A stretch of 32,136 nt of DNA from a virus: IMG/VR virus record IMGVR_UViG_3300023210_000130, positions 1 through 32,136 of that record, one strand, 5' to 3'. The notes below the pieces were generated by a model, which saw nothing but the letters and a program-made list of their open reading frames with translations, ran no database searches and had not been told where the DNA came from. This document shows positions 1 through 32,136 of this stretch, piece after piece. The position numbers and the translations under genes are program-made. The number at the start of each line of letters is the position of its first letter. Positions within the stretch are counted from its first letter, which is position 1.

Positions 1-134
1 TCACCACCATTGGTATTGATACTAGCTTTAATATCGATATCGCACTTAAATATCAGGTTAGCCTTGACATCGATCTCACCATCTTCTATTAACTCTGCAG
101 CTTCTTCATTAGTTGTTATTATTATAGTTTTCAT
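1..134 (-). CDS. GG-repeat protein copy 2, N-terminal part (gene crosses the window ends)
   Basis: This is the first 44 codons of a second copy of the protein encoded at 1163-1735. It starts at the ATG read from 134, behind a strong GGAGGAG ribosome-binding site, and reads MKTIIITTNEEAAEL and onward into the first NGGD repeat. Bases 4-114 match the corresponding part of copy 1 exactly, as far as I can align by eye. The gene is open at the window edge and continues at 32136. Joining end to start keeps the frame and gives TNGGDGGKIS, where a full unit would read TNGGDIYTNGG, so the join removes part of a unit and probably a run of units. It lies in the leftward operon between the 115-aa gene and csrA. 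The function is unknown. Confidence 0.85.
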   Translation of the reverse strand, partial: MKTIIITTNEEAAELIEDGEIDVKANLIFKCDIDIKASINTNGG

Positions 135-151
135 CTCACTCCTCCGTTAAT
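132..151 (-). promoter_or_regulatory. Repeated gene-junction cassette with GGAGGAG ribosome-binding site (copy 2)
   Basis: Read leftward, this is the stop codon TAA of the upstream gene followed by CGGAGGAGTGAG and ATG. The same 20 bases occur at 32021-32040 before csrA, and related versions (TGGAGAAGTGAGATG) occur at 1159-1180 and 1850-1871. The core ACGGA fits the ANGGA core bound by CsrA proteins and overlaps the ribosome-binding site. Control by CsrA is inference. Confidence 0.6.
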
Positions 152-494
152 CTAATTTTGATTTAAAATGATCTATTATCTTTTCTATTTTCTTTAAATA
201 ATAATCATTATAATAATTTCCTTCTTCACCATATTGCTTCCATAGCAAATACAAAACATTATAGAGCCTTTTTGATGGACTTTTATGCTCAACATCTTTA
301 TCAATTACCAGCATATCAACCACCTTTTCTTGAGTGGGATTAAGAATGGTATCAATCTGTATTTTTTTTAACTTTATAATCTCTACCATCTGCTCTGGTG
401 AAAGTTCTGTAGCGGTTACCAGCGAAAGACCTAATGAGTCATCAGATCTAGATCTCACGCTAGTTATAGTTGTATTTAGCCTAATTGCTTTCAT
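147..494 (-). CDS. Conserved-looking phage protein next to the ERF recombinase
   Basis: This is a 115-aa protein of unknown function. I chose the ATG at 494 because AGGAG lies just upstream; an in-frame start at 542 has no such site and would lie deep in the ERF gene. The protein begins MKAIRLNTTITSV, has a middle part rich in charged residues, and ends in a basic helix (YYLKKIEKIIDHFKSKLD). The layout resembles small proteins often encoded beside single-strand annealing proteins in phages, but I cannot name a domain. The start lies 10 bases downstream of the ERF stop, so the two are probably co-translated. The downstream gene is GG-repeat copy 2. Confidence 0.75.
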   Translation of the reverse strand: MKAIRLNTTITSVRSRSDDSLGLSLVTATELSPEQMVEIIKLKKIQIDTILNPTQEKVVDMLVIDKDVEHKSPSKRLYNVLYLLWKQYGEEGNYYNDYYLKKIEKIIDHFKSKLD

Positions 495-504
495 ATAATA
501 GCTC

Positions 505-1161
505 CTATTCATCGTGAAAGAATGGTGGCTCTTCATCTGCATAGCGTGGCTCAGGTGCAGCTGTCTTTATAAACTTACCTGTCACATTATCAGTTCTTGG
601 TTTACCGTCCATGCTTTGAGTGTATTTGCATCCAGCTCTATACTCTGAACAATAAAGATAATCATTTCCCCTTTGGTCCTGAGTTTTGCTTTTAGCTAAA
701 TATCCAGTGCAATGAGGACATTTAGCGTTAGATGTCTTAGGTGAAGGATTTGCTTTATTAACTTTTGGAGGCGCACTTTCACCTGTTGTTAAGTCTAATT
801 TACAGTTTTCAATAATATCAAAAGCATTTATATATAAATATCTTCTTAAATAAGTGTGAACTGCCCCTAAGTTTTGTATGTCATGACATGCTTTTAGTTC
901 AGCACTACCCATAGGGGACGTAAAGACAATAACATCCTCTAAGTTGTCAAGATTTATAAATTTAAGCGTAGCTATTTCTTTATCAAAAACTATTTGCGCA
1001 AAAACATTCTTTTCCCTCATTAATTTATTTGCAGTTGGCATAAAATCTTTTAATTCATAATATGAATATTTAGAAAAGGTATTATATCCGCTTTTTTTAA
1101 GATCAGCCTTTTCTATTTCATGCCTTATGGTCATAAGCTTGTTATAAATATTTGATTCCAT
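505..1161 (-). CDS. erf: ERF-family single-strand DNA annealing protein with C-terminal zinc ribbon
   Basis: This 218-aa protein should anneal complementary single DNA strands in phage recombination, for example to circularise or repair the genome. The ERF core fills about residues 1-120. It shows the characteristic KYSYYELKDFMP (31-42) and NLGAVHTYLRRYLYINAFDI (97-116) segments. A linker leads to a zinc-ribbon-like module with C148, C151, C171 and C178. The tail is acidic and ends EEPPFFHDE, which resembles the acidic tips of single-strand binding proteins and may recruit partners. The start lies one base after the stop of GG-repeat copy 1, in the repeated GGAGAAGTGAGATG junction. Together with the VRR-NUC gene at 31158 it forms the recombination part of the leftward operon. 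Confidence 0.92.
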   Translation of the reverse strand: MESNIYNKLMTIRHEIEKADLKKSGYNTFSKYSYYELKDFMPTANKLMREKNVFAQIVFDKEIATLKFINLDNLEDVIVFTSPMGSAELKACHDIQNLGAVHTYLRRYLYINAFDIIENCKLDLTTGESAPPKVNKANPSPKTSNAKCPHCTGYLAKSKTQDQRGNDYLYCSEYRAGCKYTQSMDGKPRTDNVTGKFIKTAAPEPRYADEEPPFFHDE

Positions 1162-1180
1162 CTCACTTCTCCATTAATTG
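1159..1180 (-). promoter_or_regulatory. Repeated gene-junction cassette with GGAG ribosome-binding site (erf)
   Basis: The end of GG-repeat copy 1 (QLMEK, stop TGA) runs into the erf start as TGGAGAAGTGAGATG, with one base between stop and start. The ATGGA core overlaps the ribosome-binding site and fits the CsrA-type ANGGA motif. The arrangement matches the junctions at 1850-1871, 132-151 and 32021-32040. Confidence 0.55.
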
Positions 1181-1735
1181 TTTCTTAAGATTCTCAAAAG
1201 ATTCTTCTGATAGCTCGATATCCTTTCCATCTATAGTTATGGTGTGGCTATTAGATAAGGATATTTTTCCACCATTGGTCTCTATCTCCCCACCATTGGT
1301 CTCTATCTCCCCACCATTGGTATAAATATCCCCACCATTGGTATAAATATCCCCACCAAGGGTATAAATATCCCCACCACTGGTATAAATATCCCCACCA
1401 TTGGTAGAAATATCCCCACCCCAGGTATAAATATCCCCACCACTGGTACGAATATCCCCACCACTGGTACGAATATCCCCACCATTGGTATAAATATCCC
1501 CACCACTGGTATAAATCTTCCCACCACTGGTACGAATATCCCCACCACTGGTATAAATCTTCCCACCACTGGTATAAATACCCCCACCATTGGTAGAAAT
1601 ATCCCCACCATTGGTATTGATACTAGCTTTAATATCGATATCGCACTTAAATATCAGGTTAGCCTTGACATCGATCTCACCATCTTCTATTAACTCTGCA
1701 GCTTCTTCATTAGTTTGTATTATTATTGTTTTCAT
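1163..1735 (-). CDS. GG-repeat (heptapeptide) protein copy 1, probable beta-solenoid
   Basis: This 190-aa protein has three parts. Residues 1-41 form a head starting MKTIIIQTNEEAAEL. Residues 42-160 are 17 tandem seven-residue units of the form [NSWL]GG[DEKG]I[YRSE]T. Residues 161-190 are a tail ([15 protein letters not shown], ending QLMEK). Strict seven-residue periodicity with paired glycines and an alternating isoleucine suggests a narrow stack of beta turns, and the protein resembles uncharacterised GG-repeat proteins I recall from other phages. No signal peptide, catalytic motif or membrane segment is visible. It sits between a 37-aa gene and erf, with AGGAGATAAGTA before the start. A second copy crosses the window ends. 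Confidence 0.85.
   Translation of the reverse strand: MKTIIIQTNEEAAELIEDGEIDVKANLIFKCDIDIKASINTNGGDISTNGGGIYTSGGKIYTSGGDIRTSGGKIYTSGGDIYTNGGDIRTSGGDIRTSGGDIYTWGGDISTNGGDIYTSGGDIYTLGGDIYTNGGDIYTNGGEIETNGGEIETNGGKISLSNSHTITIDGKDIELSEESFENLKKQLMEK
1256..1612 (-). repeat. 21-bp tandem repeat inside GG-repeat copy 1
   Basis: There are seventeen units of 21 bp. On the plus strand a typical unit is CCACCATTGGTATAAATATC plus one base. Units vary mainly at the second, fourth, sixth and seventh codon positions. Because the unit is a multiple of three, gain or loss of units keeps every frame open. The window ends fall in the matching tract of copy 2. Confidence 0.95.
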
Positions 1736-1738
1736 TAC

Positions 1739-1852
1739 TTATCTCCTATTCTCATAAGTTAAGGGTTTACCATCAACTCCGTATGATTCATCATTCCTAA
1801 TTGCTTCGGGGGGCAAGTTATCGGGAAGATTAATTTCACCTAAGTTTTCCAT
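1739..1852 (-). CDS. 37-aa protein of unknown function
   Basis: The ATG at 1852 follows the repeated GGAGAAGTGAG junction, one base after the stop of the preceding gene. The protein reads MENLGEINLPDNLPP through RNDESYGVDGKPLTYENRR. It is hydrophilic, without cysteines or a membrane segment. The stop lies three bases before the start of GG-repeat copy 1, and its last codons provide AGGAG for that gene, so the two are likely translationally coupled. The GVDGKPLT segment recalls the tail of GG-repeat copy 1 (TIDGKDIEL), but this is too short to prove kinship. Confidence 0.6.
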   Translation of the reverse strand: MENLGEINLPDNLPPEAIRNDESYGVDGKPLTYENRR

Positions 1853-1871
1853 CTCACTTCTCCATTAGTTG
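1850..1871 (-). promoter_or_regulatory. Repeated gene-junction cassette with GGAG ribosome-binding site (37-aa gene)
   Basis: The end of the 127-aa gene (NQLMEK, stop TGA) passes into the start of the 37-aa gene as TGGAGAAGTGAGATG. Both the terminal residues QLMEK and the bases match the junction at 1159-1180, so the cassette includes the last codons of the upstream gene. Confidence 0.6.
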
Positions 1872-2237
1872 GTTGTTATATTCATTAGATTTAATAAGTA
1901 TTAAATCTATCATTGTGTTAAATTTTGGATTATCTTTGGAAACAATATCTAAACCTAAGAGTATACCCTCTAAATAACGCCTCTTTTTGCCTATAGCTTC
2001 TTCATTAGTATGTATTGTTATTGTTTTTATTTCTCCCTTTTCTTTAAAAAAATCTTCTATCCATTTTTCAGTCTTCATTAACTCTACTTCACTTCTGACA
2101 AAAGACTCATTTATCTCATCATCACTCATAGCCATTAGCTCTTCTTTTAGTTTAGCAAGCATGCTACTCGGAAAATCTGATGACCTACGGTAGTTGTCAT
2201 ATGTTTTAGCTACTTTTTGACTCCATGTTAGTTTCAT
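1854..2237 (-). CDS. Mosaic protein of unknown function carrying GG-repeat gene fragments
   Basis: This 127-aa protein is helical and charged, with no recognisable domain. Residues 70-82 (IKTITIHTNEEAI) resemble the N-terminus of the GG-repeat proteins (MKTIIIQTNEEAA), and bases 1995-2030 are nearly identical to 1700-1735. It also ends NQLMEK, like copy 1. Between these islands the sequence is unrelated, so the gene looks like a mosaic built by recombination within this operon. The ATG at 2237 has an AGGAGG site that overlaps the stop of the preceding membrane protein gene. Confidence 0.75.
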   Translation of the reverse strand: MKLTWSQKVAKTYDNYRRSSDFPSSMLAKLKEELMAMSDDEINESFVRSEVELMKTEKWIEDFFKEKGEIKTITIHTNEEAIGKKRRYLEGILLGLDIVSKDNPKFNTMIDLILIKSNEYNNQLMEK

Positions 2238-2241
2238 AGTG

Positions 2242-2448
2242 TTAGCCTCCTAAAAAAGCTACAATATAAGCAACTGTCAGTTTTATGCTAAATAAAAATA
2301 TCATCACAATTAATGGTAAAAATAAAATTATTGGGAGCAAATACCATGGTAAAAATTGGAAAATTGTTAGTTTGACGAACACGAAAGCAATAGATAATAA
2401 AATAACCACTACCCTCATTAATCCAGTTGCTTCAAAAGTTATTTCCAT
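2242..2448 (-). CDS. Small hydrophobic protein with two predicted membrane helices
   Basis: This 68-aa protein is almost entirely hydrophobic. A first helix covers about residues 10-32 and a long hydrophobic stretch covers 34-64, with WYLLP forming the likely turn. There is no signal cleavage site or lipobox. The start is preceded by AGGAGAATATA. It is expressed early with recombination genes, so a membrane role in takeover or exclusion is possible, but nothing in the sequence proves it. Confidence 0.7.
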   Translation of the reverse strand: MEITFEATGLMRVVVILLSIAFVFVKLTIFQFLPWYLLPIILFLPLIVMIFLFSIKLTVAYIVAFLGG

Positions 2449-2457
2449 TATATTCTC

Positions 2458-2595
2458 CTATTCAAACCATATTGATTGTTTTTTATAAAGCGCATTAATT
2501 GTTTCTCTTGAGCTTTTTAAATCTCTATGACATTTTAATATTTTAAAAAAATTAAGTCTCATTGATGACTTAATCTCAAACTTTACTTGTGTCAT
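2458..2595 (-). CDS. 45-aa basic protein of unknown function
   Basis: The ATG at 2595 follows a perfect AGGAGG with a six-base spacer. The protein reads MTQVKFEIKSSMRLN and ends NALYKKQSIWFE. It is basic, with one CH pair at residues 22-23 and no domain I recognise. It overlaps the end of the zinc-ribbon gene upstream in another frame by 20 bases, which is consistent with coupled translation. Confidence 0.6.
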   Translation of the reverse strand: MTQVKFEIKSSMRLNFFKILKCHRDLKSSRETINALYKKQSIWFE

Positions 2596-2704
2596 TTTTA
2601 GCCTCCTCTTTAAAAACTTCATCCCAGCACTTTAAACAAATAGTATTATCTCGTTTAAAGAAAAGTAAGTTTACGATGCTGCTGCATCTTTGACATTTAT
2701 TCAT
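2576..2704 (-). CDS. 42-aa zinc-ribbon microprotein
   Basis: This small protein has two CxxC pairs, CQRC (residues 4-7) and CLKC (23-26), separated by 15 residues. That is the spacing of a minimal zinc ribbon. The start at 2704 overlaps the stop of the previous gene as ATGAATAA and is served by AGGAGG eight bases upstream. Its C-terminal codons overlap the next gene. Such ribbons bind zinc and often nucleic acid or protein partners; the partner is unknown. Confidence 0.65.
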   Translation of the reverse strand: MNKCQRCSSIVNLLFFKRDNTICLKCWDEVFKEEAKNDTSKV

Positions 2705-2933
2705 CCGAACATCCTCCTTGATTTAATAGATCAAAATCTAACCTTTTTTCATACATATCTTCTTTCTCTTGCGGGTGTTCAAATCTCCACAGAGCCTTCC
2801 TTGTTTTATCTAGATCATCTACTACCTTGCGACCAGGAGTACCTTTCCCATAAAACAACTTAAATACATGGTCTAGCTCCTCCGCTGTTGCGTTGACTGG
2901 ATCAATATCGTAAAAATTAATTTCATTTTCCAT
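2697..2933 (-). CDS. First gene of the leftward operon, acidic protein of unknown function
   Basis: I chose the ATG at 2933 (MENEINFYDIDP), because GGAGG lies just upstream of it. An in-frame ATG at 2948 would begin inside that ribosome-binding site. The product is 78 aa, acidic, with a middle segment TPGRKVVDDLDKTRKALWRF and no recognised domain. It is the first gene after the leftward promoter and its end overlaps the zinc-ribbon gene. Confidence 0.7.
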   Translation of the reverse strand: MENEINFYDIDPVNATAEELDHVFKLFYGKGTPGRKVVDDLDKTRKALWRFEHPQEKEDMYEKRLDFDLLNQGGCSDE

Positions 2934-2956
2934 TTTTATATCCTCCATAATTAATC

Positions 2957-2984
2957 TTGACTTGCATGCACATTGTGTTATATT
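2957..2984 (+). promoter_or_regulatory. Rightward sigma70-type promoter, early control region
   Basis: TTGACT (2957-2962) and TATATT (2979-2984) are separated by 16 bases. Transcription would start near 2991 and read the rightward early genes from 3087. It lies on top of an opposing promoter at 2972-3000. Confidence 0.6.
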
Positions 2985-3000
2985 GCAACCACAAAGTCAA
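2972..3000 (-). promoter_or_regulatory. Leftward promoter of the recombination operon
   Basis: On the minus strand TTGACT (3000-2995) is followed after 17 bases by CACAAT (2977-2972). The -10 box is weak, and TATAAC at 2982-2977 is closer to consensus but too near. The two TTGACT boxes of the opposing promoters form the outer arms of an inverted repeat (CTTGACTT at 2956-2963, AAGTCAAG at 2994-3001). Confidence 0.5.
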
Positions 3001-3038
3001 GGGATTACGATAAAATAATCTCTCAAATTAACATAGGC

Positions 3039-3047
3039 TGTTACAAT
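3039..3047 (+). promoter_or_regulatory. Extended -10 promoter motif before the putative regulator gene
   Basis: TGTTACAAT reads as an extended -10 element (TGn plus TACAAT) with no clear -35 box. It lies 39 bases before the start of the gene at 3087. The same nonamer appears in the 10-bp repeat arrays before portal and scaffold, so it may instead be a shared regulator site. Confidence 0.4.
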
Positions 3048-3086
3048 ACTTTAGTGTAAGTAATTTGCCATAAATTGGAGCAAAAA

Positions 3087-3329
3087 ATGTGTAAAGAGCA
3101 TTTATTAGAGGATATAATGGAGGAGCTTGATTTAACTCATGCCGATATAGCAAAGTGTTTAGATGTAAAGTTAACCGATAGCCATTCCATGAAAACTAGA
3201 GGTAAAAAATTATCGGAAGATGACATGTTAAAAATATATACTTATTTTTCCTTAAAGTGCGGGGCTATAAAGCATTATTTTAGGAGAAATTATTTTGATA
3301 AAACTCGTAAAATATGGGGGTATAAATGA
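3087..3329 (+). CDS. Small putative helix-turn-helix regulator, Cro-like position
   Basis: This 80-aa protein begins MCKEHLLEDIMEELDL. The ATG at 3087 is preferred because GGAG lies eight bases upstream; a TTG start at 3075 would put the ribosome-binding site inside the gene. Residues 12-45, with LTHADIAKCLDVK at 16-28, resemble a helix-turn-helix (helix, ADIAKCL, recognition segment), although the second helix is weak. The tail is basic. It is the first rightward gene beside the divergent control region, where lambdoid phages carry cro. It overlaps the next gene by four bases. The regulator role is inferred from position and this weak motif. Confidence 0.6.
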   Translation: MCKEHLLEDIMEELDLTHADIAKCLDVKLTDSHSMKTRGKKLSEDDMLKIYTYFSLKCGAIKHYFRRNYFDKTRKIWGYK

Positions 3330-3559
3330 AGTTTAGCGAGATAGTAAATAATACAGAATTAGATGATAGAATCAAAGAAATTATTTTATCTGGGAAAGTT
3401 TGTGCTGCATATTATCCTGATCAAGATGATAAGGATAAACTCTATAAATTTAGGATAAAAGTTGATAAAGATAAATTATATGGAATGTCAGAAGTATCTT
3501 TTACTAGGAAAATGCCCGGTGAAAACGCTGACGTATCATTCACTTTATTCTGTAGATAA
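3326..3559 (+). CDS. 77-aa early protein of unknown function
   Basis: The start overlaps the preceding stop as ATGA, which indicates coupled translation. The protein reads MKFSEIVNNTELDDR and continues with alternating charged and aromatic residues, ending FTLFCR. No motif is recognised. Confidence 0.7.
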   Translation: MKFSEIVNNTELDDRIKEIILSGKVCAAYYPDQDDKDKLYKFRIKVDKDKLYGMSEVSFTRKMPGENADVSFTLFCR

Positions 3560-3649
3560 TATCCTACGAAAATAGGCCAATATATCTAGTTTAATTTTGA
3601 TTTATTTAGGAATATAATGGGTACAGTTAAATAAAAAAAAGGAAATATT

Positions 3650-3772
3650 ATGAGGAAATTTGATAGTAGATTTCAGGCTTATTTAAGAAAAAAAGATGCC
3701 AGAGAAAAAATTACATTAGCATTTGGTGAGATAGATTATTTTGAGCAGGCAAAACGTCTGCATAGTCGATAG
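3650..3772 (+). CDS. 40-aa basic protein of unknown function
   Basis: The ATG at 3650 follows AAGGAAATATT, a moderate ribosome-binding site. The product reads MRKFDSRFQAYLRKKDAREK and ends EQAKRLHSR. It is basic and likely helical. It is followed directly by a structured non-coding stretch. The small size makes the call uncertain. Confidence 0.5.
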   Translation: MRKFDSRFQAYLRKKDAREKITLAFGEIDYFEQAKRLHSR

Positions 3773-4039
3773 CATTTAGGCCTTGGGTTTTTACTGCTTT
3801 TTTAGCAGCATGCCCTTCATGCATGATTCCTATTTTACCTGGGGCCAAATGTTTGTTAGCTCATCATATGTCTTACATAAATTGACTGACATTTCGTCTT
3901 TTATAAGATAGTTGTTACATGTATAATATATCCAGGTTATGATAAAAAATAATTTACAGTTTTACCCTCTGCCTGCACTATTAATATTAACCTAAATTTA
4001 ATGGTCCTCGAACAGGTGGGGGGTAAATTTTGGAGAGAT
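3773..4039. other. Non-coding stretch between early regulator genes and the replication genes
   Basis: No convincing gene is seen here. The first part (3779-3846) can fold into a branched RNA. A TATAAT box at 3922-3927 has only a poor -35 candidate. The remainder is AT-rich. The in-frame ATG at 4001 upstream of the initiator lacks a ribosome-binding site and was not used. Confidence 0.6.
3779..3846 (+). ncRNA. Possible three-way-junction RNA structure
   Basis: A closing stem pairs GGCCTTGGGT (3779-3788) with ACCTGGGGCC (3837-3846) over ten positions, three of them G-U. Inside it are two short hairpins, CTGCT/AGCAG (3794-3798, 3804-3808) and GCATG/CATGC (3808-3812, 3818-3822). They share base 3808, so they compete or stack. 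It lies in the leader of the rightward replication transcript, where an antitermination or attenuation element could act. Transcription is not shown. Confidence 0.35.
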
Positions 4040-4777
4040 ATGGGGATAATACGGACAAGTCATAAAGAAAAATATACGGTAATAACCAATGCCGTGTTCA
4101 AATCTAATTTAAGTTTAGAGGCTAAGGGATTGTTTTGTCAGCTATTATCGTATCCAGATAATTTTGAAATCACCAAAGAAAGCATCATGAAGAAATGTCG
4201 AGTTGGAAAGCATAAGTTAGATAGTATTTTTAAAGAGCTAAAAGATATAGGTTGTCTGGAAATCCGCATGTTTAAAAATGATGGGAGTGGGAAGTTCTCA
4301 GGCAGGGAGTGGGTTTTAAGAGAAGACCACCACCCCGGTTTTCCGCACGATGGTTTTACCGGTGACCGGAAAACCGGGGTAGCGGCTCCTTTAGATATAA
4401 ATAATAATATATATAATAATAATATATATAATAATAATATCTATAACGCGCGAGAGAGTGACGAGAGGTTTGAAATGTTTTGGGGTTATTACCCGAAAAG
4501 ATCTAGGACCAACAATAAGCAAGCAGCTAATCGACAATGGGATGCAAGATTGAAAGAGGGGGTTGACTTAGAGTTACTGATTAAGCAAGTTATAAATTAT
4601 CAGAAACATTGTGAGTCTGCTGGAATAATTAACACGCCATACGTGATGATGGCATCAACATTTTTGTGTAGAGACAAGCATTACGAGGAAAATTGGGAGG
4701 TAGAGAATGCAAATGCAAAGGGCAATCGTTATGGACAATCACTTGATGAACTCGCAAAACAGCGAGTTAACTCTTGA
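4040..4777 (+). CDS. Replication initiator, lambda O-like winged-helix protein
   Basis: This 245-aa protein should bind the phage origin and begin assembly of the replisome. I chose the ATG at 4040 because GGAG lies just upstream and the protein then begins MGIIRTSHKEKYTVI, the usual opening of this family. Residues 1-85 form a winged-helix domain (LSLEAKGLFCQLLS, then ITKESIMKKCRVGKHKLDSI). Residues 115-135 are low-complexity NNNIY repeats encoded by an AT-only tract. The C-terminal part (FEMFWGYYPKRS, then YVMMASTFLC) resembles the conserved end of phage initiators. The gene contains strong inverted repeats followed by the AT tract, a likely origin. The helicase-loader gene overlaps its end. 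Confidence 0.85.
   Translation: MGIIRTSHKEKYTVITNAVFKSNLSLEAKGLFCQLLSYPDNFEITKESIMKKCRVGKHKLDSIFKELKDIGCLEIRMFKNDGSGKFSGREWVLREDHHPGFPHDGFTGDRKTGVAAPLDINNNIYNNNIYNNNIYNARESDERFEMFWGYYPKRSRTNNKQAANRQWDARLKEGVDLELLIKQVINYQKHCESAGIINTPYVMMASTFLCRDKHYEENWEVENANAKGNRYGQSLDELAKQRVNS
4332..4447. other. Probable replication origin inside the initiator gene
   Basis: ACCCCGGTTTTCCG (4332-4345) is perfectly inverted at 4367-4380 (14-bp arms). A third related box, GGTTTTACCGG (4352-4362), lies between them. Directly downstream are three copies of a 15-bp unit AATAATAATATATAT (4401-4445, the last with one change) in an otherwise A/T-only tract. Initiator boxes next to an easily melted region inside the initiator gene match the lambda O arrangement. 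Confidence 0.7.
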
Positions 4778-5321
4778 GGATAAATATCCAAGGGGTGTTA
4801 GGTTGGTAGAATATTTCTGTAGAAACAGCGTGTATTACAAGCGGGAAATACTTTCAGACTACGCCAAAGTTGTTGAGGCATGGGACTGCGCGATAAGAGA
4901 TCTTACTGACGACCAGGTTAGAAATGGATGTAAGTCGTGGATGAATGGCGGAGTCGATTTTGTTCCGGCTCCCCCTAGATTTAGATATAAATGCTTTGGG
5001 TTTTTAGATTCTGATTTGGCTTATGATCTGGCAAAACAAGATGCTAATGCTAGCCAAGAAATATACGGATCTAGAACAAAAATAACCAATTACCAGTGGT
5101 CACACCTACCTGATTTTGATAGAAAGAGATTGTTTTTGAAACATTATGCTGCGATATGTGAGGCAATAATGAGCGGTTTGGTTATTGATGTTCCCGTCTC
5201 AAACAGCGGTGTCGCCAAACTTCCTGAGTACATATCTAGGAAGAAGTGCGTCACTGAGGCTGGGCTTGATGCGATTAAGTCCATTAAAGAAATTTTAAGA
5301 GGAGAAAAAAATGGTGATTAA
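4731..5321 (+). CDS. Putative replicative helicase loader, lambda P-like
   Basis: This 196-aa protein follows and overlaps the initiator, the place where lambda carries P. I start it at the ATG at 4731, with AAGGG upstream; an in-frame ATG at 4707 lies deeper in the initiator gene. The segment DQVRNGCKSWMNGGVDFVPA followed by PPRFRYKC resembles the conserved motif of P-like loaders (a helix with a trailing S/P-P-x-F-R segment). The C-terminal half is helical. The role, bringing host DnaB helicase to the origin, comes from family knowledge and position. Confidence 0.65.
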   Translation: MDNHLMNSQNSELTLEDKYPRGVRLVEYFCRNSVYYKREILSDYAKVVEAWDCAIRDLTDDQVRNGCKSWMNGGVDFVPAPPRFRYKCFGFLDSDLAYDLAKQDANASQEIYGSRTKITNYQWSHLPDFDRKRLFLKHYAAICEAIMSGLVIDVPVSNSGVAKLPEYISRKKCVTEAGLDAIKSIKEILRGEKNGD

Positions 5322-5865
5322 TATATATTTATGTGTTCTTGGTTGGATTGTAGCTATTTTTATGCTAGCAAAGTGGGTTATTGGAATTAAAGAGTTGAGA
5401 GGCTGTATAGGTGATTCTCGTGATATGGTGGACCTTAAGATTGAAAAGTTTGAAAACAATTCTGTTGGTTTAATTGTTAGGCTGGAAAAAGAGGTGTCGG
5501 AATTAAACAAAAGAGTGATAGATGGTTTATGGAGCCAAACAGGTGAGAGTTTGTTTTTATCACCATGTGTTTTTAATACATCCATTGATGAATTAAGAAT
5601 CTCTAGTGGAGCAAGTTTAGATTTGCTAGCTAAAAGAACTGAGATTCTAGCTGATTACGGAGTCATGCCAAAACTTAAGATGAAGGCACCAAAGGCAGTC
5701 CAAAATTTATTGAAAAATAATGAGGCGGTACTAGAGCTAAAAGACATTGTTAATAGTGATAATGAAGATAATGATGTTGTGATTGAGTATCATTGTGGGT
5801 CTACTAACATATTTTATTTTGATCCAAAGGAATTAATTGAGCTTGGAAAAACGGAAAAAGGCTAA
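5311..5865 (+). CDS. Membrane-anchored protein of unknown function
   Basis: This 184-aa protein has one N-terminal hydrophobic helix (about residues 3-25, VINIYLCVLGWIVAIFML). A charged, helical stretch that may form a coiled coil (40-70) follows, then a cytoplasm-like domain with an acidic segment DNEDNDVV. AGGAGAAAAAA precedes the ATG, which overlaps the loader gene by 11 bases. No family is recognised. Confidence 0.7.
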   Translation: MVINIYLCVLGWIVAIFMLAKWVIGIKELRGCIGDSRDMVDLKIEKFENNSVGLIVRLEKEVSELNKRVIDGLWSQTGESLFLSPCVFNTSIDELRISSGASLDLLAKRTEILADYGVMPKLKMKAPKAVQNLLKNNEAVLELKDIVNSDNEDNDVVIEYHCGSTNIFYFDPKELIELGKTEKG

Positions 5866-5868
5866 GAA

Positions 5869-6126
5869 ATGAAGAAAATAACTAAGAAATTATACAAAAA
5901 GCTGTTTGGAAAGACTAAACCATACGCAAGTATTGTGGATGAAGTAGAGGGGTATATTTGGGAGGCTTATACTGATATGGACCCCGATAAAACAAATATT
6001 GTTATAATTGTATTTGTTAGGGTTCCTGATAGGCATAAAAGGCCACGTGAAAGGCCTGGATATAATAGCTGTCCATGGGAATCAAAGGATATTAGGTTGT
6101 TAGATTTAAGATATTTCATTAGTTGA
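5869..6126 (+). CDS. 85-aa early protein of unknown function
   Basis: The protein has a strongly basic start (MKKITKKLYKKLFGK), a central beta-like segment (TNIVIIVFVRV) and a proline- and arginine-rich segment (DRHKRPRERPGY). The ribosome-binding site is weak (AAAGG nine bases upstream). No domain is recognised. Confidence 0.65.
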   Translation: MKKITKKLYKKLFGKTKPYASIVDEVEGYIWEAYTDMDPDKTNIVIIVFVRVPDRHKRPRERPGYNSCPWESKDIRLLDLRYFIS

Positions 6127-6141
6127 CTTAGGAGAGAGTAA

Positions 6142-6234
6142 ATGTTAATATTAGGCCATATTCGTGTACCCCAATGCATGTATATCCTATGTATTTTTTT
6201 ATGCATATGCTCTCTACTTAAGCCCTGGCATTAG
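6142..6234 (+). CDS. 30-aa cysteine-rich hydrophobic peptide, possible leader peptide
   Basis: The ATG follows a clear AGGAGAG site. The peptide reads MLILGHIRVPQC, then a hydrophobic run with four more cysteines, ending LLKPWH. Its last codons and stop lie inside the left arm and loop of the terminator at 6221-6247. A translating ribosome would cover the hairpin, so it may be a leader peptide rather than a functional product. Confidence 0.5.
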   Translation: MLILGHIRVPQCMYILCIFLCICSLLKPWH

Positions 6235-6247
6235 CTGGGGCTTTTTT
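6221..6247 (+). terminator. Rho-independent terminator in the early region
   Basis: AGCCCTGGC (6221-6229), loop ATTA and GCTGGGGCT (6234-6242) form a nine-position stem with imperfect pairing in the middle, followed by six T. It separates the replication genes from the following set of small genes. Confidence 0.75.
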
Positions 6248-6272
6248 ATGGGGAAAATAAAGGGAGAGTAGA

Positions 6273-6680
6273 GTGTATTATATAAAGAAATTGGATAAAA
6301 GTGATGTTGGGAAAATTGTTGCTTATAGCAAAGACTTGGATTTTATGACAATAGATTGCAGGAATCTTTCTAAGCGCATAATGAGGGAGATAGTTTTTCA
6401 TAGCATGAAAAGACCTTGTGGAATATGCGCTAATAGCTTAGAGAAGAAAAAAAAGATAAGAGAAATTGAGGTTTTACTAGAAAAGAAATATATGTTGATT
6501 GATGAGGGGGAAATTATGAAGCATGATTATAGTTTTCGCTGCTCATCTGTTAAGCATGAGGATTTAGTGTTGATGATTAAGTTTAATAGAAAGAGCGTTT
6601 CTGTGGTAAATATACTTAAATATTCAGTTAATGATTCTGAGGGATTTTCTGTTAAATGCAGACTGTCAAATATAAATTAA
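6273..6680 (+). CDS. 135-aa protein of unknown function
   Basis: It starts with GTG at 6273 behind GGGAGAG. The protein has a CGIC pair (CxxC) near residues 49-52 with a nearby lysine run, and a beta-rich second half (HEDLVLMIKFNRKSVSVV). The lone CxxC could be redox or metal related. No family is recognised. Confidence 0.65.
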   Translation: MYYIKKLDKSDVGKIVAYSKDLDFMTIDCRNLSKRIMREIVFHSMKRPCGICANSLEKKKKIREIEVLLEKKYMLIDEGEIMKHDYSFRCSSVKHEDLVLMIKFNRKSVSVVNILKYSVNDSEGFSVKCRLSNIN

Positions 6681-6692
6681 GGAGATAAAAAA

Positions 6693-7034
6693 ATGAAAAC
6701 ATGTGATAGATACAAAAACATAAATGACGAGATATTAGAGAAAGATGTAAGAGATTTAAATAATACTTGCTATAAAAATCTTGCGGATATTTTCTCTATT
6801 AATAAGAGGATTGACGGCATTGAGAACTTAATTCGTGATAATTCAAATAGGATAGAAGATCTAGAGGATGATGGAGAAGATGACCTAGAGGATTGTGACT
6901 ATTGCCCTTGTTGTGGGAAAAAGAACGGTAACTATTCATTATGTCTGTTTACAAGGATTAATTCTATGAGGTTAGGTTTTAGATTTTGTAGTAGAATATG
7001 TCGTAGTGTGTATATAGTAAGAAATGGGATTTAA
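6693..7034 (+). CDS. Coiled-coil protein with C-terminal zinc-finger-like cysteines
   Basis: This 113-aa protein has a helical first half (residues 10-60, ending NSNRIEDLEDDGEDD, very acidic) and a cysteine-rich second half. CDYCPCCGKKN and FCSRIC give two CxxC-like pairs, typical of a treble-clef or ribbon zinc site. AAGGAGA precedes the start. The function is unknown. Confidence 0.7.
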   Translation: MKTCDRYKNINDEILEKDVRDLNNTCYKNLADIFSINKRIDGIENLIRDNSNRIEDLEDDGEDDLEDCDYCPCCGKKNGNYSLCLFTRINSMRLGFRFCSRICRSVYIVRNGI

Positions 7035-7055
7035 TTAAATGAACAAAACAATATG

Positions 7056-7085
7056 TTGATATGTCTGTGGGATATCTCTTATAAT
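7056..7085 (+). promoter_or_regulatory. Sigma70-type promoter before the 7091 gene
   Basis: TTGATA (7056-7061) and a perfect TATAAT (7080-7085) are 18 bases apart. The predicted start of transcription is near 7092, at or after the annotated ATG (7091). Confidence 0.6.
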
Positions 7086-7090
7086 AAATA

Positions 7091-7390
7091 ATGGAAATTT
7101 TAATAGCGTATTTAAGAAAGATAATAGAGTTTATAATTAGCTTGCTTGAAAGCATAGGAGATATAGTGTTATTTAATAAAAAAGATAAGAGGGTGAAGTG
7201 GCATAGTTTTTTTGACGTTAAAGATAGTGAGCTATTAGCTTCGTTGCTTGAATCATCAGTGATAAATAAAGGTTTGTCTGTTACTAATAACGGATGTAGT
7301 ATAATGACATATGATAATAATGGTAAAGAATATTGTAAGATGGATATTCCGCTGAAAAAACATATTGCAGATAAAATTAGGAGAAAATAA
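7091..7390 (+). CDS. 99-aa protein with N-terminal amphipathic or membrane helix
   Basis: The protein opens with a hydrophobic helix (MEILIAYLRKIIEFIISL). The ATG at 7091 has no ribosome-binding site and sits at the predicted transcription start. An in-frame GTG at 7166, preceded by AGGAG, would give a shorter 74-aa soluble protein (VLFNKKDKRVKWHS). Either the longer form is read from upstream or leaderless RNA, or the shorter form is the real one. No family is recognised. Confidence 0.55.
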   Translation: MEILIAYLRKIIEFIISLLESIGDIVLFNKKDKRVKWHSFFDVKDSELLASLLESSVINKGLSVTNNGCSIMTYDNNGKEYCKMDIPLKKHIADKIRRK

Positions 7391-7392
7391 AA

Positions 7393-7890
7393 ATGAGTGA
7401 TTTATTAATGTGTAGGTTATTATTATATATAGCGTGCTTTATTTTAGGTTGTTATGTGTATAAATATTACAGCTTGGAAGTTAAGCATAGCAAAATAAAG
7501 GAAAAAGCAGAGGGGGAGATAGAGGAGATAGAGGAGATAGAGGAGATAGAGGAGATTGTTAAAGAATTAAATGGTAATGGTATCTCATGTTCATACGAAA
7601 TAGATTGTCTGCGTCCATCGCTAGGAAAACAATTTAATCTTAATTTAGAATATCCTGTTGGGTATGATAACGGAATGTTATATCTTGGCTCTAATTCATT
7701 ACAGTTCCAAGAATCAATAAAAATATCAAATGTTAATGTTTTCTGTAAAACAATAGCTCTAGCAATAAAAGACAACGGAATTAAAATCAAACAAACAAAA
7801 GATGAGGTTAAGGTATGGAAAGAAATTGAGTATCCAGAGAATGAGGCTGAGTATGTATTGAAATTAGATGGGGCAAGTGATGACAGCTAA
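7393..7890 (+). CDS. Membrane-anchored protein with Glu-Ile-Glu repeat
   Basis: This 165-aa protein has an N-terminal hydrophobic helix (about 4-22, LLMCRLLLYIACFILGC). The ILGC end weakly resembles a lipobox but lacks the usual small residue at -2. Residues 42-56 are a perfect EIE-type repeat from a 9-bp tandem DNA repeat, probably a charged helix. The remainder is a soluble domain I do not recognise. It follows the previous gene by two bases and overlaps the terminase small subunit gene. Confidence 0.65.
   Translation: MSDLLMCRLLLYIACFILGCYVYKYYSLEVKHSKIKEKAEGEIEEIEEIEEIEEIVKELNGNGISCSYEIDCLRPSLGKQFNLNLEYPVGYDNGMLYLGSNSLQFQESIKISNVNVFCKTIALAIKDNGIKIKQTKDEVKVWKEIEYPENEAEYVLKLDGASDDS
7516..7557 (+). 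repeat. 9-bp tandem repeat (GAGATAGAG), about 4.7 units
   Basis: The unit encodes Glu-Ile-Glu and repeats in frame within the 165-aa membrane-anchored protein. Length change by slippage would keep the frame. Confidence 0.85.
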
Positions 7891-8302
7891 TCAAACAAGC
7901 TATAAAAAAGGTAATCAAGTTCAGCTTGGGAATTTTAAATATAAAACACCTGAAGAACGAACAAGAGTTTTTAAAGAGCTTATAGAGCATTTAGAGCAAG
8001 GGTTTGATGTTGCATCATTCCCGCCTTTATCAGCAAAAGCAATTAAAGATTACTGTAGTAAATTTCCCGAATTCCCACTCGATATTGTAGATCAAGCAAA
8101 AAGGACTGGCAGAAAGGTGTGGGAAACAAAGGGATATGTCTCTTTAGAGAACAAAGACTTTAGAGAAAAAACATATCAATTTATTATGATGAATAAATAC
8201 AATATGTCTATTAATCAAAAATCAGATGTTAAGATTGATGATCTTAGAGACGTGAAAAACATGAGCGATGAAGAGCTGAGGCAGGCGCAAGAGGGTAGAT
8301 AA
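7880..8302 (+). CDS. Terminase small subunit
   Basis: This protein of about 140 aa should recognise phage DNA and start packaging with the large subunit. I use the ATG at 7880 (MTANQTSYKKGNQV); an in-frame ATG at 7868 has no ribosome-binding site. An N-terminal helix-turn-helix-like part (TPEERTRVFKELIEH, then PLSAKAIKDYCSKFPEF) is followed by AKRTGRKVWETKGYVSL and NKDFREKTYQFIMMNKY. The last two match the small-subunit pattern in which a helical region precedes a K-x-F-x-x-x-x-x-F-x-M-x-N segment. The large subunit gene lies 650 bases downstream, after four small genes, an unusual separation. Confidence 0.75.
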   Translation: MTANQTSYKKGNQVQLGNFKYKTPEERTRVFKELIEHLEQGFDVASFPPLSAKAIKDYCSKFPEFPLDIVDQAKRTGRKVWETKGYVSLENKDFREKTYQFIMMNKYNMSINQKSDVKIDDLRDVKNMSDEELRQAQEGR

Positions 8303-8367
8303 TGAAGAAGGCATGCTGCGAGAAGTGCGGGGTAGAGTTTGAGGTAATAGATGCAGAGATTGTGTAA
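8302..8367 (+). CDS. 21-aa cysteine-rich microprotein
   Basis: The ATG overlaps the terminase small subunit stop as TAATG, with GAGGG upstream. The peptide MKKACCEKCGVEFEVIDAEIV contains a CCxxC knuckle like the first half of a zinc ribbon. It may be a truncated ribbon or only a coupling element. Low certainty because of its size. Confidence 0.4.
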   Translation: MKKACCEKCGVEFEVIDAEIV

Positions 8368-8380
8368 CGAGGATAAATAA

Positions 8381-8569
8381 ATGAAACATATTAAGCCTCA
8401 AGAGGGTGATTGCAAATGTTACTATGTAGATGACAGGGAGGTTATATCCTTTTTTTATGATGGCAAATGGAAATCTCCATTCGTAAAGATAGATGTTTCT
8501 GAGCGTATAAATGGATGTCTTGTTGAGATTAAGGTTACCGAGTACCGGGAAGAAGATGATGGGAAGTAA
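8381..8569 (+). CDS. 62-aa protein of unknown function
   Basis: The start has GAGGA upstream. The protein reads MKHIKPQEGDCKCYYVDDRE and is beta-rich with an acidic end (EYREEDDGK). The single CxC pair is not enough for a metal site call. Confidence 0.6.
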   Translation: MKHIKPQEGDCKCYYVDDREVISFFYDGKWKSPFVKIDVSERINGCLVEIKVTEYREEDDGK

Positions 8570-8701
8570 ATGACATTAGCAATAATAGCGTTAATAATAT
8601 CAATAGTAGCTCTAGGATATAGTATATATCTAGGGCGAGAGATAAATAAGCTTAAAGAAACTGTGCGTGAAATTAAAGATGATTATATATTCACGCTGTA
8701 G
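8570..8701 (+). CDS. 43-aa single-pass membrane protein
   Basis: The ATG directly follows the preceding stop (TAA then ATG). Residues 2-22 form a hydrophobic helix (TLAIIALIISIVALGYSIYL), followed by a charged helix ending KDDYIFTL. The shape is like small phage membrane proteins of unknown role. Confidence 0.55.
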   Translation: MTLAIIALIISIVALGYSIYLGREINKLKETVREIKDDYIFTL

Positions 8702-8711
8702 GGGATAAAGT

Positions 8712-8918
8712 ATGAGTAAGGTTGGTAATAGTTTTCTTTTAGATGTGGAGCCATTAAGTGAGGCTGATTTCAGGTCCCATGTTAGATCTCCGGAGGTGCT
8801 TAGCAAGAAAAGGAATGGTAAGGAAAAAACTTATAATAAATGCCCTGAATGTGGTGAATATATGTTTTATTCTATAGATACTTTATCTCTAAAATGTCCT
8901 GAATGTGGTTATGATTGA
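8712..8918 (+). CDS. 68-aa zinc-ribbon protein
   Basis: The C-terminal half holds two CPECG knuckles (CPECGEYMFYS and CPECGYD) about 18 residues apart, a clear zinc ribbon. AGGGG lies upstream of the ATG. Its place just before the large terminase gene hints at a packaging or late-transcription role, but there is no direct support. Confidence 0.7.
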   Translation: MSKVGNSFLLDVEPLSEADFRSHVRSPEVLSKKRNGKEKTYNKCPECGEYMFYSIDTLSLKCPECGYD

Positions 8919-8949
8919 ATTTAAATAGCATATATATTACAATCAGTTA

Positions 8950-10332
8950 ATGGCAGATATAAAACGTAAAGCAGCAATAGAACTAGAGCTGCGTAGAAGA
9001 ATGCGCGCAAGATTAGAATCATTCGAATCATTTCTAAAGCTTGAGAAACCAGATTATAATTGGGATCTACAGCACTTAGCTTATATGCGTAAAACCTTAG
9101 ATCCTGTTGTAGAAGGTGAGCAGAGTAAGTGCATGTACTTTCTTCCTCCTCAGCATGGTAAAAGCACACAAAATACAATCTATTTTGTTGCATATTACAT
9201 GCTAAAAAACCCAACTAAAAAAGTCATACTTGCTGCATACAACAGTGAGTTTGCTTGTGATTTTAGTATAGAGATAAGAGATATTGTAGATAAGTATAAA
9301 AAGCTAACAGTAGAGAAGGCAGGACGATGGAAAACCGAAGAAGGTGGAGGGCTTAGGGCTGGTGGTGTTGGATCTGGTTTAACAGGATTCCCAGCAGACT
9401 TGATTGTCATTGATGATCCTATCAAAACCCCCGAAGATGCTTATAGCGAAACATATAGAAACAAGATGTGGAAATGGTGGCTTGGCGTTATCTTAGCGCG
9501 TATGCACTCAAAAACATCATGTGTATTTACAATGACCAGATGGCATTTAGATGATTTAGCAGGTAGATTGCTAGAGAATGATAAGGACTGGCTTATATGT
9601 AAAATACCTGCACTTGCTTGTAATGATGATCCGCTTGGTAGGAAAGAAGGTGAGGCGTTATGGAATGAAAGATTCCCACGTGATTTCCTATTAGATAAGC
9701 AAAAGTTAGATGCAGGAAGCTTTGAATCTCTATATCAACAAAACCCTGTTGCAGCGGAAGGATCAATAATTAAGCGTGCTGATATACATTACTACGATTA
9801 TGATCCGGGAAGATATGATTACATACTTATGTCCTGGGACACGGCATTTAAGGATGGTCAGCAGAATGATTATAGCGCAATGACATCTTGGGGATGTATT
9901 GGTAACAAGATATATCTAATTGATGCATTTAGAGGTAAGCTTGAATATCCAGATCTAAAGACTACGTTCATCCAGTTATCATCTAAGTGGAAGCCAAATA
10001 TAATTGTTATTGAAGATAAAGCTTCAGGTCAATCATTAACACAAGACTTAAGGAGAACAAGCCAATATCCTTTATTTAGTCAGATTCCAAATGGTGATAA
10101 GGTGGTAAGATGTCACACCATTAAGGACAAGATACGGGCTGGATTAGTTTTATTCCCAAAAGAGAAGGATTGGATTGCTGATTACATCAATGAACTTTGC
10201 ACCTTTCCAGCTGGAAAGCATGATGATTGGGTAGATTCAACAACTCAAGCATTGATATATTTGAATAAGAGAACTGTCACAGTTAGGCAGGATTTAAACA
10301 GGCTTAATCAGAAGATTAGGTTTAATGGATAG
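8950..10332 (+). CDS. Terminase large subunit (ATPase and nuclease)
   Basis: This 460-aa motor drives DNA into the prohead and cuts the concatemer. The ATPase half shows a Walker A-type loop PPQHGKST (66-73), Walker B LIVIDD (151-156) and the TMTRWH motif (194-199). The RNase H-like nuclease half shows WDTAFK with D297, VIEDKASG with E355, and HDDWVDS (424-430) with aspartates for metal binding. Length is normal for the family. No ribosome-binding site stands before the ATG. Its last 42 bases occur again, slightly decayed, at 10703-10744. Confidence 0.95.
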   Translation: MADIKRKAAIELELRRRMRARLESFESFLKLEKPDYNWDLQHLAYMRKTLDPVVEGEQSKCMYFLPPQHGKSTQNTIYFVAYYMLKNPTKKVILAAYNSEFACDFSIEIRDIVDKYKKLTVEKAGRWKTEEGGGLRAGGVGSGLTGFPADLIVIDDPIKTPEDAYSETYRNKMWKWWLGVILARMHSKTSCVFTMTRWHLDDLAGRLLENDKDWLICKIPALACNDDPLGRKEGEALWNERFPRDFLLDKQKLDAGSFESLYQQNPVAAEGSIIKRADIHYYDYDPGRYDYILMSWDTAFKDGQQNDYSAMTSWGCIGNKIYLIDAFRGKLEYPDLKTTFIQLSSKWKPNIIVIEDKASGQSLTQDLRRTSQYPLFSQIPNGDKVVRCHTIKDKIRAGLVLFPKEKDWIADYINELCTFPAGKHDDWVDSTTQALIYLNKRTVTVRQDLNRLNQKIRFNG

Positions 10333-10340
10333 GAGGATGT

Positions 10341-10667
10341 ATGAAAAAGACATACTGCGATAAGTGTGGTGATGAAATAAAAGATAATAATTATTCAATG
10401 ATTGGGAAAACATGTAGATTTGTGAGAATTGAAAAGTTTGTTTCAGATATTGGAGATTATTGTGATTATTGTACAACTTATATGACTGTTAGTATTTCCT
10501 CTATTTTTGACAAGAAAGTAGATATTAAAGAAGATGAAGACGATATAGTTCTATCAGCACCAGATATAGGGATGATATCTAAGTTCATCAACGTATTCGA
10601 TTTAGATGTGGGCGAGCATATTAAGCTGGCAAAAATTGCTAAAGAAGCTAGGAGCCGCAAGAGTTAG
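10341..10667 (+). CDS. Zinc-ribbon protein inserted between terL and portal
   Basis: This 108-aa protein has CDKCGDE (6-12) and a second pair YCDYC near residue 40, a zinc ribbon, followed by an acidic linker (KEDEDD) and a helical end. AGGAGG precedes the ATG. The gene sits between the true terL end and a decayed copy of that end, so it looks like an acquired gene (a moron). The function is unknown. Confidence 0.7.
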   Translation: MKKTYCDKCGDEIKDNNYSMIGKTCRFVRIEKFVSDIGDYCDYCTTYMTVSISSIFDKKVDIKEDEDDIVLSAPDIGMISKFINVFDLDVGEHIKLAKIAKEARSRKS

Positions 10668-10683
10668 AACTTAAAAAATGAAA

Positions 10684-10712
10684 TTGACATAATGTAAAAC
10701 ATGATTTAAACA
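10684..10712 (+). promoter_or_regulatory. Candidate promoter overlapping the terL-end duplicate
   Basis: A perfect TTGACA (10684-10689) is followed after 17 bases by TAAACA (10707-10712), a weak -10 box. It would read towards the portal gene. The -10 box lies within the duplicated terL fragment. Confidence 0.35.
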
Positions 10713-10744
10713 GGCTTAATTAGAAGATTAGGTTCAATGGGTAG
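10703..10744 (+). pseudogene. Decayed duplicate of the terL 3' end
   Basis: These 42 bases match 10291-10332 with three differences. They would encode DLNRLN, a stop, then KIRFNG and the original stop position. It has no start and is a remnant. The intact end and this remnant flank the zinc-ribbon gene like direct repeats. Confidence 0.9.
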
Positions 10745-10810
10745 GGGTAAAGGGGAAATCCGGGTGATATTAATTTCAGCCTGGGATTGGTAAAAGAAAT
10801 CTTGCAATAA

Positions 10811-10841
10811 TCTGTTACAATCTGTTACAATCTGTTACAAT
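10811..10841 (+). promoter_or_regulatory. Three perfect 10-bp repeats before the portal gene
   Basis: TCTGTTACAA occurs three times head to tail at 10811-10840. The last unit plus the next T gives TGTTACAAT, an extended -10 element; 16 bases before it GTTACA (10814-10819) is a fair -35 box. The unit length is about one helical turn, so a bound protein would sit on one face. The related array at 13291-13350 precedes the scaffold gene. Confidence 0.6.
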
Positions 10842-10870
10842 TCGTTTAATTCAACAATTGGAATAGAAAA

Positions 10871-13057
10871 ATGGCAAAAAGACAAACTATCTCGCTAAGG
10901 GATAAGACCAAGAAAGAGAAGGAAGACATCCAGCTATTAAGTGATTTGAAAAAGGACGCAGAGGATTGGAAGAGTTATTATACGATAAATGATGAAAACT
11001 TCAAGGCAGATAAGCTGGCAGTATATTCAGAAAGGGGCTTATGGACTGATAAAGAAATAAAGCAATATAATGATGAAGGAAGACCTATGTTGTCGTTTAA
11101 CATGCTCCCTAAGTTCATCACAAACGTCATAGGTATGTTTAGTACTAGAGGCGCAGACCTAGAAGTAAGACCAAAGAGCACCGCAGGATCCCCGCAACAA
11201 AACATAGACATCTATACAAACATCTTAAGGGATGTATCGTTCTCATCTAGAAATAACATTGTGTATAAGACAGCATTAGAAGATGCTGCAACAGGTGGTT
11301 ATGGAGCATATCTAGTAGATGTTGAGAGAGAGAGTAATTTAAGCTTCCTACATGTAGTTAGATATAAGGCGATTCAAAACCCACTTCAATGCGGATGGGA
11401 CCCTAAGGCTAGAGAAAGGGATAAGTCTGATGGTGACTTTTGTTTCATGGGTAAAACATTTAGCAAAGAAGAGTTTGAGGCTAGATATCCTGGAGAGCCA
11501 ATACCTGATGATGGCCCAGAGAATAAATTCATAGACTGGACAAGCAAAGACGGTGTGGTACTAATGAAGTCTTGGAAGAAAGTTCCTGTCAAAGTAGAGA
11601 TGGCGCAATTATCAAATGGTCAAGAAGTTGAGGTGGAAAAGGCTGAAGAGTTATTAAAAGAAAACAGAAAGATATTAAAATTATTCCCTGGAGAAAAGAA
11701 GCTTGAGATAGTGAAGACCGAAAACATGGTTGATTTCAAGTTAATGTATTATATATTTTCTAGAGATAAAATTTATGAGCGTGGTGAGTGGCTAGGTAAA
11801 AGATTGCCGATTATATTCGTTCCCGGAATATTGAGATGGGTAGATGGTGAAGAAAGAACATATAGCTTAATTAGATGGCAAAAAGACGCACAAAGATCAT
11901 ATAACTACGCTAGAAACGAATATCTATATAGATTATTATTACAAACATATATGAAAATAATGGTTACCGATGAAAACATAGGTGATCATGTTGATATATG
12001 GGAGAACCCAACCGTAGCTAAAGGACCATTGCGTTATAATGTTGGGTCACATAATGAGGTTCCTCAAGTAATACCGCAGCAATCTGTTGGCGATGATTTA
12101 CAAAAAGAAATGACCAGATCTCTTGATGACTTACAGTCAATATCAGGTAGATTCGATCAGAACTTTGGTGGTCAGGGAAATGAAACTAGCGGTGTTGCTA
12201 TTAATGCAAGACGTGGTGCTGGTAACTCAAACATCAAAGAGTTCTTTGATAATATTGAAGATGCTATAGAGTCTGGTGCAATTGCATCTATGGACTTAAT
12301 ACCTAAGGTATATGACTCAGAGAGATCTGTATCTGTTTCTCTTCCTAACGGCAAGCAAGATTCAGTTAAGATTAATGGTGATGATGATAAAGATAATCAA
12401 TTAGAAAACATTCAGTTTAGTGTTAGAGTTAAAGTAGGACCTAACATTGATTTACAACAACAAGATGAAGCTCAAACATTAATTAGTCTGGCTCAAACAA
12501 ATCCTGAATTACATAAATTTGTAGATGACGTAATAATTAAGAACTTAGATATTGATGACGCACCTAAGATTACTGAAAGAATATTACGTTATAGCATTCC
12601 TCAGATTGCAGCAGCAGAAGGAAGTAAAGACCCTGTGGTGATTCAGCAAGCACAGCAGCAGCAACAAGCTCAACAGCAGCAGCAACAACAAACTGCACAG
12701 CAGCAGCAACAAGCTCAGCAAATGTTAGAATTAAAAGTAAAAGAGTTATTGCAGAAAATGCAGATCGATCAAGAAAAGGCTCAGGATGACGCAACAAAAG
12801 CTCAAGCAAACATGATGTCAGGAACAGCTAATTTAATGAATGCCCAAACAAAGAGGGCTGAAGCTCAAACAAAAGGTGTTATTGAAAGTCAAAAACTACA
12901 AGCCGAAGAAGATAGGTCGCAGAGCGCATTGCAAGTACAGCTGCTAAAGCTTTTACAAGAGATACAAAAGACTCCTGGAGCTGGCAATATAGGAGCCAGC
13001 AATATTAATCAAGCACTTCAATCAAGTGCTATTCAACCACAAGAGGGTATTCAATGA
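10871..13057 (+). CDS. Portal protein, P22 type
   Basis: This 728-aa protein forms the ring at the head vertex through which DNA enters and leaves; P22 gp1 has a very similar length. The N-terminal half holds the typical EDWKSYYTIND, GRPMLSFNMLPKFI and ALEDAATGGYGAYLVDV segments. About residues 590-625 are almost pure glutamine and alanine, and a long helical region to the C-terminus follows, as expected for a barrel extension in P22-like portals. The start ATG has only a weak GGAA upstream. The next gene overlaps its stop. Confidence 0.9.
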   Translation: MAKRQTISLRDKTKKEKEDIQLLSDLKKDAEDWKSYYTINDENFKADKLAVYSERGLWTDKEIKQYNDEGRPMLSFNMLPKFITNVIGMFSTRGADLEVRPKSTAGSPQQNIDIYTNILRDVSFSSRNNIVYKTALEDAATGGYGAYLVDVERESNLSFLHVVRYKAIQNPLQCGWDPKARERDKSDGDFCFMGKTFSKEEFEARYPGEPIPDDGPENKFIDWTSKDGVVLMKSWKKVPVKVEMAQLSNGQEVEVEKAEELLKENRKILKLFPGEKKLEIVKTENMVDFKLMYYIFSRDKIYERGEWLGKRLPIIFVPGILRWVDGEERTYSLIRWQKDAQRSYNYARNEYLYRLLLQTYMKIMVTDENIGDHVDIWENPTVAKGPLRYNVGSHNEVPQVIPQQSVGDDLQKEMTRSLDDLQSISGRFDQNFGGQGNETSGVAINARRGAGNSNIKEFFDNIEDAIESGAIASMDLIPKVYDSERSVSVSLPNGKQDSVKINGDDDKDNQLENIQFSVRVKVGPNIDLQQQDEAQTLISLAQTNPELHKFVDDVIIKNLDIDDAPKITERILRYSIPQIAAAEGSKDPVVIQQAQQQQQAQQQQQQQTAQQQQQAQQMLELKVKELLQKMQIDQEKAQDDATKAQANMMSGTANLMNAQTKRAEAQTKGVIESQKLQAEEDRSQSALQVQLLKLLQEIQKTPGAGNIGASNINQALQSSAIQPQEGIQ

Positions 13058-13293
13058 GCGATAAGAAAGGTGTAGGTGTAGTTGCTATTTATAACGAATT
13101 TATAAAAGACAATCCAGATGAGAATGTATTTATTACACGTCATCCTAGAGAAGAAGAGGATTTAATGGTCCTTGTAACTACAAAGACAGTATTTATGCAG
13201 TTATTTCCGGCTCCTGAATCAGAATTTGAGGCAAAAGGAGCTAAGGCAATAGCAAGTCATAGTGATAAAGCTGTAAAAGGCAAGAATAAATGA
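13054..13293 (+). CDS. 79-aa protein between portal and scaffold
   Basis: The ATG overlaps the portal stop (ATGA). The protein contains IYNEFIKDNPDENVF, an acidic middle (REEEDLMVLV) and a lysine-rich tail (DKAVKGKNK). No domain is recognised. Its position suggests a head-assembly accessory role, without direct support. Confidence 0.65.
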   Translation: MSDKKGVGVVAIYNEFIKDNPDENVFITRHPREEEDLMVLVTTKTVFMQLFPAPESEFEAKGAKAIASHSDKAVKGKNK

Positions 13294-13350
13294 TACAAAG
13301 CGTTACAAACTGTTACAAAGTATTGACAAAGTGTTACAAACTGTTACAAT
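13291..13350 (+). promoter_or_regulatory. 10-bp repeat array and promoter before the scaffold gene
   Basis: Six consecutive 10-bp units share the core TTACAA or a close variant (TGATACAAAG, CGTTACAAAC, TGTTACAAAG, TATTGACAAA, GTGTTACAAA, CTGTTACAAT). The fourth unit supplies TTGACA (13323-13328) and the sixth supplies an extended -10, TGTTACAAT (TACAAT at 13345-13350), 16 bases apart. A promoter is thus built into a phased repeat array. Confidence 0.7.
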
Positions 13351-13385
13351 TGAATTACTGACACGGTGAGATTCCATGGCGGAAC

Positions 13386-13414
13386 TTGGCCGATATACTC
13401 CAAGGCCAATTTTT
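13386..13414 (+). terminator. Hairpin with T run in the scaffold leader
   Basis: TTGGCC (13386-13391) pairs with GGCCAA (13404-13409) across a 12-base loop, followed by five T (13410-13414). It lies between the array promoter and the scaffold ATG, so it may act as an attenuator. The six-base stem is short. Confidence 0.4.
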
Positions 13415-13440
13415 ACAGACGTGAAAATTGAGGTGAAAAA

Positions 13441-14292
13441 ATGAGTGAAGAGAATTCCGTTGAAGTTGCAAATGAACCTGTGACTGAAACTGTAGTGAGT
13501 GAAAGTGCTGATGCTGAACAAGTTACGAGTGAAGAAAGTAGCGATGAATCTGCTGTTACTGAAAGACCAGTAGATGAAAAAGTTGTTTTTAACACCCGCG
13601 AGGAGTTCGATAACCATGCCGCAAAATTAAAAGCAAAAGCTGAGAGAAAGCTAAAACGAAAGTTAGATGCTGAATATCAGAAAAAATATGAAGATTTGCA
13701 GGCAGCTCAGCAGGAACCACAAAGTACAGCGACAGTAAATACAGTTTCACCTGGACCTGATTATGTGTGGGATCAATATTTAGGTTATATCCATAAAGAT
13801 ATGACAGCGCCTCAGTATAGCGAAGCGATTGCTAAAGCAATAAATAGCCAGCAAACACAAGTCCAGCAACCAGTACAGCAGCAATTTAATAATCCTGCTC
13901 CTGCGGTTAATACGCCGGTAGCAAGTGAAAGGTTAATAGACCAGCTTGAAGATTTCGCAGATGAGCATCCGGATTTATCAGATGTTCTACAGTCTGTAAA
14001 TATAAAGCTTGATATGTTAGAAAATGCTTCGTTGTACAAAGACGGAATAAATAAATTATATGAGGAAGCTAAAAGCAATCCTTCCAAAGTATTTAAGATA
14101 TCTTCGCTCACGGATGAGAAAGAACGTAACTTGAAGATGTTTGAGCTAAATGACTCAAAGAACAATCAAAAGAAAGTTACAAAAGTTCCCGCTCAACCTG
14201 ACCCTATACACGGCGGTTCATCTATTGGCGTTAAGAAAATGGCGCAGATGAACGAAGAAGAATTGGCAGAGAAATTCATACGGGAGCTTTAA
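13441..14292 (+). CDS. Scaffolding protein
   Basis: This 283-aa protein should guide coat assembly and then leave the head. It fits the type: a Glu/Ser/Val-rich acidic N-terminus (1-50), a highly charged helix (KLKAKAERKLKRKLDAEY), a glutamine- and proline-rich middle (about 130-160), and a helical end with FADEHPDLSDVLQSV and MNEEELAEKFIREL. It lies between portal and coat, as gp8 does in P22, and has similar length. GAGGTG precedes the ATG. The call rests on position and composition, because scaffolds are poorly conserved. Confidence 0.8.
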   Translation: MSEENSVEVANEPVTETVVSESADAEQVTSEESSDESAVTERPVDEKVVFNTREEFDNHAAKLKAKAERKLKRKLDAEYQKKYEDLQAAQQEPQSTATVNTVSPGPDYVWDQYLGYIHKDMTAPQYSEAIAKAINSQQTQVQQPVQQQFNNPAPAVNTPVASERLIDQLEDFADEHPDLSDVLQSVNIKLDMLENASLYKDGINKLYEEAKSNPSKVFKISSLTDEKERNLKMFELNDSKNNQKKVTKVPAQPDPIHGGSSIGVKKMAQMNEEELAEKFIREL

Positions 14293-14338
14293 AACGCCTA
14301 TAGATTTCTCCAGCTTAACTATTTTGGAGTAAATAAAC

Positions 14339-15601
14339 ATGGCTAATACATTGAATGCTAAAGAAGCCTTGGCATTAAAAATTCTGGTACAAATGGAAGC
14401 TAATACAGTTTTCATGGCTAATTCATGGCGCGATTACGAAGTTGATATGGTTCGTTGGCCTTCAGACACAAAAGCTAAAGTAGACATTAGATTACCTAAC
14501 AACTTTGAAGTAAATAACACTTGGGATATTACATCTGTATCACGTGATATTACCGAAAGAACTATTACTTTAACTGCTGATCGTCCAACTAACGTTTCAT
14601 TTGATCTAAGTACTTTTGAAGATACTTTTGAAATTGACAAAAACTATGATATGCGCACGGTTCGTCCTGCATCATCTAATATAGCTTTAAGCATTGATAA
14701 TGACTTATCTGTAGCATTATTTGAAGGTGCTTATTATCACGTTGGTACTGCTGGAACATTAGTAGCATCATATGAAGCTATATCACAAGTTACTGCGTTC
14801 ATGAATGACACCGCTATTCCTGATGATGGAATGAGATTAGGTGTTTTAAGTGAGCAAACTTATGGTTCATTGGGTTCATTCTCAGGATTACAAAATTCAA
14901 ATGCTGTTGACATAACCAAAGACGTTACACGTAAATGGCGTATTGGTGAAGTTGCAAACATCATGCTTTTCCATAACCATGCTGTTGTTAAACATATAGC
15001 TGGTGTTGGTGAAGTTGCTGAAACTCCTGCAAACGGTGTTGTTGATGCTGGAACCTCAAAAGCTGCAGTAGCAAGTGGCAATACTATGGTTGTTGAAGGT
15101 TTGGGTGTTTCCACTCCGGGCGTATTCTTGAAAGGTGATTTAATCACTATTCCTGAACGTCAAGTACTACATCATAGAACTTTACAGCCTACAGGTCGAC
15201 CTTTTCAAATAACTATACTTGATACAACTGTTGCTTCAAGCGCAGGTGGTGAAGCTACTATTACTTTCTCCCCAGCAATTGTAACTACAGGTCCTTATAA
15301 AAATATAGATGCTGAAGTAGCAATAGGCGATAGCTTAACTCTAGCAACTGGAAACTCAGGTGTTGGTAGTGCTACCAAAGGAATTTATACAGCTAATATT
15401 TTCTATCATAAAACTGCTTTATTATTTGCAGCACCTAAGATCAAGAAATTGTTCGCAGATGATGCATTCGCAATGCGTGATGGAATAAGCATCAGATTGT
15501 CTGGTAATGGTGATATTTTAACCTCAATCAGAACAGCTCGTTTGGATAACTTATCAGGTAAAGTTGTCGATGGCTCTCGTGTTGTAATCTTATTGGGCTA
15601 G
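14339..15601 (+). CDS. Major coat protein, P22 gp5 type
   Basis: This 420-aa protein builds the icosahedral shell. Its length is close to P22 gp5 (430), and the segments MANTLNAKEALALKIL, NSWRDYEVDMVRW, ITERTITLTADRP and RKWRIGEVANIMLFHNH resemble that family. The middle (about residues 220-340) is rich in alanine, threonine and glycine, consistent with an inserted surface domain. TTGGAG lies upstream of the ATG. The stop is followed by a strong hairpin. Confidence 0.88.
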   Translation: MANTLNAKEALALKILVQMEANTVFMANSWRDYEVDMVRWPSDTKAKVDIRLPNNFEVNNTWDITSVSRDITERTITLTADRPTNVSFDLSTFEDTFEIDKNYDMRTVRPASSNIALSIDNDLSVALFEGAYYHVGTAGTLVASYEAISQVTAFMNDTAIPDDGMRLGVLSEQTYGSLGSFSGLQNSNAVDITKDVTRKWRIGEVANIMLFHNHAVVKHIAGVGEVAETPANGVVDAGTSKAAVASGNTMVVEGLGVSTPGVFLKGDLITIPERQVLHHRTLQPTGRPFQITILDTTVASSAGGEATITFSPAIVTTGPYKNIDAEVAIGDSLTLATGNSGVGSATKGIYTANIFYHKTALLFAAPKIKKLFADDAFAMRDGISIRLSGNGDILTSIRTARLDNLSGKVVDGSRVVILLG

Positions 15602-15614
15602 TTATAAAACATAA

Positions 15615-15647
15615 TTAAGGGGGGTGGGTAAAGCTATCCCTCCTTAA
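15615..15647 (+). terminator. Hairpin after the coat gene
   Basis: TTAAGGGGGG (15615-15624) pairs with CCCTCCTTAA (15638-15647) over ten positions with one G-U, around a 13-base loop. No T run follows, so it is more likely a partial terminator or an RNA-stabilising 3' end that keeps coat mRNA abundant than a full stop. Confidence 0.5.
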
Positions 15648-15668
15648 CTAAACTTTAGGGGTGGTTTT

Positions 15669-16394
15669 ATGACTGAAATAACACGTACAAGCAATACGAT
15701 TATTGAGAAAGCATATAAGTTAATAGGAATTTTCTCGTCTGAGCGCGCCCTTAGTAAGGGTGACGTTAATGAGGGATTAAATACTCTTAATGCGCTGTTA
15801 GACAATTACTCATCAAATAACACTAAAATTGCTTATGATAAGCAGCTAACATTTCCTGTTACAGCTGGAAAGCAGAGATATACTTTCTCTACCGCTATTG
15901 GTGCAGATGTAGACAGCCAAAGAATTGTAAATCTAAAGTTTATTAATTTAGAGGATGCTAATTTCTTATATCCAGTTGATATAGTTGCTGATGTTATTTA
16001 TTACAGAAGAGCGCAGGCATTAAATGCTACGTGTAGGCCTGTTCAAGCATATTTTCAAAACGAAAACGAACAATCATTTATATTTTTCTTCACTAAACCA
16101 GAAATAGACTATTCATGCACTATTAAAGCTAAATTCATGATCGATAAGGTTTCATTGAATCAGCCTCTTGCTGAAGTTCCTGGTTATTATCATGATTTTC
16201 TAGCTTATGCGGTAGCTAGAAACTTACAAGATGTATTTGATGGGTCATCATGGAATGATAAGAAAGAAGCTAAATATAAAGAATTATTGAAGGACGTAAT
16301 AGGGGCTACTGATTTAGATTTTAATATCAAAACAGGTGCAATGCTTAAGGCCGGAAGAGGTTACAACGACGGAAGGATAATGCGTGGCTACTAA
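15669..16394 (+). CDS. Head-to-tail adaptor, P22 gp4-like
   Basis: This 241-aa protein would bind under the portal after packaging and close the head. The N-terminal IIEKAYKLIGIF, EGLNTLNALLDNYSSNN and the C-terminal AVARNLQDVFDG resemble the gp4 (tail accessory) pattern of P22-like phages, although it is longer than P22 gp4 (166 aa). It lies directly after coat and overlaps the gp10-like gene by 11 bases. GGGG eleven bases upstream serves as the ribosome-binding site. Confidence 0.75.
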   Translation: MTEITRTSNTIIEKAYKLIGIFSSERALSKGDVNEGLNTLNALLDNYSSNNTKIAYDKQLTFPVTAGKQRYTFSTAIGADVDSQRIVNLKFINLEDANFLYPVDIVADVIYYRRAQALNATCRPVQAYFQNENEQSFIFFFTKPEIDYSCTIKAKFMIDKVSLNQPLAEVPGYYHDFLAYAVARNLQDVFDGSSWNDKKEAKYKELLKDVIGATDLDFNIKTGAMLKAGRGYNDGRIMRGY

Positions 16395-17811
16395 TTTACC
16401 ATTAGACATAATTGGATCGTTTGATAAATCTTACTCCTCTGAGTTTGACCCACAAGAGCTTATTAATTGTTTTGTGACAACTGACCCTATGGGTAAAAAG
16501 GGTAAGGCTATATTCCCAACCCCAGGATTGAGTCTTGATAATGGGACGTCAATTCAAACAGGAAAAGCAGGAAGAAGGTTGTACCCATATAAAGACCATA
16601 TGTATTGGGTTGTAGGAAGTCAGATATATAGAGTTGATACATCACTAAATTTAGTATTTATTGGTGATATCAATACGGAGACCGGATATGTTGGAATTTC
16701 AGATAATGGACGTGAAGTTATTTTTGTAGATGGAACGGCGGGATGGTTGTGGAATGATTCTACCGGTTCTTTTTCTCAAATTAGTAGCGTTGGATTTCCA
16801 TTAGAGCCTACAGATGTCTCATTATTAGGGGCAAGATTTGTTGTTAGCAAAGTTGATTCTGGAGTTTTACATTTCTCCGGAATAAATAATGGAACAACTT
16901 GGGATGCATTAGATACTTTTTCAATAGGTTCAGATAGCGTTATTGGATTAAAAGCGTTAAATGATCGCCTATATATTATGGGAACTAAAATTACCCAGAC
17001 ATGGTATAACGCTGGGAATCCTATTTTACCATTTGCCCGTGTTGAAACTTTCCCCTATGGATGTGCCGCAGTAGGAAGTATTTATGAGGCATTTGGCTTT
17101 CTAGCATGGTTAAGCAAAGATGAGGATGGAGTGGGATCTATAGTAATGACTAGTGGAACCACCCCAAAACCAGTAAGCACTAAAAGTCTTTTAACTGAAT
17201 TTCAAAGATATTCAAATGTAAGTGACGCAAATTCATTTATCTATAGAAATGATCAAGGTCATGTTATGTATCAGATTAACTTTACTGAAGATAATAAATC
17301 TTGGGCTTTAGATATAACAGAAGGAAATTTCATTAGGCTAGAGTACAACTCAAAAGATAGGCATCTAGCTAATGATCATGCATTTCTCATTAATAAACAC
17401 TATGTGATTGACCATAGAACATCAAGTTTATATGAAATGAGCAGTAAATACCTTGCTGATGTTGATGTAAATATAAGGCGCACACGCGTACCTCCTATTT
17501 TCTCTGATCCTAATTATAGATATATGATAATTAACAGCATTACTTTTGATCTTAAGCAAGGTGTTGGAAGCTCTTCATGTGGTAAAAATGCTTCACCTAA
17601 ATTACGACTTAGAGTGTCAATAGATGGTGGGTTAAGTTATGGAAATGAGCTTACAGCTGACATAGGTGATGTTGGCAGAAGAGAGTATGAAACTAAATTC
17701 TTTAGATTAGGAAGAGCGAAGTCATTTGTATTTAAGATAACAATGGACAATGAAGTTCCTTTTGTTTTATTGGGTGCTTCTATAAATGTAACAGCGCAGG
17801 GGAATCAATAA
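16384..17811 (+). CDS. Packaged-DNA stabilisation protein, P22 gp10-like hub
   Basis: This 475-aa protein starts with GTG (MATNLPLDIIGSF) and has almost the length of P22 gp10 (472). It shows the family opening (P22-like DPQELINCFVTTDP and KAIFPTPGLSL) and repeated beta-propeller-like blades (KDHMYWVVGSQIYRV, DNGREVIFVDGTAGW, NDRLYIMGTKITQTW). It stacks below the gp4 ring to plug the head and carry the tail needle or fibres. It overlaps both neighbours, in keeping with coupled translation. Confidence 0.85.
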   Translation: MATNLPLDIIGSFDKSYSSEFDPQELINCFVTTDPMGKKGKAIFPTPGLSLDNGTSIQTGKAGRRLYPYKDHMYWVVGSQIYRVDTSLNLVFIGDINTETGYVGISDNGREVIFVDGTAGWLWNDSTGSFSQISSVGFPLEPTDVSLLGARFVVSKVDSGVLHFSGINNGTTWDALDTFSIGSDSVIGLKALNDRLYIMGTKITQTWYNAGNPILPFARVETFPYGCAAVGSIYEAFGFLAWLSKDEDGVGSIVMTSGTTPKPVSTKSLLTEFQRYSNVSDANSFIYRNDQGHVMYQINFTEDNKSWALDITEGNFIRLEYNSKDRHLANDHAFLINKHYVIDHRTSSLYEMSSKYLADVDVNIRRTRVPPIFSDPNYRYMIINSITFDLKQGVGSSSCGKNASPKLRLRVSIDGGLSYGNELTADIGDVGRREYETKFFRLGRAKSFVFKITMDNEVPFVLLGASINVTAQGNQ

Positions 17812-18233
17812 TGTCAGGATTAGGACCAATGCCAACAGATGTTTTAACAGGTTCAGATGGAATGTTAACCCAGTCCTGGCATACCTGGATAAACAACCTA
17901 AAGAATTTAATAAATTTTGGTAATCCGCCGTCCGCAGATACAGGTATAACTGCAATTGGTGGGGTTCCATTAACAAACGATTATATGCGTATTCAAAGCG
18001 CAACAGCCGGACCTATAACTATTTCATCAAACCCTCAAATATCCAAAGGATTTGATGGGCAGAAAATATTAATAGAGGGATTAAGCGCAACTAAAACCGT
18101 TGAATTTATAGACGGTAATGGCCTTAAGCTTGCTGGTGCTGCATCTTTTATATTTGCAGATAGTGATTCAATGATTTTACATTTTAACGAAGCTAAGAAT
18201 CTTTGGATAGAAGATTCAAGAAGCAAGAAATAG
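17811..18233 (+). CDS. Short beta-rich tail protein at the tail-needle position
   Basis: This 140-aa protein starts in the TAATG overlap with the gp10-like gene. An N-terminal segment (SWHTWINNLKNLINF) is followed by a beta-rich domain (TAGPITISSNPQI, KILIEGLSATKTVEF, MILHFNEAKNLWIED). It occupies the place of P22 gp26, but shows no long coiled coil, so it is not a classic needle. It may be a short plug or knob. The function is inferred from position only. Confidence 0.6.
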   Translation: MSGLGPMPTDVLTGSDGMLTQSWHTWINNLKNLINFGNPPSADTGITAIGGVPLTNDYMRIQSATAGPITISSNPQISKGFDGQKILIEGLSATKTVEFIDGNGLKLAGAASFIFADSDSMILHFNEAKNLWIEDSRSKK

Positions 18234-18242
18234 GAGACAATT

Positions 18243-18995
18243 ATGTTTACGCAAGGTGCAGGAGCGGGAGTAGGTGGGGCAGCAGGTGCAGGAGCGGGTG
18301 CAGCATCAGGAGCCCCAGGTATTGGAGAGCTTATAGCTTCTCTACAAAGTGCTTTAGGTGGTGCTGCCACTGGTGGAGCAGATTTTCTTAGTACTTTATT
18401 GGGTAGAAAAGATACTCAAAGAGGATTTAGCGATCTAGAGTCCCAATTAAGAGCTGCCATGAGTGGTGAGCAAGGTGCTATAGGCCAAGCTCAAGCTGGT
18501 TTACAGCCATTCCAACAATTTGGAACTGCAGCTGGTGCTGAAGAGTTAGGGTTATTGCAGGGTGGGTCAGATCCTACAGCTCAAGTTAATAAAATCTTAG
18601 GAGCATTTCAACAATCTCCTGCTGAAAAAGCGACTATAGAGTCTGGTTTAAGTTCTGTACAAAATAGATTGCAAGCTCAGGGATTGGGGCAAAGTGGTGC
18701 TGAAAGCAAGGCATTAGAACAGTTCGCACAGCAAGGTACTGCTGGTCAGCAAAATCAATTCTTGCAAAATGTATTGGGTGCTAGACAGCAAACGCTTGGT
18801 GGATTGCAGGGATTAACTGGAACCGGTTTAAGCGCAGCTAATGCCTCAGGACAAATTGGGTTGCAGGGTCAGCAAGATATTTCTAGCCTGTTGCAATCAT
18901 TAGGTCTGGCTCAGCAAGGGCAGCAAAATGCTAAAGCAGGAAGTACGGCAAATATGATAGGTTCTTTAGGAAGTATATTAAGCAGTATTTTATAG
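18243..18995 (+). CDS. DNA ejection protein, gp7-like position
   Basis: This 250-aa protein begins with a glycine- and alanine-rich stretch (residues 4-60) that could insert into a membrane. It continues with a glutamine- and glycine-rich repeat-like body (QQFGTAAGAEELGLLQGG, then GLGQSGAESKALEQFAQQG). Such composition, and its place as the first of three Gln-rich virion genes, fits the P22 ejection set gp7, gp20 and gp16. AGGAG precedes the ATG. Confidence 0.7.
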   Translation: MFTQGAGAGVGGAAGAGAGAASGAPGIGELIASLQSALGGAATGGADFLSTLLGRKDTQRGFSDLESQLRAAMSGEQGAIGQAQAGLQPFQQFGTAAGAEELGLLQGGSDPTAQVNKILGAFQQSPAEKATIESGLSSVQNRLQAQGLGQSGAESKALEQFAQQGTAGQQNQFLQNVLGARQQTLGGLQGLTGTGLSAANASGQIGLQGQQDISSLLQSLGLAQQGQQNAKAGSTANMIGSLGSILSSIL

Positions 18996-19005
18996 GAGAA
19001 TAGAA

Positions 19006-20388
19006 ATGGCATTGCAAGTAATACAACCACTACAGGCTAAAACTCCATTACCAAGTGATATAATGGCTAGGATAGCTGCATCATTACAGCAGCAGGCTCA
19101 AGCAAGAACTCAGCCTTTATTGCAGGCTCAACAAATAGATGCTGGAAGGCAGCAAGAAGCCCTAAGGGGCCTTCAGTTGCAGCAAGAGCAAAATTTAGCT
19201 CCATTACGCCAGCAACAAATACAGTCTCAAATAGAGAATTTTCCACAACAGCAAAAGTTAGATTTAGCAAAATCTCTAGCATCAATTGGATTGCAGCGAG
19301 CACAAGCTCAAGAGCTAACATCAAGAGCGCAAAAAGAAGGTGCTCCTACATTATCATCATCAGCACAAGCTCAACAAGAATTTTTATCAAATTTACAGAA
19401 ATATGGAAAAGATGATGTTAGGACAAGAACTTCAGCGGCAAATTTAGCCAAATTAACAGGATTTAAGGCATCTACACCTTCGCCATCTACTACAAGCTCA
19501 ATAGCAACACCAGATAAAGCAGATACCGCTCCTACTGGAGTTAATCCAGATCCAGCTAATAGTTCTGAGGTTAATTCAACAATAACTCATGCAAACAATA
19601 AGTCTCAATTAACATCTCCTACGGATGCTACAAAAGAAGTCAATCAGGCGATACCTGATAGTAATGTTGCAACTCCTGAGCAAATTAAATCTGTACAGCC
19701 AATAGTTAAAAAACAGCAAACATTAAGTGAACAAGCAAATGATGTGCTGAATGATGTTACAAGACAGGCGCAACAAGAAAATGATCCGTTTTTAAAGGCC
19801 CAAGCTCAAGATTTAAGTAAAAAATATAATGATGTATCAACTGATGCGCAACAAGCAACAGAAAAAGAGCTGCCTCTATATAAAACATTATTAGATGATT
19901 TGCATGACACTAAATTAGTAAATCCTTTAAGTGGAGCTATTTCATGGACTACCCCCTCCGGACAAAAATTTAGAGCGGATTTAGTTAGGGCGCAAGGTGA
20001 GTTTATTAAAACATTCCATTTAGGAAGAATGACTCAGCGAGAATTTAACATGATTAAAAATGCCATTGGTACTTCTACAATGTGGCCGTCTTCTTTAAGA
20101 AAGCTATTTGGAGGAGTTATATCGAAAGATTATTTGGCTCAAGATAAATTTAATCATTATTCAGACTATGTGGCTGGAGGTGGTAGGAAATTATTTGAAG
20201 CCGATAAACAATGGGAAGATAAACTTCCTGATTCGTTAAAGTCATCCCAACAACAATCAGCAGATACCGTAAATGAATCAAGATTAAAAGGCCTTGGGGA
20301 TGGTGTAAATATGGATCAAATTCATGCTATAGCTAAAAAGAAAGGTATTTCAGAAGAGCGTGTAATAGACCTTATTGGGAAAGGATAA
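19006..20388 (+). CDS. DNA ejection protein, gp20-like position
   Basis: This 460-aa protein has a Gln/Ala-rich helical N-terminus (1-130), a Thr/Ser/Pro-rich linker (130-210) and a helical middle. Its C-terminal domain is better ordered, with LVNPLSGAISWTTPSGQ and HLGRMTQREFNMIKNAIG. It ends with a short helical module (GLGDGVNMDQIHAIAKKKG). AGGAG lies upstream. The role in DNA delivery is inferred from composition and gene order. Confidence 0.7.
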   Translation: MALQVIQPLQAKTPLPSDIMARIAASLQQQAQARTQPLLQAQQIDAGRQQEALRGLQLQQEQNLAPLRQQQIQSQIENFPQQQKLDLAKSLASIGLQRAQAQELTSRAQKEGAPTLSSSAQAQQEFLSNLQKYGKDDVRTRTSAANLAKLTGFKASTPSPSTTSSIATPDKADTAPTGVNPDPANSSEVNSTITHANNKSQLTSPTDATKEVNQAIPDSNVATPEQIKSVQPIVKKQQTLSEQANDVLNDVTRQAQQENDPFLKAQAQDLSKKYNDVSTDAQQATEKELPLYKTLLDDLHDTKLVNPLSGAISWTTPSGQKFRADLVRAQGEFIKTFHLGRMTQREFNMIKNAIGTSTMWPSSLRKLFGGVISKDYLAQDKFNHYSDYVAGGGRKLFEADKQWEDKLPDSLKSSQQQSADTVNESRLKGLGDGVNMDQIHAIAKKKGISEERVIDLIGKG

Positions 20389-20393
20389 TTATT

Positions 20394-22361
20394 ATGGCAG
20401 ACACAACAGATCTAGAAAAAATTGTTGATAAGAATCTAGCTTTAGAAAAGCAGTCGCCTGATGTTTCTCAGCAACAATCTGCATCGCCAGTTGATACAGA
20501 TAAATTGGAGCAATTAGTCACCAAAAGGATGCAGCAGGAGAAATTACCAGCAGCAGAAAGATTTGGAGCTGGAGCGGCTCAGGGGTTGCTAAATATCCCT
20601 GTTAGATTTGTGCAGACATTACAGAAACTTGATCCGGGGTTATTGGGAACTATATCTCCAGGAGCAACTGCACTACCTCTTCTTCCTAAAGTTAAGCAGG
20701 TTGAATTGCCTCAGGCTTCAGGAGTGGCTGGTAAAGTTGGTAATTTTGTTGGAAGCATGGCTGGATTTGCAGCCATTCCTGAGGTAGAGGGAGGACTGGC
20801 TGTAAAAACTATGGCTGATGCTGCCATAGGAGCATCTCAAGATCCTGATCACCCTATAACTGGGGCATTAACTGTTGGAGGATTAAGTGGAGTTACAAGA
20901 TCAATTCCACGATTGCCTTTCATAAATAGATTATCTGCTCTTAGAAAAACAAATGAGGCTTCAAGACTTGGAATTCAGGATAAGGGAATATTGAATGAGG
21001 CAGCTAAAAGAAGTGATATTGCCAGTCAAGCTGGAGTCACTGGCCTTACGGCAGGAGCATTAACTAGGCAGCCTGAAATACAAGCCAGAGAAGAATTATT
21101 GCTGAAAGGAGATGGCGGTCCTGCTAGCGCTAAAATAAGACAATCTGCTGACAGCATAAATAAGCAAATAATAAACTCAGCTCAAGGAATACAAAAAACT
21201 CTTGGTGGTTCAGAAAAAACAGCTTTAGCTATGGGATCTGATGTGCAGGATATTTTAGGAGTAACTCGCAAGGATGCAATGAAAAAAATATCAAGTATTT
21301 ATGATAAAGCTTCGTCATCAGCTGGATCAGACGTTGAAGTTCCAAAAGAGGGAATATTAAATGAACTTGATGATGCCAAAGGAAATATAGTTGACTTTAA
21401 ATTAACCCCAAACTTAGAGGGTAGATTTAATGATCTAGAGACAAAACCTTTAACTGTAAGAGATGCAAATGATTTAGCTGTTAGCATAAATAAAGCAATT
21501 AGAGGAACATCTGATAGGCCAACTAGATTAGGTTATTCAAGAGTTTTAAATAAAACATATGATGCCATGGATCAGCTTGGTGATAATCAAAACTTAGCCT
21601 CCAGAGATTTATTTGTTTTGGCCCGGCAGTCGAGAAGAGCGGTCGGAGATGTGTTTGATCAAAAAGATATCGTAAATGACCTGGTAAGCAATAAAGGGTC
21701 GCAAACTTCAAAAATTTCTCCAGAAAAGGCTGTAGATCGTATATTTGGAAAAACAAACAATATAACAAATATTAATAAGATTGAAAACGCTCTCAAGTTT
21801 AATATTGATGATGCTGGAAATAAAATACCAAATCCTGAAGGTGAAAAGACATGGGATAATTTAAGAACAACTAAGTTAGGTCAAATAATTAATAACTCAA
21901 CAAATAACATTAATGGTCAACCCGTACTTTCATACTCAAAGATTATAAAGAGTATAAACCAGACAGGGCCAGAAGCTATGTCAAAGCTAATAGATAATAA
22001 AGAAGTATTTAATAAATTTGATAATTTAGTTAAGACGATGGAGTTTTCGCAAAATAAGGCTCCAGGGACAATAAATTATTCAAATACAGCCAATGCAATA
22101 AGTAGATTATCAAAAAATCTTGGTACTTCTGTTGTTAGATTAATACCTGGGGGTGGGTTTATGTCCGATTTTGTTAGATCAATTACAGAGCATGCAAAAG
22201 ACTCTAGATGGGTTGAGGATAACCTTAGATTTCAAGATAAGTTAAAATTTTTAAGAAATGATTTACAGAAAAAGAAATTAAGTACGTTAGGAAAAATACT
22301 TGGAAAAGGCTCTAAAGCTGGACTTTTAGCAACAATAGCAAATGAATTAGGAGGCCAATAA
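20394..22361 (+). CDS. DNA ejection protein, gp16-like position
   Basis: This 655-aa protein begins with an acidic, Gln-rich segment. A central glycine- and alanine-rich hydrophobic segment covers about 60-165 (GKVGNFVGSMAGFAAIP and GALTVGGLSGVTR), and a long helical part continues to the C-terminus (HAKDSRWVEDNLRFQ and RNDLQKKKLSTLGKIL). Third in the ejection set, it is expected inside the head and delivered with the DNA into the host envelope. No peptidoglycan hydrolase motif is visible. The stop overlaps the first tail-fibre start. Confidence 0.7.
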   Translation: MADTTDLEKIVDKNLALEKQSPDVSQQQSASPVDTDKLEQLVTKRMQQEKLPAAERFGAGAAQGLLNIPVRFVQTLQKLDPGLLGTISPGATALPLLPKVKQVELPQASGVAGKVGNFVGSMAGFAAIPEVEGGLAVKTMADAAIGASQDPDHPITGALTVGGLSGVTRSIPRLPFINRLSALRKTNEASRLGIQDKGILNEAAKRSDIASQAGVTGLTAGALTRQPEIQAREELLLKGDGGPASAKIRQSADSINKQIINSAQGIQKTLGGSEKTALAMGSDVQDILGVTRKDAMKKISSIYDKASSSAGSDVEVPKEGILNELDDAKGNIVDFKLTPNLEGRFNDLETKPLTVRDANDLAVSINKAIRGTSDRPTRLGYSRVLNKTYDAMDQLGDNQNLASRDLFVLARQSRRAVGDVFDQKDIVNDLVSNKGSQTSKISPEKAVDRIFGKTNNITNINKIENALKFNIDDAGNKIPNPEGEKTWDNLRTTKLGQIINNSTNNINGQPVLSYSKIIKSINQTGPEAMSKLIDNKEVFNKFDNLVKTMEFSQNKAPGTINYSNTANAISRLSKNLGTSVVRLIPGGGFMSDFVRSITEHAKDSRWVEDNLRFQDKLKFLRNDLQKKKLSTLGKILGKGSKAGLLATIANELGGQ

Positions 22362-24301
22362 TGGCACAAATAAAATATATAACATCAGCGGCATTTAGAA
22401 ACACATTTTTTGATGATACTGGATTGCCTCTTATAGATGGGTTTTTGTATTCATATAAAGATTCTGATCATTCTTGTCTAAAGGCAGTATATAAAACAAA
22501 TGAAATAGTTTCACCTGCAACAGAGCCGGTGGCATATGCAAATCCAATAGAATTAACTTCTGGCGGTAGCGTTCCCGTTCCTGGACCTATATTTTTTGCC
22601 GATGATGAACCTTATTTCTTAGAATTAAGAGATGTTAATGACGACATTATTGACACTCAAGATAGCTGGCCTCCAACAACTGATGGCCCAACACCTCCGG
22701 CTGATGAAATTGATGTTACTAACTTTATTGCTAACAGTGATTTTACGGAGGTAATAAAGCATCGGTTTGAAGGCGCCGAGCTAGGAATATCCCCGGTTAA
22801 AATATCTTTTCCTGAGTGGTATTTTATTAGAAGTAATACAAACGCTACGATGGATGTTAGATTTGAAAAGTTTTTGTTGGGTCAAACTGATGTTCCAAAC
22901 GATCCGTATGGATATATCAAGCATGAAACTACTGTTGTAAATGGGGGTGGGGAGACTTTTAAGGATATTTATTTCGTAATAAAGGACGTAAGAAGTTTTG
23001 AAAATACGCAGATAAGCTTTGCATTTTATGGTCGAAGCGATCAATCAAATACAATTGAAATTATTGCTAATCAAAACTTTGGTGCTTCAGGATCTGCATC
23101 TGTAGAGACAAATCTTGGATCATTCCCATTAACAAATGATTGGGTTCAATATTTAAGTACAGAATTAATACCAAGCATTGCAGGGAAAACCATTGATCCT
23201 GAGAGAGGTCAGTTAGAGATTAAATTTAGAATGCCTCTTAATGTTGTTTGTGAAGTTGAATTAACACATGTTCAGTTAAACAAGGGTGATGATCTTTTAG
23301 AATATCAATATCTTCCAGAGCAATATGCAAATGGTAAAAGTTTAAGTATAGAAACCCCAGCAAGGCCAACTGATCTATTTTATGATATTGACGGAACACC
23401 AATTGGATACGATTGGAAATCAATGTACACCACAGATCAAGGAATAGTATGGGTTCCTGGTGAAGCTCCGGCAGGAGCGCAATTACTATGGCCTACTGAA
23501 GATGCCCCTAATTATTGGTTAAGTGCTTGTCAAGACACAACTGATGCTGATCATAACTTTGCTATAACAGCTGCATACCCTAGATTATTTGCAATTCTCG
23601 GTGAGGACTATGGTAAGAGATACACGAGCAGCACCATAGTGACAGATACCGTAACTGTTACAAACTTAGAGGATGGTGTTGTTGTTGATGCTATTGATGT
23701 AAATTCTGGATTTACAATTAATGTTACCCAACAAGGAACGGCATCTCTTCCAGAGATATTTACAGTTCAGTGCTTAGCTGCATCAGCATTAACTGAAGGA
23801 ACATACTTTACTTTATCAAGCATTAATCCAATAGGACCAGTAACAAATAACTTCGCAATATATATCAGAAAAAATAATTCAGGACTGCCTCCAATTGGGC
23901 TAGGAGCAACAAGATTAATTCAATTAGATATTGATAGTACTGATACTGCTGATGATGTTGCTCTTAAGCTAGATGCAATTATGAATCCACTATCATTTGC
24001 AATTGTTGAATGGAATGGGTATTTCCCTCGCGGATGGGCTAATGAATCAACCAGAGATCCTGATCGCGCAACAAGAACAGATAGGGGGGATGGAACTGTC
24101 GGAGATAATGTTGGTACACGTCAGCCTGGTGAGATCAAGTCTCATCAGCATGGGATACCATTTGTTACATCAGTACAAAACTTGAGTGGAGGAACAGGGT
24201 CGCAAGGAGTATTTACTGGAGCTGACGATATAACGCGGGCTACTGGTGGAAATGAAACAAGACCAGTAAACAAATATACACACTTTATAATTAAATATTA
24301 G
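22361..24301 (+). CDS. Tail fibre with virion-binding head and collar-type tip
   Basis: This 646-aa protein has several modules. Residues 1-110 (AAFRNTFFDDTGLPLIDG, then SGGSVPVPGPIFFADD) resemble virion-binding domains like that of the P22 tailspike. About 115-320 form a beta-sandwich like carbohydrate-binding modules (FIANSDFTEV, ISFAFYGRSD). The C-terminus, from PRGWANESTRDPDRATR to GGNETRPVNKYTHFIIKY, is a typical phage collar or fibre tip with SHQHG. It probably contacts the host surface. Confidence 0.75.
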   Translation: MAQIKYITSAAFRNTFFDDTGLPLIDGFLYSYKDSDHSCLKAVYKTNEIVSPATEPVAYANPIELTSGGSVPVPGPIFFADDEPYFLELRDVNDDIIDTQDSWPPTTDGPTPPADEIDVTNFIANSDFTEVIKHRFEGAELGISPVKISFPEWYFIRSNTNATMDVRFEKFLLGQTDVPNDPYGYIKHETTVVNGGGETFKDIYFVIKDVRSFENTQISFAFYGRSDQSNTIEIIANQNFGASGSASVETNLGSFPLTNDWVQYLSTELIPSIAGKTIDPERGQLEIKFRMPLNVVCEVELTHVQLNKGDDLLEYQYLPEQYANGKSLSIETPARPTDLFYDIDGTPIGYDWKSMYTTDQGIVWVPGEAPAGAQLLWPTEDAPNYWLSACQDTTDADHNFAITAAYPRLFAILGEDYGKRYTSSTIVTDTVTVTNLEDGVVVDAIDVNSGFTINVTQQGTASLPEIFTVQCLAASALTEGTYFTLSSINPIGPVTNNFAIYIRKNNSGLPPIGLGATRLIQLDIDSTDTADDVALKLDAIMNPLSFAIVEWNGYFPRGWANESTRDPDRATRTDRGDGTVGDNVGTRQPGEIKSHQHGIPFVTSVQNLSGGTGSQGVFTGADDITRATGGNETRPVNKYTHFIIKY

Positions 24302-24311
24302 GAGAATAAAA

Positions 24312-24629
24312 ATGGCAGCAAATAAATTAGATCCTCAAACAGGCAATAATGATATAGGGCTTTATTTTACAAGATCAAGACGAGTTGTTGTAGATGCTCC
24401 TTTTGGCGAATTAGCTACATGGATTAAGGCTGGAACAGCTGGTGTTGTAGTTTATAGAAACTCACTTACTGGCGAAGAAGGCTTATGGAATCTTGAAGCT
24501 GGTGAAACAGCTCCAATAGCATGCACTAAAATATTAGCAAGCGCAACTATTGATGGATTGTCAGAAACAACAACAGCAGGAAATATGTTTTGGGCCACCT
24601 CGGGTAAAGTTGTTGGTAAAGCAAGATGA
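24312..24629 (+). CDS. 105-aa protein of the tail-fibre cluster
   Basis: The protein is beta-rich (RSRRVVVDAPFGELATWIKAG, then VVVYRNSLTGEEGLWNL) with no membrane segment. Its location and composition suggest a small virion protein, such as a fibre base or decoration protein. AGGAGAATAAAA precedes the ATG, the same leader as before the gene at 27404. Confidence 0.65.
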   Translation: MAANKLDPQTGNNDIGLYFTRSRRVVVDAPFGELATWIKAGTAGVVVYRNSLTGEEGLWNLEAGETAPIACTKILASATIDGLSETTTAGNMFWATSGKVVGKAR

Positions 24630-24769
24630 GATCACCATTAAAATATTATGAAATGATAGCTAAGGCTTTTCAGCACATCTATCAAAATATATTTAAAATA
24701 ACTGAGAGTGGCGACAATAAGATAACTGAAGACGGTGACACAAAAATAACTGAAGATTCAGATAATTAA
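24626..24769 (+). CDS. 47-aa protein with ITED-type repeats
   Basis: The start overlaps the previous stop as ATGA. After a helical opening (MRSPLKYYEMIAKAFQ) the protein has three copies of an eight-residue unit, KITESGDN, KITEDGDT and KITEDSDN. Each unit could form a beta strand with a turn, as in short fibre-associated repeats. It may be a connector or chaperone for the next fibre. Small but well framed. Confidence 0.6.
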   Translation: MRSPLKYYEMIAKAFQHIYQNIFKITESGDNKITEDGDTKITEDSDN

Positions 24770-24780
24770 GGGGAATTAGT

Positions 24781-27393
24781 ATGGCAAATAAAAAAACAAG
24801 TCAATATGATGCAGTTCCAGCAGGATCAATTGCCTCATCTTGGATATATGATATATCTGCTGCTGGAGTTAAAAACTATAAAGGAACCCATGCAGAAGTA
24901 TCGCAAAATGTTGCTGAGGAAACAATAACAGGTTTAACAACAACCTCTTCAAACATTATTGGAGCTATTAATGAGTTAGTTGGCCCAGCAGGATTGTGGG
25001 AGCAGAAAACAGGTTATATAGTTCCCATTACTGGATCAAATGAAATTGGAAAAACAGCAGATAGAATTCCTGCTATATGGTCTGATGACATTAAATCAAC
25101 TGCTGGAAATATAGCGGATGTTTCGTTTAGTGGGGCGTTTATAGATTTTGATACAGCTCCAGCTGCAATAGTTAAATTCAGCACGGTTAATGGAGTTCAA
25201 TTTGGATCAGGTCAAAACATAAATGAAATCGTAACATCAATAGATTTAAGCTCAACTAATAAGCAATCCCCAACAGCAAAGGCAGTTTTTGATGCTATCG
25301 GGGGTGAAGATTTATGGGATGAGGAGGGGGACAACCTAGTAACTCATACCTTAGGAAGAAATATTGTAACAGATGGTGATGGGGGAGGTGCAATAGCTAA
25401 TATTAATGATGTAACAGATTATTCACTTAATATTAATGTTGGAACATTAGGGCTAACAGTAACGGATATAGAGTATGATCCAACATCCCCTGGAGCATTA
25501 TCCGCAACAGTCGGTGAAGCATGGCAAAGTTTTACGCCTACAAAAGACATATGGTGCCCAGGAATCGCTATACGAGCAGCCATTGGTGGTCAAAACGGAA
25601 CATTTAGAATTTACGAAGGTGAGGGTATAGCTGGAACCAAGCTGTATGAAAGCGACAACATAAGCATACCCATTAGTGGTATGAATGATGTGCCTTTTGC
25701 TAGACGTATATTTATGACTTCAGGATCTAAATACACGTGGTCTTTTGAAAGATCCAGCGGAGGCTATAATTTAAGACAAAAAGTAGGGTATGCCGGTGGA
25801 ACAAATAACGCTGGAACAGATTTTTTGTTTAAGATATATGAGGATGATGGCATAGGATTTAAGGTAGATAATTCTACTGCTGAAATAACTGCAGAAAAAA
25901 TAGCTTTAGCAAGTGGTATAGTTCAAGTTGATGCTGCAGGACTTTTAAGTTCTAGCACTGATTTGCCTAATGGCACAACATCTACAACACAAACATTTGG
26001 AGACAACACCACTAAAAATGCTACTACTGCATTTGTACAAAGTGCGGTTTCATCTTCAGCGTCTGGTGAGAAAGATGTTATAACCGTGGGTTCTGATGGT
26101 CAAGTAAGTTTCCCAGGAGTTTTATCACAAACACCTTCTAACACAGACACTATGTTTGCTGTGGTCGGTTCTGCTATTTTTGATTATGGAAATGCATTTA
26201 CTGTTAGCGGAACAAGTCTTACATGGCTGGATCCTGATGGCACAACATTAAAAACAACAGATAGATTTTATGTAATCTATGATTACGATCTTAGTGCATC
26301 AGGGTCATTAGACCAAATTCAATTCTTAACTAGCTCTAAAGCTGGTGATGATTTGAATAATGGTAAATCAATTGAAAAACCATTCTTAGATCTTAATAAA
26401 CTATTAACTGAAGCAAACCTAGTAGCTTCTTCAGGAACACCTTATAAAGCTCAAGTATTAGATGGGGGAAGTTATACTCCTGGAGCAGCTCCAGTAGGTT
26501 CTGGAGTTAGATTGCATATGGAGTCATCCAAACTTAACGGCGGACTTGTTGTTTCAGATGATTCAGAAGTTCATTTTAATAATTTAACTCTTGGATTAGC
26601 TGGAACTGGGTTTTATTTAGATGAAAGCGGAACATCAGTTATTAATGGTAATAGAGGTTTGAACTCTGCTGCAAATCCATCATTTATTATTGCAGATAAT
26701 GGCGGAACAGTTTTTGCCAACATGCATGAAGTTGATATGGATGTATCTGGTGGTAAAACATTTGATCTAACTAATAGCTCAAGCCTACATATGTTCTGTA
26801 ACAAATATACTTCTGGTCAAGCTTCAAGTGTTGACGCTACATCAGTTGCTTATATTGCTACACCAAGCGCAATGTATAAAGATGATGTTAAGATAATTGA
26901 CACTGAAACTGGATATTTTAGAGATAATACAAAGCCAGGATTTAAAGCAATAGTTAACTCAGATCATGTTGATGTCACTGGAGATGCTACACCTTATCCA
27001 GTTGTTTATCAAAATGATTCTACTAGTGGGTTCTTTGATTTATTTGGTAATTATAATAATACAACAGGTAAATATACCGCTTCTGTAGATCAATTATTTT
27101 GCTGTGGTGCGGCTAATTTGCTTGGTGGTGGTATCGTAACAGCTCATTCTATAGCCCAGATATTTGTACATAAAAATAGTGGTGGGGCTGAAATAAGCAG
27201 GTATTCATATTCAAGCATATCACCATTTACAATACTTGATAGCACAAGTAACTATATTGCGGATGGATCAACTACATTTAAGATGAGTTTAAGAGATACG
27301 GTGGAATGTATTGTTATAGGTTCAAATAGCGGAAAATCAATTGATGTGAAAACAAATAGTCAGTTTTGGGGCTATGTAGAAACAGCATTATAG
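24781..27393 (+). CDS. Large tail fibre or tailspike with beta-helix
   Basis: This 870-aa protein has an N-terminal part (MANKKTSQYDAVPAGS, then TTTSSNIIGAINELV) typical of fibre stalks. A beta-sandwich lies at about 235-360 (EAWQSFTPTKDIW, FERSSGGYNL). A TKNATTAFVQSAV motif lies near 410. A right-handed beta-helix opens at about 515 with GDDLNNGKSIEKPFLDLN. The C-terminal 110 residues form a separate domain (GFFDLFGNYNNTTGK). Such helices bind or cleave host polysaccharide; catalytic residues could not be assigned. GGGGA is upstream of the ATG. Confidence 0.75.
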   Translation: MANKKTSQYDAVPAGSIASSWIYDISAAGVKNYKGTHAEVSQNVAEETITGLTTTSSNIIGAINELVGPAGLWEQKTGYIVPITGSNEIGKTADRIPAIWSDDIKSTAGNIADVSFSGAFIDFDTAPAAIVKFSTVNGVQFGSGQNINEIVTSIDLSSTNKQSPTAKAVFDAIGGEDLWDEEGDNLVTHTLGRNIVTDGDGGGAIANINDVTDYSLNINVGTLGLTVTDIEYDPTSPGALSATVGEAWQSFTPTKDIWCPGIAIRAAIGGQNGTFRIYEGEGIAGTKLYESDNISIPISGMNDVPFARRIFMTSGSKYTWSFERSSGGYNLRQKVGYAGGTNNAGTDFLFKIYEDDGIGFKVDNSTAEITAEKIALASGIVQVDAAGLLSSSTDLPNGTTSTTQTFGDNTTKNATTAFVQSAVSSSASGEKDVITVGSDGQVSFPGVLSQTPSNTDTMFAVVGSAIFDYGNAFTVSGTSLTWLDPDGTTLKTTDRFYVIYDYDLSASGSLDQIQFLTSSKAGDDLNNGKSIEKPFLDLNKLLTEANLVASSGTPYKAQVLDGGSYTPGAAPVGSGVRLHMESSKLNGGLVVSDDSEVHFNNLTLGLAGTGFYLDESGTSVINGNRGLNSAANPSFIIADNGGTVFANMHEVDMDVSGGKTFDLTNSSSLHMFCNKYTSGQASSVDATSVAYIATPSAMYKDDVKIIDTETGYFRDNTKPGFKAIVNSDHVDVTGDATPYPVVYQNDSTSGFFDLFGNYNNTTGKYTASVDQLFCCGAANLLGGGIVTAHSIAQIFVHKNSGGAEISRYSYSSISPFTILDSTSNYIADGSTTFKMSLRDTVECIVIGSNSGKSIDVKTNSQFWGYVETAL

Positions 27394-27403
27394 GAGAATA
27401 AAA

Positions 27404-28879
27404 ATGAGTACAAAAATAAGACCAGATTTATTAGAGATTTCAACAGGAGCTTCTGATAATGATACAGTTACCACCAAAGGATATGTAGATGATAATGCAG
27501 GGGGCCAATGGGCAAGAGATACAGCAACCATTCCAGGCACGCCATTTTTAAAGCCTGCAACTGCTGGGGATCAAGTTGGTGCGCTAGCAAATTCTATATC
27601 AAAAGGGTATTTTACAGAAGTACATACAAATGAATTTTTTCACGATAGCTTTGCATTTATTGATTTTGAATCTACAAGTTTATCTCCAACATGGAGATTT
27701 AGAAGCTCATCAGGGAATGTTGGTATAATAAGAAACAACTTTAATGATGCTTTTTATTTTGAATCATCTTTAAATAACATTCAGTTTAATGTTCCTACTG
27801 CAAAGCAGTTTGAATGGTCGGTAAACAATGTTGATACAATGATTTTTGATGGGGATAAGCTAACTATTAGTGATGGTGAGATTGATATTGATCTTACTAC
27901 AAGTACTACTGCAAGTGACACTATTTTTGTAGATACGACCCTAGATGGAGATATTGATCAAGTTACGGGTGTGCATTCAAAAATAACTGGTGATGAGTGG
28001 TTAACTTCAGGCAGAAGAGCTGCTGCATTTACCGCGACTTTACTTGGCAATAGTAATGATGCCAATGGAGATTATATTGCATATGATTCTCCTGACTTTA
28101 ATGATGGTGGTGGTTCAACTGAAGGCCATGGATTAGAAGTTGGTCTAAATTATACTTATGCGTTGTCGGCTAAATCAGGAGATATTAGGTTTGTTGATTA
28201 TGATGCTGTTGTAGAAAGTAAAAGATCTGCTGCTGGTGATGGTGATGAATTAACATTACGCGCAGGAAGTGGGGTAACAGCTAACTTTAGCGGTGCAAAT
28301 ATAAATATTGAAGCTGGAAGAAAGGCTGCTTCAGGATCAGGAACAGATGGTGATATAAATTTTGGTAATTTTACAGCATCAACCGCATACGGAAAAATAA
28401 ATGAAACTCTTCTGGAGACTTCAGGATACATTAATCAGGCAGGTATCTATGGCGGAGTACATGTTCATGATGGATCTACATCTCAGAACATAGCTACTGG
28501 AGCAACATACGTTAAGATGACAGCATTTGCTGATAATGAGCCAAGCTCTAATGTAACTAGTGATGCCACAAATGATAAGATAACAATAACTCAAACAGGA
28601 AGATATAGGGTTGAAGGAAGCTTTTCTTTTTCATCAGATACGTCAAATGTAGTGTTCTTTGGGTCACCATTTTTAAATGCGGTAGAGCAAGATAATATTC
28701 ATTTTAACAGAAAGGTTGCAACTGCAGGTGATGTTGGAAATGCTGGTTTTACTGGGATTATAGATGTGACAAGGGTTCCTGTAGATTTGGATTTTAGAAT
28801 GAGGCATGATAACGCTGGGACAGTTGCACCAACAATTACATATGCAAACATGAATGTTTCGTATTTAGGTGCTACTTAA
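27404..28879 (+). CDS. Tail fibre with C1q-like receptor-binding end
   Basis: This 491-aa protein opens with IRPDLLEISTGASDND and VTTKGYVDDNAGG, the stalk motif of many trimeric fibres. A beta-rich middle follows. Its last 130 residues (ATYVKMTAFADNEPSS, GRYRVEGSFSFSSDT, FRMRHDNAGT) have the pattern of a C1q/TNF-like jelly roll, a common trimeric tip for host binding. AGGAGAATAAAA precedes the start. It is the last gene of the virion block and is followed by a terminator-promoter overlap. Confidence 0.72.
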   Translation: MSTKIRPDLLEISTGASDNDTVTTKGYVDDNAGGQWARDTATIPGTPFLKPATAGDQVGALANSISKGYFTEVHTNEFFHDSFAFIDFESTSLSPTWRFRSSSGNVGIIRNNFNDAFYFESSLNNIQFNVPTAKQFEWSVNNVDTMIFDGDKLTISDGEIDIDLTTSTTASDTIFVDTTLDGDIDQVTGVHSKITGDEWLTSGRRAAAFTATLLGNSNDANGDYIAYDSPDFNDGGGSTEGHGLEVGLNYTYALSAKSGDIRFVDYDAVVESKRSAAGDGDELTLRAGSGVTANFSGANINIEAGRKAASGSGTDGDINFGNFTASTAYGKINETLLETSGYINQAGIYGGVHVHDGSTSQNIATGATYVKMTAFADNEPSSNVTSDATNDKITITQTGRYRVEGSFSFSSDTSNVVFFGSPFLNAVEQDNIHFNRKVATAGDVGNAGFTGIIDVTRVPVDLDFRMRHDNAGTVAPTITYANMNVSYLGAT

Positions 28880-28904
28880 CATTTAATTAAATACATGATA
28901 TAAT
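28876..28904 (+). promoter_or_regulatory. Promoter before the lysis region
   Basis: TTAACA (28876-28881) and a perfect TATAAT (28899-28904) are 17 bases apart. The -35 box overlaps the stop of the fibre gene. Transcription would start near 28911, inside the terminator loop described next. Confidence 0.6.
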
Positions 28905-28938
28905 GCTCTTTTTATTAAGTTAGAAGGGGCATTTTTTT
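28903..28938 (+). terminator. Terminator of the virion operon overlapping the lysis promoter
   Basis: ATGCTC (28903-28908) pairs with GGGCAT (28927-28932) with one G-U pair, followed by a run of seven T ending at the ATG of the next gene. The left arm lies upstream of the predicted start of the promoter, so RNA from that promoter cannot form the stem. Confidence 0.55.
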
Positions 28939-29130
28939 ATGAAATATGAAATAAGCATAGAATTATTAAACTCAGTTTTGAATGTTATTTGTAAATCAAG
29001 AAATTCCGGGTTAAATTATCATGAGTTGGACGTTCTTGTGGGACATCTAAGGAATTTACCGGATGTTGATGGGTTATCTAAAGAAAAAACTATTAAGAAA
29101 GATGCACCAAGTGAGGCGCTTAAATCTTAA
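28939..29130 (+). CDS. 63-aa protein of unknown function, first gene of the lysis region
   Basis: The protein reads MKYEISIELLNSVLNVI and ends KKDAPSEALKS. It is mostly helical and soluble. AAGGGG lies about nine bases before the ATG, across the T run. It precedes the endolysin gene by six bases. No domain is recognised. Confidence 0.6.
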   Translation: MKYEISIELLNSVLNVICKSRNSGLNYHELDVLVGHLRNLPDVDGLSKEKTIKKDAPSEALKS

Positions 29131-29136
29131 ATCATT

Positions 29137-29550
29137 ATGTTTAGCTTTAGCAATATATCAAAAGAAAGATTGCTTTCGTGTCATAGAGATTTGCAAGTAT
29201 TATTTGATTATGTAATTACTCATTATGATTGCTCAGTTATTTGTGGGCATAGAGAGGAAGACGCTCAAAATAAAGCTTTTAAAGAAGGGAATAGCACTTT
29301 AACTTTCCCTAAATCAAAGCATAACTCCATTCCATCAATAGCAGTTGATGTTGCACCTTACCCAATAGATTGGGATGATTTAAAGAGGTTTTATAGTTTT
29401 GGCGGGTTTGTTACCGGGGTAGCTCAGTCGTTTTTTGACAGTGGGGTTATGGATTATAGGATTAGGTGGGGTGGTGATTGGGATGGCGATTTTGATTTCA
29501 AAGACCAAAGATTTAATGATTTACCACATTTTGAATTAATAGGAGTTTAG
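29137..29550 (+). CDS. Endolysin, M15-type L-alanyl-D-glutamate or D-Ala-D-Ala peptidase
   Basis: This 137-aa zinc peptidase should cut peptidoglycan peptides at lysis. The M15 zinc site is visible as SKHN with H62, AVDVAP with D71, and DLPHFEL with H131. GHREEDAQNKAFKEG and RWGGDWDGD are typical of the phage T5-like endolysin family. There is no signal peptide, so a holin must let it reach the wall. No ribosome-binding site is clear upstream; translation may depend on the preceding gene. Confidence 0.88.
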   Translation: MFSFSNISKERLLSCHRDLQVLFDYVITHYDCSVICGHREEDAQNKAFKEGNSTLTFPKSKHNSIPSIAVDVAPYPIDWDDLKRFYSFGGFVTGVAQSFFDSGVMDYRIRWGGDWDGDFDFKDQRFNDLPHFELIGV

Positions 29551-29551
29551 C

Positions 29552-29938
29552 ATGTTATTAGATTTGGCAGCCTCAGCACTAGGGTTTGTAGTTCCTCCAG
29601 TATTTGATTTCTTAAAGAAAAAATTCCTAGGTCCTGATGAAGATACCCCGGAAGCAACGCTATCAAGTTTAGCAACAACTAAACCGGAAATAATGCCGCA
29701 ATTTGTTGACTCACAATGTAAGCTTTACGATGCTAAAACAAGGTTCTTTAATCGAGATGTTGTAGGAGAGGTTAGCCTATGGGTGCGTAATCTTAGAAGC
29801 GTTATAAGACCACTGTTTGTTATCTATACGATATTATTTACAATAGCAGCCACTTATTTTGGATGGCATACGGATCAATACATTAAAACTATAATGGAAA
29901 TAAATGCTACATCTTGGTTTAGCAGTAGATTTCTATAA
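29552..29938 (+). CDS. Probable holin, 3-TM type
   Basis: This 128-aa protein has an N-terminal hydrophobic segment (LLDLAASALGFVVPPVF), a charged middle and a strong membrane helix at about 87-108 (VIRPLFVIYTILFTIAATYF). It ends with SWFSSRFL. The RSVIRPLF entry and WF-x-x-R end fit the GTA/3-TM holin family found beside endolysins. It would permeabilise the inner membrane. AGGAG lies upstream, and the start is one base after the endolysin stop. Confidence 0.7.
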   Translation: MLLDLAASALGFVVPPVFDFLKKKFLGPDEDTPEATLSSLATTKPEIMPQFVDSQCKLYDAKTRFFNRDVVGEVSLWVRNLRSVIRPLFVIYTILFTIAATYFGWHTDQYIKTIMEINATSWFSSRFL

Positions 29939-29946
29939 TGTGAGAC

Positions 29947-29960
29947 ATCTCTTAAGAGAT
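29947..29960. promoter_or_regulatory. 14-bp perfect palindrome after the holin gene
   Basis: ATCTCTTAAGAGAT is a perfect palindrome eight bases after the holin stop. It lacks a T run and has no loop, so it is more like a protein-binding site than a terminator. The next gene starts 68 bases downstream. Confidence 0.4.
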
Positions 29961-30028
29961 ATGTTATAGTCTTATATTAATGTTTAAAGTAAAATGGATC
30001 CTCAAAATTAAATTAACGAGGAATATAT

Positions 30029-30418
30029 ATGATAAAAAAAGATAGGTTTTTAAAGAATTGTTTAATAGCTTTAGCAGCAGCAGGAATATTTTTATTTTTT
30101 GGATTTTTAATGCCTGAAATGAAAGAAAAAACCCAAGCTTTTCTAGAGTTACTATTTGGGTTTGCTACTTTATTTTCTATAGCAGTAAGTGAAGTAAATT
30201 GTGCAATTCTATGTAATTCTTTTGCTAGAAAGCTTGGTATAGTGTCAATAATTACAGGTGTAGCTGGTGTAATAATGTATACGTTATATTTATATTGTAA
30301 TTATGGCGCTAAACATCCTCATATATCAGCTATAGGGTTTGATGTATTTACAATAGCATGTATGTTACAGATATTATTTTTAACTAAAAAGCTTAGGGAA
30401 AAAAATGACGACTCCTGA
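30029..30418 (+). CDS. Four-helix membrane protein of the lysis region
   Basis: This 129-aa protein has predicted membrane helices at about 10-28, 38-60, 68-90 and 100-118 and a charged tail (KKLREKNDDS). ACGAGG lies upstream. It may be a second holin, an antiholin or an exclusion protein. The overlap with the next gene shows that they are expressed together. Confidence 0.65.
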   Translation: MIKKDRFLKNCLIALAAAGIFLFFGFLMPEMKEKTQAFLELLFGFATLFSIAVSEVNCAILCNSFARKLGIVSIITGVAGVIMYTLYLYCNYGAKHPHISAIGFDVFTIACMLQILFLTKKLREKNDDS

Positions 30419-30671
30419 AACATTTTTTAATTTATTATGGGCTGGAATGATAGGTGTTTTAACCTGGGTCTGTAAGATTATGTTTCAAAAGATTCAAAGC
30501 ACTGCCTCCCGAGAAGAGTTAAAAGAGGGATTGGATAAGTTAGACTTAAGATTAAAAGAAAGAATAGATGATAAATTAAAGTATTCTATCGGTCTTGTAC
30601 ATCAAACACTAGAAATAATACAGAATGATATATCTGAAATAAAAGGTATGCATAAAGACGGAAAACAGTAG
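30405..30671 (+). CDS. Membrane-anchored coiled-coil protein of the lysis region
   Basis: This 88-aa protein has one N-terminal membrane helix (about 7-26) followed by a long charged coiled coil (SREELKEGLDKLDLRLKE through DISEIKG). This is the shape of an inner-membrane spanin or holin-associated protein. No lipoprotein partner (o-spanin) was found nested or downstream, so the spanin role is uncertain. It overlaps the four-helix gene by 14 bases. Confidence 0.6.
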   Translation: MTTPETFFNLLWAGMIGVLTWVCKIMFQKIQSTASREELKEGLDKLDLRLKERIDDKLKYSIGLVHQTLEIIQNDISEIKGMHKDGKQ

Positions 30672-30741
30672 CAAAAATATCGTAAGACAATTTATTGGTA
30701 AATATCGCACAAATAAAACCTTTAATAATCCACAATAATGA

Positions 30742-30763
30742 TTTATAATATATTTATTATAAA
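30742..30763. promoter_or_regulatory. Palindromic operator over the -10 box of the secreted protein gene
   Basis: TTTATAATA (30742-30750) is perfectly inverted at 30755-30763 around TATT. It contains TATAAT (30744-30749); the matching -35 (TTTAAT at 30721-30726) is weak. A dimeric regulator bound here would block the promoter of the gene at 30777. Confidence 0.5.
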
Positions 30764-30776
30764 TACGAGGTGACTT

Positions 30777-31157
30777 ATGCGCAAAATTATATTTACATTT
30801 TTTCTTTTTATTAGCTCTTATTGTCTTGCTAATACGTATATACATATAAATGATGGTAGGCATCAGATAGTCCGCCCTGGAAGCATAGAAATTAGCGCTG
30901 ATTCAGTTGATAAGAATGATTTACCTATAATAGTTTGTAGCATTACTGACTTTAAGGGAGCGCTTTCTCAAGAATGGATTCAGTGGCATGTTAGGGTGAA
31001 TAACAATACATATGAGTATTTAGTTGATAGAAAAATGTTTACAACATCAATGTTTTCTACTGGCGGAAAAGGATTTTATCATCTAGAGGCTTACCCAGCA
31101 TGGATTTTGCCTCATGGTAGCGCCGATGCTGTATATGTTGAGTGCGTAACGCATTAG
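30777..31157 (+). CDS. Secreted protein of unknown function, possible moron
   Basis: This 126-aa protein has a clear signal peptide (MRKIIFTFFLFISSYCLA, cut likely before N19). The mature part, about 108 aa, is beta-rich (YIHINDGRHQIVRPGSIEI, QWHVRVNNNTYEYL) with two cysteines (C54, C123) that could pair in the periplasm. It has its own palindrome-covered promoter and a GAGGTG ribosome-binding site. This layout, at the edge of the late region, fits a host-modifying accessory gene. No family is recognised. Confidence 0.7.
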   Translation: MRKIIFTFFLFISSYCLANTYIHINDGRHQIVRPGSIEISADSVDKNDLPIIVCSITDFKGALSQEWIQWHVRVNNNTYEYLVDRKMFTTSMFSTGGKGFYHLEAYPAWILPHGSADAVYVECVTH

Positions 31158-31628
31158 TTATTTTATATATTTCATAAGCTCTTCAATCCCAGACTCTGCG
31201 CTATAGCAAGTAACGTGCTTGTGTCCTTGTGAGATGAGGATGTCGCGTACTTCTTCCTGGTGGGCGGTAAGTTTATTGCCTTTGACTTTAAATTCAATCC
31301 AGAGCATCTTAGGAGCTGATATTATTTGTCTTATCAATTGATCAATCTCGGTTAATATATTGTCATTAAAAACAGCCCCCAAAGATTTCTCAAGTATATA
31401 ATATATTTGCGTGCATAGTCCATCTAAATCAACATTTGATTTAAAGAAGGCGTAATCTGGTACTCCAGCCCTTAAACTAGTTATCTTTCTTATTCCCTGC
31501 TCTTTCTTTCCAATCTTATAGCCTCCATGCTCAATCCTAAATAGATACTTAAGCTCTTTAGGGAATCTAAATGTAAATTCCCTGCAGAAATCTATATACA
31601 TCTGTTCTTCTGGTCTATTACGACTCAT
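31158..31628 (-). CDS. VRR-NUC nuclease (PD-(D/E)xK fold), last gene of the leftward operon
   Basis: This 156-aa protein carries the VRR-NUC signature: GVPDYAF (D58), LWIEFKVKG (E112, K114), then LTAHQEEVRDIL with Q124 and a C-terminal helix. These enzymes cut structured DNA such as Holliday junctions. About 50 residues separate D58 from the EFK motif, more than I expect for compact members, so a helical insertion (DGLCTQIYYILEKSLGA and on) is present. It pairs logically with ERF as the resolving step of recombination. The start shares a base with the preceding stop (TAATG). Confidence 0.82.
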   Translation of the reverse strand: MSRNRPEEQMYIDFCREFTFRFPKELKYLFRIEHGGYKIGKKEQGIRKITSLRAGVPDYAFFKSNVDLDGLCTQIYYILEKSLGAVFNDNILTEIDQLIRQIISAPKMLWIEFKVKGNKLTAHQEEVRDILISQGHKHVTCYSAESGIEELMKYIK

Positions 31629-31825
31629 TATAAATCCTCTGAAAGCTTTTCAATTGATATACCAATGCTTTCACAGTCTTTTTTTAATGTTTTAATCTTT
31701 TTAACTGTTGCAGGTTCATTTTTATCATTTAATATACCTCCAAAAGTAACCGCATCTTCTGCTATATTTATTGGCAGAATAGCAACATCAAGTGTTGTTT
31801 TTAACAGTTTTTTTAATAAACCCAT
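31628..31825 (-). CDS. 65-aa protein of unknown function
   Basis: The start is preceded by AAAGGAGAAAAAGT. The protein reads MGLLKKLLKTTLDVAIL, with an amphipathic N-terminal helix, a glycine-rich middle (EDAVTFGGILNDKNEP) and a lysine-rich helix (VKKIKTLKKDCESIG). It may lie on the membrane surface. It is followed directly by the VRR-NUC gene. Confidence 0.65.
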   Translation of the reverse strand: MGLLKKLLKTTLDVAILPINIAEDAVTFGGILNDKNEPATVKKIKTLKKDCESIGISIEKLSEDL

Positions 31826-31837
31826 ACTTTTTCTCCT

Positions 31838-32023
31838 TTAGTTATTTTCATTATCAATCTTATCCTGTATTTCTTTTCTATGCACAGTAATGCTATTAGG
31901 AGCATCAATCCCAACTCTAACTTGACTCCCTTTTACTCCAAGATTAAATATTGTTATGCGATCACCTTCAAGTTTACCGCTAATAATTATATCTTCCCCG
32001 ATCCTTCTTGTTAAAACTAACAT
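31838..32023 (-). CDS. csrA: CsrA-family translational regulator, phage-encoded
   Basis: This 61-aa protein begins [16 protein letters not shown], keeping L4, R6 and R7 of the RNA-binding strand. It continues [19 protein letters not shown] and VHRKEI, where the arginine matches R44 of E. coli CsrA, which is required for RNA binding. Compared with E. coli CsrA there is a short insertion between the first two strands (SGKLEGDRI). CsrA binds GGA motifs near ribosome-binding sites and usually represses translation. Here its own ribosome-binding site is ACGGAGGAG, also found before GG-repeat copy 2, so autogenous control is plausible. The start lies one base after the stop of GG-repeat copy 2. Confidence 0.92.
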
Positions 32024-32040
32024 CTCACTCCTCCGTTAAT
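32021..32040 (-). promoter_or_regulatory. Repeated gene-junction cassette with GGAGGAG ribosome-binding site (csrA)
   Basis: This is identical over 20 bases to 132-151. It joins the end of GG-repeat copy 2 to csrA, with one base between TGA and ATG. Two GGA motifs, one inside ACGGA, overlap the ribosome-binding site and are candidate CsrA sites. Confidence 0.6.
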
Positions 32041-32136
32041 TGTTTATTAAGATTCTCAAAAGATTCTTCTGATAGCTCGATATCCTTTCCATCTATAGTT
32101 ATGGTGTGGCTATTAGATAAGGATATTTTTCCACCA
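32025..32136 (-). CDS. GG-repeat protein copy 2, C-terminal part (continues at position 134)
   Basis: This stretch encodes the tail of the second GG-repeat protein: [16 protein letters not shown] and on to NKQLTEE. Bases 32049-32136 are identical to the matching part of copy 1. The last six codons differ (NKQLTEE against KKQLMEK). The repeat tract itself is missing at the window edge, so the number of units in this copy is unknown. The stop lies one base before the csrA start. Confidence 0.85.

Follow-up and report, generated by a model that had tools for sequence, protein, structure and literature searches.

Two arrays of tandem direct repeats lie before the portal and scaffold genes of a phage with P22-like head genes, and they quite probably serve as protein-binding operators integrated with the head-gene promoters. 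The sequence analysed, referred to here as the window, is a 32,136-bp virus record from IMG/VR. We read the arrays as operators within sigma70 promoters because of their position, their periodicity, the -35 and -10 elements embedded in array 2, the exact OmpR-type motif that they carry, and an arrangement found across a whole clade of relatives.

Repeat arrays and promoter elements in the head-gene region

The features of the region are as follows.

8950-10332: large terminase gene
10813..10842, + strand: array 1, three tandem decamers (TGTTACAATC TGTTACAATC TGTTACAATT) 5' of the portal gene
10833..10841, + strand: candidate extended -10, TGtTACAAT, in the last unit of array 1
10871..13057, + strand: portal gene (phrog_156, E 2.4e-91)
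13291..13351, + strand: array 2, six units of 10, 10, 10, 11, 10 and 10 bp, 5' of the scaffold gene
13323..13328, + strand: -35 hexamer TTGACA, a perfect match, in unit 4 of array 2
13342..13350, + strand: extended -10, TGtTACAAT, in the last unit of array 2 (spacer 16)
13357..13440, + strand: 5' leader of the scaffold-coat transcript, from its putative start site
13407..13430, + strand: predicted hairpin CAATTTTTAC..GTGAAAATTG, immediately 5' of the ribosome-binding site
13441..14292, + strand: scaffold gene, assigned by position and by 36% identity to the gene at the corresponding position of a related contig, L200; it has no match in PHROG
14339..15601, + strand: major coat protein gene (phrog_283)

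All three decamers of array 1 are perfect, and TRF reports the array at 10809-10841 with a period of 10, 3.3 copies, 100% match and a score of 66; the first-pass annotation had seen the same three units at 10811-10840, coordinates that we correct to 10813-10842. Array 2 reads, in order, TGATACAAAG CGTTACAAAC TGTTACAAAG TATTGACAAAG TGTTACAAAC TGTTACAATT (TRF: 82% matches, 4% indels, score 75). It had been described as six imperfect 10-bp units at 13291-13350; the six units hold and the uniform length does not, the fourth unit being 11 bp long and the array ending at 13351. Both arrays fit head-to-tail spacing of about 10 bp on one face of the DNA, with a 10-bp period and a single 11-bp step in array 2. 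A tandem array of period 8-13 scoring at least 66 arose in 0 of 100 dinucleotide shuffles of the window (shuffle maximum 57), and the four exact copies of GTTACAN4GTTACA in the window, where 0.01 would be expected, are confined to arrays 1 and 2. The single copy that had been pointed out before the gene at 3087 is indeed there, as a lone octamer at 3039-3046, but we give it no weight since three further exact octamers, at 19755, 23656 and 25364 (minus), sit within genes.

The earlier proposal that the last unit of each array gives an extended -10 element is borne out: TGtTACAAT, which agrees with the extended -10 at 8 of 9 positions, is found in both, and array 2 adds the perfect TTGACA at 13323. 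The resulting promoter, TTGACA-N16-TGtTACAAT, has 11/12 matches plus the TG, and two sites of at least 11/12 with TG occur in the whole window (0.1 expected). The sigma70 pattern used here (TTGACA, 16-18 bp, TGnTATAAT) is found in array 2 only; array 1 is without a good -35, its weak candidates being GTTACA at 10814 (spacer 16), or TTGCAA at 10802 taken with the middle unit (spacer 18). We infer that transcription starts near 13357 for array 2 and near 10848 for array 1.

These elements also allow an account in which the arrays are simply extended -10 promoters in tandem, with every decamer TGtTACAAT(c) acting as a -10 without any extra protein, and the copies deriving from slippage and from copying of the promoter to the other gap. 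The 8/9 match and the perfect -35 of array 2 are in its favour, and the three identical copies in array 1 could reflect recent slippage; however, four units of array 2 (1-3 and 5) have TACAAA at their ends rather than TACAAT, non-promoter units occupy the same slot in relatives, and the decamer pairs of other phages stand upstream of promoters distinct from them, at two distances in phase with the helix (see below). As a full explanation, tandem promoters are not supported, because the DnaA boxes or other unit that relatives hold in this place cannot serve as -10 elements, and we consider this account quite unlikely.

The same place in relatives, and paired decamers in other phages

Single-protein scans of portal and terminase returned no close relatives; portal and tail-protein alignments identified L113 (with a near-copy, L194), L115 and L200, the last a 32,950-bp contig in a Gastranaerophilales MAG. 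No TGTTACAA arrays occur in L113, L194, L115 or L200. Conservation of the decamer in relatives, as the first-pass annotation envisaged it, thus holds for the arrangement, with arrays in L200, L113 and L115, and fails for the unit, which is a DnaA box in two of them and CTCCTAACATTT in one. In L200, tandem DnaA boxes with roughly 11-bp spacing stand before the portal gene (L200:3331-3374) and before the scaffold gene (L200:5869-5900), the latter at or just past the putative start as judged by eye; six of the seven copies of TTATNCACA in the contig fall in these two arrays, and the MAG holds no tandem DnaA pairs outside them. The scaffold gene of L115 is preceded by six perfect DnaA boxes with 11-bp spacing and then by degenerate units with TTGACA and TATTCT (L115:8995-9093), and in L113 there are 3.6 copies of the 12-bp unit upstream of TTGACA-N17-TATAAA, a promoter called by eye. 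A -35 lies inside an array unit in array 2 of the window, in L115 (TTGACA, 9065) and at the L200 portal (TTCACA, 3369). In L113 and L115 the portal gene has no gap ahead of it that could house an array. The DnaA-box arrays of L200 and L115, with their 11-bp period, are therefore like those of the window in place, in tandem build and, for L115 and the L200 portal, in carrying the -35 within a unit, whereas the unit of the window is not a DnaA box. DnaA as the factor for the window arrays was rejected, as both copies of TTATNCACA in the window lie outside them.

We surveyed 112 gaps around portal and scaffold, called by a simple ORF rule, in about 100 P22-like loci among those listed, and arrays of comparable strength and place were found there only in the window, L200, L113 and L115; weak short matches in L115, L149 and L152 were left out of the count. 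In a portal tree of 88 rows, these four form exactly one clade with a support of 100 (0 of 500 shuffles), L115 being on a long branch, so that the array-bearing clade has at least four members. L115 also carries, between portal and scaffold and beside its DnaA-box array, a CI-like repressor gene (minus strand) and palindromic TAGGTGCTA/TAGCACCTA sites (L115:8099-8950).

Searching IMG/VR for TGTTACAATNTGTTACAAT yielded 104 stretches, which reduce to 52 independent clusters when clustered on masked flanks. Paired TGTTACAAT is closely followed on the same strand by a sigma70 promoter of at least 10/12 matches in 20 of the 52 clusters, where 1.2 would be expected and where the opposite strand gives 6, and a separate earlier clustering of the decamer stretches agrees with this promoter link. 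The distance from the pair to the -35 is exactly 7 or 17 bp in 14 of the 20 promoter-bearing clusters; these two distances are one helix turn apart, as expected of a protein that contacts RNA polymerase from one face. The phages with promoter-linked pairs are many and unrelated (loci L003-L106), so that the decamer can be put to the test as a general phage element. Arrays tied to promoters in the window, together with phased pairs before promoters in unrelated phages, fit a protein whose copies stack along one DNA face, and to this extent the earlier suggestion of a regulator polymerising in this way is supported. In array 2 the offset from pair to -35 is 3 or 13 bp, as against 7 or 17 bp in the other phages, and the units overlap the core promoter, so the activating position (a pair 7 or 17 bp before the -35) is not the one seen there; this geometry favours a repressing or timing role over an activating one.

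Given the same treatment, triple DnaA-box arrays show no promoter link (2 of 72 clusters on each strand, 1.3 expected). Triple DnaA boxes with 11-bp spacing are common in viral contigs, in at least 120 stretches (L218-L337), mostly not near promoters. The frequency of such promoterless DnaA arrays in phage genomes would suit a different role, in which the small terminase or an initiator binds the arrays for packaging (pac) or replication and their place beside head genes has other reasons, and the small terminase-like genes do differ among the window, L113 and L200, as do the units. This role is very improbable, given two arrays per genome that each precede a head gene and a -35 built into the repeat in the window, L115 and the L200 portal.

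Candidate regulators and the host

The published OmpR motif of E. coli is GTTACAN4GTTACA, GTTACAnnnnGTTACA (PMC7315122), and RstA protomers bind tandem TACA sites head to tail on one side of the DNA, the RstA box being TACATNTNGTTACA (PMC4117788). The window arrays share with these direct-repeat boxes of Enterobacteria the exact OmpR motif and the build of 10-bp direct repeats; the OmpR/RstA boxes lie upstream, whereas the window arrays cover the core promoter and are on a phage genome, with both binding and the host factor putative. The claimed virus-specificity of the unit is unsupported, because the unit is exactly the published OmpR motif and also resembles RstA and HLR1/RpaB sites. No OmpR-type DNA-binding domain is encoded in the window (Trans_reg_C, E<=10), so such a factor would be supplied by the host. 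The regulators that the first-pass annotation had nominated gained no backing: the product of 3087 belongs to no recognised family and its helical model is of such low confidence (pLDDT 57) as to be unusable as a clue, the zinc-ribbon-like matches of the 8712 product are all below threshold, and the 10341 product has no clear similarity in Pfam.

PhoB of E. coli O157:H7 influences genes of phage BP-933W, late genes included (PMC3978041), and is thus a host regulator of the OmpR/PhoB family acting on phage genes; unlike the window, that system uses Pho boxes, has no tandem GTTACA arrays and does not involve the portal and scaffold promoters. We found nothing specific in the literature on phage late promoters with DnaA boxes, or on HLR1 in cyanophages. 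The HLR1 consensus is (G/T)TTACA(T/A)(T/A)NN(G/T)TTACA(T/A)(T/A), which the array pairs of the window fit. HLR1 is a cyanobacterial motif bound by RpaB, and it brings about repression when placed within a core promoter (PMC6331805). HLR1/RpaB was rejected as the sole answer, since a photosynthetic host is not indicated for the window and the motif is absent from the Gastranaerophilales MAG that holds L200.

The host of the window phage leans proteobacterial, because the product of the phage CsrA gene (31838-32023, minus strand) is nearer to CsrA of E. coli (30 of 61 residues identical) than to that of the L200 MAG (26 of 60), and because most head and tail genes of the window have strong Shine-Dalgarno sites. 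Gastranaerophilales as host was rejected, and the assignment treated as doubtful binning, on the CsrA comparison and on the phage being present in 1 of 286 Gastranaerophilales genomes, on a separate contig, and missing from the other 285; the MAG that holds L200, the sole genome-linked relative, contains no GTTACAWWNNGTTACAWW at all, and its host label is doubtful.

The reading that we favour, held tentatively and at somewhat less than even chances, is that the array-binding protein is a host regulator of the OmpR/PhoB family, probably a repressor or timer. A winged-helix regulator of this kind would bind head to tail, one protomer per decamer and on one DNA face, to operators that form part of the sigma70 promoters driving the portal and scaffold-coat genes. 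Once on the array it would most likely block RNA polymerase, since the units cover the -35, the spacer and the -10, and the head genes would remain silent until copies of the phage DNA titrate the regulator away or it is inactivated; activation from the upstream units is possible but less likely. In the relatives, other factors would have their sites in this slot, and in two cases those sites are DnaA boxes. Points against the host-regulator reading are the poor -35 of array 1, the offset of array 2, which departs from the activating geometry common in the other phages, the different units of the relatives, and the lack of GTTACAWWNNGTTACAWW in the L200 MAG.

The same operator-in-promoter layout could instead be read by a phage-encoded protein, for example the 3087 product or another unrecognised one, whose specificity drifts with the repeat unit. 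The repeat unit differs in each relative while the arrangement is constant, as would also be expected of a phage-encoded regulator that changes fast, and the divergent early region before 3087, with its palindrome CTTGACTT/AAGTCAAG around a promoter, looks switch-like. We nevertheless regard a phage-encoded binder as somewhat unlikely: two relatives carry DnaA boxes of consensus sequence, to which a host protein binds, with no DnaA-type domain encoded in the L115 contig; the unit of the window equals a known host-regulator motif; the 3087 protein is without a family or a confident model; and the CI-like repressor of L115 has separate palindromic operators beside the array.

P22-like and lambdoid late genes are usually pictured as being under phage antiterminators or activators. 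Extending the host-regulator reading to the clade gives a podovirus lineage with a plug-in operator at its head-gene promoters, the unit being swapped between host global regulators (DnaA in two members, OmpR-type in the window), such that head production would be timed by host replication or stress signalling, or by dilution of the regulator as phage DNA multiplies; as a whole, this extension is unlikely. If head promoters in this lineage do take their input from host regulators by way of tandem arrays, the phage would be leaving late timing to the host, and the swapping of units would illustrate how a control slot can persist while its input is rewired.

The scaffold leader and other features of the window

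Within the leader, the block GCGGAACnTnGCCGATATnCT (13379-13399) is exact in L113 and partial in L200, and the hairpin candidate CAATTTT..AAAATTG has similar stems in both; we only note the hairpin, because its folding scores are modest (z -1.6 in the window). The leader was rejected as a known RNA family, having no Rfam match, and as a conserved peptide, the frame being lost in L113 as judged by eye.

The divergent region at 2940-3090 carries a promoter, TTGACT-N16-TGTTATATT (2957), within the palindrome mentioned above (2956-2963, 2994-3001), and looks like an early operator or regulatory switch. A 46-nt direct repeat (91%), at 10288-10333 and 10700-10745, flanks the small ORF at 10341-10667 with two copies of the terminase gene's 3' end, as if this ORF had been inserted. 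Another small ORF (24630-24769) encodes KITEDGDT-like 8-residue repeats, with a 24-bp tandem repeat at 24694-24756, and has its L200 counterpart at 16978-17035. Finally, both ends of the window (1-150 and 32000-32136) seem to lie within copies of a repeat-protein gene that also occurs at 1163-1735, and the genome is therefore probably a complete circle that was opened at a repeat.
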